Assembly: GCA_020723305.1 (NCBI GenBank)
Contig: DYJC01000009.1
Location: 1 to 64,000, forward strand
Direction of reading: 5' to 3'
DNA: 64,000 bases
Origin: Desulfosudis oleivorans
GTDB lineage: Bacteria; Desulfobacterota; Desulfobacteria; Desulfobacterales; SURF-7
In this document: positions 1 through 64,000 of the stretch, one piece after another
Position numbering within the stretch: the stretch's first letter is position 1
Layout of the letters: each line of letters begins with the position of its first letter
Program-made: the position numbers and the translations under genes
The notes under the pieces: model-generated
Told to the model about the DNA's origin: nothing
Database searches by the model: none
Seen by the model: only the letters and a program-made list of their open reading frames with translations

Positions 1-358
1 CTTACATTTTTACACCGGAGGTGTTATGACATAATCACAGCAGGGCTAACACCTTGACCAGAAACGATCAAATTGACATGACATACACCGCTGGATGGCT
101 CTTAAACAGGCCAAGGATAACCGCTGTAACAACGCAAGCCTCATATGATGATACGTTCTCACAGATTCAACCATATGATTACTGGATATAATGAAAAAAC
201 ATCCATCGCATCATACCCGATACCTATTGATTTTTCTTCATTGTGCAGAGTAAATCAGAGGGCGCCTCTCCGGTTTTCATTCAACTGCTTTTAACTTTTC
301 AAACACCCCTCTACATGTTGCATAGTTATTGCCGTTGACACACAAAGTAAAAAGCCTG
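1..358. other. Non-coding left edge
   Basis: No convincing gene, RNA or repeat is visible here. The stretch lies downstream of the leftward ATPase gene and contains only short open frames without ribosome-binding sites. Any gene belonging to it would be cut by the window edge. Confidence 0.5.
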
Positions 359-1522
359 TCAGACAACCGCCATCGTAACCGGATTGACGATATCATGGTC
401 TTTGAGGGAAATCCGGAAGCCTTCTTTTTGCCGGCATGCCAGAATGCAATGGGTTTTGCCTTTTATCACCGGTCTGACTTTTCTGAAATTCAACTTTGAC
501 GGGTCAGGATGTTCGCTTGATTTGGCTTCGACAAGAAGGGTTCGGCCTTTTACTTCAATCAGAAAATCAATTTCCACATTGTTTTGATCACGGTAAAAAA
601 ACAGATGATTCCTGTTAATATCAGGATTCTTTAAAAGCTCTGTAAAAACGAAATTTTCCCAGATATTCCCTTCATGAATATGGTCGTTCAACTCTTGGTC
701 ATTTCTGATATTGAGCAGTCGGCACAAAATACCGGTATCGGAAAAGTACAGTTTCGGCGCTTTTACGAGCCGTTTTTTCACATTGGCCGAATATGGTTGC
801 AGAAGAACAATCAAGCCGCTTGTTTCAAGGACGCACAACCATGATTTTACCGTGTTGGCCGAGATGCCGGTTTCTTTCGCAAGATTGGAGAAATTGACGA
901 GCTGGCCGGTCCGCATGGCGCAGGCACGAATCAGGCGCTGAAAATCCCTCAGGTTCGTCACATTAATGATCTGCCGCACATCCCTTTCCAGATAGGTCTG
1001 AATATAATCATCATAAAACTGCTCCGAGAATATATGTTCATAGGCCCATAATTCAGGATACCCTCCACGCCACAGAATCTGATTCACATCGGTGAAAAAT
1101 CCGCTGTCCCGCAATTCTGTTGCGCTCAATGTTTCCAGATGAAAAATGGCGATTCGTCCGGCCAAGGATTCACTGACATGTTCCATGAGTTCAAATTTTT
1201 GGCTGCCTGTCAAAATCCATCGTCCAAACCGGTTTCGCTGGTCATCGATTTTGATTTTGAGTTCTCGGAACAGGTTGGGCGCATATTGAATTTCATCAAT
1301 AATCACCTGATCAGCATCATCAAACTGTTCCAGAAAATGAGTCGGATTTTCTTCGGCATTCCTGGCGACCAGCAATTTATCCAGCGAAATGTAAGCCGCA
1401 TCCGGGAAAACTTTTTTTAAGAGAGAGGTCTTTCCGGATTGCCGCACACCGGTTACGAGGAGCGCCGGACGCGTCTCACTGGTCCGGGCAATGGTTGTTT
1501 CCAAGTTTCTCGAAATCCACAT
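359..1522 (-). CDS. ATPase with AAA_14 and DUF4143 domains
   Basis: This 387-residue protein has the two-domain plan of the widespread AAA_14/DUF4143 ATPases. The N-terminal P-loop reads GVRQSGKTSLL at about residues 25-35, followed by a Walker B-like VIIDEIQ and a sensor LTGSQ. A winged-helix-like middle (SNLAKETGIS) leads into a C-terminal DUF4143 region with a nuclease-like segment (EIDFLIEVKGRTLLVEAKSS). Family members are common and of unclear role; some resemble solitary regulators or toxin-antitoxin-like genes. The gene stands alone with no operon partner. A second family member lies at 56177-57310 with a different sequence, so this is not a recent duplication. Family assignment is firm; cellular function is unknown. 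Confidence 0.9.
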   Translation of the reverse strand: MWISRNLETTIARTSETRPALLVTGVRQSGKTSLLKKVFPDAAYISLDKLLVARNAEENPTHFLEQFDDADQVIIDEIQYAPNLFRELKIKIDDQRNRFGRWILTGSQKFELMEHVSESLAGRIAIFHLETLSATELRDSGFFTDVNQILWRGGYPELWAYEHIFSEQFYDDYIQTYLERDVRQIINVTNLRDFQRLIRACAMRTGQLVNFSNLAKETGISANTVKSWLCVLETSGLIVLLQPYSANVKKRLVKAPKLYFSDTGILCRLLNIRNDQELNDHIHEGNIWENFVFTELLKNPDINRNHLFFYRDQNNVEIDFLIEVKGRTLLVEAKSSEHPDPSKLNFRKVRPVIKGKTHCILACRQKEGFRISLKDHDIVNPVTMAVV

Positions 1523-1691
1523 ATTAAGATAATCCTCAATTTAATTTTGGATTATCTTAATAAATAATGCAAAATATTGCAAGACGTTTTATTATCCAAA
1601 AGCGATGGTGTCCGTAGTGTAACGGAAACGATTGGCAAGGAAAAAAAATATAATCCATTTGTCCGGATTTCATAGAAAAACCGGATTGAAA

Positions 1692-3122
1692 TCATATCCG
1701 GGGCGGAAGATCGGGTGTTGATGGATCATGCTCCAGCCTCTGATGCCGCAAAATATCATAATAGATCATGATCTGTCGCACATACTGAACCGGTTCGTTT
1801 CCCCGGCAGTATCCGTAACGCGCATCCTTGAAATATTCCCACTCCCTGAGCATGGGGAGGGTTTTGGATAGGGATGCCCATTTATTCGGATCCAGATTTA
1901 ATTTTTTCGCCAGCCGCTGTGCATCCCGGACATGTCCCTGACCAGTATTGAATGCGGCAAAAGCAATGAACAATCGATCCGCCCCCTCTGATTCCTGGAA
2001 CAGATCATATAATTTTTTTAAATACCGGACACCTGAATGGACATTCTGTTTCGGGTCATAAATGTCCTTCACATCATAACTGTCTGCGGTTCTTTGGGTT
2101 AGCTGCATCAATCCGTATGCCCCATCCGGACTTTTTGCCCACTCCTCGAACTTGGATTCCTGATAAATCAGGGCTGCAATCACACACCAGTCAAAACCAT
2201 ATTTTGATGCTGCCTCTTTAATTATGGAGGTAAACCTGGGAAGCCTGGATTGCAGCCTCCGATGATAGGCTTGCAGATCAATATAATCAAACTGTTCAAT
2301 ATCCGTGTAATATCGATTAAAAATCTGATCAAAAATTCCATCTTTCTTAATTTTGATGAAAAATTCATTTATTTTCTCAAGAAGCTTATCTGCATCCGGA
2401 TGAACAGCCCAGGCAAGTGATTCTTTTTCACCGATCACATCACGGATGACCGCCTGGGGAAAATACCGTCGGTTCAGCATCGCCACATTACTATCAGCAA
2501 TGGTGACCTCAAATTCTCCCCTGGCAACCTTTTGGATCAATTCAGCAGTGGAAATATTTTCCAATGCTTCAATCTCAATCTGCATTCCCTGTTTTTTCAA
2601 CTCTTCCAGTTGTTCCTGGTATGAGGTTCCTTTGCGGACATGAATTTTTTTACCAGTCAGATCATTGATACTTTTAATTTCAGCGTTATCCCGATTCACA
2701 ACAATCTGCTGCTGGATTGTCATGTATTCATCTGAAAACCGGATCATATCTTCCCATTTCGGATTGATTGGAAAGTTTGCTGCAATAATATGAGCATCCT
2801 CCTTCAACAGTTTGGGAACCATTTCATCCCATTCCTGAGCAATAATGATTTTCAATTTCACGCCCAGATAATCTGAAAACTCTTTCACAAGATCATACTC
2901 AAATCCCATTGCCTGATCCCGGTCAATATAATAACAGTGGGCATTGTTCCTTGTGATGACGATGATCTCGCCTTTATCCATAATCCTGTCCAGAACATCC
3001 GGCCCGAATAACTGTTCTCTGGATAAAAAAAGCACGGACATCCCGATAAGAAGAACAAATAAAAAAACAGAATACGCAATTGGATTTGTTAAAAACAGAT
3101 TGCTTTTATGCGAAATGGTCAA
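1692..3122 (-). CDS. mltF: Membrane-bound lytic murein transglycosylase F
   Basis: The 476-residue product has an N-terminal membrane anchor (about residues 15-33), a periplasmic solute-binding-protein type 3 domain (about 45-270) and a C-terminal SLT lysozyme-like domain (about 290-450). The SLT domain carries the expected AALIYQESKF catalytic-Glu motif, followed by GAYGLMQLT and AFNTGQGHV. MltF enzymes cleave peptidoglycan with formation of 1,6-anhydromuramic acid, and the binding domain is thought to regulate activity. Translation appears to start at TTG directly after the TAA of the upstream gene, with GGGGG about 8 bases before it, so the two genes are probably translationally coupled. 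The domain order and length match the family, so the call is secure; the exact start is less so. Confidence 0.93.
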   Translation of the reverse strand: MTISHKSNLFLTNPIAYSVFLFVLLIGMSVLFLSREQLFGPDVLDRIMDKGEIIVITRNNAHCYYIDRDQAMGFEYDLVKEFSDYLGVKLKIIIAQEWDEMVPKLLKEDAHIIAANFPINPKWEDMIRFSDEYMTIQQQIVVNRDNAEIKSINDLTGKKIHVRKGTSYQEQLEELKKQGMQIEIEALENISTAELIQKVARGEFEVTIADSNVAMLNRRYFPQAVIRDVIGEKESLAWAVHPDADKLLEKINEFFIKIKKDGIFDQIFNRYYTDIEQFDYIDLQAYHRRLQSRLPRFTSIIKEAASKYGFDWCVIAALIYQESKFEEWAKSPDGAYGLMQLTQRTADSYDVKDIYDPKQNVHSGVRYLKKLYDLFQESEGADRLFIAFAAFNTGQGHVRDAQRLAKKLNLDPNKWASLSKTLPMLREWEYFKDARYGYCRGNEPVQYVRQIMIYYDILRHQRLEHDPSTPDLPPRI

Positions 3123-3560
3123 TTAAAATGCCCCCAGTTGGCATGAATTGATTTTTATCGATAAGGTTTCACAACCATTGCTGACAGATAGTTTCCCGAT
3201 TCCAAGTTCCGAAGCAATCTTCCAGGCGTCGATGCAGGAAAGTCTATTCTGGATGATTTTCTGATGGATCGCTTTTTTCAGAGGTTCATCAACCAGCTCT
3301 CCTTTGTTAACAATTTTTTTCACAGGGCTGTGTCCAAAAAGACCCAGTTGACATTGCACTATCCTGATATCCATCTGATCTGTATACTTCCCAATCTCAT
3401 TCGCAGGCATGCCGATATTCTCAACAATCTGAAATGCAGCCGCACAAGGAAGCTCTCCATTTTTTGAATATTCGAGAATACAATCCCGTAACTTCGGGTC
3501 CAACTGGTCCGGAGAATGATATTTTTTTTCATGGGTTTTTGATTTGGACTTACTCATCAT
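3123..3560 (-). CDS. Hypothetical protein with an internal 39-residue duplication
   Basis: I do not recognise this 145-residue family. Residues 37-75 and 107-145 form two copies of one unit. Each starts with a Cys (LPCAAAFQI / LSCIDAWKI), continues through a short helix with a Gly turn, and ends in CQLG-(L/A)-F; the second copy ends the protein exactly. The N-terminus is lysine- and serine-rich, and no signal peptide or membrane segment is seen. The regular Cys spacing could suit metal binding or a paired small helical domain, but that is inference. A strong GAGGAGA ribosome-binding site precedes the ATG. The stop codon abuts the mltF start, which suggests a two-gene operon. Confidence 0.75.
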   Translation of the reverse strand: MMSKSKSKTHEKKYHSPDQLDPKLRDCILEYSKNGELPCAAAFQIVENIGMPANEIGKYTDQMDIRIVQCQLGLFGHSPVKKIVNKGELVDEPLKKAIHQKIIQNRLSCIDAWKIASELGIGKLSVSNGCETLSIKINSCQLGAF

Positions 3561-3776
3561 CTGTCTCCTCTTTCGTTAACATTCTTGAAATAGTATAATA
3601 ATATCTTGTTGTGGTAATTTTTTGAAAGGCTGTTTTGATCAAAACACTATGAAATAAATGGCACATGAAGAGGCTTTTTTATATAGCAATTTTTCAAAAA
3701 TTACAACTCTTGATAACAGAGATTGGGGTTGAACAAACATCATCTGTTTGTTAGATTCAGGATAATTCATGTACCC

Positions 3777-3899
3777 GAGCCAATTTCAAAACGATAATAA
3801 AGCGTCACACCGGCGAAAGTCAGTGCTCAGAAAAGAGCCGAAAATACTGAATTTTTAGTTTTCGCCGGAACTACAACAAGAGACTTTTTAAATTGGCTC
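3777..3899. repeat. MITE-like inverted-repeat element, copy 1
   Basis: This 123-bp element is bounded by near-perfect inverted ends (GAGCCAATTTCAAAA at the left; the complement of GAGCCAATTTAAAAA at the right). Internal arms contain CACCGGCGAAAGTCAGTGC and its imperfect complement, so the whole element can fold into a hairpin. Related copies lie at 44249-44390 and 61092-61233. No transposase is encoded inside, as expected for a miniature element moved in trans or for a hairpin-type intergenic repeat. It ends 50 bp before the probable ispG start. Confidence 0.85.
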
Positions 3900-3949
3900 A
3901 CCCACTTAAAAAAATCATTAATCCGGAATCAAAGACAGGCAAACCTTCT

Positions 3950-5041
3950 ATGACCCCAAATCCATTCCAAATCCAACGGAAAAACACCAGACAAATTTTG
4001 ATTGGGAATGTTCCAATCGGTGGGCTGGCTCCCATCGCCGTCCAGTCCATGACCAATACCCATACCCAGGATGTGGAGTCGACTGTAGCCCAGATAAAAG
4101 GCCTGGAAAAAGCCGGGTGTGAAATCATCCGGGTAGCTGTACCGGATCAGGAGGCAGCTCTGGCCATCCGGAGTATTAAAAATCAGATCTCCATACCGAT
4201 TATCGCGGATATCCACTTTGACCATCGCCTGGCAATCCAGGCAACAAAATCCGGTGCAGACGGATTGAGAATCAATCCCGGAAATATCGGCAGCAAGAAA
4301 AAGATCAAAGCGGTTGTGGATGTTGCCAATGAGTACAACATTCCCATACGGATCGGTGTGAACGCCGGATCTTTGGAAAAAGATCTGTTTGACAAATATG
4401 GCGGCGCCTCTGCGGAAGCCATGGTTGAGAGTGCCTTGCGAAACATTTCAATATTGGAAGACCTGAAGTTTTCACAAATCAAGATTTCAATCAAAGCATC
4501 GGATGTAAAACGGACGGTAGATGCATATCAGCTTCTTTCAGAAAAAACCGACGTCCCCCTTCATGTGGGTGTAACAGAGGCTGGTGGCCTCTATTCCGGA
4601 ATTGTAAAATCTTCATTGGGTATTGGAATGCTCCTATCCAGAGGAATCGGTGATACCATCCGGGTTTCTTTGACGCGCGATCCAATCGAGGAAATACGGG
4701 TGGGGTATGAAATTTTAAAAGCCCTCGAAATCCGCCGCCGGGGGCCGGATATTATCTCTTGCCCGACCTGTGGACGATGCAATATCAATCTGTTTGATAT
4801 TGCTGAAAAAGTTGAAAAAGCAGTGATGTTTTCAACCCTGCCCGTCAAAATCGCCATCATGGGTTGTGTGGTAAACGGCCCGGGTGAGGCAAAAGAAGCG
4901 GATATCGGCATTGCCGGTGGCGATGGTATTGGAATTCTTTTTAAAAAAGGAAAGGTCATCAAAAAGTTCCCCCAGGAAAAACTGGTGGAGATCATTCTGG
5001 AAGCCTTTTCCGAATATGAAAAAAATCAGACAGAATATTAA
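3950..5041 (+). CDS. ispG: 4-hydroxy-3-methylbut-2-enyl diphosphate synthase (IspG/GcpE)
   Basis: IspG is the penultimate MEP-pathway enzyme. It reductively converts 2-C-methylerythritol 2,4-cyclodiphosphate to HMBPP using a [4Fe-4S] cluster. The protein shows PIAVQSMTNT near the N-terminus, a TIM-barrel body, and the cluster motifs CPTCGRC and GCVVNGPGE near the C-terminus. I chose the ATG at 3950 (363 residues). An in-frame TTG at 3893 would extend the protein, but it lies inside the inverted end of the repeat at 3777-3899 and adds residues not typical of the family. The gene is followed after 150 bp by proS in the same direction. Confidence 0.96.
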   Translation: MTPNPFQIQRKNTRQILIGNVPIGGLAPIAVQSMTNTHTQDVESTVAQIKGLEKAGCEIIRVAVPDQEAALAIRSIKNQISIPIIADIHFDHRLAIQATKSGADGLRINPGNIGSKKKIKAVVDVANEYNIPIRIGVNAGSLEKDLFDKYGGASAEAMVESALRNISILEDLKFSQIKISIKASDVKRTVDAYQLLSEKTDVPLHVGVTEAGGLYSGIVKSSLGIGMLLSRGIGDTIRVSLTRDPIEEIRVGYEILKALEIRRRGPDIISCPTCGRCNINLFDIAEKVEKAVMFSTLPVKIAIMGCVVNGPGEAKEADIGIAGGDGIGILFKKGKVIKKFPQEKLVEIILEAFSEYEKNQTEY

Positions 5042-5191
5042 TTGCCTCAGTGCCTTGAATAACAGTTCTTTTTTAAAAAAAACCATGGTAGTATATTTCC
5101 GCTTGTGTCATCGTTCATATGGCATTGTTGCTTTTCATTCACAATCAAGAATCCATTCGGCAAATGCCGGTAATGTTACATGAGGAAAAAA

Positions 5192-6712
5192 ATGGGAAAT
5201 CCAATACAAACCGCAATATCGCCAACTCGATCTGAGGACTATCCTGAGTGGTACCAACAAGTTATAAAAGAATCCGATCTTGCGGACAAATCTCCGGTCC
5301 GGGGGTGCATGGTGATCAAACCATGGGGATACGCCTTATGGGAAAACATCATGAGAACACTGGACGGAATGTTTAAACAGACCGGTGTGAAAAATGCGTA
5401 TTTCCCTTTGTTTATCCCATTAAGTTTTCTGGAAAAAGAAGCCATGCATGTGGAAGGTTTTGCAAAGGAATGCGCAGTTGTAACCCATCATCGGCTGGAA
5501 AAGGGAGCTGACGGAGGACTGGTTCCTGCCGGAAAACTGACCGAGCCTCTGGTTGTACGCCCCACCTCTGAAACAATCATCGGCGATTCTTTTGCAAGAT
5601 GGATATCCAGCTACAGAGACCTTCCGGTACTGATCAATCAATGGGCAAATGTCGTTCGATGGGAAATGCGTACGCGAACATTTTTAAGAACCAGTGAATT
5701 CTTATGGCAGGAAGGCCATACCGCACATGCGGAAATGAAAGAAGCCCGTGAACGCACCCAATTGATGCTGGATGTATATGCCCGGTTTGCCGAAGAATAC
5801 CTTGCTCTGCCGGTCATCAAAGGGGAAAAATCCGCTGCGGAGAGATTTCCGGGAGCGGTTCAGACCCTTTGTATTGAAGCCATGATGCAGGATCGCAAGG
5901 CGCTTCAAACCGGAACCTCCCATTTCCTTGGACAAAATTTTGCCAAAGCATCCGGTATCCGGTTTCAATCTGCGCAGGAAACCGAAGAATATGCCTGGAC
6001 CACTTCATGGGGAGTTTCAACCCGTATGATCGGCGGGGTAATCATGGGCCATGGGGATGATGACGGCATTATCCTTCCTCCGAAAATTGCATCCTCCCAC
6101 ATTGTTCTTCTACCGATCATCCGCAAGGATAAGGATCGCCAGTCAGTCATGGAGTATACGAACAATCTGGCACAGGCGCTTCGAGAAAAATCATATGGTG
6201 AACGCAAGATTGATGTGGAGATCGATGCCCGTGATATCGGTGGAGCCAGAGGCTGGGAGTGGATTAAAAAAGGCATCCCTCTGCGTGTGGAAATCGGTCC
6301 CCGGGATATTGCAAACAACTCTGTTTTTGTGGCCAGAAGAGATAAAAACCCTTCGGAAAAATCATCCATTACAAAAGAACAATTCATAGCTCAACTCAAT
6401 GACATTCTGGATGACATTCAAAAAAACCTGTTTAAACGGGCTTTGGATTTTCGAAACAAACATACGGTTCAAATTCAAAGTAAAGATGCGTTTCTCGGTT
6501 TCTATTCTCCTGAAAATCCGGAAAAACCGGAAATTCATGGCGGGTTTGCCCTGTCCCACTGGTGTGGTGATGACCAATGTGAATCAACGATAAAAGAGGA
6601 CCTGAAAGTGACTATCCGGTGCATACCTTTTGATTCAGAAGCTGAAACAGGAAAATGTATCTGGTGCGGAAAACCGAGCCATAAACGGGTTGTATTTGCA
6701 AAAGCATATTAA
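5192..6712 (+). CDS. proS: Prolyl-tRNA synthetase, archaeal/eukaryotic type
   Basis: This class II synthetase charges tRNA-Pro. At about 506 residues, without the editing insertion of the E. coli form, it fits the short ProS type shared with archaea and eukaryotes. Visible landmarks are the motif 2 region (RTRTFLRTSEFLWQEGH), the motif 3-like GVSTRMIGGVIMGHGDDDG, an anticodon-binding domain, and a C-terminal zinc-type region with CGDDQC and CIWCGK. The ATG at 5192 is preferred over one at 5180 because GAGG lies 7 bases before it. The gene sits between ispG and rel, all in one direction with modest gaps. Such non-canonical ProS enzymes occur widely in bacteria, so this is not evidence of recent transfer. 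Confidence 0.95.
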   Translation: MGNPIQTAISPTRSEDYPEWYQQVIKESDLADKSPVRGCMVIKPWGYALWENIMRTLDGMFKQTGVKNAYFPLFIPLSFLEKEAMHVEGFAKECAVVTHHRLEKGADGGLVPAGKLTEPLVVRPTSETIIGDSFARWISSYRDLPVLINQWANVVRWEMRTRTFLRTSEFLWQEGHTAHAEMKEARERTQLMLDVYARFAEEYLALPVIKGEKSAAERFPGAVQTLCIEAMMQDRKALQTGTSHFLGQNFAKASGIRFQSAQETEEYAWTTSWGVSTRMIGGVIMGHGDDDGIILPPKIASSHIVLLPIIRKDKDRQSVMEYTNNLAQALREKSYGERKIDVEIDARDIGGARGWEWIKKGIPLRVEIGPRDIANNSVFVARRDKNPSEKSSITKEQFIAQLNDILDDIQKNLFKRALDFRNKHTVQIQSKDAFLGFYSPENPEKPEIHGGFALSHWCGDDQCESTIKEDLKVTIRCIPFDSEAETGKCIWCGKPSHKRVVFAKAY

Positions 6713-6772
6713 TGGCTTCCTGTTCAAATGCCCTCTTTCTCTATCAGGAAGGTCTGACAAAACGCCTTAGCT

Positions 6773-8938
6773 ATGATTCGTATAACCGACATTTTAGAGA
6801 AGGTCGCTGAATATTTCCCGGAAGCGGACCTGGATATAATCGACCGGGCGTATGTCTACTCTGCACGAGTCCATGCCGGACAGGTGCGGCTTTCCGGAGA
6901 GCCCTATCTGTCCCATCCCCTTGAGGTAGCTGGAATTTTATCCGACATGAAGCTGGACAGTGTCAGCGTTGCAGCCGGTTTGCTGCACGATGTTGTGGAA
7001 GATACCCATGCCACACCGGAAGAGATTCGTGAAATGTTCGGGCCGGAAACCGAACATATTGTTGCCGGTGTTACCAAAATCAGTACCCTCTCCTTTGACA
7101 ATTCACAAGCCCGTCAGGCGGAAAACATCCGGAAAATGATCCTGGCCATGGCTGATGATATTCGTGTGATTTTGATCAAACTGGCAGACCGGCTTCATAA
7201 CATGCGGACACTTCAATATCATACGAATCGTCAGAAGCAGATTGAAATTGCCCAGGAAACGCTGGATATCTATGCACCCATTGCCGCCAGACTCGGAATT
7301 TACTGGATTAAGCAGGAGCTTGAAAACATCGCCTTCCAGTATGTCATTCCGGAAGAATATGAAAAGATCGAAAACTTTATCAAGAAGGATAAAGAAGAGC
7401 GGGAAGAGTATATCGAAACCATCCAATCCTATATCCAGCATAAAATGGATACGGCAAACCTGAAATGCGAGGTCAGTGGCCGGTACAAGCAATTCTACAG
7501 TATCTACCAGAAAATGATACAGCAGAATCTTGAATTTGAAGAGGTATATGACATCATTGCTTTCCGGATCATACTGGAAACCATTCCCCAATGTTACGAA
7601 GCCCTGGGCCTGCTGCATTCGCTATGGAAACCCATTGCAAAAAAATTCAAGGATTACATTGCTGTTCCCAAATTGAATATGTATCAGTCCCTTCATACAA
7701 CGGTGATCGGCCCATTTGGGGAAAGGATGGAGCTTCAGATCCGTACTCAGGATATGGATAAGGTCGCAAAATCCGGTATTGCTGCTCACTGGAGTTATAA
7801 GGAAGGCAGAAGCGTTGATGAGAAAACCGGAAAAACCTTTGCCTGGATTCAGGATCTTGTCGAAAATCAGGCAAATTACAGGGATCCGGATGAATTCATG
7901 GAAAATGTAAGAATCGACCTGTTTCCGGATGAGGTTTATGTCTTTACACCCAAGGGAGAGATTAAAACCCTTCCCAAAGGTGCAACACCTATCGATTTTG
8001 CCTATCAAATCCATTCTGAGATCGGCAACCAGTGTACAGGAGCCAAAGTGAACGGACGCATGGTTTCCTTACAGTATGAACTGAAAACAGGTGACAGCAT
8101 TGAGGTGATCACATCCAAAGGCCACAACCCAAGTAAAGACTGGCTGAGTTTTGTTAAAACAGTAAAAGCCAAGTCCAGAATACGGCAGTGGATCCGGACA
8201 CTGGAAAAAGGCCGGAGCGTCACGCTTGGACGGGAGATGTGTGAAAAGGCATTTCGAAAATATCGCCTTAATTTTAATAATCTGATGCGGTCTGAAGAGA
8301 TGAATGACGTTGTAGAAGAGTTTGGTTTCTCCTCCATAGACGATCTGATTGCAGAGGTTGGCTACGGAAAAATCACACCGCTGCAGATTGTCCGGAAATT
8401 TCAACCCAAAACAGATGAAGATATTGAAAAAACCGATATCTCCATTATCGATAAGATTATTGGAAGGGTTAGAAAAAAGAAAGCCCATGATGGTGTTATT
8501 GTAAAAGGACTGGATGATATTCTGGTCAAGTTCGGGAAATGCTGCCAGCCGGTACCTGGAGACAAGATTACAGGATATATCACCAGAGGCCAGGGTGTAA
8601 CCGTACACCGGACAAGCTGCGTCCATGCGCTGCAAATGACCCCGGAACGGCAGATCGCTGTTGCATGGGCCGGTGATATTTCCGACACCTACCCGGTCAG
8701 GATCTGTATCCGATCCTATGATCGTTTTGGCCTGCTGGCCGAGATCACTGCTGCAATCAGCAAAAACAGCGCAAACATCCTCCAGGCACATACGGAAACC
8801 AACGAAAATAAAATGGTCGATACCTTCTTCACGATTGCCGTGGAAGGTACCGACCATTTACAAAAAGTTTTAGCTTCTTTGCGGAAGATAAAATTTGTTC
8901 AGGACGTTAAGAGACTGGATGCATTTACGGAGCCTTGA
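6773..8938 (+). CDS. rel: Bifunctional (p)ppGpp synthetase/hydrolase, Rel/SpoT type
   Basis: This 721-residue enzyme makes and degrades the stringent-response alarmone (p)ppGpp. The N-terminal HD hydrolase domain is intact ([19 protein letters not shown]). The synthetase domain contains [18 protein letters not shown] and ELQIRT. A TGS domain ([24 protein letters not shown], split here by description only), a Cys-containing zinc-finger region (KCCQPVPGD) and a C-terminal ACT domain follow. Because both catalytic motifs look complete it is probably the bifunctional form rather than a RelA-only synthetase. Its 3' end overlaps the convergent rpmB gene by 14 bp. Confidence is high; no regulatory site was identified. 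Confidence 0.97.
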
Positions 8939-9119
8939 CAACCGCTCCTGATTTAATGCAACTGGTACATACACTTATTTTCTTAATACTGCCGTTCTCG
9001 ATAACCGCTCTCACTTGTTGCAAATTCGGATTGAATTTACGCTTATTCACATTATGAGCATGACTGACATAATTGCCAACCATTGGTTTTTTTCCGCAGA
9101 TTTCACACATTTTTGACAT
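8925..9119 (-). CDS. rpmB: 50S ribosomal protein L28
   Basis: This 64-residue protein has the bacterial L28 pattern: a CEICGKKP start, the [13 protein letters not shown] segment and a second CTSC pair. The two CxxC pairs indicate the zinc-binding (C+) variant of L28. It is translated from ATG and convergent with rel, overlapping its last codons. No other ribosomal gene is adjacent. Identification is secure despite its small size. Confidence 0.95.
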
Positions 9120-9290
9120 TGTTTTTATCTCCTTAGCCCATATCCATTAAAAGGCATCTTAAACAAAAAAGCTCTTTTTATACCAGGTGATTCAATAAGT
9201 AAAGTTGTTTTTCGAAACCGATCTATAATTTTTTAATACAATTCAAACAGGAGTCGGAGAACCGGATTGGTTCAGGAATGGATGAGTGTA

Positions 9291-9992
9291 TTATGATTTC
9301 TCCTCTTTGACTGGTTTCTTTTCCGAGGCCGGCTTTTCTTCAGACTTACTTTTTTGTATAGCCTCTTCACACAGGATGATGTATTCCAACGCCTGCTTGT
9401 GCATTCCAACATCCGGGTAGTCTGAAATCAGAGACTGGAATCGATACAAGGCTGCCTTGTAATGACCTGTTTTATAATAAAAAAGCGCCACATACAACTC
9501 GTTTCCCGCCAGACTTTTCATGCATTGATCTCTTTCTTCAATAGCCTGGGGAATAAACTCACTGTCTGGGTAATACTTGATGAAACGGTTGTATGTATCC
9601 AGCGCCTTCTGGGCCGGAGTCTGGTCCCGGTCAACCGTATCAACCTGTATGTAATAGCATTTCGCAATCTGATACACGGCATAAGGGGTTTTTTCGTTTC
9701 GCGGATGAAGGTTCTCAAACTCTTCATATGCAAAAACAGCATCTTCATACTCTTCCATCTGATAATAAGCATCGGCTATTTTCAATTCTGCAAGAGACGC
9801 ATATTTACTGAAAGGATACCAGTCTTTTAAATCCTCAAAAGCCTCGATTGCGTTCTTGTAGTTGCCTTTTTCATATTCTTCGAGACCTTCAACACGAAGT
9901 TCTTCGGCTGTTTTTTCCTCCTTGGTTTCAAACCAGGAGCAGCTTGTCAAAAAGACAAAAAAGATCATGCACAAATAAAAATAAGTTCTCAT
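9291..9992 (-). CDS. bamD: Outer-membrane assembly lipoprotein BamD
   Basis: BamD is the essential TPR lipoprotein of the BAM complex, which inserts beta-barrel proteins into the outer membrane. The 233-residue product has a lipoprotein signal with lipobox LTSC (Cys at about 18). Successive TPR-like helices follow (YEKGNYKNAIEAFEDL, YYQMEEYEDAVFAYEEF, YKTGHYKAALYRFQSL), with a charged Lys/Glu-rich tail. Its ATG overlaps the end of trxB by four bases, so it is the last gene of a trxA-trxB-bamD transcription unit. The presence of BamD shows the host is a diderm. Confidence 0.92.
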   Translation of the reverse strand: MRTYFYLCMIFFVFLTSCSWFETKEEKTAEELRVEGLEEYEKGNYKNAIEAFEDLKDWYPFSKYASLAELKIADAYYQMEEYEDAVFAYEEFENLHPRNEKTPYAVYQIAKCYYIQVDTVDRDQTPAQKALDTYNRFIKYYPDSEFIPQAIEERDQCMKSLAGNELYVALFYYKTGHYKAALYRFQSLISDYPDVGMHKQALEYIILCEEAIQKSKSEEKPASEKKPVKEEKS

Positions 9993-10921
9993 CTTGATAA
10001 ATTTTCCAGATAATGTTCTGCAGAGGCAACGGCAATCGCAGCATCCCCGACTGCGGTGACAACCTGTCGAAGTGGTGTGTTTCGAACATCGCCGGCCACA
10101 AAAACTCCTGGAACAGATGTCTTCATGTTTACGTCAGCAATGATAAACCCGTTTTCATCCACCTTGATGGCATCCCCGACAAACTGGGTATTGGGACGGG
10201 TCCCGACCCAGATAAAGCATCCAGCCACCGCCAGATCTTTTTTTTCATTGGTTTTCACATTTTTGATACTCACTTTTTCCACATTGGTAAGCCCGCTGAT
10301 TTCGGTTACCACCGAGTCCCAGAGGATCTCGATCTTTTCATTGGCAAAGGCTCTTTCCTGAAGTATTTTTTCAGCCCGGAATTCGTTTCTGCGATGAATG
10401 AGATATACCTTGCTTGCAAATTTGGTTAAAAAGATGCTCTCCTGCACTGCCGTATCCCCACCACCGACTGCGGCGACAACCTTGCCCCTGAAAAAAGGCC
10501 CGTCACAGGTTCCGCAGAATGACACCCCTCTGCCGGAGAATTTGCTCTCCCCGGGTACGCCCAGAGGATTGGGAGAAGCACCGGTAGCAATGATCAAGGC
10601 ATGGGCCGTCAGCGCTTTTCCATCCGTAAGTGTTATTTTTTTAATTGGTTGAGACAGATCCAATACAGAAACCTCTGCGGATTCAATCGCAAGATCAAAC
10701 CGTTTTACCTGATCGGTCATCCGCTGGACAAGCTCAATACCCGAAATCCCTTCCGGAAATCCCGGATAGTTCTCAATCCAGTCGGTTACCAGAATCTGCC
10801 CGCCGGGTGTAACCTTCTCCAGCATAATCACTTTCATACGGGCTCTGGCAGCATAAAGCCCCGCAGTCAGTCCTGCAGGGCCGCCACCGATGATTACCAG
10901 ATCATAATCAGCTTTTTTCAT
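9989..10921 (-). CDS. trxB: Thioredoxin-disulfide reductase
   Basis: This flavoprotein reduces thioredoxin with NADPH. The 310-residue sequence shows the FAD-binding GGGPAGLTAGLYAAR at about residues 12-26, the redox-active FCGTCDGP and an NAD(P)-binding AVGGGDTAVQE. The C-terminal FAD contact is GVFVAGDVRN. Length and motif order match the low-molecular-weight TrxB family. The active-site cysteines are both ordinary Cys codons. It lies five bases after trxA and overlaps bamD, so reductase and thioredoxin are co-expressed. Confidence 0.97.
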   Translation of the reverse strand: MKKADYDLVIIGGGPAGLTAGLYAARARMKVIMLEKVTPGGQILVTDWIENYPGFPEGISGIELVQRMTDQVKRFDLAIESAEVSVLDLSQPIKKITLTDGKALTAHALIIATGASPNPLGVPGESKFSGRGVSFCGTCDGPFFRGKVVAAVGGGDTAVQESIFLTKFASKVYLIHRRNEFRAEKILQERAFANEKIEILWDSVVTEISGLTNVEKVSIKNVKTNEKKDLAVAGCFIWVGTRPNTQFVGDAIKVDENGFIIADVNMKTSVPGVFVAGDVRNTPLRQVVTAVGDAAIAVASAEHYLENLSR

Positions 10922-10926
10922 CAGAT

Positions 10927-11253
10927 CTACAACATCTTCTTAATGGTTTCTTCCAGCTTTGCCTTTGCAACCATGCCGACGATCTGTTCAAAAACCTTGC
11001 CGTCCTTGAAAAAAATCAGTGTCGGTATGGAACGGATTTCAAATTTACCCGGGGTTATTGGATTGTCATCCACATTGCATTTCACGATCTTTATTTTATT
11101 TTGATATGAACCGGCAAGCTCCTCCAGCAATGGAGCGATGGCCCGACATGGCCCGCACCAGGGAGCCCAAAAATCCACTACTATCGGCATATCCGATTTC
11201 AAAACTTCTGCATCAAAACTACTGTCATTGATTTCAATAATTCCTGCTGCCAT
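10927..11253 (-). CDS. trxA: Thioredoxin
   Basis: A 108-residue thioredoxin with the canonical WCGPC active site in [11 protein letters not shown] and the cis-Pro motif RSIPTLIFF. It passes electrons from the TrxB encoded immediately downstream to disulfide-containing enzymes. An AAGGAAG-like ribosome-binding site precedes the ATG. It is the first gene of the trxA-trxB-bamD group. Confidence 0.97.
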
Positions 11254-11376
11254 TATTCATCTTCCTTTTCAAGGTCAATCCTGTTTTTGCATGAACATAG
11301 TAATAAAATGCAAGAATGTCAACCTTTCAGATGTGTGTAAAGCCACGTGTGATCAAGGATCGATTCAATCCGTTAT

Positions 11377-11739
11377 TTATGGACAGGCACTGATCAGCCA
11401 CACCAAACCGCATCCGGAAACAATGTTCAAATAGATAATGATATCGGATATTGGCCGGTTAAAATGAGCTTCCTTTTTGACAACAATCTTATGCACAATA
11501 AATGGAATGACCCCGCTGATTCCAAGGATAACACCAATGATCCATCCAATGGAAGATTGTTTTTCGATTTCAATCAAACCGAAAAAGATCAGAAGAATGA
11601 TGGGGATATGAAGAACCAGAAAACCGGTGATTTTGCCCGGCAGCTTTAAGATCTCCCATTCTCTTTCATAGGCGGATTCCATTTCATGCAGCAATAACAG
11701 CATGGCGTTCACCATGTAGGCGGCTGTGATCATTGTCAT
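11377..11739 (-). CDS. Small integral membrane protein, DUF6713-like
   Basis: With the ATG at 11739 (GGAGG six bases upstream) the protein has 120 residues and four predicted hydrophobic segments. The N-terminal LLLLHEMESAYEREWEIL resembles the signature of a small membrane family annotated DUF6713, recalled from memory with moderate certainty. No catalytic motif is visible. It lies alone between trxA and a deoxyribosyltransferase-like gene, transcribed in the same direction. The longer frame from 11778 lacks a ribosome-binding site. Function is unknown. Confidence 0.65.
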   Translation of the reverse strand: MTMITAAYMVNAMLLLLHEMESAYEREWEILKLPGKITGFLVLHIPIILLIFFGLIEIEKQSSIGWIIGVILGISGVIPFIVHKIVVKKEAHFNRPISDIIIYLNIVSGCGLVWLISACP

Positions 11740-11808
11740 TTCATTCCTCCATATTGTTCCAGAATGGCCTGCGTGCATGCATATCCCTTTAGAAATTTTT
11801 CAACTGCA

Positions 11809-12477
11809 TCAGACACCCTGTTCATCACCTGGTCCCTCCGTGTAAAAAGGTTCTACCTTCAGAACTTCGTCGATTATCCGGCTCAGCATCTTGTCTGGCC
11901 GATTCCTTTTTCCAGATTGATCCGGCAGCCGCTTCATTACCGATGCGATCTGTTTTCCATGACAGACAGCCTTTTGCAAATCATCCGATAAAGGCACTTT
12001 GTCTGTTTTTTGAGATATTTCATATTCAATTGCAGAAGGCAAGTCCCTTATGTTTTTAACAATTTTACCATGAACAAGACTCGTGAGCATGGAATTGTCA
12101 TACCCGCCAAAAGGAGCCCGGACATCATCCTTGAACAGCACCAAAGGCTTGCCTGCTGAATATGCCAGGGCAGCCTCGACAATCATCCCCTCATCCGGAA
12201 CCCGGCCGTTCAGATTGCAGACAACCCCGCTGCACCTTTCAATCAACTCGTATACATCCAGGGAAAAAATCGCATAATCAATCCGCGTGCGTATTCCGGA
12301 AACAATGGATGGAACCGGCATCTTTCCGAAACGGACAACATACCGTTCCAGCCCGTCACGATGCGGCAGAAAGGTCTGAAAGCCCGCATCTTCCAGGGTG
12401 CCGGCGATTGCGCTCATACCGCCAATCTCTTCCGCGCAAAACAAAGGGCCGGAGCAGTAAATTCGATTTTTTCCCAT
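11809..12477 (-). CDS. Nucleoside 2-deoxyribosyltransferase-like protein
   Basis: The 222-residue protein begins with IYCSGPLFCAEE, the typical start of the nucleoside 2-deoxyribosyltransferase / DUF4406 fold. It continues with an acidic strand-end motif (YAIFSLDVYELIERCSGVV) and the phosphate-binding PDEGMIVEAALAYSAGKPLV. Classical family members transfer deoxyribose between bases, while many relatives are uncharacterised nucleotide hydrolases. The C-terminal ~60 residues extend beyond the core and are charged. It is the gene immediately downstream of hgcB (24 bp away) in the same direction, so it may be co-transcribed with hgcAB, although no functional link is known. Confidence 0.8.
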   Translation of the reverse strand: MGKNRIYCSGPLFCAEEIGGMSAIAGTLEDAGFQTFLPHRDGLERYVVRFGKMPVPSIVSGIRTRIDYAIFSLDVYELIERCSGVVCNLNGRVPDEGMIVEAALAYSAGKPLVLFKDDVRAPFGGYDNSMLTSLVHGKIVKNIRDLPSAIEYEISQKTDKVPLSDDLQKAVCHGKQIASVMKRLPDQSGKRNRPDKMLSRIIDEVLKVEPFYTEGPGDEQGV

Positions 12478-12501
12478 AATGTTCTCCCGTTAAAGGGCTT
12501 G

Positions 12502-12801
12502 TCAGGAACTACAGGCATCCGGCACAAACAGCCTGCGCAAAAATGGGATTGCGGAAAGCCATCCATAAAAAATAGCCTTGGCGCAACCCACCCCGGAACG
12601 CACGGAAATGGCCTGTGTGGGACAGTTCAGTGCACAGGCCCCGCACTCCATGCAGCCGTCCCGATCCATGAGCAAGGCCGTTCCGCTATCCTGATCAAAA
12701 ACCCCGTGAGGGCAGACCGTGGAGCAGGCCCCGCAACCCACGCACTTCTCCCGATAGTATTCCAGGGTGACAATATTTTCCAGATGGCGAAATTCCTTCA
12801 T
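12502..12801 (-). CDS. hgcB: Mercury methylation ferredoxin HgcB
   Basis: HgcB is the two-[4Fe-4S] ferredoxin that works with HgcA to methylate Hg(II). The 99-residue protein has two cluster motifs: CVGCGACSTVCPHG, and CMECGACALNCPTQAIS containing the HgcB-specific CMECGAC. A GVGCAKAI segment follows. The C-terminus ends DACSS, with one Cys, where the studied homologue has a Cys pair as I recall it. The start at 12801 gives an ATGA overlap with the end of hgcA, the usual coupled arrangement. A longer frame to 12849 would lie within hgcA and is not needed. The next gene is a deoxyribosyltransferase-like protein. Confidence 0.95.
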   Translation of the reverse strand: MKEFRHLENIVTLEYYREKCVGCGACSTVCPHGVFDQDSGTALLMDRDGCMECGACALNCPTQAISVRSGVGCAKAIFYGWLSAIPFLRRLFVPDACSS

Positions 12802-13994
12802 GACAAACCTCCCATGACCGTGTCTCCCCACCAGGCCCAAGTCAGCCAAAGGATTGCCGCAAGCACGAGCAAGGCTCCCTGCAGGGGCATATACCGACGC
12901 ATTTCCCTGTCCACGCCGGACAGGGATGTGAAAGGTGTTGATCCGGTGTAATGCATGGCAAACCAGGAGGCAAAAGCCGCACAGGCCATGAGTGCGGCCG
13001 CTCCCTCAGGCCAGGCTCTTCCAAGAAGCACAGCCAGGGCCAGTCCGGTCAACGAACCCGCGAGCAGTCCCTTTGCAGCAAATGCCTTCACGGGAATCTG
13101 CCGGAGAAAAGCAGGGACCAGGAACACACCGGTCAAAAAGCCCGCCACCACGGTTCCGAAAGCAGCGAATCCCGCCCCTAAAACGCCTGTAAGGCTGAAG
13201 CCGCCGGGACCGAGAAACGCAATGAACAGGCAGGCCGCCAGGGCCCAGGCCATAAATTTCCTTGCGACGTGTACCTCCACCAAAGCAACCGTCAACCGTT
13301 CTCTCAGCGGAAACCTGACCTTGCGCATTTCAGGCCCGGCCTGCATGCCGGCGTCCAGGAAGGTGGGCAGATCCTCAGCTCTCACCGGTCCAAATACCCC
13401 TGAAAATCCGCACAGTTTGGGCAGTTTGCGCACCGCCACCCCGGGTGCAGCGAGCTGTGGCAGAATCAAATCCCGATGGGTCACGATCTTATCCAGCCCT
13501 GCGGCCCTGACCCTTCCGGCCACCTCCTCAGCAGAAAAACTGCGTTTGCCGGCTGCGCACCAGACATTGATGCCGTAGGTTTCCACTACCAGAAGCCAGA
13601 AAGGGCGTCCGGCCAGTTCACGGCGCAGTTGATCGAAGGTCAGTTTGAAGTTGCAGGTGACCAGAACCGGACTTTGGGCATCCGGCTCGCCCAGGGCATA
13701 CAATCCAGGAGCGACCCTGTAATGATCCCGACCAATGCCTAAGCGCACGAGAGCGACGCCAATCCGGTCCATCAGGAACCATTGCGGAGATACCCGTGGC
13801 ACATTCCCGGCCGGTGTTGACATCCATCCTGTCACAAAGGGCCAGGCCCGCAAACCTGGCCGTTCTCCAGCCGCCTCCGGCGGCAGTTCATTTTTCGGGC
13901 CTCAGCAAGGCGCATCATCCGCCTGGGTCTTAGCCCCAGGCAACTCAACAAATGGGCTGGGCAATGGTTGTTTTTCCATATATGTTTTCATCAT
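12798..13994 (-). CDS. hgcA: Mercury methylation corrinoid protein HgcA, candidate selenoprotein
   Basis: HgcA donates a corrinoid-bound methyl group to Hg(II). The cap-helix motif NVWCAAGK (residues 143-150 here, with Cys146 the predicted cobalt ligand) is diagnostic. About five membrane segments fill the C-terminal half, with the family segment HYTGSTPFTSLSG. The frame is usually opened at ATG 13823 or TTG 13853. However, it continues upstream as residues ERPG before LRAWPFVTGW and then crosses an in-frame TGA at 13902-13904. It then runs 30 codons to an ATG at 13994 with AAAGG upstream. The TGA follows a Cys codon (DDAPC-TGA-GPK), and a SECIS-like hairpin lies just after it. I therefore annotate 398 residues with possible selenocysteine at 31. 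Alternatives are an upstream nonsense mutation or a shorter protein. HgcA identity is near certain; Sec decoding is a hypothesis. Confidence 0.93.
13858..13901 (-). promoter_or_regulatory. Candidate bacterial SECIS hairpin in hgcA
   Basis: Starting at the base after the in-frame TGA, the transcript can form a lower GGCC/GGCC pairing and a perfect six-bp upper stem, GCCGCC-GGA-GGCGGC (13870-13884). The GG of the three-base apical loop begins 24 nt after the UGA. A short apical loop with G, about 16-37 nt downstream of UGA, is the general form of bacterial SECIS elements. The stem also lies in a GC-rich region where hairpins arise by chance, so this is suggestive only. Confidence 0.5.
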
Positions 13995-14010
13995 TAAACC
14001 TTTACGTCAG

Positions 14011-14029
14011 GATTTCGATATACGAAATC
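14011..14029. promoter_or_regulatory. Palindromic candidate operator upstream of hgcA
   Basis: GATTTCG and CGAAATC are perfect 7-bp inverted arms around ATATA. The site lies 17-35 bp upstream of the proposed hgcA ATG, where a repressor would block transcription. The TTCG-ATATA-CGAA shape resembles operators of ArsR/SmtB-family repressors. No such regulator is encoded in this window, so the link is inference. Confidence 0.45.
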
Positions 14030-14044
14030 TCTGTATCTGAAAAT

Positions 14045-14238
14045 CACGATTTTACATATTTATCGAGGATTGACTGAAGTTTCCCTGATTTTTTCATTTT
14101 TTCCAGAGCAACAGCAAATTTTCCCCGCAAGGCTTCATCTGTTTTCAGACTGAATGCAAAATATTATGTTGCGCGTGTCTCCTTTTTGGCTGCCATGCTC
14201 AGAATCAGCACAAAAACAACTACCAGGAATTTTTTCAT
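14045..14238 (-). pseudogene. Decayed periplasmic solute-binding protein (family 3)
   Basis: The ATG at 14238 opens a typical signal peptide (MKKFLVVVFVLILSMAA) that stops after 24 codons. In a shifted frame, the sequence then reads as the last ~38 residues of an SBP family 3 protein (KTDEALRGKFAVALEKM, then SGKLQSILDKYV) and ends in a stop at 14045. The middle of about 180 residues is missing. This is the footprint of a large internal deletion of an amino-acid-type binding-protein gene. It lies directly upstream of hgcA, on the same strand, and downstream of the Old Yellow Enzyme gene. Confidence 0.8.
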
Positions 14239-14254
14239 CTTTCTTTTTCCTTTT

Positions 14255-15328
14255 TCACATCACAGGATAGTCGGTATAGCCTTTGGGCCCGGGCGTATAG
14301 AACGTAGCCATATCCACTTCGTTCACCGCAGCGCCGCTCTTCCATCGTTCCACCAGATCAGGATTGGCAATAAACGGACGCCCCACGGCAACGAGATCGC
14401 ATCTGCCCTCGGCCAGATCGCTTTCTGCACGCCCGGCATCGTAACCACCGGAGAGAATCAACTTCCCCTTAAACAGCTTGCGAAATGCCGCCTTGATGTC
14501 ATCAGGAACCACTGGAGCACCCATGGCCGAATGATCCACGAGGTGAACATAAACCAAACCGCAGGCGTTGAGCTGTTTTGCCAGGAAGGTGTAATCCGCT
14601 TCCATGGAATCATACACCGGCATATCGTTGAAAACCCCGAATGGCGAAAGGCGGATGCCCACCTTTTCCTTTCCAATGGCACCCATCACCGCCTCGGCTA
14701 CCTCCAGCACGAACCGTGCGCGGTTTTCAAGCGAACCGCCATAATTATCCGTTCGCTGATTGGAATTCGGGCGGATGAACTGTTCCAGCAGATACCCATT
14801 TGCAGCATGCAGCTCAACACCGTCAAAACCCGCTGTCACGGCATTCTTCGCACCCTGAACAAACTCCGCGATGGTGTTCTTGATCTCCTCTCCTGTCATG
14901 GCCTGCGGTACAGGAAGGGGTTTCATACCCTCGGCGTCCGTGTACATCTCCCCGGCAGCCGCGACAGCCGAAGGTGCCATCACATGCGCTCCTGCAGGCA
15001 GATTCAGCGGATGAGCAATCCGCCCGCAATGCATGATCTGGATGAATATCTTCGCTCCCTTGACATGCACCGCATCAGTGACCGCTTTCCATCCCTTTAT
15101 TTGGTCCTGGGAAAATATGCCCGGTATACGCGGATACCCCAGCCCATTTGGTGAAGGGGAGGTGCCCTCGGTGATAATGAGTCCTGCCGTGCCTCGCTGC
15201 GCGTAATACTCCATCATGAGCGCATTGGGAATATTCCCGGTAGCGCGACTGCGCGTCATCGGCGCCATGACCAGACGATTCTGAATTGTCTGATTGCCTA
15301 AAACGGTTTTTGAGTACAGAATTGACAT
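14255..15328 (-). CDS. Old Yellow Enzyme family ene-reductase (NemA-like)
   Basis: This FMN-dependent TIM-barrel oxidoreductase belongs to the alkene / N-ethylmaleimide reductase group. It has 357 residues from the ATG at 15328, which follows a strong AAGGAGG. Motifs include NRLVMAPMTRSRA near the N-terminus, the substrate/FMN-contact QIMHCGRIAHP, VELHAANGYLLEQF and the phosphate-binding AVGRPFIANPDLV. The classic His-x-x-Asn pair of the active site is present as HAANG. Such enzymes reduce activated C=C bonds and nitro groups with NAD(P)H; the physiological substrate cannot be told. It is the gene before the decayed binding-protein remnant and hgcA, with no clear link to either. Confidence 0.92.
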   Translation of the reverse strand: MSILYSKTVLGNQTIQNRLVMAPMTRSRATGNIPNALMMEYYAQRGTAGLIITEGTSPSPNGLGYPRIPGIFSQDQIKGWKAVTDAVHVKGAKIFIQIMHCGRIAHPLNLPAGAHVMAPSAVAAAGEMYTDAEGMKPLPVPQAMTGEEIKNTIAEFVQGAKNAVTAGFDGVELHAANGYLLEQFIRPNSNQRTDNYGGSLENRARFVLEVAEAVMGAIGKEKVGIRLSPFGVFNDMPVYDSMEADYTFLAKQLNACGLVYVHLVDHSAMGAPVVPDDIKAAFRKLFKGKLILSGGYDAGRAESDLAEGRCDLVAVGRPFIANPDLVERWKSGAAVNEVDMATFYTPGPKGYTDYPVM

Positions 15329-15474
15329 CGCTTCGTCCTCCTTCATGTTGTTTGATTATACTGAAACATCAGATAGTAGCGACATTGCGCACGTAACAAA
15401 CACCCGGCTCAGCTATCAGGCTCCTGACTGGATAGAGCCTCTTATCCATGTGAATGCCTCTGCCTGTAATAAAT

Positions 15475-16251
15475 CTATGGTTGTTTCCGGTTGATAACAA
15501 ATTCCACTTGCGTTCTTGCCTTATAGATCACCTCTCCAAATCCGGAAGCGCCCTCTCCCGACTCAGACTCACTTACATCCATCCTGGATACCGGAGATGA
15601 TCCGCTTGCATAAGACTTTCTTTGCACTTGATACACAGCAGGGATATCTTCATGGATCGATTGATCCATGATCCGCAAGGGAGACAAAGATACACCAAGT
15701 GATTTTTCATATAGCTGTTTTTTCAAGTTCACCTCGTCAAGAGCTTTCTCCAGTGCTTTTGTCATGGATTCCTGTTTCTTTGAATGCTTGAAATCCGTCT
15801 TCAAAAAATAGACCTCATTAACCGTATCAACAACATCTGCAATAACCAGCAACTGATCTTCATTTTCTATGGAGACATTGATCTCATTACTGATCTCATA
15901 ACTGGAAGGCTTGTCCCCAATCCAGCTATAGGAAGGAGTAGATGAATATTTTGCAATTTCGATTTTTCCCTTCTCAATGCCTCCGGAAATCATTTTGTTC
16001 TTTACATCATTTCTGATCTTGCTGTTCTTATTCAAGGCCGCTCGAAATTTATCATCTTTTGTTTTCACCACAAGAGAAACAATCGCTTTGTCAGCTTTTA
16101 CTCTCTCTTCTCCGGAACCGGTAACGGCCACTACCGAACGTTCATCCAATAAATAGCTTTGTAATTCCTGAGGCGACCCCTTCAGCTCAGGGGCTGAAAA
16201 AGCGGTTGCCGGCAACAGGAATAAAACCATTATCATACAGATCTTTCTCAT
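15475..16251 (-). CDS. Periplasmic SIMPL domain protein (DUF541)
   Basis: A 258-residue exported protein with a clear signal peptide (cleavage near AFSAPEL). The SIMPL/DUF541 core runs from VVAVTGSGEERVKADKA to TQVEFVI. Family members are periplasmic or outer-membrane-associated proteins of poorly defined function; some have been linked to stress tolerance. The body has alternating beta strands and a helical KALEKALDEVNLKKQ segment, as usual for the family. There is no close operon partner: the nearest downstream gene on the same strand is the OYE gene 147 bp away. Confidence 0.88.
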   Translation of the reverse strand: MRKICMIMVLFLLPATAFSAPELKGSPQELQSYLLDERSVVAVTGSGEERVKADKAIVSLVVKTKDDKFRAALNKNSKIRNDVKNKMISGGIEKGKIEIAKYSSTPSYSWIGDKPSSYEISNEINVSIENEDQLLVIADVVDTVNEVYFLKTDFKHSKKQESMTKALEKALDEVNLKKQLYEKSLGVSLSPLRIMDQSIHEDIPAVYQVQRKSYASGSSPVSRMDVSESESGEGASGFGEVIYKARTQVEFVINRKQP

Positions 16252-16353
16252 TATCTCTCCTCTCTTGTCTCTATTTCCGGGTGATCCCAGTTAGCCGATC
16301 ATTAGGCAGTTTATTGTTTTTCCGCTATGACCAGCATTTCAAAATCATTCGTC

Positions 16354-16408
16354 AAAAGGGTCAAGTCTGCTCTTGACTCATTATGATCTGCCAAACCTGA
16401 TCACCGCT
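16354..16408. repeat. RAYT-associated repeat, copy 1 (transposase 3'-end remnant)
   Basis: About 50 bp match the 3' end of the transposase gene at 17072-17125 with only two or three differences, including the palindromic core GGGTCAAGTCTGCTCTTGAC. The copy includes the last codons of the transposase, so it is either a REP unit carrying coding sequence or a remnant of a second, deleted transposase copy. Together with the second copy it brackets the toxin-antitoxin pair as direct repeats. Confidence 0.8.
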
Positions 16409-16425
16409 ATTATAGACTGACCCTT

Positions 16426-16710
16426 TTACGGCTCCTTTGGAAGTTGTGCGTCATGCCACACCGCAATAATCCAGACGATATTATCCTTTACTTTATAAAA
16501 GAATCGGTATGGTGACACAATCACTTCTCGGTATGGAAATTCCGGGAATTCCGGTATAACTCTTCCCGACTCTGGAAACAGTTCGAGCCTTCGCAAAATT
16601 GTTTCCGCTTTGTTTCGAAAGTTTACGGCCGCTGACGGTTTATCCCTTCGAATGTATGTCAATGCCGATAAAAATTGATTGCGGGCAGAAGGGGTAAATT
16701 GTACCTTCAT
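16426..16710 (-). CDS. RelE/ParE-family toxin
   Basis: This 94-residue protein has the compact toxin fold signature: a helical N-terminus (SARNQFLSALTYIRRDKPSAA), a central RRLELFPESGRVIPEFP and the C-terminal strand pair YREVIVSPYRFFYKV followed by VWIIAVWHDAQ. RelE members are ribosome-dependent mRNA endonucleases and ParE members target gyrase; this sequence does not settle which. Its ATG overlaps the antitoxin stop by one base (TAATG), a common coupling. The pair sits between two direct copies of the RAYT-associated repeat. Confidence 0.87.
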   Translation of the reverse strand: MKVQFTPSARNQFLSALTYIRRDKPSAAVNFRNKAETILRRLELFPESGRVIPEFPEFPYREVIVSPYRFFYKVKDNIVWIIAVWHDAQLPKEP

Positions 16711-16988
16711 TATGATTCCGTTGCCAGAAGGGTATCCGCTTCAGCAAGGACGGTATCGAGATCATATCCTTCACCTAATTCGATCTCTCTATCTCCTTTG
16801 GCTAAAAGCCGCAGGAGTTCCTTTTCATGTTCAGATTTTTCATAGGCTTCAACACCAATCATTACTGCTACGGCTCGCCCTCTTTGCGTAATAATCAACG
16901 GATCATTATTTTTGTTTAATTGTTTTAGCAACTTGGCAGCATCCTGCCGTAAATCACTAACAGGGATTATATTCGATAGTTTGCTCAT
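16710..16988 (-). CDS. Phd/YefM-family antitoxin
   Basis: The 92-residue antitoxin shows the Phd/YefM DNA-binding N-terminus (IIPVSDLRQDAAKLLKQL) and PLIITQRGRAVAVMIGVEAYE. An acidic C-terminal tail probably wraps the toxin. I use the ATG at 16988 (AGGAGGCGTGCG upstream), because the longer frame to 17081 lies in AT-rich leader sequence. It is expected to repress its own promoter with the toxin as co-repressor. Confidence 0.88.
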   Translation of the reverse strand: MSKLSNIIPVSDLRQDAAKLLKQLNKNNDPLIITQRGRAVAVMIGVEAYEKSEHEKELLRLLAKGDREIELGEGYDLDTVLAEADTLLATES

Positions 16989-17071
16989 CGCACGCCTCCT
17001 ACCTATTGTCCTATTAGAAGTATCATTAAACGTACTATTAAGCAAGCGCTTAATAAGACACTCCAAAACCA

Positions 17072-17125
17072 AAGGGGTCAAGTCTGCTCTTGACTCATTA
17101 TGATCTGCCGAACCTGATCCACTCT
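17072..17125. repeat. RAYT-associated repeat, copy 2
   Basis: This copy covers the transposase stop codon and final codons and carries the same palindromic core as copy 1 at 16354-16408. The hairpin GGTCAAG...CTTGACT resembles the REP sequences processed by IS200-like REP-associated transposases. Confidence 0.75.
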
Positions 17126-18055
17126 ATGAGCAAGGGCGCTGTCTGATTGAAGCCTGGCCTTGAATCTTTCTATGATCGTGCTGACCGTGCTGTAATTATC
17201 GATCTCAAACTGCTCTCCGATGCCTTTCAGGGACTCTCCTCTCAAATGCCGGGAAAGATACAACCCCATGGCTCTGGCTTCATTGAAAACCGCTCGTTTC
17301 GCGGTGTACAGCATAGCTTCATCAATGCTGTAATACTTGCAGACCGCCTGCTTGATTCGGGCCATATCCGGGGCAAGACGCTTTGATTCCGGTATTTCAA
17401 CATGCCGCTTTTGTTCAAAGAATGTGGTTTTCACTCTGTCAATAAACCGGTTATCCCCAAGAATGGATGGCAGCTTTTTCAGGCTCAAAATCCCTAACAG
17501 TGTATCATCCTCTTTCTCACCCATAAATGCCCGGTATTTCTTTTCCCTTGATTCCGGTTCCCCGGCAAGCATGGACAGGATGAACTGCTTATGCAGCCAG
17601 TTCCATTCTTTCCGTCGGGTCAGATATCCGGCATGGCTTGACCATTCATAATGCTCCGCTTTTGTAACCAGTCCGGCTCGTACCGGATTTCGATGAATAT
17701 AGCGCACCAGTTGCAGCAAATAACCATCTTCGGCAACCACAACCGCTTTATACCTGCCCCGAAACAATTGGCCGTCCAGAGAACGGCACCTGTTGTAACG
17801 CTGGGTGTAGACGCCATTAATGTGCCGCATACACCGGGATAGATTTGCTTCCGGTGTTTGAACCAGTAAGTGATAATGATTGGGCATCAGGCAGAAGGCG
17901 CTGATCCGCAATGCAAAAAGCTGAATCGCTTCATGCAGGATTTCGATGAACTGCGCATAGTCATCTTTTGATTCAAAAACCGGCTCCCCGTGTCGGCCGC
18001 GATTCATGACATGATACCAGGCGTTTGAATATTCTATGCGTAGTGGTCTGGACAT
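17078..18055 (-). CDS. REP-associated tyrosine transposase (IS200-like, RAYT)
   Basis: This 325-residue protein has a Y1_Tnp domain: RIEYSNAWYHVMNRG at the start, then FCLMPNHYHLLVQTP with the HxH metal-binding pair, RYNRCRSLDGQLFRGRYKA and VRYIHRNPVRAGLV. RAYTs are single-strand-specific domesticated transposases that act on REP hairpins. The C-terminal ~120 residues include a helix-turn-helix-like region (LKGIGEQFEIDNYSTVSTII), as in DnaA-like tails of this subgroup. The gene is flanked on both sides by the repeats listed, and a partial copy of its 5' end lies just upstream. It looks intact. Confidence 0.92.
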   Translation of the reverse strand: MSRPLRIEYSNAWYHVMNRGRHGEPVFESKDDYAQFIEILHEAIQLFALRISAFCLMPNHYHLLVQTPEANLSRCMRHINGVYTQRYNRCRSLDGQLFRGRYKAVVVAEDGYLLQLVRYIHRNPVRAGLVTKAEHYEWSSHAGYLTRRKEWNWLHKQFILSMLAGEPESREKKYRAFMGEKEDDTLLGILSLKKLPSILGDNRFIDRVKTTFFEQKRHVEIPESKRLAPDMARIKQAVCKYYSIDEAMLYTAKRAVFNEARAMGLYLSRHLRGESLKGIGEQFEIDNYSTVSTIIERFKARLQSDSALAHRVDQVRQIIMSQEQT

Positions 18056-18080
18056 GGATTCCTGTTATAGGATTATCTTT

Positions 18081-18109
18081 AATGAGCCAAGAGCAGACTC
18101 GACCCTTTG
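18081..18109. repeat. RAYT-associated repeat, copy 3
   Basis: The sequence is an inverted relative of copies 1 and 2 (AATGAGCCAAGAGCAGACTC, then GACCCTTTG). It lies 26 bp upstream of the transposase start, so the gene is bounded by inverted repeats at 17072 and 18081. Confidence 0.72.
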
Positions 18110-18258
18110 ACCAATGCAAAAAGCTGAATCGCCTCATGCAGGATCTCGATAAACCGTTCATAGTCATCTTTTGATTCAAAAACCGGTTCCCCATGTCGGC
18201 CGCGATTCATGACATGATACCAGGCGTTTGGATATTCTATGCGAAGTGGTCTTGACAT
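18110..18258 (-). pseudogene. 5' fragment of a second RAYT gene
   Basis: About 145 bp encode the first ~48 residues of a transposase very similar to the intact neighbour (MSRPLRIEYPNAWYHVMNRG, EPVFESKDDYERFIEILHEA) and then end at repeat copy 3. The match begins again at the same residue inside the intact gene (near 17911). This is a truncated duplicate, probably left by unequal recombination or abortive transposition. Confidence 0.85.
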
Positions 18259-18283
18259 AGACTCTCTTCATAAAAAATTTTCA

Positions 18284-18311
18284 AATGAGTCAAGAGCGGA
18301 CTTGACCCTTT
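18284..18311. repeat. RAYT-associated repeat, copy 4
   Basis: AATGAGTCAAGAGCGGACTT followed by GACCCTTT closes the RAYT region on the right. Its orientation matches copy 3 and is opposite to copies 1 and 2. Confidence 0.72.
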
Positions 18312-18313
18312 CA

Positions 18314-18865
18314 CTAATAGACTTTCTCAATAAAATCGACTGTTGCATTGCAGGCGTACCCTGCTATTGCCTTTGATTGGTTCAGGCTATTTTGGTGATA
18401 TTGAATTAAATCATCCGGCCAATTATCGTAATTAGAAAAACTTTTCAGTTCTGTTAATACTGCCGTGTAATAAAAGTGTGTAGCGTTAAGGGCAACAACC
18501 ATTTCTGGAACATTGCTGACTGGGCGAACTTCTATGTGAGCTACATCTTTGTCTCTATAGATCTTTATTGTTTCCCGGTATTCTTCCCACTCATCTTGGG
18601 TTAATCCAAGGAATGACTGCAATTTCTCCTTAAAGCCATTAACATTACTTATAATTTTTTTCCAATGCAAATCATCGTTATGGTAGCCAAACAAATGGAA
18701 CCAATCCAATACAGCTAGATCTATGCTGTTATTGTACATATAGATCCAAAAATTTAACTTTCGTGCTTCTTTAAACTCATGAAGAGCACGATGGTAAGAA
18801 AGTTGGCGTGCGAAATCAGCACATTTAAACCCAACTCGACGTAATAATTTTTCTCTTTTCGTCAT
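18314..18865 (-). CDS. Hypothetical protein with a HEPN-like R-x5-H motif
   Basis: I do not recognise the family of this 183-residue, largely helical protein. One visible motif is YRDKDVAHIEV, with R104 and H110 spaced as in the R-x4-6-H active site of HEPN RNases. The surrounding sequence (a long amphipathic helix before it, an AHI strand-turn after) fits loosely. No signal peptide or membrane segment is present. Base composition is AT-richer than the neighbours, which suggests acquisition with the adjacent RAYT zone. It could be a solitary HEPN-type defence or stress protein, but this rests on one short motif. Confidence 0.6.
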   Translation of the reverse strand: MTKREKLLRRVGFKCADFARQLSYHRALHEFKEARKLNFWIYMYNNSIDLAVLDWFHLFGYHNDDLHWKKIISNVNGFKEKLQSFLGLTQDEWEEYRETIKIYRDKDVAHIEVRPVSNVPEMVVALNATHFYYTAVLTELKSFSNYDNWPDDLIQYHQNSLNQSKAIAGYACNATVDFIEKVY

Positions 18866-18916
18866 CTTTTTCCAACCGTAATGAGCTGCTCAGGAGATGC
18901 GTTTGTTTTCAGTAAA

Positions 18917-19276
18917 TTATTCTTTTCCTGTCTTGATATCGTTCGATTTATTCGCTTTCATTTTCCCTGTCCATATCTGTCTGTTCTTGTCATATCCAAG
19001 AGGATATAAAGCTTTGTATATTGCCGCACCTAACAAAACTACACCAAATATTGCGCCAGAAATCCAATCATAATCCGACTTAATTGTAAATATTGGCGGA
19101 AACTTACTTCTGTATTCGAAAAAAATGACCAATAAGAATAGCACAAAATAGAAACCCACATATAGTATAAAACCAATAAGCCCAAGAAACAGTATTATTA
19201 CCAGCAGTACGCGTCCTGGTTCGCTTGCAAGCAGAACTCCGATAGCGATGACTGTAAGCAGAATATAAAACATCAT
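18917..19276 (-). CDS. Hypothetical small membrane protein
   Basis: The 119-residue product has two long hydrophobic stretches at the N-terminus (about residues 2-22 and 24-55). A third hydrophobic segment follows near SGAIFGVVLLGAAIYKAL, and the tail is basic and cytoplasmic-looking, rich in Lys. No family motif is recognised. It lies 51 bp upstream of the HEPN-like gene on the same strand, and both are AT-rich, so they may have arrived together. Confidence 0.55.
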   Translation of the reverse strand: MMFYILLTVIAIGVLLASEPGRVLLVIILFLGLIGFILYVGFYFVLFLLVIFFEYRSKFPPIFTIKSDYDWISGAIFGVVLLGAAIYKALYPLGYDKNRQIWTGKMKANKSNDIKTGKE

Positions 19277-20028
19277 TTATTGGTGGTTCCTTGGAAATAT
19301 AATCATTTATTCACAAGTCAAACTTTCTGACCTGACCTGATATTGACTGCTTTCCAGGCACTTTTTCCCTGATTAGTTGATATTGACGGGGTTTTCAGGC
19401 ATCTGTTCCCTGATAATTGAACCTAATATTTTCGCAACAATTCGTCTGGAAATCAGAAGCTGTTCAATATAAAGCCTGGACGCCTGAACCCGAATCTTTT
19501 TGACCATAATGTTTTTTTCCACAGAACCATTTTATCGAATCGATGTCAATACAAATCAGCCTGTATATGATGGATGAACTCCTTGAAATCATGTTGTTTC
19601 ACTGTTATCCGTCGCTGTCAGAACAATCCAGCAGGCTGGTGGATTTGAAAATTTACCCACTCCAAAATCAATTTCCGAAATCACCTGCTGAAAAATAAGC
19701 CGGAAATTGGATCTTTGAAAACGCCTCCGACCGTCAGCAACGATTTCGCGTCTGCGTTGTAGCGTCCGGGGAAGAGCGCATCAACAAACCGATTATGGAA
19801 AAGAAACGACAGGAAAAAAGCACATCCCCCTGACCCCCTTCAAAGGGGGAATTATTTCATTCTGGCCCCTCTTCAAAAGGAAAATTTTTTCATTCCGCTT
19901 TTGTGTCCGCTTTTGTGTTGATCCTGGTTCGGTCTTTTCTATAATTGATTGATATCCTGAATTGTGCTTATATGTCTTTTCTTATGTTGAATGCGGATTG
20001 TGAATCAAACAAAAAGGGTATTTACAAC
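19277..20028. other. Long intergenic region without a clear gene
   Basis: This 750-bp stretch contains a 40-bp imperfect tandem repeat near its left end and scattered palindromic fragments (for example CCCCCTTCAAAGGGGG near 19838). Short frames lack ribosome-binding sites. Its patchy composition suggests remnants of mobile DNA plus the promoter of the following operon, but no insertion-sequence protein is recognisable. Confidence 0.5.
19339..19418. repeat. Two imperfect 40-bp tandem units
   Basis: Each unit starts GATATTGAC, contains TTTTCAGGCA or TTTCCAGGCA, and ends CCCTGAT(T/A)A(G/A)TT. The period is exactly 40 bp. No further copies follow. It may be a regulatory duplication or the edge of an eroded element. 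Confidence 0.6.
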
Positions 20029-21096
20029 ATGATAACCAAATTTTCGGCAGATTCTTTGCCCGCCCTGATCGGCAGCCTTCCTCTGGACGATCACAGGAAG
20101 GCCATTGATCTGGTAATGGAATATTCCCCTGAAATTCCCCTGTGGGTGCAGCTTCCCTGCTTTCCGGAAGAAGGCATGATGGCCCAGTTTCTGCCGGGAA
20201 TGCCGGGACTGAAAACTGCGGATGACAAGACCTTTATTGATACGGATGATCCGGATTTTGACCCGGAACTGCTTGCATTTTATGAAGAATATCTGGCAGT
20301 GACCGGAGAAGAAGCCGATCTTTCCAGCTCCCGGTTCCGGCTGACAACGGAAACCGCGGCCGGTTTTTTCGAATTCATGAAAAAACTGGATGAAACCCAG
20401 ACCAGACCCAAAGCACTCAAAGCCCAGATCACCGGGCCGGTCACCTTTGGCATTGGTATGACAGACCAGGATGGCCGGGCCATCTTTTATGATGACCGGC
20501 TGCGGGATGTGATGGTCAAACTGCTGGCCATGAAAGCCAGGTGGCAGGTGCGGCAGTTGAAAAAATACGGGCTTCCGGTGATTCTTTTCTTTGATGAACC
20601 GGCTTTGACCGGGTTTGGATCTTCCGCCTTTATCAGCATTACCCAGGAGGACATTGCCGCCTGCTTTGCAGAGGTTTTTGATGCCGTGCATGCCGAGGGC
20701 GGACTGGCAGGGGTGCATGTGTGCGCCAATGCCGAGTGGTCTCTGATCCTGGATTCTCCGGCAGATATCGTGAGTTTTGATGCTTATGCCTATTTTGACA
20801 AGTTTGTATTGTATGCGGATGATATCCGGAACTTCATGGCCAGAGGCAAGATTCTGGCGTGGGGCATTGTGCCGACCTTGAATGCAGAGGATCTGGAAAA
20901 AGAAACCACAGAATCCCTGACCAGGCTCTGGAAAGAGCGGGCAGCGCAGATTGAAAGGCTGGGTATTGATTTTGCTGTGATTAAAGCACAATCCCTGATC
21001 ACACCCAGTTGCGGAACCGGATCGTTGAGCCTTGCACAGGCAACTAAGGTTCTCCGGATAAACCAGGAGGTTTCCCGGAATATTCAAAATTTATAA
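20029..21096 (+). CDS. MetE C-terminal-like (methionine synthase / UROD superfamily) protein
   Basis: The 355-residue protein has the single-domain barrel of cobalamin-independent methionine-synthase-like proteins, not full-length MetE. Candidate zinc ligands are present: GVHVCANAEW (His ~230, Cys ~232) and ITPSCGTGSLS (Cys ~328). LIGSLPLDDH at the start and TGPVTFGIGM in the middle also fit the superfamily. Such short proteins act as core methionine synthases or as methyltransferases with corrinoid or other partners. I start at the ATG 20029 (AAAGGG upstream) rather than 19945. It leads an operon with a MoxR ATPase, a VWA protein and a CCG Fe-S protein, an unusual setting for methionine synthesis. 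Confidence 0.82.
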   Translation: MITKFSADSLPALIGSLPLDDHRKAIDLVMEYSPEIPLWVQLPCFPEEGMMAQFLPGMPGLKTADDKTFIDTDDPDFDPELLAFYEEYLAVTGEEADLSSSRFRLTTETAAGFFEFMKKLDETQTRPKALKAQITGPVTFGIGMTDQDGRAIFYDDRLRDVMVKLLAMKARWQVRQLKKYGLPVILFFDEPALTGFGSSAFISITQEDIAACFAEVFDAVHAEGGLAGVHVCANAEWSLILDSPADIVSFDAYAYFDKFVLYADDIRNFMARGKILAWGIVPTLNAEDLEKETTESLTRLWKERAAQIERLGIDFAVIKAQSLITPSCGTGSLSLAQATKVLRINQEVSRNIQNL

Positions 21097-21109
21097 AAGA
21101 GAGGAATGA

Positions 21110-21967
21110 ATGAATCAAATCAAGAATCAACAACAGAGATTTTCCGGAGCTGACCAGTATATCCTGGATGAAGAGCTTGCCAAAATCGTCAATATTTCAA
21201 TGGTGCTTGAGATGCCTCTGCTGCTCAAGGGAGAACCCGGGACCGGGAAAACCATGCTGGCCCATGCCATTGCCAAAAGCCTGAACATGCCCCTGATCGT
21301 GCTGAACGTAAAATCCAGCATGAAGCTGATCGATGCCCTGTATCAGTACGATACCCTGACCCGTCTGAATGACAGCCGGTTCGGTGATTCCAAGCGGGAT
21401 GTGAGCAACATCGAGGATTACCTTAGGATGGGCAAGATCGGCCAGGCCTTTACCGCAGAAAAAAGAACAGTTCTTCTGATCGATGAGATCGACAAGGCGG
21501 ACACGGATTTTCAGGATGACATGCTGGATGTGCTGGACCAGATGCAGTTTGACATCATCGAGACAGACCGGACGGTTTCGGCAGTGAACCGGCCGGTGAT
21601 CATCATCACCTCCAATGCCAAAAAAGATCTGTCTGATCCGTTCCTGGGAAGATGCAATTTCCATCATATCGCCTTTCCAGACCCCAAGATGATGCGGAAA
21701 ATCATCGGGGTGCATTTTCCCAAGATCAACGACAACCTGGCGGAAACCGCCATTTCGACTTTCTACAAACTGCGCGAGGTCAATTCCGTTGAAAAACGAC
21801 CGGCAACACGGGAGCTCATCAACTGGATCCGGGCCTTGCAGGCTGATCCGGACTTTAAACCCAGTTCCCTGAACAAAGGGGATATTCCCTACCTGGGCGT
21901 TTTGTTCAAAAAAAGCCAGGATTATGCCCTTGTTCAGGCAGGTGTGAAACGGCGGGGATTGTTCTGA
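21110..21967 (+). CDS. MoxR-family AAA+ ATPase
   Basis: The 285-residue ATPase carries a Walker A GEPGTGKTMLA (about residues 42-52), a Walker B TVLLIDEIDKAD and a sensor 1 VIIITSNAKKDLSDPFLGRC. MoxR-type ATPases act as chaperones that help assemble or activate partner enzymes, usually with a VWA protein, and here that partner is the next gene. The close relatives I recall are CoxD-like or dynein-related AAA proteins. It begins 14 bp after the MetE-like gene with a GAGAGGAATGA ribosome-binding region. Confidence 0.93.
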   Translation: MNQIKNQQQRFSGADQYILDEELAKIVNISMVLEMPLLLKGEPGTGKTMLAHAIAKSLNMPLIVLNVKSSMKLIDALYQYDTLTRLNDSRFGDSKRDVSNIEDYLRMGKIGQAFTAEKRTVLLIDEIDKADTDFQDDMLDVLDQMQFDIIETDRTVSAVNRPVIIITSNAKKDLSDPFLGRCNFHHIAFPDPKMMRKIIGVHFPKINDNLAETAISTFYKLREVNSVEKRPATRELINWIRALQADPDFKPSSLNKGDIPYLGVLFKKSQDYALVQAGVKRRGLF

Positions 21968-21977
21968 TGGAGATGTT

Positions 21978-23168
21978 ATGTTTATAGATTTTTTCTACAC
22001 CATGAAAGATCACGGAATTCCGGTAAGCCCCACATCCTTTTTAACCCTTCATAAGGCGCTGGATGCGGGACTGGTTTCCTCCCTGGAGGATTTTTATACT
22101 GCCGCCCGGACGATCCTGGTGAAAAGCGAACGGTATTTTGATCTGTTTGACCAGGTGTTTGCCCATTATTTCAAGGGAGCGGAACTGCCTGACTACGAAG
22201 GGGTTGAAATTGACGCAATGGCCAAAGCCATGCTGGAACACTGGCTGAAAGACCCCCAGGCCCTTGCCGATGCAATGGGCGAAGACCCGGAAAATCTGAG
22301 CAAGCTGACACCGGATGAACTGATCGAATATTTTAAAAAACGACTGAAAGATCAGACCGAACGCCATGACGGGGGAAGCAAATGGATCGGAACCGGCGGA
22401 AGATCCCCGGTCGGCCATTCCGGGCATCATCCCGGAGGAATGCGTGTGGGCGGGGTTTCCCGGAACAAATCCGCGGTCAAGGTGGCTATGGAGAGAAGAT
22501 ACAAGGATTATTCCCTGGAAGGCCCGTTGACCGAGGCCATGATGGGCGAGGCTTTGAAACGGCTCCGGAATCTGGTTCCCGCCGGCCCCAGGGACCAGGT
22601 GAATGTGGACAAAACCATCTACCAGACCATGAAAAACGCCGGAGAGATCGAAATCATCTTTGACCAGGATCTGAAAGACCGTCTCAAGGTTATGCTGGCC
22701 ATTGACAATGGCGGATGGTCCATGGACCCCTATATTTCCGTGGTACAGACCCTGTTCAACTATTCCCGCGCCCAGTTCAAGGATCTGAAAACCTATTTTT
22801 TCCACAACACCATTTACGATACCATCTGGGAAGATCCTTCCCGGTTTAAAAAACCAATCAAGGTGGATGAACTTGTTAAAAAAGACCCGGAAACCCGGCT
22901 GATCATTGTGGGAGACGCCAGCATGGCCCCCTATGAACTCATGGCACGGGACGGATCGATTTACATCCATGAGCGGAGCGGACGGGCGAGTCTGGACAGC
23001 CTGAACTTTCTTGCCGATACTTTTCGCCACTGTGTCTGGCTGAATCCGGTTCCGCCTAGGATGTGGAATTACACGGGCACGATCCAGACCATCAGCCGGA
23101 TTTTTCCCATGTTTGAGCTTTCCATTGACGGCCTTGAAAAAGCGATCCTGCAACTGATGGCCAAATAA
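21978..23168 (+). CDS. VWA-domain protein, CoxE-like
   Basis: This 396-residue cytoplasmic protein starts with the CoxE-type FYTMKDHGIPVSPTSFLTLHKAL. A flexible Gly/His-rich linker (TGGRSPVGHSGHHPGGMRVGG) lies in the middle, and a C-terminal von Willebrand A domain follows. The metal-ion site is degenerate: AIDNGGWSM stands where DxSxS is usual, with IVGDASMAPYE further on. VWA proteins of this class pair with MoxR ATPases, and the ATPase gene ends 10 bp upstream. The system's target is probably another product of the operon or a redox enzyme elsewhere. Confidence 0.9.
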   Translation: MFIDFFYTMKDHGIPVSPTSFLTLHKALDAGLVSSLEDFYTAARTILVKSERYFDLFDQVFAHYFKGAELPDYEGVEIDAMAKAMLEHWLKDPQALADAMGEDPENLSKLTPDELIEYFKKRLKDQTERHDGGSKWIGTGGRSPVGHSGHHPGGMRVGGVSRNKSAVKVAMERRYKDYSLEGPLTEAMMGEALKRLRNLVPAGPRDQVNVDKTIYQTMKNAGEIEIIFDQDLKDRLKVMLAIDNGGWSMDPYISVVQTLFNYSRAQFKDLKTYFFHNTIYDTIWEDPSRFKKPIKVDELVKKDPETRLIIVGDASMAPYELMARDGSIYIHERSGRASLDSLNFLADTFRHCVWLNPVPPRMWNYTGTIQTISRIFPMFELSIDGLEKAILQLMAK

Positions 23169-23201
23169 CCGAACAACCCTGTTTCACCAGGAGAATGCCT
23201 C

Positions 23202-24521
23202 GTGTCGAACATCCGGAAACTGGCAGGACAATTCAAAGAGCTGGAAGACAAACTTGCGGTATGTACCCGGTGCGGAATGTGCCAGGTTGTGTGCCCCCTG
23301 TATGCCGAAACCGGAAGAGAGTCTGACCTTGCCCGCGGAAAGCTGGCCCTTCTGGACGGCCTGGCTCAGGAGATGTTCAACAATCCGGATGGCGTCTCCG
23401 AACGTCTGAACCGTTGCCTGTTATGCGGTTCCTGCCAGGCTGGATGCTCCAGCGGCGTGGATGTGATTGAAATATTTTTAAAAGCCCGATCCATACTGGC
23501 GGAATACAAAGGTCTGTCCGGATCCCAGAAACTCCTGTTTCGCAGCGTTCTGGCAAAACCGGAACTCTTTAACACAGTGACCGGTTTTGTTTCAAAATTT
23601 CAGCCCTTGTTTACCCGGCAGGTAAATCCATTGCTGGGAACCTCCTGCGCCAGGATGGCAACACCGCTTCTTGGAAACCGCCACTTTGTTCCTTTGTCCA
23701 CAGTACCATTTCATCAAAATACGCCCATGCTGGATACTCCGCCCGGGAAATCCGGAGTCCGGGTCGGCTTTTTTGCCGGATGCCTTCTGGACAAGGTGTT
23801 TCCCCAGGTAGCCGAGGCAACCATCCAGGTGCTCCAGCATCATGGCGTGGGCATATGGATGCCGGAAAATCAGGGATGCTGCGGCATACCTGCGCTTTCT
23901 TCCGGAGATGTCGAAGCTTTCCGGCAACTGGTTCAGCACAACATCAACCTGTTTGATGCCGGGCACATGGACTATCTCATTACCTCCTGCGCAACCTGCA
24001 CCTATACCATAAAAAAAATCTGGCCCATGATGATTCAGAGCGATTCCCATGAAGTAACGGAAAAAGTAAATGCTCTTTCCGCTAAAACCATGGATATCAG
24101 TCGGTTTCTAGTAAAAATCCTGGGCGTTGCCGCTTCTTCATCTGAAAAAGCTCCTCCCCGGAAAAAAATTACCTATCATGATCCCTGCCATCTGAAAAAA
24201 TCGCTGGGCATATCTGCTGAACCCCGGACGCTGATCCAAGCTGATCCCAATTCATCTCTTGTGGAGATGGCAGACGCTGACCGCTGCTGCGGAATGGGGG
24301 GCAGTTTCAATCTGCATCACTACGATCTTTCGGCAGAGATCGGCTATGAAAAAGCTTCCCGCATCCTGGATACGGGCTGTGATGTGGTTGCCACCAGTTG
24401 CCCGGCCTGCATGGCCCAGTTGTCCGATGCCCTTTCCAGATGCAATAGCACCATCCAGGTCAAACATGTTGTTGAAATTTATTTTGACAGTGACCTTGAC
24501 AAATTCAGGATGGATTCTTAA
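23202..24521 (+). CDS. GlcF/HdrD-like Fe-S oxidoreductase with two CCG domains
   Basis: The 439-residue protein has two N-terminal [4Fe-4S] motifs (CTRCGMCQVVCP and CLLCGSCQAGCSSG). Two CCG domains follow, with NQGCCGIPA at about residue 225 and DRCCGMGGSF at about 360, plus paired SCATC and SCPAC segments. This is the layout of glycolate-oxidase iron-sulfur subunits and of heterodisulfide-reductase-like subunits. No FAD-containing GlcD-type partner is adjacent, so it may pass electrons for the operon's other proteins. It starts at GTG with AGGAG eleven bases before and is followed by a strong terminator. Confidence 0.9.
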   Translation: MSNIRKLAGQFKELEDKLAVCTRCGMCQVVCPLYAETGRESDLARGKLALLDGLAQEMFNNPDGVSERLNRCLLCGSCQAGCSSGVDVIEIFLKARSILAEYKGLSGSQKLLFRSVLAKPELFNTVTGFVSKFQPLFTRQVNPLLGTSCARMATPLLGNRHFVPLSTVPFHQNTPMLDTPPGKSGVRVGFFAGCLLDKVFPQVAEATIQVLQHHGVGIWMPENQGCCGIPALSSGDVEAFRQLVQHNINLFDAGHMDYLITSCATCTYTIKKIWPMMIQSDSHEVTEKVNALSAKTMDISRFLVKILGVAASSSEKAPPRKKITYHDPCHLKKSLGISAEPRTLIQADPNSSLVEMADADRCCGMGGSFNLHHYDLSAEIGYEKASRILDTGCDVVATSCPACMAQLSDALSRCNSTIQVKHVVEIYFDSDLDKFRMDS

Positions 24522-24654
24522 TTTCGATCATAAAGTAATCTTTGAAAAAAAACGATCCGGACTGAGAAGTGTATCCGGTTTCATCACTCCTACCCTATTT
24601 CAAAGATGAAATATATGGTTATACCGCCAGATATAACCTTACAAATGCCAGTTA

Positions 24655-24685
24655 GCCGGTGGCGGGACACTGCCACCGGCTTTTT
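24655..24685 (+). terminator. Rho-independent terminator
   Basis: A perfect 9-bp stem GCCGGTGGC / GCCACCGGC with an 8-nt loop is followed by TTTTT. It lies 134 bp after the CCG protein and closes the 20-24.5 kb operon. Confidence 0.9.
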
Positions 24686-24782
24686 AATTTCAAAATAGAT
24701 ATGACCGTAAAAAAATCAAAACCTTGAAATCAAGGCATTGCAATCCTACGGCAATCCAGGCAAAATGGAATAAAATATCGGA

Positions 24783-24811
24783 TTGACACACAATTGTTTT
24801 CAATGTAAAGT
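24783..24811 (+). promoter_or_regulatory. Candidate sigma-70 promoter of lemA
   Basis: TTGACA and TAAAGT are separated by exactly 17 bp, about 80 bp before the lemA start. The -35 box is perfect and the -10 box is fair. Confidence 0.55.
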
Positions 24812-24891
24812 TTGTATCCAAAATGCAAATCCCTGTGCCTGACATCTCTTTTAATTTCAAAACAACCAATTAATGAATGGAGGAACCAATC

Positions 24892-25482
24892 ATGATCGGC
24901 TTCTTTGTTTTTCTGGGTATCGTTGTTCTGCTTGCCATCATTGTTATAGGTATTTACAATAGCCTGGTGACCCTGAGAAATCGCTTCCAGAATTCTTTTT
25001 CGCAGATCGATGTCCAGTTGAAACGCCGATATGATCTGATACCGAACCTTGTGGAAACAGCCAAGGGATATTTGAAACATGAACGTGAGACACTGGATGC
25101 CGTAATCCGGGCCAGAAACAGTGCCATGAGCGCAAGCAACACAGCCGCCCAAAGCCCCGGAGACCCGTCCGCCATGAAAGATCTCACCAGTGCGGAGGGA
25201 GCGCTTACCGGAGCCCTTGGCCGCATTTTTGCTCTGTCCGAGAGCTATCCGGATCTAAAGGCCAATCAAAACATGCTGGCCCTTCAGGAAGAACTGACCT
25301 CAACGGAAAACCGAATCAGTTTTGCGAGACAGGCCTTCAACGATGCAGTCACCAGCTACAACATCGGACGTGAAAAATTTCCCAACAGTGTGATTGCCAA
25401 TATGTTCAATTTTACCCAGGCTGCTTTGCTTGAATCAACCGAGTCGGCTGAAGAAAGAAAAGCACCCAAGGTATCTTTTTAA
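24892..25482 (+). CDS. lemA: LemA family protein
   Basis: This 196-residue protein has one N-terminal membrane segment (GFFVFLGIVVLLAIIVIGIY). The LemA core follows: NSLVTLRNRFQNSFSQIDVQLKRRYDLIPNLVE (described here as one segment), then TENRISFARQAFNDAVTSYN and FPNSVIANMFNF. LemA proteins are membrane-anchored, largely helical, and often encoded next to M48 proteases, as here. The ATG at 24892 is chosen because GGAGG precedes it by ten bases. The next gene is only 48 bp away. Confidence 0.95.
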   Translation: MIGFFVFLGIVVLLAIIVIGIYNSLVTLRNRFQNSFSQIDVQLKRRYDLIPNLVETAKGYLKHERETLDAVIRARNSAMSASNTAAQSPGDPSAMKDLTSAEGALTGALGRIFALSESYPDLKANQNMLALQEELTSTENRISFARQAFNDAVTSYNIGREKFPNSVIANMFNFTQAALLESTESAEERKAPKVSF

Positions 25483-25530
25483 AGGGAAAAACCCGAATAT
25501 CTCATAAATTTTTTCATGGTGGTTCGCCCT

Positions 25531-27444
25531 ATGGATTTCTTCGTACAGCAGGACAAGGCCCGATCCAAGACCGCAATGCTGGTAGTACTTTTCATGCTCG
25601 CCATTCTCCTGGTGATCATCGCAGTTTATGCGGTTATCATGGGAGTTGTCGTGTACAACTCCACTGACCCCAATATCCAATTTTTTGACCATAAATTGTT
25701 TCTGATCATCGCAGGCATAACATTCGGCGTGATCTGCATCGGCAGCATCATCAAAATCTCAGCCCTTTCCAGAGGCGGCAGCTATGTGGCGGAAAGTCTC
25801 GGGGGAAGGCTGATTAACCGGTCAACTACAAACCCTGACGAGCGAAAACTGATAAACGTGGTGGAAGAGATGGCCATTGCATCGGGAACGCCGGTTCCTC
25901 CCGTCTATCTGCTTGAAAATGAAAATGGTATCAACGCATTTGCCGCCGGGTTTTCTCCCAATGACGCGGTCATCGGGGTTACCAAGGGGTGCTGTCAGCA
26001 ACTGAACCGGGAAGAACTGCAAGGGGTCATTGCCCATGAGTTCAGTCATATCCTGAACGGAGATATGCGGCTGAATATCCGCCTGATGGGTTTTCTAGGA
26101 GGAATCATGGCGATCACAACTATCGGTGAAACAATTCTTCGAAGTACGAGGTATAGCTCCCGCAGCTCCGTGAAAAGTAAAAAAGATGGCGGTGGCCAGA
26201 TCATGATCATTGCGCTTCTGCTGCTGATCATCGGATATATCGGCGTGCTGATCGGCAGGCTGATTCAAAGCGCTGTCTCCCGGCAGCGGGAATACCTGGC
26301 GGATGCTTCTGCGGTACAGTTTACAAGAAGCACCGGAATTGCCGATGCACTGAAGAAGATCGGCGGTTTGGTTGCCGGATCAAAAATCAAATCCCCGGCA
26401 GCAGGAGAAGCCTGCCATATGTTTTTTGGAAAAGCCGTCAGTTCTCTTTTTGCCACCCATCCTCCCCTGATCGACAGAATCCGAAAAATCGAACCCGGTT
26501 TTAAAGGGGATTTCTCAGCCATGCAGGCCGTTCCGGCAGCCACTGATGCCAACGAGTGGTTGCAATCGCTATCTTCATTCAAGGCCCGGCAGGACATATC
26601 AATTGACGCAGCTACGGTGATGAACCGGATCGGAAACATCACACCTGAAAATGTCGCATACAGTTCCGCCATACTTGCCGCGATACCGGATTCAATTAAA
26701 AATGAAATTCAGGATAGTCTTGGTGCATCCGCAGTTGTCTGCGCACTGCTGCTTGACAGGGACCCGGCTGAGAAAAAGAAACAGCTTACCTTGCTCAGCA
26801 GATCTACTACCCCCATGTTTTTACGGCAACTCGAACTTGTGGACAACTCCATACAGAATCTGGCACCGGAGCTGAAACTTCCGGTGCTTGATCTTTCCCT
26901 TCCCCTACTCAGGCAGATGTCCAAGGAACAGTTCACTATCTTTAAAAATCATCTTGAGCTCCTGATTGAAGCAGACAAGAAAGTAACCATTTTTGAATTC
27001 TCTCTGAAGGAAATCATCCAACACAGGCTGGAGGCGGCCTTTGTCAACACCGCACCCAAAATTTTATACAAGAATATTGCACAGCTTACGGATAACGCCA
27101 TCTCGCTTCTGGCCGTCCTTTCCCAGGCAGGACAAAAAGGCAAGGCCGCTGCCGGAGAAGCATTCCGGTCGGCAATATCCGCACTGCCGATCCGGGAGAA
27201 AAATATAGAAATGCCCGTGAAGGTTTCTTTTCATGATCTGCATGAGGCTCTGCAGCGGTTTTCCCAGGCCTCTTCCGGAGTCAAAAAAACGATGTTTGAT
27301 GCCTGCTGTCAATGTGTTCTTTTTGACAGCAGGGTTTCGGTCAACGAAGCGGAATTGCTGCGGGCGGTTGCCTATGCTGTGGATATTCCTGTCCCGCCTT
27401 TCATAGCCAAGGCAGCAGACGGATCTGTTTTCTATTCAGGCTGA
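25531..27444 (+). CDS. Membrane M48 zinc metalloprotease (HtpX-like) with a long C-terminal extension
   Basis: The protein has two N-terminal membrane segments, the metal-binding VIAHEFSHILNGD at about residue 165, and a third hydrophobic span (IMIIALLLLIIGYIGVLIG). The downstream glutamate motif is REYLADASAVQFT. Typical HtpX-like enzymes end near residue 300-330, but this one runs to about 637. The extra ~300 residues are soluble, helical and finish in a TerB-like segment (FDACCQCVLFDSRVSVNEAELLRAVA). Pairing with LemA suggests membrane protein quality control. The 3' end overlaps the convergent MFS gene by 13 bp. Start at 25531 is preferred over 25516. Confidence 0.9.
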   Translation: MDFFVQQDKARSKTAMLVVLFMLAILLVIIAVYAVIMGVVVYNSTDPNIQFFDHKLFLIIAGITFGVICIGSIIKISALSRGGSYVAESLGGRLINRSTTNPDERKLINVVEEMAIASGTPVPPVYLLENENGINAFAAGFSPNDAVIGVTKGCCQQLNREELQGVIAHEFSHILNGDMRLNIRLMGFLGGIMAITTIGETILRSTRYSSRSSVKSKKDGGGQIMIIALLLLIIGYIGVLIGRLIQSAVSRQREYLADASAVQFTRSTGIADALKKIGGLVAGSKIKSPAAGEACHMFFGKAVSSLFATHPPLIDRIRKIEPGFKGDFSAMQAVPAATDANEWLQSLSSFKARQDISIDAATVMNRIGNITPENVAYSSAILAAIPDSIKNEIQDSLGASAVVCALLLDRDPAEKKKQLTLLSRSTTPMFLRQLELVDNSIQNLAPELKLPVLDLSLPLLRQMSKEQFTIFKNHLELLIEADKKVTIFEFSLKEIIQHRLEAAFVNTAPKILYKNIAQLTDNAISLLAVLSQAGQKGKAAAGEAFRSAISALPIREKNIEMPVKVSFHDLHEALQRFSQASSGVKKTMFDACCQCVLFDSRVSVNEAELLRAVAYAVDIPVPPFIAKAADGSVFYSG

Positions 27445-28712
27445 TGCTGTGAAGTCGCGGCGGCCATGGGCGGTTTCAAGGTCGCAAGCATTGCGGCAGC
27501 CGCAAGATCCAGTCCGATATAAATCATATAGGCCAGGTCATAAGACCCGGTCCGGTCATGACTTTGTCCGGCAATCAGGTATCCGGCCAACTGCAGAATC
27601 AAAAAAATCGATATATACCGCAGGACAGAAGGGAAACAGTCCCGGCCAAAAAAAATCGCTACCATAACCGAATAGGTGGACATGATGCCGCCCATGGTGA
27701 AACCGAACACCACAATGAAGAGAATCAGAAAGGTCATGGAGTTCTGATACAGGGCCAGGGAAAGTCCGGCTGCATTTGCAAGGGACATCAGCACAACCAC
27801 TTTTTTGGGCTCAAACCGGTCGCAGAAAGAACCCCAGGAATATTTTCCAATTGATCCGATCAGGGCTGTGACAGACATGAGAATCATGGCGTGCAGGCTG
27901 CTGAATCCGATATCGGTGAAACGCGGTTTCAACTGGGACATTACGCCCACCGTGCCGACCATAAGCATGGCATAGGACAATCCCAGTTTCCAGAATGCCC
28001 CGGTTCGCATAAGCATTCCAAATGGCCAGGCATTGCAATTCGTTCCGGATTTTTTTGTCGGGTTGCAGGTCTGTGCCCCGGTTGCTTCTGTCCGGCAAAA
28101 AATTGCCGGTTCGGTGATGATGCCATCCGGAAGCATCCCTATCTCTTCCGGCCATTCGCGCATGACAAACCATGCCAGCGGCGCCATCAGCATGACAGAT
28201 ACTCCGATAACCAATGCCGCACCATCCACTCCGGATTGAACAATGGCGATCATGGCGATCATTGGCAGGATGGCGCCTGAAAAGGAAATACCGGCAGCAG
28301 CAAAGCCCATGGCTTTTCCCCGTTTCTGAACAAACCAGTTGTTAACTGCCGTAGCAGATACGATACCGCCATATGCTCCGTTACCGATAAACAGAAGGAT
28401 ATAAAAAAAATAGAACTGCCACAGCGCTTCCACACGCGCCATGAAGATGAACGCCATCCCGCCCACCAGGGAACCTAATACCATGAGCGCCCGGACACCG
28501 GTATACATGACAATGGTGCCATAGATAAATTGACCTGAAAAACCGAAAAGCGTGCCAATGACCAGCGCCAGGTTGATGTCGGTCCGGGTCCATCCCCGCA
28601 ATTGGCAGAGGGGTTCCATGAAGGCATTGAGGGCATAAAACCCTGTTCCCACGGACATGAAGTTGGCAAAAAAGGCAACGCCCACGATATACCAGCCGTA
28701 ATACACAGACAT
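27432..28712 (-). CDS. MFS transporter, oxalate/formate antiporter-like
   Basis: The product of about 426 residues has twelve predicted membrane segments and the YYGWYIVGVAFFANF start characteristic of the OFA/monocarboxylate branch of the major facilitator superfamily. The inter-domain loop is hydrophilic and Cys-containing. Such carriers move small carboxylates by antiport or symport. It is the last gene of the minus-strand cluster and starts 4 bp after the ligase-dehydratase fusion, so it probably imports or exports the acid that cluster activates. AAGGGG lies immediately before ATG 28712; GTG 28706 is an alternative start with better spacing. Confidence 0.85.
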   Translation of the reverse strand: MSVYYGWYIVGVAFFANFMSVGTGFYALNAFMEPLCQLRGWTRTDINLALVIGTLFGFSGQFIYGTIVMYTGVRALMVLGSLVGGMAFIFMARVEALWQFYFFYILLFIGNGAYGGIVSATAVNNWFVQKRGKAMGFAAAGISFSGAILPMIAMIAIVQSGVDGAALVIGVSVMLMAPLAWFVMREWPEEIGMLPDGIITEPAIFCRTEATGAQTCNPTKKSGTNCNAWPFGMLMRTGAFWKLGLSYAMLMVGTVGVMSQLKPRFTDIGFSSLHAMILMSVTALIGSIGKYSWGSFCDRFEPKKVVVLMSLANAAGLSLALYQNSMTFLILFIVVFGFTMGGIMSTYSVMVAIFFGRDCFPSVLRYISIFLILQLAGYLIAGQSHDRTGSYDLAYMIYIGLDLAAAAMLATLKPPMAAATSQHQPE

Positions 28713-28716
28713 CCCC

Positions 28717-31700
28717 TTAAAAATAGGTTTCAATGGCTGTCTCAAACCGGTGCTTCTGAAACCGCTCCTTCAGCCCCATGTCACCGTCAAACAGGATGGT
28801 GATAAAATCCTCTCCGAATTCTTTTTTCAGGGCTTCGGCAAGCTGCCCCTGAAGACGGGAAAAGGTGTGGCAGCTTTTGTTGTTATGGAATAGAATGCCT
28901 TTTGCCTGATACTTCGTCACCATCTCCTTCCATAAAGAAATCCGCTGCTCAATGGTAAGGTTTGTATACATGCTGCAATAGGAGATGGCCATGCTGTCAA
29001 GAAGCGGATCATAGCCGGATGTGTCCAGTTCATTTTTCCACACATCCAGGTAGGTGGAACCAACCACGGCAATATTCCGGGAACCCAGATACCGTTTCAG
29101 CTCACCAAAGTTAAACCAGGTGGCAAGGTTATCCCACAACAGCCGATGCGTTTCATGATTTACTGCTGATTTTCCGGCTGCTATCTTCTCCTTTGTTTCC
29201 GAAACAAGCTGCCTGTAGTAGTCAACCGCAACCGGTTTCCCTCTTTCCGACACAATGGCTGCCATGTGAAAAAAACCATCAAATACGGTCATGGGAGACG
29301 GCTTCCGGGTTCCGGAATCCAGATATTCCCTCCATAAGCGTGTTGCCTGATTGGATCTTCTCGAAACCTCCAGCAGCCTCTCCTGATCCAGCCGCGTGTT
29401 TGTCTCGATTTCAAGCATGGAGATCACATCCTCTATCTGCTTCCGGACATACTGTATCCTTGCTGTATCCACAACACCGTCATAGCGGTTCCCGACATTG
29501 ATGACCTTGAACGGAATTTTGCCGAACATGTCGCTGAGATTCTGAAACCATTCTGCAACAATTTCACACTGATTGTTGCAGGAGAGTAGGATATCCGGCG
29601 CAGGCAGACAAGGAATGGACTTAAACCGTGCCCCTGCATCCGCCTGTTCTGAAAAGCAGGTTTCCAGAAGATAGCCGGTGTTGGCCAGCTCATAGGAACA
29701 ACCCATCTTGTCAATCGCTTTCCGGGCAGCGGCGATTTCCGACAGACCTTCGGCCATCCCGTTGACAATCAGATTGACCGCATGGTTTTCCGGATACACA
29801 ATAGCGATGTCCGGCTCAAAAGCCCGGGCGATCTCAACCGGAAAGGTTGCGGTCACATAAACAACCGGCTTTCCGCTGTTTTTGCTTTCAACCGCCCGCT
29901 GATAGTGTTCCGCCATCATCTGTTTCTGAAACTGGCTGATGGATATTGATGAACTCATCCGATCTCCTGAATGGGTTATAAAAACAGTCTTACCTGTTCT
30001 GGTTTGTACGGCTGAAAAAAGATCGCTGTTACCGGTAAAGGCTTTCAGGGTATCCTGGTTTGTCGGATCAGCGAACCTTGCAATCTCCTTCTGATACTGG
30101 GACGTCTGAAAAACGACTATCTCATGGTTTTGAATCTCGTAAATCCGATCATACCGGTTATTATCCAGTTCTTCATCCCGGTAGTAAAAATCCTTTTTCA
30201 ATAAGGAGTTCTTTAATTTCAGGGTTTCGGTCATGGGGAGCTTTTTCATGATCCGGATAAACCGGGGAAGCATATAGTGGGGCAGGTTTTTTCTGCAAAA
30301 GGCATAAAAATCCCGGATATCAAAGGGATCACCTTTTTGAATCTCCATAATATACATGGGATCATCTTCCCTGCCCGTGCTTTGGGGAACGCCGATGATA
30401 GCCATATTGACGATGCCTTTGTATTTACCGGCAATGCGGATTCCATCCACCGGCGCCCAGTTTTCTCCTTTATACCGTATCCAGTCTCCGGTTCTTCCAA
30501 GAAAAATCAGATATCTGACATGATCCTGTTCCACAATCGCACCCAGATCACCCATCCGGTAGAACATCTCTCCCTGAATGGAAATCAATTTTTTAGAACT
30601 CTCCTGCGGGAGCTTGTAATACCCCGTAAACGCCGATGCACCCAGAGAGGCCTGACTGACCAACACTTCCCCTGAACATCTGCCAAGATTTGTAATGGCT
30701 CCGTTTTCATCCAATACGGCATTCTCACACTCCTGAAAGGTATCTTCGTTCACGATACGAACATCTTTCAACAGCCTTCCGACGCTGCATGGGGGAGTGT
30801 TTTCATCCACGGCAGTCAATGCACCGGCTTCTGTAGATCCATATACTTCCGTAAAAATATCCAGTCCAAACAGATCGGTGAATTCTGCCCGGTTGACAGA
30901 GTTGGTTCCTGTACTGATCACGGTTCTCAAGGGAAGATTCCGGTAGTCTTGTTTTCTGTTTTCCCGCGAAAAGTGATTCAGCAGATATTGAACCGGATCT
31001 CCGACACAGTTCCATATGGTTGCACCGGAATCCCGGATATCCCGGATAAATCCGGATACACTGAATTTTCTTCGCAGGAAAATTTTCGCACCATTCATGA
31101 TCGCGGGCATAACATTGAGGTAAAGTGAATTGGAGTGATTGACAGGCATGCAGACATAACCCACATCCTTCTTTGTATACTTCAGGATTCCGGTTGCATG
31201 AATCCCGACATGGGTCATTTTTTCCCAGGAGATCTCGATTCCTTTAGGCGCTCCGGTTGTACCGGATGTAAAGATGACCAGCGCAGCACCGGAAACATCC
31301 AGGGGTGTGGGAACAAACGTTTCGATTGCAGATCCATACTGCTCGAGCTGTTGATATAGTGCGGGTATATTCTCATGCCCGCTTTTTTGAATTGAAATGA
31401 TATGGGAATCGTCCAGTTTTGAAAAACCATTGTTGCTCTTTGCCTTCAACACCGTATCCAGAAAAGAACCATCCGTGCCCGGTTGGCCGGCGGTATCCAC
31501 AAAAAGAAGATTCATATCCACATTGTTGATGTCAAAGGCAAGCTTGTCTCCAACTTGAGCATTGTTGATGCCGACCAGTGTCGAATTGGTAAACGCGCAG
31601 CCTCCAAGGATATAAAAAAACTCCGGAATATTCTGCATGAACACGCCGACATGAAAACGGGTAAAGGAATTGATTCCCTGTTCTTCTTTTTTCCGCTGGA

Positions 31701-31872
31701 TCAGATGGCCGCATTGCAGTGACTTTGCATAAAAATCCGCATAGGAAACGTGCTCAATCTCATCCGTTTCCTGCCGAAACATCATAAATGTACGGTCTTT
31801 GATCTCCCTGTCCGTTCCATTGTATGCAATGATTTCCGCCAGGTTCATTCGTGCTGTTTTTTCAATACTCAT
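28717..31872 (-). CDS. Fusion of acyl-CoA ligase and 2-hydroxyacyl-CoA dehydratase-like (HgdB/BcrB) domain
   Basis: From the ATG at 31872 (AGGA six bases before it) the protein has 1051 residues. Residues ~1-590 form an ANL-family acyl-CoA ligase: FTSGTTGAPKG (~201-211), YGSTEAGA, the hinge region GRTGDWIRYKGENW and a C-terminal Lys in TETLKLKNS. Residues ~615-1051 match the D component of 2-hydroxyglutaryl-CoA dehydratase / benzoyl-CoA reductase. Three Cys positions suit [4Fe-4S] ligation: GCSYELANTG (C725), LLSCNNQC (C765 or C769) and NNKSC (C1001), and it ends in the family-like DGDMGLKERF. I know of no standard enzyme with this order. It would activate an acid and then reduce or dehydrate it, but the usual second subunit and ATP-dependent activator are not nearby. 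The MFS gene follows directly. Confidence 0.88.
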   Translation of the reverse strand: MSIEKTARMNLAEIIAYNGTDREIKDRTFMMFRQETDEIEHVSYADFYAKSLQCGHLIQRKKEEQGINSFTRFHVGVFMQNIPEFFYILGGCAFTNSTLVGINNAQVGDKLAFDINNVDMNLLFVDTAGQPGTDGSFLDTVLKAKSNNGFSKLDDSHIISIQKSGHENIPALYQQLEQYGSAIETFVPTPLDVSGAALVIFTSGTTGAPKGIEISWEKMTHVGIHATGILKYTKKDVGYVCMPVNHSNSLYLNVMPAIMNGAKIFLRRKFSVSGFIRDIRDSGATIWNCVGDPVQYLLNHFSRENRKQDYRNLPLRTVISTGTNSVNRAEFTDLFGLDIFTEVYGSTEAGALTAVDENTPPCSVGRLLKDVRIVNEDTFQECENAVLDENGAITNLGRCSGEVLVSQASLGASAFTGYYKLPQESSKKLISIQGEMFYRMGDLGAIVEQDHVRYLIFLGRTGDWIRYKGENWAPVDGIRIAGKYKGIVNMAIIGVPQSTGREDDPMYIMEIQKGDPFDIRDFYAFCRKNLPHYMLPRFIRIMKKLPMTETLKLKNSLLKKDFYYRDEELDNNRYDRIYEIQNHEIVVFQTSQYQKEIARFADPTNQDTLKAFTGNSDLFSAVQTRTGKTVFITHSGDRMSSSISISQFQKQMMAEHYQRAVESKNSGKPVVYVTATFPVEIARAFEPDIAIVYPENHAVNLIVNGMAEGLSEIAAARKAIDKMGCSYELANTGYLLETCFSEQADAGARFKSIPCLPAPDILLSCNNQCEIVAEWFQNLSDMFGKIPFKVINVGNRYDGVVDTARIQYVRKQIEDVISMLEIETNTRLDQERLLEVSRRSNQATRLWREYLDSGTRKPSPMTVFDGFFHMAAIVSERGKPVAVDYYRQLVSETKEKIAAGKSAVNHETHRLLWDNLATWFNFGELKRYLGSRNIAVVGSTYLDVWKNELDTSGYDPLLDSMAISYCSMYTNLTIEQRISLWKEMVTKYQAKGILFHNNKSCHTFSRLQGQLAEALKKEFGEDFITILFDGDMGLKERFQKHRFETAIETYF

Positions 31873-32021
31873 AATATTCCTGAATCCGTTGGGAATTCCT
31901 TTATCATTCTGTTGAACGGCAATCTCTGGAATACCGGATAATCCTTGGTGCAATCTATAATGGAAACTAAAAGGTTCGTCAATGTCTGATGCTGGAGAGA
32001 GGGCGGATGATAGGAAGGTAT

Positions 32022-32068
32022 AAAAAAAAATCAGTTCGTATCCAAAATGGATGGATACGAACTGATTT
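32022..32068 (-). terminator. Rho-independent terminator between two ligase genes
   Basis: A perfect 16-bp inverted repeat (AAATCAGTTCGTATCC and its complement, loop of nine) is followed on the minus strand by a run of nine T. It lies 39 bp after the ligase gene that ends at 32107, so the fusion gene needs its own promoter between about 31873 and 32021. Confidence 0.92.
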
Positions 32069-32106
32069 GTATCAACTCTCAGATGAAGGTGATATCCATG
32101 GTTTTA

Positions 32107-33768
32107 TCATCTGTAGTCTTTTGCTTTACATACATCTTCCTTGTTGTTCTCGAATTTTTCCTTCAAAAACCGCTCCTGTGGTTTTTCGCTGATGGTCTTG
32201 GGTATCTCATCCAGGAAAAGAATATAGCTGGGAACGCTGTTGGCCTCCAGCCCCTTCCGGGCGATTGCAAACAGAGTCGCAGGATCACGCTCATAGCCTT
32301 CAAACAGAACGACCCCGGCAACCAGATCGGATTCGCCCGGCGCTCCGCTTTCCGCAGGAATCCCGAATACGGAAACCTCACTGACAGACTCATGTTCTCC
32401 AATGACCCTTTCCACGTTGTCGGCCTGGATAAAATCTCCTGCTCTTCGAAGACCCCCGCCAACCCGATAGTCAAAGTAAAACCATCCGTTTTCATCAACA
32501 TGCACAATATCCCCTGTCCGATTCCAACCGCCCATGGTTTTTTTCTTGCTGGCTTCGGGGTTGTCATAATAATTTACAAAAGCCGGTATTCCTTTTATTC
32601 TTGCGATGACCTCTCCCGGAACATTGGGCGGGCATGGGTTGTCATTTTCATCCACCACCTTCATGCTGAACAGACCGATGGGTTTTCCAAAACTGCCGAT
32701 CGGCCCTTCGCCAATGGGTTTGCGTGCAAATCCGCCTCCTTCAAGAGTGGAATACCACTCCAGAATGTTCACGTTAAACCGTTTTTCAAAATCTTCCCAT
32801 ATGGCCCGGGGCATTCCGGCACTGACAACATGCCGGACCGGATTATCCGCATCATTGGGCTTTCGCGGCTCATTGTAGATACCGGCTGCAACGCCTCCCA
32901 GCATACTGAAGCTGGTGACACCATATTTCCGGGCAATATCCCATAGCCGGCTTTTGGTAAACTTTGTACTGAAAACCGCCTTGATGCTTCGATACACTGC
33001 CGGAGCATAGGTACAACCCTGGGCATTTCCATGGGTAAGGGAAAGGCCGGTATACAGGGTGTCGCTCGGATCATACTTCCAGTATCGGCTCAACACATAT
33101 CCATAGACTGGAAACCGGAAACTCTCGTTTAAAACCCCTTTGGGATCACCGGTTGTTCCGGATGTGTACACAATCTGAATGGGATGGCTGGGTTTGGAGG
33201 ACACATAATCAACATGCTGGAAAGGCGCCTCAAGAATCTCCTGCATGGAATGATATTTTGAAACATCCCCGGTTGCCGGCTTTCGTGGTTTTTCAGACAC
33301 AAAAATATGGGTTACATTTGGAATTTTATTTTTTATGGGCTCAAGATTCTCCAGCAGATCCGCAGTGGTAAATACCACTTTGCTTCTGGAATTGGAAACC
33401 ATATGGGCCAGCTTATCCCCTTTGGTTCGGGGATCAATGGGCACAACAATGGCACCGATGATACTGCCGGCGGCCAGAAGATGCATCATTTCCGGATAAT
33501 TGTACATAATGGCTGCATAGGTATCTCCTTTCCGAAGCCCGGCATCCAGAAGCGCCTTTGCAAACCGGTGGGAGTTCTCATGCAGATCCCGAAAGGTCTG
33601 GATAAAGTCCGGATCCTTATTGTTTTCAAAGGTGAGCACCGGAAAATCGGGCCGGGTATTGGCCCTGATTTCCAATAACTGACTAAGGAATACCTGGTTC
33701 AATTTCTTTTGAATGGAAAAAACAATATTTCTTGTTTTTTCAAACACAGGTTTTGTTTCATTATACAT
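32107..33768 (-). CDS. AMP-dependent acyl-CoA synthetase (CaiC/FadD-like)
   Basis: This 553-residue ANL enzyme has the phosphate-binding IVYTSGTTGDPKG, the acyl-adenylate motif EWYSTLEGGG, the WNRTGDIVHVDENGWFYFDYR hinge region and the C-terminal GVEANSVPSY/IPKTISEK-type end. It converts a carboxylic acid, ATP and CoA to an acyl-CoA. The middle resembles carnitine/crotonobetaine-CoA ligases, but the substrate cannot be read. A perfect AGGAGGT precedes the ATG. With the fused ligase, the cluster has two activating enzymes, suggesting two acid substrates or one substrate and one cleavage product. Confidence 0.92.
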   Translation of the reverse strand: MYNETKPVFEKTRNIVFSIQKKLNQVFLSQLLEIRANTRPDFPVLTFENNKDPDFIQTFRDLHENSHRFAKALLDAGLRKGDTYAAIMYNYPEMMHLLAAGSIIGAIVVPIDPRTKGDKLAHMVSNSRSKVVFTTADLLENLEPIKNKIPNVTHIFVSEKPRKPATGDVSKYHSMQEILEAPFQHVDYVSSKPSHPIQIVYTSGTTGDPKGVLNESFRFPVYGYVLSRYWKYDPSDTLYTGLSLTHGNAQGCTYAPAVYRSIKAVFSTKFTKSRLWDIARKYGVTSFSMLGGVAAGIYNEPRKPNDADNPVRHVVSAGMPRAIWEDFEKRFNVNILEWYSTLEGGGFARKPIGEGPIGSFGKPIGLFSMKVVDENDNPCPPNVPGEVIARIKGIPAFVNYYDNPEASKKKTMGGWNRTGDIVHVDENGWFYFDYRVGGGLRRAGDFIQADNVERVIGEHESVSEVSVFGIPAESGAPGESDLVAGVVLFEGYERDPATLFAIARKGLEANSVPSYILFLDEIPKTISEKPQERFLKEKFENNKEDVCKAKDYR

Positions 33769-34168
33769 TTTTACGACCTCCTGTTTTAAATTCTGGTGCC
33801 TCGCCCTTTCTTTTCATCAACTGTACATCTTCTATAGAAAGAAAAAAATATTTTCCCGATCCGATTCCAACCCGGTATAGATAATTTAATTCAATATGTC
33901 AATATAATTCAAGCGTTGATGTTGTAAAAATACAACCTCCTGTTTTATCCTGAAAATGTCTTCCTGACTGTTTTCAATTGACCCGCATGTCAATAATACA
34001 TGAAAAAAAGGGAAAAAATCCAGGGCCGGAGAATCGGAAGAAGGGTCTGATTTTCACCTGAAGGATGGTGATGAGGTGTGAGATTGCGATTCAAAATCGC
34101 TTTTGATGCCGTTATAATAAAAAAGTTGGCTCGTTGGTACGATAGACTTTACTTATTTTGTAAATCGG
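33769..34168. other. Intergenic region between SDR and ligase genes
   Basis: This 400-bp AT-rich gap holds the leader and promoter candidate of the ligase gene and short hairpins (GCGATT/AATCGC near 34086). No gene is visible. Confidence 0.5.
33874..33902 (-). promoter_or_regulatory. Candidate promoter of the acyl-CoA ligase gene
   Basis: On the minus strand TTGACA is followed after 17 bp by TATACC, about 105 bp upstream of the ligase ATG. The -35 box is perfect and the -10 box keeps TATA. Confidence 0.45.
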
Positions 34169-35161
34169 CTATCTTCTTTTTCCCGGAATCCGGTAGCTTT
34201 CCAGAACCCACTCATGGATCTCTTTCATAGCCTGATCCTGAGGAATCCGGGTAGACCACCCCAACTCCTCCTTTGCCCGGCTTGCATCCACATTATTGTT
34301 TTTCCCCATGATAGCTGCCGCCAGACGGGTGATTGGTGGCCGTATCCCAAAAGGTGTTAACAGTTTCTCACAGACCGACCCCAGGAACCAGGCGGATGTG
34401 AAAGAGAGATTTCCGATGGTTTTCTTCCCGACAAAGCCGCCGACTGTATCCAGATACTCCCCCCAGGTGATAGGATAATCATCACGGAAGAGATAGACCC
34501 GATCCACTGCTTTTTCCGATTCTGCACATCGGATCATGCCGTCCACCAGGTTGGTGACGTACACAAAGGCACCGGGTTCTTTTCCACCGTTGATTTTTGG
34601 GAAGGGCCCGCGGAAAAATGCATCCAGGATCTCCCGGACCCACACACTGCCGGGACCGATCACATTGGATGGCCGAACAATGGTATAGACAATACCGTGG
34701 CTGCGGCAGAATATTTTTACGGTTTCTTCAGCAAGGATCTTTGTATCACAATACGGGATTCCACATTCAATCTGGGGGCTATCTTCATTAGCGCCGGAGA
34801 GATCCCGGCCAACTCCGAAAGCCGCGATGGAGGAGGCATAGATGAATCTTTTACTCTTTCCTTTGGATTGCATCAGAAGATTTCTGGTGCCATCCACCAT
34901 AACGGCTTTAAACTGTTTCCGGGTTCCCCAATCCAGTGTGCGGGTAGCCAGATGATACACCGTATCGATCCCTTCCGTGACTCCGTGAAGGGTTTCCGGA
35001 AGGGTCAGGTCACCCCGGAAAATCTCTATACCCAGCTTTTCACAAGGGCCGGCGTCTTCATTGGGAAGGAACAGCCCCCTTACCGGATAGCCTCCTTTTA
35101 CCAGTTCCTTTGCCAGATGATACCCGATGAATCCACCGGTGCCGGTGACCAGTATTTTCAT
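34169..35161 (-). CDS. NAD-dependent epimerase/dehydratase-type SDR
   Basis: This 330-residue extended short-chain dehydrogenase has the Rossmann motif VTGTGGFIGYHLAKELV at the N-terminus, the YCDTK catalytic Tyr/Lys pair (in IPYCDTKILAEE) and the RPSNVIGPGS segment. Members act on sugar nucleotides, on 3beta-hydroxysteroids or on dihydroflavonol-like substrates; the 3beta-HSD/DFR branch is the closer impression. In the cluster it would oxidise or reduce a hydroxyl/keto group. Its start lies 13 bp after the ThDP enzyme stop, so the two are co-transcribed. Confidence 0.88.
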   Translation of the reverse strand: MKILVTGTGGFIGYHLAKELVKGGYPVRGLFLPNEDAGPCEKLGIEIFRGDLTLPETLHGVTEGIDTVYHLATRTLDWGTRKQFKAVMVDGTRNLLMQSKGKSKRFIYASSIAAFGVGRDLSGANEDSPQIECGIPYCDTKILAEETVKIFCRSHGIVYTIVRPSNVIGPGSVWVREILDAFFRGPFPKINGGKEPGAFVYVTNLVDGMIRCAESEKAVDRVYLFRDDYPITWGEYLDTVGGFVGKKTIGNLSFTSAWFLGSVCEKLLTPFGIRPPITRLAAAIMGKNNNVDASRAKEELGWSTRIPQDQAMKEIHEWVLESYRIPGKRR

Positions 35162-35174
35162 GATCCGTCTCCTG

Positions 35175-36842
35175 CTAAAAGTCGGAAAGATTCTGATAAA
35201 AAATCACCGTGGCCGGGCTGGTAACCGTTGTATCCGTTACCACATTCACACAGGCTGGCTTGCCGGAGGCAACGGCCCGCTGAATGGCCGGTACGATCTC
35301 TTCATCACGGGTAACCAGTTCTCCATATCCTCCCAGGCCTTCCACCATTTTTTCATAATTCCGCATGCCCAGTTCCGCACAGGTACATCGTTCGGACCCG
35401 ATACTCATTCTCTGGGAATGTTTGATCATTCCCCATGCGCAGTCATTATTCACTACGCAAATAATCGGAATATTATGACGGACTGCTGTATCAAATTCCA
35501 TGCTGTTGAATCCAAAGGAACCGTCACCATTCAACACAATGACCGGCTTGTCCGGATGAGCCAGTTTGGCGGTCAGGGCAAAAGGAATGCCGGTTCCAAG
35601 ACATCCCAGAAGTGCTCCGGCAGGAATCTGAACCCCTGCCTTGTTGGATGAAAGAAATCCAGCCAGACCATAGTAGCTGGTGTCGCCGCCGTCCGCTACA
35701 TAGAAGGCATCGGTTCCAAACACTTCCTGAATTTTGGCCACCAGCCGGTTGGGATGAATGGGATAAGAAGGTTTGGATCTCTGCTCCAGTTCGGTTGTCA
35801 TAAAAGCTGCATACGCATTCCGGAGATTTTTTTCCCATACCACATGCTCCCGTTTTTCAACCAGGGGAATCAGCCGGTTCAAAACCTCGTTCACATCACC
35901 CACAAGACCCACATCCGAAGACCGGTTCCGGTCAATCTCACTGGGATCGATATCGATCCGGATCAGTTTTGCATCCGGAAACAACCGCCCGGATTGCAGA
36001 ACCCAGTTAAACCGTATTCCCACGGCAACAACCACATCTGCCTGGGGAAGACCGGTCAGGATACCGGTAAACCCGCCATCGGAAATACAGAGGGGATGAT
36101 TATCCGGAACAGCTCCCCGCCCATTGTTCATCAAGGCAAAAGGAATCCCTGTTTTTTCGATGAAATTGGCCAGGGAGAGATCGCAGCAGCTCATTCCGAC
36201 ACCGCTTCCTCCTAACAAGATCGGCCGCCTGGCTGAATTGATCAGAGCCGCAGCATCGTTCAGCTCGGATTCCTCCGGAACCGTACATGACTTATGCGTT
36301 TTCCGTTTGGGCATGGGTACCTCTTTCTCCTCCACCGCAACAGAAAGAATATCCGGCGGCAATTCCAGAAAAACAGGTCCCGGTCGCCCCGTTGTAGCCT
36401 GCCGGAAGGCAATGGAGAGATATTCCGGAATCCGTTTCGTGTCATAGCATGTCGCACACCATTTGGTGATGGGTTTCACCATGTCGATCTGATTCATCTC
36501 CTGAAGTGCTCCGGTCAGGTCATCCCGCAGGGGATGCCTTCCGCAAAGCACTACCAAAGGTGCATTGTCCAGATAGGCATTGGCGATTCCGGTCAGGGAA
36601 TTGGTGAATCCAGGCCCGGCAGTCACCAGACAGACCCCCGGATCTCCGGTATAAATCGACCAGGCATGGGCCATCATGGCCGAAGCCTGTTCATGCCGGT
36701 TGTCAATGGTGCGGATGTTGTACTCCGTGAAACCATCCAGAATGGTTTCAATATGCCCGCCTGAAATGGTAAATACGATACGGACGTTCTCCATCTCTTT
36801 CATGTATTTTGCAACAAGGTGTCCACCGGTTATTTTTGGCAT
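35175..36842 (-). CDS. ThDP-dependent lyase/decarboxylase, acetolactate synthase-like (2-hydroxyacyl-CoA lyase candidate)
   Basis: The 555-residue protein has all three domains of the acetolactate-synthase-like ThDP family. The activating Glu is in NRHEQASAMMAHAWS, the middle domain contains LGGSGVGM, and the ThDP/Mg motif is NGDGSFGFNSMEFDTA ending in VVNND. Family relatives include acetolactate synthase, oxalyl-CoA decarboxylase and 2-hydroxyacyl-CoA lyase. There is no regulatory subunit nearby and two acyl-CoA ligases are close by, so a lyase or decarboxylase acting on a CoA thioester is the better guess. Cleavage would give formyl-CoA and an aldehyde, which the neighbouring alcohol dehydrogenase could process. 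That pathway is inference. Confidence 0.9.
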   Translation of the reverse strand: MPKITGGHLVAKYMKEMENVRIVFTISGGHIETILDGFTEYNIRTIDNRHEQASAMMAHAWSIYTGDPGVCLVTAGPGFTNSLTGIANAYLDNAPLVVLCGRHPLRDDLTGALQEMNQIDMVKPITKWCATCYDTKRIPEYLSIAFRQATTGRPGPVFLELPPDILSVAVEEKEVPMPKRKTHKSCTVPEESELNDAAALINSARRPILLGGSGVGMSCCDLSLANFIEKTGIPFALMNNGRGAVPDNHPLCISDGGFTGILTGLPQADVVVAVGIRFNWVLQSGRLFPDAKLIRIDIDPSEIDRNRSSDVGLVGDVNEVLNRLIPLVEKREHVVWEKNLRNAYAAFMTTELEQRSKPSYPIHPNRLVAKIQEVFGTDAFYVADGGDTSYYGLAGFLSSNKAGVQIPAGALLGCLGTGIPFALTAKLAHPDKPVIVLNGDGSFGFNSMEFDTAVRHNIPIICVVNNDCAWGMIKHSQRMSIGSERCTCAELGMRNYEKMVEGLGGYGELVTRDEEIVPAIQRAVASGKPACVNVVTDTTVTSPATVIFYQNLSDF

Positions 36843-36892
36843 GATTTCCTCCGTTGTATTGTTTTGAGCATCTCTGCTCGATCTGTTCCGTA

Positions 36893-37249
36893 TTACAGTA
36901 CCTTCTTGATTCCATCCTCAAACCACTGTGCATACACACTCATTCCTTCTACCCGCAGCTTTCCCTGAGCAGCCGCCAGAAAAGATGCATCCTTTTTTTT
37001 ACTTGTCATGACGGAAAAACCGGTTTTCACATCCTGCCAGATGAGTGCCACATCAAAGATCTTCTGATCTCCGGTCAAAGAGGTGATTTTCCCCTTGTCA
37101 AAAATAAACATCCGGGCGACTTTTCCATCAGCTGTTTTGATCAGGATCTTTGCACTGATTTTCCGGATATATTTTTTAAAGGACTGATTGGTGAAGGAAG
37201 CCATTTTCAGGATTCCATAAAGTGCGAAAAGAAGTAATGAAAATCTCAT
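36893..37249 (-). CDS. Small SCP2-like protein
   Basis: The 118-residue protein from ATG 37249 has a hydrophobic N-terminus (FSLLLFALYGILKMASF). A compact domain follows, with strands KISAKILIKTADGKVARMF, a conserved-looking KGKITSLTG turn and a final helix LRVEGMSVYAQWFEDGI. The pattern suggests the SCP-2 sterol-transfer/lipid-binding fold, but the match is by eye and weak. It lies between the ThDP enzyme and the alcohol dehydrogenase, so it may bind a hydrophobic substrate of the cluster. Confidence 0.6.
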   Translation of the reverse strand: MRFSLLLFALYGILKMASFTNQSFKKYIRKISAKILIKTADGKVARMFIFDKGKITSLTGDQKIFDVALIWQDVKTGFSVMTSKKKDASFLAAAQGKLRVEGMSVYAQWFEDGIKKVL

Positions 37250-37299
37250 GTTCTCTCCTTGTACAGGTTCATCATGCGGTTCGATCACATGAAAACAGT

Positions 37300-38523
37300 T
37301 TATTGGATAAAAGAAACCACTGTCTTAACGGCCTTGTGTTTACCTTTGTTCAGATTCACCTGAATCATCTGTTCGTATTCTTCAAGCCTAAACTTATGGG
37401 TTACCAGGATATCGGCCTGTATTTTTTTCTGATCCAGTAATTCAAGGGCAACATCAAACACATGCGGATCTTCTCCTTGATAGGAAACCCGGCCATACGC
37501 ATAGACACCTTTTATTGTCTGCAATTTGAGCCACAAAGGCGTCAGATCCAGCTTTACATCTCCGGCAATCCCGACAACGCTCAAAACCCCCATGGCGGAA
37601 AGAAGTCTCATGGCCATATTCAAGGTCGCTGAATTACCCACCGTATCAAAAATCCGGTGGAAACCGCCCATCAGGATCTCTTTTCCGATCATCGGTTTGT
37701 AAACAGATGCCTTGCTGATCCTGGCAGCCGCATGATACACATTCCGGGACTTTATCCATTCATCCGCACCCAGACGCAATCCAAGTTTAGCAGCAAATGG
37801 GGATGGTTCGATCATTGAAATATGGCAATCCGGTGACAGATACCGAATGGATTGAATGATCAGGTTTCCGATAACTCCCCCTCCGATCACCAGGGCTCTT
37901 TCACCTTTCAAGGGCAGATTGTCAAAGACCGCTTGCAAGGCAACGGAAACCGGCTCGGTCATTACCGCGGATTCAAGAGACATCCCTTCCGGGATTCTGT
38001 GAAGCTGGCTTTTATGCGCCACGAGATATGGCGCAAAGCCGCCGTTCATGCCACGGGTGATGCCGATGAACATCCCCGGCGGAAGATTGCCCTTTGCCGT
38101 ATTTTCACAATTACCGCCCCTTCCGTTCCGGCAGCTTGCGCAAGGTGGAGAGATTTCACGGGCCGCGCATCCCAGCACCGGATTGATCGCCACCCGGTCA
38201 CCGGAACGGAATTCCTGTACCCCGGAACCCGCCTCGGCAATTTCCCCGACAATTTCATGGCCGGTTATACAGGGAAATGAAGTGAAAGGAGATGCAGTCG
38301 GAGAATCGTGCAGCAGAATCAGGTTCAGGTCACTTCCACAAAAACCGCAGTACGCTGTCTTGATTTTTACCCAGTCTTTGGAGGGAAGTGCGGGTTCCGG
38401 AATGTCAACAACCTGCACGGTTCGGACCGGACCCTTGTAAAAAACCTGGTTTCCGAAAACCGCTCTCAGGCTCTTGGCGGCAATAAATTGTGGAACAGTT
38501 ACGTGAAATTGTAATGCCTTCAA
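37300..38523 (-). CDS. Zinc-dependent medium-chain alcohol dehydrogenase
   Basis: This MDR protein has the catalytic-zinc segment YCGFCGSDLN, GHEIVGEIAEAGSGV, a structural-zinc-like Cys cluster (CASCRNGRGGNCEN) and the NAD-binding VIGGGVIGNLIIQS. It should interconvert an alcohol or hydroxyacyl compound and its carbonyl. The best start is TTG 38523, seven bases after AGGGGG, giving 407 residues. A frame opening at 38613 would extend across the probable regulatory region. It is the first gene of the minus-strand cluster, divergent from the TetR gene. Confidence 0.9.
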   Translation of the reverse strand: MKALQFHVTVPQFIAAKSLRAVFGNQVFYKGPVRTVQVVDIPEPALPSKDWVKIKTAYCGFCGSDLNLILLHDSPTASPFTSFPCITGHEIVGEIAEAGSGVQEFRSGDRVAINPVLGCAAREISPPCASCRNGRGGNCENTAKGNLPPGMFIGITRGMNGGFAPYLVAHKSQLHRIPEGMSLESAVMTEPVSVALQAVFDNLPLKGERALVIGGGVIGNLIIQSIRYLSPDCHISMIEPSPFAAKLGLRLGADEWIKSRNVYHAAARISKASVYKPMIGKEILMGGFHRIFDTVGNSATLNMAMRLLSAMGVLSVVGIAGDVKLDLTPLWLKLQTIKGVYAYGRVSYQGEDPHVFDVALELLDQKKIQADILVTHKFRLEEYEQMIQVNLNKGKHKAVKTVVSFIQ

Positions 38524-38569
38524 TTCGACCCCCTGTTCATGATGTGAAGTGATTGTTGTCTCTGAATAC

Positions 38570-38581
38570 GAACTAAAGTTC
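38570..38581. promoter_or_regulatory. Candidate TetR operator
   Basis: GAACT-AA-AGTTC is a perfect short palindrome 47 bp upstream of the dehydrogenase start, in the divergent region shared with the TetR gene. A second palindrome, ATTTAT-C-ATAAAT, lies at 38623-38635. Either could be the regulator's binding site. Confidence 0.35.
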
Positions 38582-38713
38582 ATTTTGTCAACAAAAATTA
38601 TTTCGTTTAACATTGATTAGTTATTTATCATAAATGAATAAAGGTTCATATAATTGTGATTGACAAGACCAACCCTGCTGTATATATATTGCCCCACACA
38701 AAAAGAGGAACCA

Positions 38714-39322
38714 ATGACATCTGTAAGAGCGCCGCAACAAAAACGCAGCATTCAAACCAAGGCCCGGATCATGAAAGCCGCATTCCATCTCTTTGCATCC
38801 AAGGGAATTCATGGAACCAATTCCAAAGAGATTGTGAAAACCGCCGGTGTCTCCATCGGCAGTTTCTACTCCTATTTTAAAAATAAAAAAGCGCTCCTCC
38901 TTGAAATGCTGGATGACTACCTGGACCGCCACTACTCCATGATCTGGCAGCATCTGGATATTTTTTCCATTGATCAATTAAGACGTGAGGACGTAAAGGC
39001 AATTCTGACCAATGTGTTTCAGGCGTATGATATTTCTCCTGAATTTCATCGGCAGACCCATGCCCTTCGGTATTCTGATCCGGATATCCGCCGAATCTAT
39101 GACAAGGAAAGGGAGCGGGAAGTCAGCCAGGTCGGATTTCTTCTCGAAAACAATAAAAAACGACTGCGTATCAAAGATATTACTGCTGCGGCAATTGTCA
39201 TCCACAATGCCGTTGAAAACGTAGCCCATACCGCAAAGTTCATCGGTTCCGGAAAAATCGATGAAGCACGGCTGATTAATGAACTGACAGATATGGTTTA
39301 CTGCTTTGTCCTGGCCGAATAG
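38714..39322 (+). CDS. TetR-family transcriptional regulator
   Basis: The 202-residue regulator has the TetR N-terminal HTH (ARIMKAAFHLFASKGIHGTNSKEIVKTAGVSIGSFYSYFKNKKALL, described as residues ~16-60). A helical ligand-binding domain follows. The ATG at 38714 follows AGAGGAACCA. It is divergent from the dehydrogenase-led minus-strand cluster, so it most likely represses that cluster in response to a substrate or acyl-CoA. The downstream Fe-S protein gene begins 17 bp after it. Confidence 0.92.
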   Translation: MTSVRAPQQKRSIQTKARIMKAAFHLFASKGIHGTNSKEIVKTAGVSIGSFYSYFKNKKALLLEMLDDYLDRHYSMIWQHLDIFSIDQLRREDVKAILTNVFQAYDISPEFHRQTHALRYSDPDIRRIYDKEREREVSQVGFLLENNKKRLRIKDITAAAIVIHNAVENVAHTAKFIGSGKIDEARLINELTDMVYCFVLAE

Positions 39323-39339
39323 AAAAGGACCATTTGCTC

Positions 39340-40146
39340 ATGTCACGAATCAACAATCCCATGGAAATTTTTAAACTTCTCAATGGGTCAAACTGCAGAG
39401 AATGCGGTGAGAAAACCTGCCTGGCTTTTGCCGTGGCGGTCTTTAAAGATAAAAAACCAATTCGTGCGTGTCCTCACCTCCCGGCGGAAGTGATCGCCCG
39501 TTATGGCGGAGAAACCGAAAAACCAGACACCATTGATGAAAACAAAGCAAAAGCGGTTGAAGCCCTGAAACAAAAAATCCCTTCCATCGATCTGGCAGAA
39601 ACTGCAAGACGCCTGGGCGCTTTATTTTCCAACAACCAGTTAACCATCAAGGTTTTTGGCAAAAATTTCAGTGTGGACGCTACCGGCGCTCTTTCATCTG
39701 ACATCCATATCAATGCCTGGGTCGCCTTCCCGGTACTGAATTATATCCTCAGCGGGTCTGGAACTGCTCCATCCGGAAACTGGATTACCTTTCGGGAGCT
39801 GAGCGGCGGGCCTCCCCGGTATGCTCATTTTCAGCAGCGTTGTGAAAAACCCCTGAAACAGGTCGCTGACACCTATACGGATCTGTTCAGGGATATGCTG
39901 GAAATTTTTGACGGAAAGCAGAACTCCGGCCATCTTGATTCAGATGTCTCGATTGTGCTTCATCCATTGCCTCTTTTTCCGATTCAGATTTGCTACTGGC
40001 GACCGGAAGAGGGCATTGAATCCAGCCTTCATATCTATTTTGATTCCACATCCGATCAAAATCTTGATATTGAATCCATCTATACAATGTGCGAAGGAGT
40101 TGCCACCATGTTTGAAAAGATCTCCCTGCGGCACGGAGCAAAATAG
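39340..40146 (+). CDS. DUF3786 protein with an N-terminal [4Fe-4S] domain
   Basis: The 268-residue protein begins with a four-Cys Fe-S motif (NCRECGEKTC at about 19-28, then ACPH at about 48), like the Fe-S domain of corrinoid/iron-sulfur proteins and of ACS-associated proteins. A DUF3786 domain fills the rest (INAWVAFPVLNYILSG, FRELSGGPPRYAHF, LHPLPLFPIQICYW). DUF3786 proteins are found in anaerobes and probably handle methyl or redox chemistry, but no function is established. ATG 39340 has AAAAGGA upstream. It follows the TetR gene by 17 bp and may be co-transcribed with it. Confidence 0.88.
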   Translation: MSRINNPMEIFKLLNGSNCRECGEKTCLAFAVAVFKDKKPIRACPHLPAEVIARYGGETEKPDTIDENKAKAVEALKQKIPSIDLAETARRLGALFSNNQLTIKVFGKNFSVDATGALSSDIHINAWVAFPVLNYILSGSGTAPSGNWITFRELSGGPPRYAHFQQRCEKPLKQVADTYTDLFRDMLEIFDGKQNSGHLDSDVSIVLHPLPLFPIQICYWRPEEGIESSLHIYFDSTSDQNLDIESIYTMCEGVATMFEKISLRHGAK

Positions 40147-40223
40147 ATCCTAACCTCAACATTTGCCAATATCAAAAAGTAAAAATTATCGGTACATTAT
40201 TCATAAAATGACATAAATTTGAC

Positions 40224-40252
40224 TTGACAATATAATAAAAATTGTATTTAAT
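40224..40252 (+). promoter_or_regulatory. Sigma-70-type promoter of the cytochrome operon
   Basis: TTGACA and TTTAAT are spaced by 17 bp in a very AT-rich stretch, about 165 bp before the octahaem gene. The boxes match the consensus in 6/6 and 5/6 positions. Confidence 0.65.
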
Positions 40253-40418
40253 GTGCTTATATTTTCTGACACTCTCTTCCACACACAATGACACCAATTG
40301 GAAAAAAAGTCAGCTTTTAAGTTATTGAATAACTTATATATATAATTCTCATCTTTTTTAAAAATCTTTGTTTAATTCGCGCAGCAAACCTTTCTTTTCA
40401 CACAATGGGGAGGAGACA

Positions 40419-41705
40419 ATGAAATCCAATACACTCCGGGTAGTTATATCACTCGCATTACTTTCTGCATCTGTTTTATCGTTTTCTGCCTGCGAAACAG
40501 AAAAGCAGGTTGATATCAAACAAATAATATCCATGCAAAAAACTTTTGTTGGTTCAGATACCTGCAAAAAGTGTCATCTTGAACATTATGACTCATGGAA
40601 AATGACGCTTCATAGCCGAATGCTTCAGGATACTCAAAAAAATGCAGACGCGATAATAGTGGAGTTGAATGAAACAGAAATAAGAAAGGATCTTGCAAAA
40701 CTTGGAGATAAACTTAAGGTTCCTGCCGATCAGATCTATGTACCAAAAGCAGAGGATATAAAATATACAATCGGCAGCCAATGGAAACAGCGGTTCCTTG
40801 TTGAAAAAGAGGGGAAGCTCTATATATCACCCATACAATATAACGCCGAAACTCACCGCTGGGTTAATTATAATGAAGACAAATGGGACAAAAGACCATG
40901 GATAGAGAGTTGTGGCGGTTGCCATGCCACTGGCGTTGATCTTGAAAAGAACACTTTCAGTGAACCCGCTGTAAGTTGTGAAGCTTGTCATGGAAAAGGT
41001 TCATGGCATATTGCTCTTCCTAAAACAGCTGTTTTTGAAAAACGGCAAACCATCGTAAATCCTGCCAAGCTAACCTCAGGTACTGGAGTTCAGATTTGCG
41101 GATCATGCCATAACAGAGGCCGTTCAACAAAATCCAAAGAGGCCGAATGGGCTGTAGGCTATGAACCTGGCAAATCACTTGGAGCATACTTCAAATCAAC
41201 TTCATTTGCTGCAGGCGATACAAAACATGTTTATGCCAATGAATTTTCAAAAGGACATCACCAACAATATATAGACTGGGTTCAATCGAAGCATTACAAC
41301 GAAGGAGTAAATTGCACATCTTGCCACTATGTTCATCAGATCGGAGTACCTCCTACGAGGTCTCAGACCAAAGAAGCAGGATCAAAGCAGTGTCTGTCTT
41401 GTCATGATCTGATCAATAATAATCTGGCTCATTCCATTCACTCCTTTTCAAATTGTGTGGGTTGTCATATGCCGAGGATCGCATCAAGCGCAGAATCCGG
41501 AGACTTACACAGCCACGTTTTTGTAACTCTTTTGCCTCAGGATACACTCAATAACAAAGATGTTCCGAATTCATGCCAGACCTGTCACAAACATAAAAAT
41601 CAGGATTTGAAAGAACTTCAAACAGCCTGGGATGCGTTGGTAAAACTTCCAAAACCAGTAGGCAAAATGATCGAATCAATGTATTCTGAATCAGCCCGAC
41701 AATGA
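40419..41705 (+). CDS. Octahaem c-type cytochrome, probable lipoprotein
   Basis: The 428-residue exported protein has eight CxxCH haem sites (CKKCH, CGGCH, CEACH, CGSCH, CTSCH, CLSCH, CVGCH, CQTCH). Its start, FVGSDTCKKCHLEHYDSW, resembles cytochrome c554-like multihaem proteins. The signal peptide ends in SFSAC, a near-lipobox, so lipidation is possible. The start at 40419 follows GGGAGGAGAC. With the two downstream genes it forms a likely periplasmic electron-transfer module fed by a quinol-oxidising cytochrome b. The terminal acceptor or donor is unknown; no catalytic Lys-type haem motif (CxxCK) is seen. Confidence 0.92.
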   Translation: MKSNTLRVVISLALLSASVLSFSACETEKQVDIKQIISMQKTFVGSDTCKKCHLEHYDSWKMTLHSRMLQDTQKNADAIIVELNETEIRKDLAKLGDKLKVPADQIYVPKAEDIKYTIGSQWKQRFLVEKEGKLYISPIQYNAETHRWVNYNEDKWDKRPWIESCGGCHATGVDLEKNTFSEPAVSCEACHGKGSWHIALPKTAVFEKRQTIVNPAKLTSGTGVQICGSCHNRGRSTKSKEAEWAVGYEPGKSLGAYFKSTSFAAGDTKHVYANEFSKGHHQQYIDWVQSKHYNEGVNCTSCHYVHQIGVPPTRSQTKEAGSKQCLSCHDLINNNLAHSIHSFSNCVGCHMPRIASSAESGDLHSHVFVTLLPQDTLNNKDVPNSCQTCHKHKNQDLKELQTAWDALVKLPKPVGKMIESMYSESARQ

Positions 41706-41721
41706 CATGGGAGTCCCTGAA

Positions 41722-42414
41722 ATGAATGAAAATTATTTCAGATGGCGGCAGCGGTGCCTTATTGTATTGTTTATACTGATGTTGGCTGAGTTGATTGTTG
41801 TGACATCAACTGTTTTTTCCCAGGAAGAAGTCGCCTCAGCCATTAGGCGATACAAAGGATATGAGTCAAGCACTGGTTATTATGAAGAATTTGAGGTCAA
41901 GCCAAATCGGATTCGTCCTTTTGTCGGCGTATCCGAAGTAAAAAAAAGCGTGTTTTCTTATAGTCCTGCAGCATCAGAAGTCCGAGTTCGGACCAGATTA
42001 TCCGATTCACATTACGGAATCCGTTTTTACGAAAATCTTAGTTGCCAGTACTGCCACCCTGCAGAAGCTATGGATATACACACAACGCGTGCCAACCTTT
42101 CTTGCCGGCAGTGTCACGGCGCTGAACCAATTGCCAGTATCGAACACTATTATTCATCTCTCAATCCGATCCGCAAGCATGCCTATGTTTGTTCCAAGTG
42201 TCATGAAGGAGCCAGCGCTTCATTCGCTTCTTACATTGTTCACGAACCTGCGCCTGGTTCACCTGAGGCCAGAAAAACTTTTTCGGAATTATATTATGCT
42301 TACTGGTTCATGATGTTTCTTTTGACTGTGACCTTGGCATTTTTTATCCCTCATAGTTTTCTGGTGGGATTAAGAGAGCTAATAAAACAAATAGGAAAGT
42401 GGAGAAATCAATGA
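41722..42414 (+). CDS. Membrane-anchored trihaem cytochrome c
   Basis: The protein (about 230 residues) has an N-terminal membrane/signal segment (CLIVLFILMLAELIVVTSTVF), three CxxCH sites (CQYCH, CRQCH, CSKCH) and a C-terminal transmembrane helix (YWFMMFLLTVTLAFFIPHSFL). It is probably anchored on the periplasmic face and connects the cytochrome b to the octahaem protein. The start at 41722 has GGGAG eight bases upstream; an ATG at 41707 is an alternative. Its stop overlaps the next start as ATGA. Confidence 0.87.
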   Translation: MNENYFRWRQRCLIVLFILMLAELIVVTSTVFSQEEVASAIRRYKGYESSTGYYEEFEVKPNRIRPFVGVSEVKKSVFSYSPAASEVRVRTRLSDSHYGIRFYENLSCQYCHPAEAMDIHTTRANLSCRQCHGAEPIASIEHYYSSLNPIRKHAYVCSKCHEGASASFASYIVHEPAPGSPEARKTFSELYYAYWFMMFLLTVTLAFFIPHSFLVGLRELIKQIGKWRNQ

Positions 42415-43241
42415 TCGAAACAACGGTTATCAAAAGATTCAGCTTATCAGAACGATTGTTTCATTTTCTTCTAATGCTTTCATTTCTTATTCAATCAGCT
42501 ACAGGTTTTGGACGCTTATTTATAAACTCCAAGTGGGGGGAAAAAGTCTGTTACGTTTTTGGAGGATATGAAAATGCATCTTTAATCCATCACTTTGTAG
42601 GTGGAATCATGATTGCAGGTTTTTTACTGCATATCATTTTCCTCTTATTTAAAATCAACTGGCTTGATTTACGCCAAAGCTTATTTGGTCCGGATTCCCT
42701 GATTCCCAACTTTCAGGACATAAGACATCTTAGCCGGCAAATTCGTTGGCTTTTTGGAGTAGGAGATCACCCTCGATTTGATCGTTGGACTTACTGGGAA
42801 AAGTTTGACTACTGGGGGGTTTTCTGGGGTTTACCTCTCCTTGCAATCACAGGAATCATGCTTATCTACCCACTTTGGACGTGCCGGTTTGCACCAGGTT
42901 GGATATTAAATGTAGCTGCTCTTTTGCATAGAGCTGAAGCAATATTAGCAGTAAGCTATATTTTTATTGTTCATTTTTTTATCGGACATCTCAGGCCTGC
43001 AAGCTTCCCGATGAATGAAGCCATGTTTTCCGGCAATGTTGTATTGGGACAAGCCACAGAGGAAAAACCTGCTTGGATCGAACGTCTCAAGATGAAAGGA
43101 GCCATAGAAAAGATAAAAGCTCAACCTCCTTCACAGTGGTTTAGGGTTATATATTATGTGTTTGGTTATTCATCGATCTTGCTTGGAGTTTACTTGCTAA
43201 TTAACGGTATCATCTATAGCCGTTATATAAGACTTCATTGA
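42411..43241 (+). CDS. Cytochrome b (dihaem, FdnI/HyaC-like)
   Basis: The 276-residue membrane protein has four or more helices with His residues in helix positions typical of b-type haem ligation (RLFHFLLMLSFLIQSATGF, HHFVGGIMIAGFLLHIIFLL, LLHRAEAILAVSYIFIVHFFIGHLRP). It resembles the cytochrome b subunits of formate dehydrogenases and Ni-Fe hydrogenases. It would exchange electrons with the menaquinone pool and pass them to the trihaem and octahaem cytochromes encoded upstream. The GTG at 42399 is rejected in favour of ATG 42411, which follows GGAGA. Confidence 0.88.
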   Translation: MIETTVIKRFSLSERLFHFLLMLSFLIQSATGFGRLFINSKWGEKVCYVFGGYENASLIHHFVGGIMIAGFLLHIIFLLFKINWLDLRQSLFGPDSLIPNFQDIRHLSRQIRWLFGVGDHPRFDRWTYWEKFDYWGVFWGLPLLAITGIMLIYPLWTCRFAPGWILNVAALLHRAEAILAVSYIFIVHFFIGHLRPASFPMNEAMFSGNVVLGQATEEKPAWIERLKMKGAIEKIKAQPPSQWFRVIYYVFGYSSILLGVYLLINGIIYSRYIRLH

Positions 43242-43317
43242 TTGTATTGCTTTATCAATACCGTATCATCATCTAATAATTTTTTTCCATCAGAAGAAAG
43301 CCTATAAATGATACCTC

Positions 43318-44184
43318 CTATTTCCCTGCCAGAACAATCAGGATCGTTCCGCTGACCATCAGAAGAGCACCTGCGAATCGCATGGCTATATTCTTCTCCT
43401 TAAAAACATATCTCCCGTATATCACACTGAACAAGACACTAAGCCGCTTGATGGAGATCATGTAGGCTGCCTTGACCATGGAGATGGCTAAACTGTGGCA
43501 AAGGATCTGAAGGAAAAATAATAATCCGGCAACCATTCCTTTTTTATATTCTTTTTGAAAAATGCCGATATGGATTTTCCGAAAAACAAACAGCAGGAGC
43601 AGGATAGTCAGATTAAAAACCAAAAAAAAAGAGATGGAAAAAAACAAGGGTGAAGAATGAAGGATGGAAAGTTTTCCGACCACGGCTCCAAAGCTGTAAA
43701 CAAAGGCAACAATGATCATGATCCAGGAACCGGTTTCTTTCTTGATGGCCCGTATGGGCGCCAGAACAGACCAGCGATCTTTTTCAATATTCAAGACATA
43801 GCTGCCGGCACAGGTCAGCAGGATTCCTGTCATTCCCAAGATATCCGGCAATTCGTTTAAAAAAACATACCCGACCGGAATCATAAAGGTTGGTGTAAAC
43901 GCAAGATATGGAACGGTCAATGAAAGCGGCGATACCTTGATGGCTTTCATGTATAACAAAACACCGATAAAGTTGATGGGCAGGCTTGCGATAAAACTCC
44001 AGTAAAAAGCGGCATCCAGATCCGGAACTGGAACAAAAAAAATTGCGATGAAACAGGGTGGAAAACTGAAAAACAGAGGGTATGCGGTCATTTCCCAGAC
44101 GCTCCCATGGGAAAAGTGTTTTTTCACCCATGTGTCCTGGCTGGCAACCAATACAGCCGTCAAGATCGATAAAACAAACCACAC
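43318..44184 (-). CDS. DMT-superfamily (EamA) transporter
   Basis: This 288-residue protein has ten hydrophobic segments arranged as two EamA repeats. Typical landmarks are VLLYMKAIKVSPLSLTVPYLAFTPTFMIPVGY in the first half and YMISIKRLSVLFSVIYGRYVFKEK in the second (each given as one segment). EamA carriers export metabolites or amino acids; the substrate is not readable. It lies convergent to the cytochrome operon. A MITE-like repeat separates it from the Nudix gene upstream. Confidence 0.87.
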   Translation of the reverse strand: MWFVLSILTAVLVASQDTWVKKHFSHGSVWEMTAYPLFFSFPPCFIAIFFVPVPDLDAAFYWSFIASLPINFIGVLLYMKAIKVSPLSLTVPYLAFTPTFMIPVGYVFLNELPDILGMTGILLTCAGSYVLNIEKDRWSVLAPIRAIKKETGSWIMIIVAFVYSFGAVVGKLSILHSSPLFFSISFFLVFNLTILLLLFVFRKIHIGIFQKEYKKGMVAGLLFFLQILCHSLAISMVKAAYMISIKRLSVLFSVIYGRYVFKEKNIAMRFAGALLMVSGTILIVLAGK

Positions 44185-44248
44185 AGTACAAAATCCTCTC
44201 TCTGAATCGTTATGGAAATGGCATTTCTCCTTCGGTCGATAAAGCTTA

Positions 44249-44390
44249 GAACCAATTTCAAAAGTCTCTTGTTGTCATTCCGGCGAAGGCCGGAATCCAG
44301 AGAAGTGAAGTGATATCCTGTATTTTTAATTCGTTTCTGGACACCGGCCTTCGCCGGTGTGACGTTTTTTTATCGTTTTGAAATTGGTTC
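44249..44390. repeat. MITE-like inverted-repeat element, copy 2
   Basis: This 142-bp copy is bounded by GAACCAATTTCAAAA and the complement of GAACCAATTTCAAAA. Inner palindromic arms (CCGGCGAAGGCCGGAATCCAG, CACCGGCCTTCGCCGGTG) are more GC-rich and extended than in copy 1. It lies in the 224-bp gap between two same-strand genes. Confidence 0.85.
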
Positions 44391-44408
44391 CTTATTCTGA
44401 AAAAAGGA

Positions 44409-45098
44409 TTATTTCCATGCAAATACCGGCTGATCAAAATGAGCCACACGTGTTGAATTACCGAGGATGGCCACTTCCCGGAACTGATAGATGATCGCGG
44501 CAGTAGGTGCTGCAATCCAGGAGTCACCCACCGGCATCAGCAGCATGGGATTTTCACTGATTCCGGTTTGATGAAGGATCGGAGCATCTTCCCTGAGAAA
44601 CTCTTCGATCGGTATCCGGTGAATTGACTCAACCTCTTCCGGATTCAGGGTCAACCTTTTCCCCTTACCGCCCCATACAACAACCGGTTTGATGGTATAT
44701 CCGGACCGGGTGGAAAAATCATCCAGTCTGCCGAGGATATGATCCGGATCCAGAGAGAGCCCCACTTCTTCCTCAAGCTCCCGGAGGGCCGTCTGTTCCG
44801 GTGTTTCCCCTTTTTCCATCTTTCCGCCGGGGAAAGCCCATTGGCCGGAGTGTGCTTTTAGTCCGGATGCCCTACGGGTCAAAATCAGGGCTGCATCCTG
44901 TTTCTGATTTTCTCTGGGCTGAAGACCATACACGCCTGTATCATCCAATACATCTACAATGGTTACGGCCACGGCAGCCTGCCTCATTCCTGCCCTTTGA
45001 TGGACGGCGGGTTGGAAGCGGTTGAGTCTGTATCGAACATCCTGCAATAACTTTTGATCGCAAAGTAAATTGATCTCTTTCTCAGCTTTTTTCATCAT
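44409..45098 (-). CDS. Nudix hydrolase, CoA pyrophosphatase-like
   Basis: The 229-residue protein has an intact Nudix box ([23 protein letters not shown], given here as the segment at about residues 92-114). The preceding [19 protein letters not shown] is the signature of the CoA pyrophosphatase (NudL/PCD1) group, which cleaves CoA to phosphopantetheine and ADP. A ~30-residue N-terminal helix precedes the domain. It sits 12 bp after pncB in the same direction, forming a small cofactor-turnover operon. Confidence 0.9.
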
Positions 45099-45110
45099 AT
45101 TTCTAGTTGA

Positions 45111-46574
45111 TCACCATGGATTGTTTTTGATCTGAGCCTCTTTCCTCATATAAAGGGTTTCCTCAAGTCCGGAAGGATATTCATGGGGATGATCCAGACG
45201 AAGAATGCTTTTACGAAAACATTCCAATTGATCACTTGTCCGTTCCCGGATTTTATCAATCGGCGGAATGGCTGCTGTCAGCCTTCCAGCTTGAAAAACC
45301 GGGATCAGAAGATCCTCATATTTCAATTTTTCCGGAATCCTTTTACATTGGATGGGATTCATGACATCCATAATTTTCACTTCTTCCGGAACCCCTAAAT
45401 CAATGTCATAAATCATATCCGCAACTGCTTCTGTCTGATCAAAATACCTTCTCACCTGTAAAATTCCCGGTATGGTTGCTTTTATCCGCTGTTCCGATTT
45501 TTTCACCTTATACTTCCATTTCCGATCATTGCCCCGGATGGCAGACAGCTTATATACACATCCAAGCGACGGCTGGTCATGTGCGGTTACCAAACGGGTC
45601 CCCACACCCCACACCGTGACAGCCGCATTCTGTTGTGTCAGACTTGAAATGATATTCTCATCCAGATCGTTGCTGGCGATAATGGCTGTATTGACAAACC
45701 CCTCTTCATCCAGCCGTTTTCTGGCTTTGATACTCAGATAGGCAAGATCCCCGGAATCCAGGCGGATTCCGATCATTTCATGGCCGCTTTTCCGCAATTT
45801 CTTTCCAGCCTGGATTGCATTTTCAACTCCGGCCAAAGTATCGTAGGTATCCACCAGAAACACGCAATTGTTCGGCATGGCCTCTGCATATGCTTCAAAC
45901 GCTTCATATTCCGTATCAAAAGCCATGATCCAGCTATGGGCATGGGTTCCGCGAACCGGAATACCCAGCATTCTTCCGGCAAGAACATTGGATGTGGCCG
46001 CACACCCTCCGATAAAAGCAGCACGGGATGCGGCCAGACCGCCGTCAATGCCATGCGCCCTTCTGAGCCCGAATTCCAGAACAGGATTTCCTTTTGCAGC
46101 TTGGCAGATCCTTGCGGCTTTTGTGGCGATCAGCGACTGGAAATTGATCATATTCAAAAGCGGCGTCTCAATCAGCTGCGCCTGTAAAAGAGACCCCTTG
46201 ATCCGCAAAAGGGGTTGATGGGGAAACACAACCGTTCCCTCGGGAATTGCATCAATATCCAGTGAAAATTCCAAATTTTTCAGATAAGATAAAAACGCAT
46301 TTTCAAATAAAGGATGACCGTCATTCCCTTTCAGTTGTCCAAGATAATGGATATCGTCTCTGGAAAATTTAAAATTTTTCAGAAAATCAATTACATATGC
46401 AAGACCGCATGCGATGGTATACCCTCCGTTAAACGGATGGTTTCGAAAAAAAAGATGGAAGACTGCCTCATCCTCCGCCTTCCCAATCTTCCAATACCCG
46501 TTTGCCATGGTCAGTTGATACAGATCGGTCAACAAGGCCAGAGAAGAACAATACATTTTTTTAATAATATCCAT
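45111..46574 (-). CDS. pncB: Nicotinate phosphoribosyltransferase
   Basis: PncB makes nicotinate mononucleotide from nicotinate and PRPP. The 487-residue product has the N-terminal [15 protein letters not shown], the active-site region [31 protein letters not shown] and the [12 protein letters not shown] phosphate-binding segment. Length fits the larger bacterial NAPRTase group. It is divergent from pncA, which supplies its substrate, with 68 bp between the two starts. Confidence 0.95.
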
Positions 46575-46642
46575 GCTATTTTCTTTATCACACTTTTATG
46601 AGATAATAACAGCCAATTTGAAAAATAATGAGGAAGCCCCCC

Positions 46643-47284
46643 ATGAAAAAAGCACTGATACTTGTGGATATTCAGCAGGATTTTTTGCCTGGCGGATCAT
46701 TGGCTGTTCCCGAAGGCGATGCAGTGGTTCCCATTGCAAACCAGGCCATGAAAACCTTTGACCTGGTTGTCGCGACTCAGGACTGGCACCCTGCCAATCA
46801 CCGCTCATTTGCAAGCCGGCATAAAGGCCGAAAGCCGGGTGACATCATTGAATGGAAAGGGTTGTCCCAGATTCTCTGGCCGGATCATTGTATCCAGAAT
46901 ACTCCGGGCTCGGCCTTTGCTCCTGGGCTGAAAGTTGAGCGGATTGACAAAATTATTTTCAAAGGTACCCATCCGGATATGGACAGCTATAGCGGTTTTT
47001 TTGACAACGGTCATATCCATGAAACCGGCCTCGCGGACTTTCTGAAGAAAAGCCATGTCAACGATATCACGATTATGGGGCTGGCCACGGACTATTGTGT
47101 CAAATTCACCGTGCTGGATGCATGCAAACTCGGTTTTTCGGTTCGCGTCATCCAGGAAGGCATCCGGGGTGTGGAACTGAAAAAGGGTGACTGCGAAAAA
47201 GCCATAAACCAGATGAAAGAACATAGTGCAAAAATCATCCGCATCCATGATTTATTGGGAAACGATGCTGAAACAGGAATTTGA
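46643..47284 (+). CDS. pncA: Nicotinamidase
   Basis: This 213-residue isochorismatase-fold hydrolase deamidates nicotinamide to nicotinate. It contains the catalytic Asp (LVDIQQDFLPGGSLAV), metal-site residues around TQDWHPANHRSF and the nucleophilic Cys in GLATDYCVKFTVLDA. The ATG at 46643 follows GAGGAAGCCCCCC. It is divergent from pncB, so the two enzymes complete NAD salvage. Its 3' end overlaps the following MoxR gene by 20 bp. Confidence 0.95.
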   Translation: MKKALILVDIQQDFLPGGSLAVPEGDAVVPIANQAMKTFDLVVATQDWHPANHRSFASRHKGRKPGDIIEWKGLSQILWPDHCIQNTPGSAFAPGLKVERIDKIIFKGTHPDMDSYSGFFDNGHIHETGLADFLKKSHVNDITIMGLATDYCVKFTVLDACKLGFSVRVIQEGIRGVELKKGDCEKAINQMKEHSAKIIRIHDLLGNDAETGI

Positions 47285-48182
47285 AAATATTGTAAATCAG
47301 ATCAGTCAGGTCATCCTGGGCAAAGAGGAGCAGATCCGCTTGGCTCTGACCTGCCTGTTTGCAAAAGGGCATCTGCTGATCGAAGATATCCCGGGTATTG
47401 GAAAAACAACCCTTGCCAAGGTTCTGGCAAAATGCCTGGGTTTGAACTTCCAGCGAATCCAGTTTACCAGTGACATGCTTCCGGGAGATATTTTAGGAGT
47501 ATCGGTTTTTAAGCAGAAAACCAGCTCCTTTGAATTTCATCCGGGTCCGATTTTTACCCATGTTCTTCTTGCAGACGAAATCAACCGGGCAACACCCAAA
47601 ACCCAGAGTGCCCTTCTGGAAGCCATGGAAGAGCGGCAGGTTACCATAGAGGGAAAAACCAGACAATTAAACAATCCGTTTTTTGTGATTGCAACCCAGA
47701 ACCCCCTGGAACACTCCGGCACCTTTTCCCTTCCGGAATCACAACTGGATCGCTTTCTCATGCGGATTGAAATCGGTTATCCCGGAAGATCGGCTGAAAA
47801 AAAAATATTGCAGGGAAAAGGAAGAGAACAGAAATTATCCAGTATTGAATGTTGCCTGCAAGGCCAGGATGTCTTGAACATCCAGTTGCAGATCGATAAA
47901 ATTCACGTATCCGACGCCCTTCTGGAATATCTTCAGGATATCCTGCAATTCACAAGATCCTCCACCGGATTTCATGTGGGCCTTTCCCCGCGTGCCGGGC
48001 TGGCCCTTCTTCAGGCCGGAAAGTCTTTCGCCTTTCTTCATGGAAGGGATCATGTCCTGCCGGAAGATATTCAGCAGGTCATGCCCTGGGTTGTCCGGCA
48101 TCGGTTGAAATCAAAGGAAAATCTGGGGGAGTTATCTATTGAACGACTGAACAAACTACTTCGTGAAGTGCCCATTCCATAA
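47265..48182 (+). CDS. MoxR-family AAA+ ATPase (second)
   Basis: The 305-residue ATPase has Walker A DIPGIGKTTLAKVLA (about 41-55), the RIQFTSDMLPGDILGV segment, Walker B LLADEINRATPKTQSALLEAMEE and the sensor FVIATQNPLEHSGTF. This is the classic MoxR subgroup that pairs with DUF58 and transglutaminase proteins, and both follow. It is distinct from the CoxD-like ATPase at 21110. The stop overlaps the next start by one base (TAATG). Confidence 0.95.
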   Translation: MLKQEFENIVNQISQVILGKEEQIRLALTCLFAKGHLLIEDIPGIGKTTLAKVLAKCLGLNFQRIQFTSDMLPGDILGVSVFKQKTSSFEFHPGPIFTHVLLADEINRATPKTQSALLEAMEERQVTIEGKTRQLNNPFFVIATQNPLEHSGTFSLPESQLDRFLMRIEIGYPGRSAEKKILQGKGREQKLSSIECCLQGQDVLNIQLQIDKIHVSDALLEYLQDILQFTRSSTGFHVGLSPRAGLALLQAGKSFAFLHGRDHVLPEDIQQVMPWVVRHRLKSKENLGELSIERLNKLLREVPIP

Positions 48183-49117
48183 TGGTCTCAAATGATCCCA
48201 TACTGCCCATCGCCCTGAATCCAAAAAAAACATATATTCTCCCAACACGGTTTGGATACCTGTTTATCCTTCTCCTTCTGATCATGCTGATCGGTTCCGT
48301 CAACTATAACAATAACCTGGGTTTTCTGCTGACCTTTCTCCTCAGCAGCATGTGTATCGTTTCCCTGTACTACACCAACAGCAACATCAAAGGAATACGA
48401 TTTGTGTCTGTCCGCGCTGAACCTGTATTTGCCGGAGATTCGGCCATGTTTGAGTTTACGGTTAAGGTTCCCGGATCGAACCGGGTTTCAATTTTTGTTC
48501 ACTTCTCCGATCAACTCGATCTCAATCCGGAAACCCTCTATGCAACCGAAAACAACCGGATCAGAAGATCCAAAATAACGGTTCGACGCGGGATATTCAG
48601 GCCTGGTGCCATCACGGTTTCAACTGTCTATCCTTTTGGAATCTTCCGTGCCTGGTCAACTGTCTCTCTGAACCTGAAATGCGATGTCTATCCAAAGCCG
48701 ATTTTCTCCTCTTTTGATTTTCAGCCGGGTTATTCGGAACAGAATGGAAACGCAACTTCATCCCGATCCGGTGCAGAAGATTTTCAGGGACTGGCTGAAT
48801 ACCAGCCCGGCGATTCCCTCCAACATATATCCTGGAAAAAACTATCCGCCGGCCAGGGCTTGCTTACCAAAAAATTTGATGACTCAATTGGAAATTCCAT
48901 TGTAATCAACTGGTTTTCCCTGCCCACACAAGATACGGAAACAAAATTATCCATCCTGTGCGGCATGATCCTGAAAGCACACCGGATGAACCTTGAATAT
49001 GGCCTTCGATTACCCGGCACGACCATCAACCCTGGTTCCGGGAATCAGCACCGGCATCGATGTTTACAACATCTGTCCCTTTTTCAAAATGAATCTATTG
49101 ACCATGATCAAACCTGA
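48182..49117 (+). CDS. DUF58 membrane protein
   Basis: This 311-residue protein has two closely spaced N-terminal membrane helices (RFGYLFILLLLIMLIGSVN, FLLTFLLSSMCIVSLYY). A beta-rich region follows, then the DUF58 signature GLAEYQPGDSLQHISWKKLSAGQGLLTKKF (residues about 202-231). The VWA-like end is shortened compared with many relatives. It is the usual partner of a MoxR ATPase. The final codons overlap the following transglutaminase gene. Confidence 0.9.
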   Translation: MVSNDPILPIALNPKKTYILPTRFGYLFILLLLIMLIGSVNYNNNLGFLLTFLLSSMCIVSLYYTNSNIKGIRFVSVRAEPVFAGDSAMFEFTVKVPGSNRVSIFVHFSDQLDLNPETLYATENNRIRRSKITVRRGIFRPGAITVSTVYPFGIFRAWSTVSLNLKCDVYPKPIFSSFDFQPGYSEQNGNATSSRSGAEDFQGLAEYQPGDSLQHISWKKLSAGQGLLTKKFDDSIGNSIVINWFSLPTQDTETKLSILCGMILKAHRMNLEYGLRLPGTTINPGSGNQHRHRCLQHLSLFQNESIDHDQT

Positions 49118-51068
49118 AAATGAAAATAAGGAATTGGGCTATCTGGTTGGCGCGCTGATTGTCGCTCTGGTGCCCCACATTCCGAGCCTCCCAATATGGA
49201 TCGATATCTGGTGTTTCATTCTATGGGGATATTTGTTTGCCTCTCTTTGGAAAAAATGGAAACAACCCTCCCGGTGGGTACGCATTTCATTAACCTGCAT
49301 CGGCATTGCAGGTGTATTGTCTTCCAGCGGTCAGCAAATCAGCAGTGCAACCTACCAGAGCCTGCTGGCGATCATGACAACCTTAAAACCCATGGAAATC
49401 CGTTCTCATCGGGACAAGATGGTGACGATCTTTTTTGCATATTTCATCATCATCGCCAGCCTGTTCCAATCCGAATCTCTTCTGATCTCTTTGTATATGT
49501 TCTTTTCCGTATTCGTGACCACTGCGGTTCTCATCCAGGTGAATCACCCTGGAAATCGATTGCAGTCAAACCTCCGTTTGTCCGGAAAGATTCTGGTCCA
49601 GGCCTTTCCCCTGATGGTTATTTTGTTTCTTCTTTTTCCGAGAATCGAAGGTTCTTTATGGGGCATCACGCCAGGATCTTCTGCTTCATCCGGATTTTCA
49701 GATATCTTATCCCCTGGAAATGTTTCACGGCTCATCCTCAACAACCAAATTGCATTCCGGGTACGATTTTCAAAGACCATACCAAGGCCGGAATTCCTGT
49801 ACTGGCGGGGTATTGTCTTCTCGGAATTTGACGGCAGAAACTGGAAGACCGGTACCCAGCCTCCGCCCCTAAAAAATCCGGTTCAGGGGAAAAACGCAAT
49901 CGATTATCAGATCCGTCTTGAACCCCATCAGAACCGCTGGCTATTTGCGCTGGATCTTCCTGTATCCGGGCAGAAAAATGAAATCATTCTCGCAGATCAT
50001 ACCCTCAGGTCATGGCATAAAATTCGAAAGACAGCTCAGTATCCGGTCACTTCCTATCTGGAATATAATACAGGGCAGATTCATCCCTGGGAGAAGATTA
50101 CCCTTGCCCTCCCCGGCACCGGTAATCCAAAGGCACGCGAACTTGCTGAAAAATGGAGAAGCGAAAGCAAAAATCCGGAAGAGATCATCCGCCGGGCTCT
50201 GGATTATTTTTCATCTGAGCCATTCTCCTACACCCTGAAACCGCCGCTTCTCAAGCAGCATGTGATGGATGACTTTCTTTTTCAATCACGGAGAGGATAT
50301 TGTGAACATTATGCTTCTGCATTTGCTTTCCTGATGCGGGCAGCCGATATTCCGTCCAGAGTCGTTGCCGGATATCTGGGAGGGGAAAGGAATCCCTATG
50401 GAGACTTTATGGTCATCCGCCAATACCATGCCCATGCATGGACAGAAGTCTGGCTGGCTTCAAGGGGTTGGGTGAGAGTCGACCCGACTTCTCTGATTGC
50501 TCCGGATCGTATTGAATTAGGACCGGCGGGTGGTCTGCCTGTCGAAGATCTTCCGGATAACCTTCTGGAAAGAGACTTTTCAGAGCTGAATTCTGCATAC
50601 AACCGACTTTATTTTTTCTGGGAGGCCTTGAATAATCAATGGGATATCTGGTTTTCCGGTTATTCATATCTGGAACAGAAATCATTTTTTGAAAGACTGG
50701 GATTCAATCTGCAATCTTCCTGGAAACGGGCAACCGCTTTGCTTTCTCTCCTGATGCTTCTGCTGACCGGTTTTTTCTTACTGCTGGTTCGAAAACTCCG
50801 AAAAGTCACAACCAGCCCGGACATTGTTCAGGAAGCATATGAAAAATTCTGTATCAAACTTCAACGAATCGGCATTTCCCGCGATCCGGCACAGGGACCG
50901 GTTGATTTTGTAAAACAGATCCGAACCCTGAAACCCGGCATTGCAATGCAGGTGGATGAAATCATGAAATTATATATAAAATTACGCTATGCGAATGAAA
51001 CAGCATCGGAAATCCGGAAACAATTTCAGGACAGGGTAAGGCGTTTTGATCCAAAAAGCAGAGAGTAA
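49104..51068 (+). CDS. TgpA-like membrane transglutaminase (DUF3488-DUF4129)
   Basis: The product of about 654 residues has six N-terminal membrane helices (DUF3488). A periplasmic transglutaminase-like domain follows, with the catalytic Cys in RRGYCEHYASAFAFLMRAA, then His (QYHAHAWTEVW) and Asp (GWVRVDPTS). One more membrane helix and a cytoplasmic DUF4129-type tail complete it. This is the architecture of Pseudomonas TgpA, an essential periplasmic protein. MoxR, DUF58 and TgpA form the conserved triad. Start choice between 49089 and 49104 is uncertain, as neither has a good ribosome-binding site, and coupling to DUF58 is likely. Confidence 0.92.
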   Translation: MIKPENENKELGYLVGALIVALVPHIPSLPIWIDIWCFILWGYLFASLWKKWKQPSRWVRISLTCIGIAGVLSSSGQQISSATYQSLLAIMTTLKPMEIRSHRDKMVTIFFAYFIIIASLFQSESLLISLYMFFSVFVTTAVLIQVNHPGNRLQSNLRLSGKILVQAFPLMVILFLLFPRIEGSLWGITPGSSASSGFSDILSPGNVSRLILNNQIAFRVRFSKTIPRPEFLYWRGIVFSEFDGRNWKTGTQPPPLKNPVQGKNAIDYQIRLEPHQNRWLFALDLPVSGQKNEIILADHTLRSWHKIRKTAQYPVTSYLEYNTGQIHPWEKITLALPGTGNPKARELAEKWRSESKNPEEIIRRALDYFSSEPFSYTLKPPLLKQHVMDDFLFQSRRGYCEHYASAFAFLMRAADIPSRVVAGYLGGERNPYGDFMVIRQYHAHAWTEVWLASRGWVRVDPTSLIAPDRIELGPAGGLPVEDLPDNLLERDFSELNSAYNRLYFFWEALNNQWDIWFSGYSYLEQKSFFERLGFNLQSSWKRATALLSLLMLLLTGFFLLLVRKLRKVTTSPDIVQEAYEKFCIKLQRIGISRDPAQGPVDFVKQIRTLKPGIAMQVDEIMKLYIKLRYANETASEIRKQFQDRVRRFDPKSRE

Positions 51069-51079
51069 ATGATTCTTCT

Positions 51080-52429
51080 TTACAAGTCGGATTCCTGTGA
51101 TCGGAGAAAAATCTGCAAGTTGACTTTTTTCTTTTTCAGATCCAGTTTTTTCCGGATATTGTTTCGATGAAAATCAACCGTACTGATCCCGATATTCATC
51201 AACGCGGAAATCTCTTTGGTTGTTTTTCCGCATTTAATCATGCCGGCTATTTGTACTTCGGTGGGTGTCAGGTTCGCATATTGAAGCGGACCTTTTTTCA
51301 AAAACGGTTTTGTGATCTGATTCAGATTTGCGGAAAGCAAATCCATGTACTCTCTTTGTTTTTCAGTCAGACTGCTTTGAGATAATTTACTGATGATCGG
51401 CAGCACCAACTCTTTTACATTGCTGACAACTGTTTTTTCAAACAATGCCTTGTTTTCATCCTTTTTTTCCAACAGGACTTTCAGTGTGGTATTGGCATCC
51501 TGAAGTTCCTGCTGATACTTTTTTAAATCCGCCGTTCGCTCATTCACCTGATTTTCTAGCTCATCATGGGATCGACGAAGCTTCACTTCAATCTGTTTCT
51601 GCTCTGTTATATTTCGGACAATTCCATAAAAACCTGTTGGCCTGCCATCCAGATCGTTGAGGAGAGAAACGGAAAGTTTCAGATATTGCGTTTCATTGTT
51701 CTGATTGGTCACTTGATAATCAATGGATTTGGCCGGGGCTTCGGTTTTAAATACCTGATTGAAAATATGAAATATCCCTTTTGCCTCATTTTCTCTCATT
51801 AACATACTGTAGTTCCGTCCCCAAAGTTCCGCCTGCGAATATCCTGCTATTTTACAAAATGCCTTGTTGCAAAAAAGCAGATTGCCGGAAAGGTCAACCT
51901 CACAATATCCCTCCTGTATATTGGACAGAATGTTTCGATACCGTTCTTCTCTTTGCCTGAGAATCTCCTCAGCCAGTTTCCGTTTGGTACAATCCCGGGC
52001 GACTCCGACTATACCAACGGCCTCATCATGATGATTGCGATAAAACCGGGCCGATGCTTCCAGCCAGACTGTCTTTCCGCTTTTATGGTACACGCCGATA
52101 TCCAGGGTTTGCGGTTTTGTACAAGGATGAGAAAACTTTTTCTGATAACGCCTTTGAAATACCTCGTTAATGTGCTCCATGCTTTCCGGCCTGACTAACC
52201 GTCTTAGTGGAACACCGATGATTTCTTCCGGGGCATATCCGACAACCTGTTCTACCATGGGACTTACATATTCAAACTCGAACCTATTCAAATCCAGCGC
52301 CCAGATAATCTCCGTTATCTTGCCTGCCAGGAGCCGATATTTTTTATCATTTTCAATCAGCTTGTTTTTGGCTTGATTTTTTTCCTTACCATTGAAATGA
52401 TTATTTCTGATTGTATCCGGAAAAAACAT
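51080..52429 (-). CDS. PAS-PAS-LuxR transcriptional regulator
   Basis: The 449-residue cytoplasmic protein has two PAS/PAC domains (about 25-150 and 160-275), a coiled-coil linker rich in Glu/Lys (DELENQVNERTADLKKYQ) and a C-terminal LuxR/GerE HTH (LTPTEVQIAGMIKCGKTTKEISALMNIGIS). There is no histidine kinase or receiver domain, so it is a one-component sensor of an unknown intracellular or redox signal. It is divergent from the SGNH lipoprotein gene with a 390-bp gap, and convergent with the TgpA gene. Confidence 0.93.
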   Translation of the reverse strand: MFFPDTIRNNHFNGKEKNQAKNKLIENDKKYRLLAGKITEIIWALDLNRFEFEYVSPMVEQVVGYAPEEIIGVPLRRLVRPESMEHINEVFQRRYQKKFSHPCTKPQTLDIGVYHKSGKTVWLEASARFYRNHHDEAVGIVGVARDCTKRKLAEEILRQREERYRNILSNIQEGYCEVDLSGNLLFCNKAFCKIAGYSQAELWGRNYSMLMRENEAKGIFHIFNQVFKTEAPAKSIDYQVTNQNNETQYLKLSVSLLNDLDGRPTGFYGIVRNITEQKQIEVKLRRSHDELENQVNERTADLKKYQQELQDANTTLKVLLEKKDENKALFEKTVVSNVKELVLPIISKLSQSSLTEKQREYMDLLSANLNQITKPFLKKGPLQYANLTPTEVQIAGMIKCGKTTKEISALMNIGISTVDFHRNNIRKKLDLKKKKVNLQIFLRSQESDL

Positions 52430-52821
52430 ACAAATACTCCATTGAGAGAAACCTTTATTTTCAATCTCATGCGGCCATTGAGACCAAACGGTTTATTTGT
52501 TCTCTGCAAAAAACACTGTTTTTTTCTTACCATATGATTTATTTTTTATCAAGATTTCTGAATGGGAAAAAATTTTATATTTTCCGTCCTTGTGAATATG
52601 GGCATTTCCCCCACATTCCCCCCTGTATCTTCCAACATTGATCAAAGAGACTCCTTTCCTGTATAAAAACAAATAACAATTTCCATGAACGACGTTACTC
52701 AGCCAGAACCGATATTTCACAGATTTTCGAGCATGACTCAGTTGTTGTCCAGATCATTTTCCAGGCAAAGTAAACGGTACCAAACAATACTAACCCGGAC
52801 CGTAAAATAAGGAGAGGCAAT
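52430..52821. other. Divergent intergenic region
   Basis: This AT-rich region separates the PAS-LuxR gene from the SGNH gene and probably holds both promoters. I see no RNA gene, terminator or clear operator, only short frames without ribosome-binding sites. Confidence 0.5.
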
Positions 52822-53499
52822 ATGAAAATGTTACGTTTTTTATCCGCACTGTTAATGGTTGCTGGTCTGTTTGCAATGACAGGATGCAGCTGGGATTTTA
52901 ACAACCCGACACCAACTGAGTGGGATGTTCAGATTGTTGGAGACTCTGTGTTTGATTTATCCGGCGATATCCAGAAAGTTTTAAAAACCAAATCCGGAAA
53001 AATGTATAAAGACAGATCGGTCAGCGGTGCAAAAATTGCCGCCATTGACAGCCAGCTTGCCACTGCACTCAACCGGACCACACTCAAAACCGTCATTGCA
53101 GACGGCGGTGCAAACGACATCCTGCAGGGCAGCATGGACTGTAACGCTGATCCATTGACCCAGGGCTGTATCGATGTCATCGATTATGTCGGAGATAAAA
53201 TGGAAAACATGCTGGATGATATGTATGTCAGAGGTTTGGATGATGCCTGTGTTTGGCTGGGATACTATCATGTAAAAGGCGCCGAGCTGGAGAAAAATGA
53301 AGCCATTGATTATTGCTATACCAATGCCTATCCGGCTATTTTCGGTTCATCACCGGTAGAGGCCTATCTGGTTGATCCAAGACCCAATATTCAGCCAGTC
53401 CATATCAAATCCGATGATATCCATCCGACCTATGACGGATCAGTCATTCTGGCCAATATGATCTGGAATGTACTGGTAGCGAACAATATCTATCGTTAA
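52822..53499 (+). CDS. SGNH/GDSL-hydrolase-like lipoprotein
   Basis: This 225-residue protein has a signal peptide with lipobox MTGC (Cys at about 22). The SGNH blocks are visible: VQIVGDSVFDLSG (block I Ser), the Gly of block II near YKDRSVSGAKI, VIADGGANDILQ (block III Asn) and DDIHPTYDGS (block V Asp/His). Such enzymes hydrolyse esters of lipids or polysaccharides. It contains several Cys that may form disulfides. A strong AAGGAGAGG precedes the ATG and a terminator follows, so it is monocistronic. Confidence 0.85.
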   Translation: MKMLRFLSALLMVAGLFAMTGCSWDFNNPTPTEWDVQIVGDSVFDLSGDIQKVLKTKSGKMYKDRSVSGAKIAAIDSQLATALNRTTLKTVIADGGANDILQGSMDCNADPLTQGCIDVIDYVGDKMENMLDDMYVRGLDDACVWLGYYHVKGAELEKNEAIDYCYTNAYPAIFGSSPVEAYLVDPRPNIQPVHIKSDDIHPTYDGSVILANMIWNVLVANNIYR

Positions 53500-53570
53500 T
53501 TTGATGATTTAAACAAGAAACCGTTCAGCCGTTTACTTTGATTGGATGCAAGATTGTAAAGATGATTCCA

Positions 53571-53618
53571 AATGCCGGTACTTATCCGGAAAAACCGGAA
53601 AAGTGCCGGCATTCTTTT
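53571..53618 (+). terminator. Rho-independent terminator
   Basis: A near-perfect 19-bp stem (AATGCCGGTACTTATCCGG pairs with its near complement) with an A-rich loop is followed by TCTTTT. It ends the SGNH transcript. Confidence 0.85.
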
Positions 53619-53644
53619 ATGATATGTGACAGGTTAGTAAAATT

Positions 53645-54388
53645 ATGAAAAAAAAAATCATAATCCGGTGTTTCAGCCTTTTCCTTTTGGCAGCCGCTGG
53701 GTATACTGTATATCATCTTCTTTTTACAAAAGATCCGGCTTCCATTTCATCCACCTCAACACCTCCAAAAACAGAAACCAATCACAAATCCAATGTTTCA
53801 CTCCGGAATCCAATCCGTGAGACCGATAACCGGAAACCATCAGAAAAAGCTTCCTCTCCGGGTAAAAACGCCCAGGAATCCATCGGAGAGGAAATTGTTG
53901 AAAATCCAAAAGACATCAAAGAGATCAGAAGACAGATTTATGACATGGAAATCGAGTATGTGGAAGACATTCCGCTGCTGAACGAAATTGTTCAAACCGG
54001 AAATACCGATGTCCGCAAACTATGGGAAGGCGACTGGCACAGTGCAGATGATTTCAAGGCCGAGGAAGATGGGTTTAAATTGGAACCAAATGAAGACGGG
54101 ACCTATAAATTTACACCCGATGAAGTGACCACAAGATCGTACTCCTTTTTTGAAAAACCCCAGTCGTTTTCCTATGACCCGGACCAGAATGAATTCAATT
54201 GGGATGTGGATTATTATGGAAAAACCATAACCAACAAATTCAAATTCATTAATGATGAAACCGCGGTATTGATGATTATCAGCGGCAGAAAGGTGACCAC
54301 CAATATTTACCGGAAAAACCAACCCCCTGATCCTGAGTACGTTCTACCTGAGGAGAAGGAGCCTGTTCTGCCTGAAGAGGAGGAGTGA
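53645..54388 (+). CDS. Hypothetical membrane-anchored protein
   Basis: I do not recognise this 247-residue protein. It has one N-terminal hydrophobic segment (IIIRCFSLFLLAAAGYTVYHLLF), a Ser/Thr/Lys-rich linker and a predicted beta-rich domain (about 125-225) with many aromatic residues. An acidic tail carries two copies of VLPEE-(K/E)E. It probably faces the periplasm. It lies just after the terminator of the SGNH gene and convergent to the DUF1573 gene. Confidence 0.65.
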   Translation: MKKKIIIRCFSLFLLAAAGYTVYHLLFTKDPASISSTSTPPKTETNHKSNVSLRNPIRETDNRKPSEKASSPGKNAQESIGEEIVENPKDIKEIRRQIYDMEIEYVEDIPLLNEIVQTGNTDVRKLWEGDWHSADDFKAEEDGFKLEPNEDGTYKFTPDEVTTRSYSFFEKPQSFSYDPDQNEFNWDVDYYGKTITNKFKFINDETAVLMIISGRKVTTNIYRKNQPPDPEYVLPEEKEPVLPEEEE

Positions 54389-54414
54389 TCTGTTTCCTCG
54401 ACTGTTTCCGAATT

Positions 54415-55191
54415 CTACTCCTCAATGTATCCTTCCACCCGGACTTTAAATTCCGGCCGCTCCTTGTTGTCTGTCTGAATAAACAGGATATCCCGATAGA
54501 TACCGATTTTTTTTCTCTTGTTCGTTGCCGTAACCAGATATTTCTTTTTATTGTCCTGAACAATCTCCTTATAGCTGTATAGGATATCGATTCCCTTTTT
54601 CGGTTTGATTCCTGTAATGGCAAACGGATACTCCTTTGCAGGTTCGATGGTGGATATTCCGCTCAATTCATTCCGGAAAGAACCTTTCAGTATGATTTTA
54701 TGGGGATCGATTTTGGCGAACTCCCGTACTGGAAGAGAAATATGGATCTGAATCTCCGGTTTTTGCGGGTCACTTGTTTGTGCGCTGATCGTCCCCTGAA
54801 TGGCCCGCCCGCCAAACTTGTCTGTCAGCATGAGCACGGAAATTTTCCCTTCCTCTCCCGGCTGAATGTTCCGGGAATAATTCTCGATAAAACTTCCGCA
54901 GCAGGCTTTTACCTTTGAGAGTTCAAGTGGTTTCTGGGAGGTATTTTTGATGATAAAATCATGCTTTACCTCATCGCCTTGCAATACAGAATCAAATGCA
55001 TATGAGCTTGGGTTTTCTTCCAGATAAGACTGGCTGTATATGGGATCAATCATAAGCCCTCTATACAGAGTGCTTTTCCTTTCCTGATTTTCGATAGACT
55101 TGTCCTTGAATCCAACCGTCAACGCCAATGAAGTAATGATCAGACCGAGCACAACACAGGATACACCCGCAATGATAATTTTTTTTCTCAT
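54415..55191 (-). CDS. DUF1573-containing exported protein
   Basis: The 258-residue protein has an N-terminal membrane/signal segment (IIIAGVSCVVLGLIITSLAL). A DUF1573 Ig-like domain follows, with the typical GDEVKHDFIIKNTS, KVKACCGSF and IQPGEEGKISV pattern. A second beta-sandwich (KPEIQIHISLPVREFAKIDP onward) follows. DUF1573 proteins are periplasmic and of unknown function. ATG 55191 is preferred over 55206 as the start. It is on the minus strand, alone. Confidence 0.82.
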   Translation of the reverse strand: MRKKIIIAGVSCVVLGLIITSLALTVGFKDKSIENQERKSTLYRGLMIDPIYSQSYLEENPSSYAFDSVLQGDEVKHDFIIKNTSQKPLELSKVKACCGSFIENYSRNIQPGEEGKISVLMLTDKFGGRAIQGTISAQTSDPQKPEIQIHISLPVREFAKIDPHKIILKGSFRNELSGISTIEPAKEYPFAITGIKPKKGIDILYSYKEIVQDNKKKYLVTATNKRKKIGIYRDILFIQTDNKERPEFKVRVEGYIEE

Positions 55192-55416
55192 AAAAACCCC
55201 TTCCATTTCCGTCTCTCCGGTTAAAAAACCAGAAGCCGGAACCCATCAAAAATGTTTGATGAACCGTAAGAAAACCCAAACCACTGTAGGTAAGGACAAA
55301 GGGATAGTCAAGAAGGTTTTTTATCCAAACAGGATTTGCACAAAACGATTTTTTGCCCTATATTCAGCAAAAAAATTTTCCGAACAACAATTGATCATCC
55401 GGAGTTAGAAAGCCAT

Positions 55417-56109
55417 ATGGCCAAAACCAAAAAATTTTATGCAGTGGCAAAAGGATTGAAACCCGGTATCTATCAAACATGGTTTGGTGCCGAAGGTGCG
55501 GAAGTTCAGGTGAAAGGAATTCAGGGAGCACGGTACAAAGGATTCTATACCCGTAAAGAAGCAGAAGAGTGGCTTGAAAAACCGGAAGTCACTTTTTCCC
55601 GCTCCGCACCCCAAAAAAATCCCATTCAATCTTCATCTGCACCGGAAGCAGATATTGAAATTTACACAGATGGCAGTGCCCTGAACAATCCTGGCCCTGG
55701 CGGATATGGTGTTGTTATCCAGCATAACGGCCGGACGATTCAGGAGTTGTCCGGAGGCTACCGGCGGACAACCAACAACCGGATGGAACTGCTGGCATGC
55801 ATCATGGGCCTCAGTTACTTCAAAGAAAAAAAATCCATTACCCTTTACAGTGATTCCAAGTATGTGATTGATGGAATCACTAAGGGATGGGCCAAAAACT
55901 GGCGGAAAAAGGGATGGAAAAAGTCTAACGGAGAAAATGCTTTGAACCCGGATCTCTGGGAAAAATTATTATCCCTGGTTGAATTTCATCATGTGGATTT
56001 CAGATGGGTAAAAGGGCATGCCGGAAATCCGGGAAATGAGCGGTGCGATATTCTGGCAAACAATGAGGCAGCCAGAACCGGATTGCCGGTTGATCAAGGG
56101 TATTCATAA
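55417..56109 (+). CDS. rnhA: Ribonuclease HI with an N-terminal hybrid-binding domain
   Basis: The 230-residue enzyme combines an N-terminal caulimovirin/RNase H hybrid-binding domain (KKFYAVAKGLKPGIYQTW, then KGFYTRKEAEEWL) with a catalytic RNase HI domain (about 75-225). The acidic residues are present: YTDGSALNNPGPGG, RMELLACIMGL, YSDSKYVIDG and NERCDILAN. It degrades RNA in RNA-DNA hybrids. The start at 55417 follows GGAG upstream of GTTAGAAAGCCAT. The domain fusion is known in eukaryotic RNase H1 and in some bacteria. Confidence 0.95.
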   Translation: MAKTKKFYAVAKGLKPGIYQTWFGAEGAEVQVKGIQGARYKGFYTRKEAEEWLEKPEVTFSRSAPQKNPIQSSSAPEADIEIYTDGSALNNPGPGGYGVVIQHNGRTIQELSGGYRRTTNNRMELLACIMGLSYFKEKKSITLYSDSKYVIDGITKGWAKNWRKKGWKKSNGENALNPDLWEKLLSLVEFHHVDFRWVKGHAGNPGNERCDILANNEAARTGLPVDQGYS

Positions 56110-56176
56110 TCGAAATATTAATTTTTCAATAGGATTGCATTGTTTCGGTAGAAGCGGGGGTGGGGGTCAAGTGAAC

Positions 56177-57310
56177 TCAAGGCAGACTGAATCTGGAAAG
56201 CCAGTTATGAGCAATTCGAATTTCAGCACCATTGGGAAATGTTTTTTCCCTTTTCAATTCTTTTGTTAGCTGGATCATTTTTACCTGTGGAAATAACTTA
56301 TGAAAAATATCAAAATTTGGACTCAGATTCCCATCCTTCCATTTCACCTCTATCATCAATGAAGGCTTATCATCCGTTGTTGTACAAAAATCAATTTCAT
56401 AACCGTCTTTGTTTTTTAAATAATAAAGCTTTTTTGTTTCTCCGAAACAATCTTCTCTAAAATGAATTTCTTTTTGCAGCGCACAGGCAACTGCATTTTC
56501 CAGTTTAATACCTGAATCACCGATGACCTGCCCTGTATCATAAAAATAAAATTTTGGCATTTTTTGAATCGCTCGAGAAATATTTCTATGAAATGGAAGA
56601 ACCTTGAAAATAACATACATATTTTCAAGTATTATCAACCAACGCTTAACAGTTTTATCTGTGCATTGAAGATCTCGAGATAAAGAACGATAGGATACCG
56701 GACTGCCTACTCTGCTTTTTAACAATTGGATCAATGTTTCTATCTGTACGATCTGTTGAACATTTTCAAGATCGATTAAATCCTGTTTTAAAATAATATC
56801 AAGATGCGATTTTTTCCAACGGTTATAAAATCGAGACGTTCCATTGAGAAATGGTTCAGGAAAGCCTCCGCAAGCCAATAGCTTATCCAGTTCATCCTCA
56901 AGGTTTTCCGGTGCTGACAAGGTTTGAATTTCCTTTAAATCCAGCGGATGCATTCTGAATTGGAAAAACCTTCCGGCTAAAGAATCACCGACTTTTTTAT
57001 ATGTATCAAGCTTGGCGCTTCCTGTAACAACCAGGCAGGGAGGTATTCCTTCTGTATCATAAACGCCTTTAAGCCATGATTTCCAATTTTTTAGCTTATG
57101 AAGTTCATCGAAAATAACCAGTTCTTTTGATCGGTCCCAGGATTTTTTCTGTAAACTCAGCCGATCCTCCATATTATCAAAGTTGAAATAATCATAATCG
57201 CTTTTCAACATTTTAGCCAATGTGGTTTTTCCGGTTTGGCGAGGTCCGGTCAGCAGAATAATTTTTTTATTCAAGTCTTCCAAAATATGTTGGGTCAGGT
57301 ATCGTTGCAT
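56177..57310 (-). CDS. ATPase with AAA_14 and DUF4143 domains (second)
   Basis: This 377-residue protein has a Walker A LTGPRQTGKTTLAKML at about 17-32, a Walker B ELVIFDELHK and the sensor LVVTGSAKL. A winged-helix-like SYRSLSRDLQCTDKTVKRWL leads into a DUF4143 region with YEIDFCTTTDDKPSLMIEVKW. It shares only the family plan with the ATPase at 359-1522. It is AT-rich compared with lnt and lies at the start of the accessory-looking right end of the window. Function is unknown. Confidence 0.9.
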   Translation of the reverse strand: MQRYLTQHILEDLNKKIILLTGPRQTGKTTLAKMLKSDYDYFNFDNMEDRLSLQKKSWDRSKELVIFDELHKLKNWKSWLKGVYDTEGIPPCLVVTGSAKLDTYKKVGDSLAGRFFQFRMHPLDLKEIQTLSAPENLEDELDKLLACGGFPEPFLNGTSRFYNRWKKSHLDIILKQDLIDLENVQQIVQIETLIQLLKSRVGSPVSYRSLSRDLQCTDKTVKRWLIILENMYVIFKVLPFHRNISRAIQKMPKFYFYDTGQVIGDSGIKLENAVACALQKEIHFREDCFGETKKLYYLKNKDGYEIDFCTTTDDKPSLMIEVKWKDGNLSPNFDIFHKLFPQVKMIQLTKELKREKTFPNGAEIRIAHNWLSRFSLP

Positions 57311-57530
57311 AACGACCATTCTGACATTAATTCCGGAATAGTCAAGACTTTTTCGGAATGCAATTCGAAAAAGTCGGACATAAGGAAGGCCCCCGTCTCA
57401 TATAGCTTCGCAAACCAACCGATGCTGAATATCAATACATCACAAATGGGGGCCTGCCGGATCTCCAACAAATTTTCCATAAAATGAGTTCTTCGTCCAT
57501 GCCTATCTGTTGGAAGCCTTTCTCTTGTCA

Positions 57531-59093
57531 TTACCTGGATGCTTTTTCCCGGTTTTGACCCAATGGATAGAAAGTTAAAGCTATCAACACCACCACAAAG
57601 GCCGTGATTGACCAGCCGAACCAGTTACCGGCATAGCTGAAAAGGGTCTGCCCGGACATCATGGGGACTTCTCCGATAAGGGTTTCTTTTGTCCATTGTC
57701 CTGTCCGTTTGTCCAGACGTCCAACTGGATCGATAATCGCGCTGATGCCGGTATTGGTGGAACGTACAAATGCCCGGCGATGCTCAATCGCGCGAAAACT
57801 CGCAGAGACAAGATGCTCCAGCGGTTCAATGGTGTCTCCATACCAGGAATCATTTGTGAGATTGACTATGGCATGAGGAAGTTCTTTTCCATCAGGGATT
57901 CCGGCAGTCATGTTCTGCCGGACCAATCGGTGAAAAAGATCTTCATAACAGATGTTGAGAGAGATCCTGTAGTTTTTAAATTGCAGTGGAGCCTTGCTTT
58001 TACCGGGCCGGAACCGGCTGGTGTACGGCAGCAGATCATACACCTTCGGGAAAATGTCGCCCAAGGGGATGTCTTCCGCAAAAGGAACCAGGAAGCGTTT
58101 ATCATACAAACCGGTTACGGCATTCTGTTCATCGGCAAGCATGGCGCTGACATAGCGCTGAATTTTACCATGATTCCTTTCAGCGGTTAGGGTTCCGAAA
58201 AGAAGCGGTTTTCCGATATTGCCGAACAAATCAGAAGGCAGCTTTTGTAGTTTACGGCTCAAAAGATAAACGGAAACAGACTCCGGCCAAATGACCAGGT
58301 CAATATCATCAACCGGTTTTTGTAAAATAGCCTCTTGCGTCATGTTGACATGAAGTTTGAGAAAACCGAGCGGATCATCATATTTCGTGGCCTCGCCCAA
58401 ACCTGCCTGAACCATCATTGTCCGGATTTTGGGTGCGGCCTTGACTTCCGCATCCATCTGTTGGATTCGGGTTGTGCCATATATCGCCGTAATCGCGATG
58501 GCTGCAAGAAAGACAGTAACCATTTTTACCGGGATTTTCCGGTGTTCCTTCAGGCTTTCCAAAACAGTATAAAAAGTCGAGTTGCACCAGATCAGCAGAA
58601 AGGATATCCCGAGAATACCTGTTATGTCGGAAATCTGGGTGATCGGGAGAAGCAGATACTGGCTTGCGCCGATATAGTTGGGGAAGATAAAAGGGTACAC
58701 ATTTTCAACAGCAGTCCAGACAAAGGGAGCTGTCCACCAGACACTCCATCCCCTAAAAAGGCGCAGCCGGCATATGGCCCAGGTGATAATCGCATAACTG
58801 AGTCCGTTGAAAGCCGCAAACAAGAACAGCCCTGCGACACTGAACACCGGAGCCAGGCGGGCAAAGGTGGTCAGCATATGGACAATCCAGTAAAACAATC
58901 CTGCATGTCCGATTGTACCGGCTGTCCAGCCCAGCAGAAAGGCCCGGCCCGGAGATACGTCTCTTATGGCCCACAGAAGAGGGACCAGAAAAAACCATTC
59001 CAGGAAAAACCGGTTATGGCCCACATAACCCGAAAACATCTGGGTTCCGGCAAGTATGCATAACAGCCAGGGAAGAAGCTTTTTCAAAGACAA
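57531..59093 (-). CDS. lnt: Apolipoprotein N-acyltransferase
   Basis: Lnt adds the third acyl chain to lipoproteins in the inner membrane. The 520-residue protein has about seven membrane segments and a periplasmic nitrilase-like domain. The catalytic Glu (VIWPESVSVYLL) and the nucleophilic Cys (LNICYEDLFHRL) are present, with the Lys expected near GLYDKRFLVPFAE. A C-terminal membrane helix follows. It starts with ATG 59093 and is followed, 23 bp upstream on the same strand, by the oxidoreductase gene. Confidence 0.95.
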   Translation of the reverse strand: MSLKKLLPWLLCILAGTQMFSGYVGHNRFFLEWFFLVPLLWAIRDVSPGRAFLLGWTAGTIGHAGLFYWIVHMLTTFARLAPVFSVAGLFLFAAFNGLSYAIITWAICRLRLFRGWSVWWTAPFVWTAVENVYPFIFPNYIGASQYLLLPITQISDITGILGISFLLIWCNSTFYTVLESLKEHRKIPVKMVTVFLAAIAITAIYGTTRIQQMDAEVKAAPKIRTMMVQAGLGEATKYDDPLGFLKLHVNMTQEAILQKPVDDIDLVIWPESVSVYLLSRKLQKLPSDLFGNIGKPLLFGTLTAERNHGKIQRYVSAMLADEQNAVTGLYDKRFLVPFAEDIPLGDIFPKVYDLLPYTSRFRPGKSKAPLQFKNYRISLNICYEDLFHRLVRQNMTAGIPDGKELPHAIVNLTNDSWYGDTIEPLEHLVSASFRAIEHRRAFVRSTNTGISAIIDPVGRLDKRTGQWTKETLIGEVPMMSGQTLFSYAGNWFGWSITAFVVVLIALTFYPLGQNREKASR

Positions 59094-59115
59094 ACCTTGT
59101 ATCCGTTATTGCTCA

Positions 59116-60093
59116 TCATTCGCGATTTTTATGTTCCAAGGTTATGACGATCTTCCCTTTGAAACGCCCTTCTCCGAAATATCGAAAAGCATCCGCGGTT
59201 TCTTCTAAAGGAAAGCATTTATCGATAACAGGCTTTAATTTGCCGGCTTCAAAAAGCGCTACCAGAAAATTCAAATCCTTATTGGCTTTATAGCCAACGA
59301 TATGCATTTTTTGCTTGCCGGATAGTTTTCTGAATAGCACAAGCTGAAGAATCCGAGAAGTTTTGCCTCCGACCGTCACATAGGTTCCATTTGGAGATAA
59401 TGCACGTTTATAATCAAATATGGAACGAGTTGTTTTCACATCAAAGATCAGATCATATTGCCGCCCATTTTTTGTAAAATCTTCTTTTGTATAATCAATT
59501 ACATGGTCTGCACCAAGGGTACGCATCATTTCCAATTTCTCTGTTCGGTCAACACCTGTTACTTCAACATCGAATAATTTTGCTATCTGAATCGCTAATG
59601 AACCCGTGCTGCCGCACCCGCCATTAATTAAAATCTTTTGTCCGGATTGAATCTGTCCAAAATCAATAAGGCCCTGTACAGCCAGGTTGCCTCCATGAGA
59701 CAGGCATGCCGCTTCCTCAAATGTCATACGCGAAGGTTTCAGAATTAATTCGTTTTCACAAGCACAAACATACTCAGCAAAAGCGCCCCAACCACCCTCT
59801 GACAGGTCGCCGAACACTTCATCTCCAACCTGAAAATGTTTTATGTTTTTTCCAACTGCTTCAACTTTTCCAGCGATGTCGCATCCATGTATTTTCATGT
59901 TTTTGGGTTTTAAAAGACCACTGAAAAAACGATATTCAAACGGCTTACCTGTCAGCATATCCCAGTCCCATGAGTTGATTGATACTGCATAAACTTTTAC
60001 TAAGACTTCATCATCCCCTGGGATCGGGTTTTGGACATTTTCCAGTCTCAGAACATCGGGTGAACCATAATTGTGATAGACAATTGCTTTCAT
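59116..60093 (-). CDS. Zinc-independent quinone-oxidoreductase-like MDR protein
   Basis: The 325-residue protein has the MDR fold without structural-zinc Cys. It begins MKAIVYHNYGSPDVLRLENV, has GDEVFGDLSEGGWGAFAEYV and the NAD(P)-binding ILINGGCGSTGSLAIQIAK, followed by GVDRTEKLEMMRTLGADHVID. It would reduce a quinone, enone or aldehyde with NADPH; the substrate is unknown. ATG 60093 is chosen because the longer frame to 60138 lacks family similarity. The gene precedes lnt. Confidence 0.9.
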   Translation of the reverse strand: MKAIVYHNYGSPDVLRLENVQNPIPGDDEVLVKVYAVSINSWDWDMLTGKPFEYRFFSGLLKPKNMKIHGCDIAGKVEAVGKNIKHFQVGDEVFGDLSEGGWGAFAEYVCACENELILKPSRMTFEEAACLSHGGNLAVQGLIDFGQIQSGQKILINGGCGSTGSLAIQIAKLFDVEVTGVDRTEKLEMMRTLGADHVIDYTKEDFTKNGRQYDLIFDVKTTRSIFDYKRALSPNGTYVTVGGKTSRILQLVLFRKLSGKQKMHIVGYKANKDLNFLVALFEAGKLKPVIDKCFPLEETADAFRYFGEGRFKGKIVITLEHKNRE

Positions 60094-60220
60094 GATGATT
60101 CTTCCAAGATCACATGGATTCCCTTTATTTGCTTCCATTCAGCGATGACCATATTTCTATTGAATTACAGATATCATTAAAAAATGGATATAGCCATAGT
60201 CGCCTCTCCATGCTTGCATG

Positions 60221-60418
60221 TCAGGGGAATATTTTTATCTTTCGCTTGATAGATAATTTCCGGATACCATTCGTGGATAGTGCGCTCCTGGGAAGAAGGC
60301 CGCTCTGAATCTGTGTTTTTCCATCCAGCTCTTGCAAAAGATTCTCAAAGCCTTTTTTCTTGAATGCTCGATGGTCAAGATTCAGCTTCACTCCGTTTTT
60401 TAGCATTATGCAGGTCAT
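60221..60418 (-). CDS. Small hypothetical protein
   Basis: This 65-residue reading frame begins TCIMLKNGVKLNLDHRAF and is basic at its C-terminus. A strong GCGAGGAGAATAAAA ribosome-binding region precedes the ATG, which is its main support. I recognise no family and the frame may be the 5' part of a broken gene. It lies between the oxidoreductase gene and the ParDE module. Confidence 0.35.
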   Translation of the reverse strand: MTCIMLKNGVKLNLDHRAFKKKGFENLLQELDGKTQIQSGLLPRSALSTNGIRKLSIKRKIKIFP

Positions 60419-60534
60419 TTTTATTCTCCTCGCTTTTTATTGATGTTCGATCTACCGACCTCAGTGAGTGGTTTTCAAGAAATTAAAGTTAGGTTGCATA
60501 TAGTTGTATGCGTATTGATCCTCATTGAGCATAT

Positions 60535-60834
60535 TCAACTATCAGATAGATGACTTTCAACATCCATACGGTCATACAAAATGCGGATGATTTCTACGTA
60601 AGGACTGCTCTGTCTATAAAAAATCAGATGGCGACCAACATGATACTTTTGATAACCAGGCTTGATATAATCACAAACTATTCCTATCTGAGGTTCTTTT
60701 GCAATTAAGTGGAAGCTGTCATCCAACCGAGAGAGATATAAGTTTCGTTGATCTCGACCCCAATTTTTTTGAGTATATCGGCCTATATTTTTGATATCCT
60801 CTATGGCTTTTTTAGTAAGCCGGAAAGATGGCAT
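60535..60834 (-). CDS. parE: ParE-family toxin
   Basis: The 99-residue toxin has the ParE pattern: LTKKAIEDIKNIGRYTQKNWG at the start, YLSRLDDSFHLIAKEPQIG in the middle and the closing HLIFYRQSSPYVEIIRILYDRMD. ParE toxins poison DNA gyrase. The ATG overlaps the antitoxin stop by one base. Confidence 0.93.
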   Translation of the reverse strand: MPSFRLTKKAIEDIKNIGRYTQKNWGRDQRNLYLSRLDDSFHLIAKEPQIGIVCDYIKPGYQKYHVGRHLIFYRQSSPYVEIIRILYDRMDVESHLSDS

Positions 60835-61079
60835 TAATTGCTGCCTTCATCATTGTCAAGTTCTTGAATGATTCCGCTCAATGAATATTCACCATAACCG
60901 CTATTCTCACCCTCTTTTAAAGCTCGGCGTAATGCCGTCAGTTTAATTTCTTTCTCTTCAAGAAGCCGTAATCCGGCTCTAATCGCTTCACTAGCAGAAG
61001 AAAACCGACCGTTTTTTATTTGCTGGGTGATAAACATCTCAAAATGTTTACCAAGCGTTACACTTGTATTTTTTTGCAT
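60834..61079 (-). CDS. parD: ParD-family antitoxin
   Basis: The 81-residue antitoxin has an N-terminal ribbon-helix-helix (TSVTLGKHFEMFITQQIKNGRFSSASEAIRAGLRLLEE, residues ~5-42) and an acidic tail. AAGGG lies about 7 bases before the ATG and directly abuts the third MITE-like repeat, so that element separates the gene from any promoter further out. It is expected to repress its own operon. Confidence 0.93.
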   Translation of the reverse strand: MQKNTSVTLGKHFEMFITQQIKNGRFSSASEAIRAGLRLLEEKEIKLTALRRALKEGENSGYGEYSLSGIIQELDNDEGSN

Positions 61080-61091
61080 TTGAATACCCTT

Positions 61092-61233
61092 GAGTCAATT
61101 TCAAAAGTCTGTTTTGTAGTTCCGGCGAAAACTAGACACGCAGTGAAGCGTAGCGCTATCCAGTATTTTCGGCTCTTTTCTGGGCACTGACCTTCGCCGG
61201 TGTGACGCTTTTTAATCGTTTTAAAATTGGCTC
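61092..61233. repeat. MITE-like inverted-repeat element, copy 3
   Basis: This 142-bp copy has inverted ends (GAGTCAATTTCAAAA and the complement of GAGCCAATTTTAAAA) and the same inner blocks as copy 1 (CCGGCGAAAACTA, CAGTATTTTCGGCTCTTTTC, GACCTTCGCCGGTGTGACGC). It begins 13 bp upstream of the parD start, so it may supply or displace the promoter of that module. Confidence 0.85.
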
Positions 61234-61420
61234 CCTTATAAAATATTTTGATAATACCTAAATATATTATTTATTGGTATCTGTCAATTTTTTCAAATAA
61301 TTTATGCAAGAAAAGGGAATTGTAGTTTTTTTCAAGCTGCGACCTCATGCATATAACATGATGAGAGGCATTGGGTATTTCATTCACCGAGGTCAGGTTT
61401 TCAAACTGTTTCAAAGCACC
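61234..61420. other. Short AT-rich spacer
   Basis: Nothing recognisable apart from AT-rich sequence between the repeat and the integrase remnant. Confidence 0.4.
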
Positions 61421-62340
61421 TCACTTGCCCAGAAGATCAACACCTGACGTAAGCAATCTTTTGAACACTGCATCTGCAATTTCATTGGCATCCGATTGCA
61501 TGTTCTGCTGTGGTGTTCCCAATCCGAGTATGATTTCCCCCTGACGCTGGCATGCAACTTCTCCATAGCTCAAAAAAGTTGTCAAAACTTTCTCATGCCC
61601 GAGGTTCTGGCTCCATGCTTTGAACTGTTCAGGGGTTTTACAGATATCTTGGCCGAGCCGGACAAGAGTATTCCGGAAGCTATGCGGATTGAAATATGGT
61701 AAACCAGCATGGACAAAAGCTTCATGAAATATTGTACGAATGGGTGTGGCAGTCCTCCAGTGATCCCTTGCCAGTCCTGTTGCTTCAAATTGACGAGTAG
61801 CTCCCAGGCCAATGCTTGTCGCCGGGAAGAGCGAATCATCATTGCCTTAGAGTTTCTCATCCCGGAGATATGACACCCACTCCGCTACAATTCCACGAAT
61901 TTCCTCGCCCACCGGAAAAAAGAACGTGTTGAATGTTTTGCTGAATTTTGTTTTCACTTCGTGTGCATCCTGATTGATACTGCCAACAATTATATCAACA
62001 TGCTTCAACTTCATTGAGGCAATTGCACTGTCCCGTGCACCAGTCAGAATTGTGAATGCGATGAGAGCCCTATTTCGACGCTCTATATCTGTTCCGGCCG
62101 GCATCGTATTGATGACATGCTTGATCTGTTCTAAAGTCGGTGACTTTTGTTCCCGACGGGCTGTAGCGACGCGGGTGTCCTTGTCAGACAAATTGAAATA
62201 CTCGGCATCAGAATACTGAATTCGCGACTTGTAGCTTGGCCGCCATGCCAGCCCATTGAAAAAATCGTTTGAGCTGCGTGAGTGTCGAATGCAGTGTCGC
62301 CTTACTCAATTTCTCCCCGGATTGATGCCCCTTCTGTTCG
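61421..62340 (-). pseudogene. Broken tyrosine recombinase (integrase)
   Basis: The minus strand encodes the catalytic part of a phage-type integrase. RNRALIAFTILTGARDSAIASMKL holds the first Arg, NPHSFRNTLVRLGQ holds the His/Arg box, and TTFLSYGEVACQ holds the nucleophile Tyr. The frame is interrupted by an in-frame TAA at 61847-61849, after YLRDEKL, and by a frameshift at a run of six T near 62256-62262. The C-terminus is otherwise intact and ends at 61421. The 5' end is joined to an unrelated remnant. It marks a degraded integrated element. Confidence 0.88.
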
Positions 62341-62816
62341 GCAAGTTGTTGGATACTGGCCTCGTCCACTGCTGCCGGTTAATGTGGAAAGTTTTTGCGT
62401 TTACGCCAGTGCGTCATGGTATCCGCGTGGTAGAAGCGAATCGATCCCTTCCAAAAAGCACTCCTATCCAGTTAGGTGACCATCACCCGCTCATAATGGT
62501 TGGGAAGTGCGGACATCATCCCAATAAAAGATGTAAGTTCATCCGGGGTTTCCCGCATCTGCCATATAGCCTCGTCAATAATAGCCCGGAAGCCCTTTTC
62601 GCAGCTCATCTCGAAGATATCCCGAAACTCCGTATCCATCTTATTGCGTCGCGAGTCCGGCAGGGTCAGCCAGGCTTTAAAAAGCGCATCCGGCTTACTT
62701 TCCTTCATGGCGGCAAAATCCATATTGCCAAACAATTCCCGCCCCTGAAAGTATCGGGCAAGCAAGGCATTAGGCATCTGTCGGAAAAAAGCTTTTGATG
62801 AATAATTCCGGGTCAT
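62341..62816 (-). pseudogene. Interrupted hypothetical element-associated protein
   Basis: From ATG 62816 the frame runs 114 codons (MTRNYSSKAFFRQMPN..., ending NHYERVMVT) to a TAA. It then continues in the same frame through another TAA (after KRKNFPH) to about 62341, where it meets integrase sequence. Two in-frame stops and the abrupt junction indicate decay and deletion. I recognise it only as a type often found beside integrases and RhuM-like genes. Its N-terminal part may still be translated as a 114-residue peptide. Confidence 0.7.
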
Positions 62817-62845
62817 GATTTTCCCTCACAAGCAGGTTTTAAAAT

Positions 62846-63883
62846 TTATTTTTTATCACGCTTTTCAAGCAATTTTTTTTCTAATTGTTCCAGCTCTCGT
62901 AAATCTTCCTCGTCGGCAGCCCGCGCCTCGACTGTTTTTCGTTTTTTATTAAACGCTTCGTACCGGTCTTCGGCAATTATTTTGGCAACTTCCGCTTTCA
63001 CTTTCCCGGCATGAGTCAGTAACTCCTGTTCATTGAATTTCAGAAAGGCATCGAGTTTGTCGGACCACTGTTTCATGGAAACGGTTTTTCTTTGCCGGGC
63101 CTGTCTTTCGGCATAATCCAGATACATGGTCACAATTTCATTCAGGTCTTTTATTTCATCCGCTTTCAGGTAATTCTTGGCAATACTCACATCATATTTT
63201 CTGACGATGGAACCACGCCATGCGGTAAGCCCCATATTGGGTTTGTCCGGGTTGCTGCGGGATTCGATAATTTCAGCCGCAGTTTTGCCGGTAACGGCCC
63301 AGAGCATTTTATTTTGCACCTTCTTGAAAAAAGCCTGCGCCTGTTCTGAAGTTTTATCGTAATCTATAGCAGTAGAGTAAATATCACAAATTTTCTGGTA
63401 GAACCGCTTTTCCGATGCCCTGATGTCACGGATACGTTCCAGCCATTCATCAAAGTAATCCCACCGGTCTGCCTGTTTCAGGCGGTCATCATTCATGGCA
63501 AAACCTTTGATGATGTATTCTTTGAGAATATGGGTGGCCCAGACCCTGAATTGCGTCGCTCGTTTGGAATTGACCCGGTAGCCCACAGCGATAATAGCAT
63601 CGAGGTTGTAGTATTTTACCTGCTTTTTCTGGGTTTTCCCTTCAATGGCCCCGTGGGCAGTGGTATGTTCCAAAATGGAACTTACCACTTGCTCATCCAG
63701 CTCTCTGCTTTCAAAAATGTTTTTCAGGTGCTTTGTGATGGCGGGCCGTTTCACATCAAAGAGTTCCGCCATCTGTGCCTGGGTCAACCAGATGGTTTCT
63801 TCCAGTAAAACAGTGTCGATTTTGATCGCACCGTCATCGGTTTTGTAGAGGATGATCTCGGATTTATCGGATGATCGCGTCAC
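62846..63883 (-). CDS. RhuM family protein
   Basis: This 345-residue protein has the RhuM core: IWLTQAQMAELFDVKRPAITKHLKNIF near the start, KQVKYYNLDAIIAVGYRVNS, and FRVWATHILKEYIIKGFAMND. A helical C-terminal region ends in a basic, coiled-coil-like tail. RhuM genes commonly sit inside type I restriction-modification loci and on genomic islands; biochemical function is unknown. The GTG start overlaps the upstream stop as GTGA. It lies beside the partial restriction-modification gene and the integrase remnant. Confidence 0.92.
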   Translation of the reverse strand: MTRSSDKSEIILYKTDDGAIKIDTVLLEETIWLTQAQMAELFDVKRPAITKHLKNIFESRELDEQVVSSILEHTTAHGAIEGKTQKKQVKYYNLDAIIAVGYRVNSKRATQFRVWATHILKEYIIKGFAMNDDRLKQADRWDYFDEWLERIRDIRASEKRFYQKICDIYSTAIDYDKTSEQAQAFFKKVQNKMLWAVTGKTAAEIIESRSNPDKPNMGLTAWRGSIVRKYDVSIAKNYLKADEIKDLNEIVTMYLDYAERQARQRKTVSMKQWSDKLDAFLKFNEQELLTHAGKVKAEVAKIIAEDRYEAFNKKRKTVEARAADEEDLRELEQLEKKLLEKRDKK

Positions 63884-64000
63884 GCCGTTTCCCCTTCCAT
63901 AATTTTGATCTCTTCCTCGGTCAGGCCATAAAGTTTGTAGACAAGCTGGTCGATTTCCTTTTCAAGTCGGGGAATATCGAGGCTGTCGGGATCGGCGAAA
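63880..64000 (-). CDS. C-terminal end of a probable DNA methylase/restriction protein (partial)
   Basis: Only 39 codons lie in the window (ending DQLVYKLYGLTEEEIKIMEGETA). The segment LVY-LYGLTEEEI-I-EG is a common C-terminal signature of Eco57I-type and type I R-M methylases. The gene continues beyond the right edge. The next gene, RhuM, starts at its stop codon, which fits an R-M locus. Confidence 0.6.
   Translation of the reverse strand, partial: FADPDSLDIPRLEKEIDQLVYKLYGLTEEEIKIMEGETA

Follow-up and report, generated by a model that had tools for sequence, protein, structure and literature searches.

The hgcA–hgcB locus

The window, that is the whole stretch of 64,000 nucleotides analysed here (Desulfosudis oleivorans, assembly GCA_020723305.1, contig DYJC01000009.1), encodes HgcA and, directly adjacent, HgcB (Table 1). 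From the ATG at 13994 to the TGA stop at 12798-12800 the translated hgcA frame on the minus strand is interrupted only once, by the TGA at 13902-13904. Sequence and translation agree with the first-pass annotation, which had followed the frame past this TGA for 30 codons up to the ATG and its upstream AAAGG, and had noted a cysteine immediately before the TGA (APC-TGA-GPK); the codons read TGC-TGA-GGC CCG AAA. Since the AAAGG lies 4 nt ahead of the ATG at 13994 and 7 nt ahead of a second ATG at 13991, the start of hgcA is uncertain by one codon.

Table 1. Features of the hgcA–hgcB locus (positions in the window)
Feature	Position	Strand	Remarks
hgcB, overlapping the hgcA stop (ATGA)	12502..12801	minus	NF040864; two CxxCxxCxxxCP motifs, GVGC with Cys, C-terminus DACSS
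TGT AGT, encoding Cys-Ser in place of the C-terminal Cys pair of HgcB	12508..12513	minus	comparison with L003, L082 and L071
hgcA frame with in-frame TGA, predicted Sec-HgcA	12798..13994	minus	398 codons plus stop; NF040863, PF03599
NVWCAAG motif of HgcA	13548..13568	minus	residues 143-149
SECIS-like hairpin GCCGCC-GGA-GGCGGC	13870..13884	minus	GGA loop from 23 nt past the TGA; weak support
In-frame TGA, codon 31, predicted Sec	13902..13904	minus	aligned with the second Cys of CCGP
TGC, Cys before the Sec codon	13905..13907	minus	first Cys of CCGP/CUGP; sequence and translation
Probable translation start region	13989..14003	minus	AAAGG 14003-13999, ATG 13994, ATG 13991; by eye

The assignment of the protein to HgcA made from the letters alone was confirmed by the family models: the core scores 409.4 bits with NCBIfam NF040863 (cut-off 275), and the neighbouring HgcB 124.7 bits with NF040864 (cut-off 99). 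Pfam PF03599 also matches the HgcA protein. The NF040863 alignment begins only at residue 65, and the model therefore does not cover the site of the TGA. A gene finder halting at the TGA would place the start of HgcA downstream of it, for example at TTG 13853. Further into the protein we find NVWCAAG, in agreement with the cap-helix motif NVWCA(A/S)G of HgcA, and an AlphaFold model contains five long helices (residues 230-261, 268-295, 305-324, 328-350 and 361-396), which would be the five transmembrane helices that come after the corrinoid domain in this family.

Upstream of hgcA, the interval 14060-14255 separates it from a gene that by eye is old-yellow-enzyme-like. It contains short broken frames, one of which resembles, again by eye, the tail end of a solute-binding protein. 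As the matching interval of locus L084 is ~0.5 kb longer, a gene may have been lost from the window at this point.

The TGA lies at the position of a conserved cysteine

The read-through HgcA frame was searched in 194 genomes, its own included, and 76 matches of at least 200 bits were obtained (hand count). Fifty of these loci, the window among them, were read at the TGA column. They comprise the top 30 matches, the 8 lower-ranking ones with an internal TGA, and 12 more. At this column there is Cys in 36 loci, TGA in 12 (including the window) and neither in 2, and as every match among the 76 listed with an internal TGA was taken, the share of TGA in the 50 is raised by this choice. TGA forms thus make up at least 12 of the 76 matches; none of the 26 unread matches contains a TGA, although several begin only past the column. 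Two further rows listed with a TGA, L004 and L031, have it at the gene end only. The two exceptions to Cys or TGA at the position of codon 31, judged by eye, are L057 (C-R) and L062 (C-G-C). A typical Cys-type HgcA reads DEPCCGPPAGP..ERPGY at the site. The Cys-Cys-Gly-Pro motif which the first-pass annotation had expected here is real, and the TGA of the window takes the place of its second cysteine.

The distance from the TGA to the N(V/I)WCA motif is nearly constant, at 112-113 residues both in the clade of the window and in the group reading CUGPK or CUGPR, while in 35 Cys forms the TGC or TGT lies 110-115, mostly 112, residues ahead of it. In a second Sec group the TGA precedes the motif by 108 residues in the six of eight members that were measured. 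This spacing, together with the recurrence in other genomes, indicates that the TGA of the window is not there by chance. The comparison was made without L070 (same contig as L017), L084 (same contig as L003) and L076; L028, L057 and L085 have no regex signature and L052, L054 and L062 no regex motif. For the folding comparison described below, L052, L054 and L085 were placed with the motif particular to each; L028 (CC), L057 and L062 were judged by eye.

The genome contigs were also scanned with a DNA pattern consisting of a TGA followed by the HgcA context, which selects TGA forms and is uninformative on the ratio of Sec to Cys. It returned 20 loci, 19 of them HgcA frames with CUGP; the remaining one, L076 in Mycobacterium lepraemurium, is a chance match of the pattern and not HgcA. 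Two of the 19 lie on contigs already found (L070 and L084), and L085 ends at a contig edge. Seventeen of the 19 are named for groups of Desulfobacterota, the others being a 'Deltaproteobacteria bacterium' and an 'uncultured bacterium'. The same TGA is present in a genome of the same genus (G003, locus L003, 90% identity), in other families, and in the named strains Desulfoprunum benzoelyticum DSM 28570, Desulfofustis glycolicus DSM 9705 and Pseudodesulfovibrio pelocollis SB368. One TGA form, L015, comes from a genome of another family assembled in a single contig (G021). In an alignment of 16 of the 29 known Sec forms (L073, for which no ATG was found, L085 and 11 other loci were left out), C30, U31 (written C), G32 and P33 are invariant and A28, P29 and K34 nearly so.

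Between the window (L002) and L003, the 27 codons after the TGA differ by six synonymous and no nonsynonymous changes. The 30 codons before it show three synonymous and four nonsynonymous differences. The stretch of 20 codons preceding the ATG behaves similarly (three and five), so that the substitution pattern before the TGA fails as a proof of coding. Seven other pairs of loci were mostly too divergent or too similar for substitutions before the TGA to be judged.

Selenocysteine machinery

The genome of the window (G000) is a draft assembly of 5.4 Mb. It contains the whole set of genes whose presence the first-pass annotation had proposed to check: selA (623.3 bits), selB (382.2 bits), selC, i.e. 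tRNA-Sec (73.3 bits), and selD (376.1 bits), each above its family cut-off. The selD gene itself is interrupted by an in-frame TGA within SGUAAK, a usual Sec site of SelD. The machinery required for Sec is therefore at hand. A tRNA-Sec scores above the gathering threshold in all 29 genomes with a TGA-HgcA, yet also in 5 of 14 control genomes; with an E-value of 1e-10 or better it is found in 28 of the 29, in 28 of 35 genomes with a Cys-HgcA and in 2 of the 14 controls. The one TGA-HgcA genome that misses this E-value, G205, has a borderline tRNA-Sec (47.9 bits against 47). As most Cys-HgcA genomes also possess a tRNA-Sec, its presence does little to separate Sec from Cys forms.

Folding downstream of the TGA

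The SECIS-like hairpin which the first-pass annotation had seen just after the TGA does exist, but its stability is within the range of shuffled sequences: at −11.6 kcal/mol (z −0.55), 59 of 200 shuffles were as good. The counterpart in L003 has 8 bp and −16.2 kcal/mol (z −2.37). Eight sequences, the window included, were folded, and a z of −2 was passed only by L003 and L015 (z −2.77); besides the window, the others gave −0.88 (L082), −0.52 (L071), −0.82 (L086), −1.37 (L051) and −1.71 (L055). In L015 and L055 the most stable fold is built on a stem other than the proposed hairpin. The loops AGGUCA of L086 and AGGU of L051 resemble AGGUCU, the loop of E. coli fdhF.

When the 54 nt after the site were compared with a synonymous-codon control, for which codon usage was pooled from the same stretches, the mean z was −0.84 for the Sec forms (n=29) and −0.17 for the Cys forms (n=35; Mann-Whitney p 0.014, which is optimistic as the rows are related). 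The 54 nt of the window itself gave a z of −0.09 (p 0.48) against this control. In an alignment of a 17-member group, 87.5% of the stem cells are paired, compared with 17.7-70.8% for slid and 86.5% for shuffled versions. A rival stem beginning at +1, immediately 3' of the TGA, has as many paired cells as the proposed one (90 of 102 each). In the group of four that includes the window, 90.6% of cells are paired, one slide reaching 87.5%. Covariation does not provide the proof of a SECIS in either group: it was no higher than in shuffles in the 17-member group, where both sides had changed in one cell over 16 distinct rows, and was absent from the four-member alignment. In an Rfam scan of 12700-14200, none of the seven matches reached its gathering score or belonged to a SECIS family. 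A SECIS downstream of the TGA of the window is plausible, not proven.

Sec groups in the HgcA tree

A tree was built from 63 HgcA sequences, 28 Sec and 35 Cys forms, leaving out L085, which was too short. The Sec forms fall into three groups of 4, 8 (L048-L055) and 16 members, with supports of 100/100, 99/94 and 100/99, respectively. From its sequence, the HgcA of the window belongs to the divergent clade of four, whose stem branch measures 0.96 under midpoint rooting and whose other members are L003, a Desulfobacteraceae MAG (L082, 77% identity to the window) and a Desulfonatronovibrio MAG (L071, 61%). Two genomes of the genus of the window, G001 and G002, possess Cys-HgcA on another branch of the tree, which suggests horizontal replacement. 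The tree needs at least two changes between Sec and Cys. We do not claim independent gains of Sec, since a topology that unites the 28 Sec rows in a single clade is not rejected (p-AU 0.665; likelihood 9.71 above that of the free quick search). The Sec site and the following 18 residues were left out of this test.

The motifs of the second group (L048-L055) are more varied and include CUP, CUGPPTSAGGG, CSU (L052) and RU (L054). The last of these has no Cys directly before the U, which means that the cysteine of the pair can disappear while the TGA remains.

HgcB variants

The C-terminal pair of HgcB is encoded by TGT TGT in L003 and L082 and by TGC TGT in L071, in each case giving Cys-Cys where the window has Cys-Ser. 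According to PMC7305189, loss of either tail cysteine alone is without effect on activity while loss of both cuts it by 95%. The HgcB of the window may therefore still work.

An hgcB gene was found at 28 of the 29 Sec-HgcA loci (all but L085), and all 28 encode Cys at the GVGC position. Conversely, in L013 and L063 HgcB reads GVGU, with an in-frame TGA at the position of the conserved Cys73, and HgcA has Cys. At all of these loci, Sec is thus confined to one of the two proteins. The hgcB of L018 ends in TGC TGA TAG while its sisters L022 and L058 end in two Cys codons; this could be read as one Cys with two successive stops or as a Cys-Sec terminus. By eye, a SECIS-like hairpin was not found at the usual distance from this end.

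Discussion

We consider it very probable that hgcA of the window is a selenoprotein gene in which UGA codon 31 is read as Sec, giving CUGP. An exchange of Sec and Cys at one position is the classical signature of a selenoprotein. The argument comes from sequence comparison, and three other readings have to be weighed against it.

The TGA might be a true stop, ending a 30-residue leader, with HgcA restarting internally at TTG 13853 or at ATG 13823 (residue 58) and lacking its N-terminal arm. In-frame starts are indeed available, and because the match to NF040863 begins at residue 65 the HgcA core would survive such a restart intact. However, the TGA sits exactly on the codon that is Cys elsewhere, preceded by the conserved APC and followed by GPK, and a leader peptide would hardly be expected to resemble the CCGP context across several families, which makes termination at this codon very unlikely. 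UGA could also be read through as an amino acid other than Sec, in a recoded genome or by means of a suppressor. That both hgcA and hgcB end in TGA, and that the sel set is complete, speaks against it, and we regard it as even less likely than termination.

The assembly consists of 47 contigs in draft state, and one might accordingly suspect gene decay, or an error of sequencing or assembly. This is difficult to reconcile with the same TGA occurring in G003, in named strains and in a genome assembled as one contig (G021), and with the absence of nonsynonymous differences from L003 in the 27 codons past the TGA. Such an origin of the TGA is the least credible of all.

If codon 31 is decoded as Sec, as we infer, this would be the work of the SelB and tRNA-Sec of the genome, probably aided by the short hairpin predicted just downstream. 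The product would carry Cys-Sec-Gly-Pro where most of the HgcA proteins read have Cys-Cys-Gly-Pro or a close variant. In the AlphaFold prediction made with the 16 Sec forms (mean pLDDT 78.5), residues 1-37 stay below 50 and confidence climbs from about residue 50; the alignment of 16 sequences is shallow and the low values may partly reflect a lack of data. The Cys-Sec pair is thus probably located in a flexible arm N-terminal to the corrinoid domain. An annotation halting at the TGA would lose this arm. The affinity of selenolates for mercury exceeds that of thiolates, and the selenolate would be the stronger mercury ligand on the arm. The cysteine of the NVWCA motif corresponds to C93 of ND132. 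The residue at the Sec site is distinct from the HgcA cysteine known from mutagenesis, namely C93 of ND132 (PMC11588087).

What the arm might do is suggested by HgcB, whose disordered tail with Cys94/95 can reach both the corrinoid and Cys73 and is proposed to transfer Hg(II) or methylmercury, as described by Cooper et al. 2020 (PMC7305189). By analogy with this Cys-Cys tail, the HgcA arm could bind and pass on Hg(II) or methylmercury; alternatively, it might keep the thiols of a partner reduced. One may go further and imagine the Cys-Cys or Cys-Sec arm as a second mercury-trafficking arm mirroring the HgcB tail and placed under the control of selenium through the UGA, a speculation that we think is probably wrong in this full form. 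With selenium, the cell would make HgcA complete with its Cys-Sec arm of high affinity; without it, termination at the UGA and internal restart would yield an armless HgcA, or no HgcA at all. Were this so, mercury methylation here would depend on the selenium supply at the level of translation. More generally, if the mercury methylase has such an arm, the formation of methylmercury could become linked to the supply of selenium.

The first-pass annotation knew of no description of a Sec-containing HgcA. This does not hold: the Sec-HgcA of the window, very probable as it is, is of a kind already known. Sec in HgcA is spoken of in two publications: a 2026 review (PMC13188914), which tabulates HgcA NF040863 as a selenoprotein with the motif CU and HgcB NF040864 with the motif GVGU, and a PNAS article of 2024 (PMC11588087), according to which there may be selenoproteins among the homologues of hgcA and hgcB. 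Both cite Haft & Gwadz 2023 (J Bacteriol 205:e00259-22) for Sec in these proteins. A term search of the main text of Zhang & Gladyshev 2008, which PMC13188914 also cites for HgcA, gave no match, and the main text of deep-Sep (PMC12013277) has none for HgcA, HgcB, mercury or CO dehydrogenase. What we add is the distribution of Sec-HgcA over three groups and several named strains, the prediction of a disordered arm, and the observation that the NCBIfam model of HgcA starts past the Sec site.

The candidate described here shares its family (NF040863) and its Cys-Sec motif with the Sec-HgcA of Haft & Gwadz 2023 as tabulated in PMC13188914, but belongs to the divergent clade with the stem branch of 0.96, with a linker that is one residue longer (NELPPEAAGERPGL). 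It has the family, the NVWCA motif and the CCGP position in common with Cys-type HgcA, most loci of which likewise have hgcB beside them; in contrast, these encode TGC or TGT where the Sec forms have TGA, and as a group show a weaker folding signal downstream. The Sec-HgcB of the GVGU type listed in PMC13188914, and represented here by L013 and L063, concerns the other half of the pathway and is also a case of exchange between Cys and Sec, whereas the HgcB of the window retains GVGC and the predicted Sec is found in HgcA instead.
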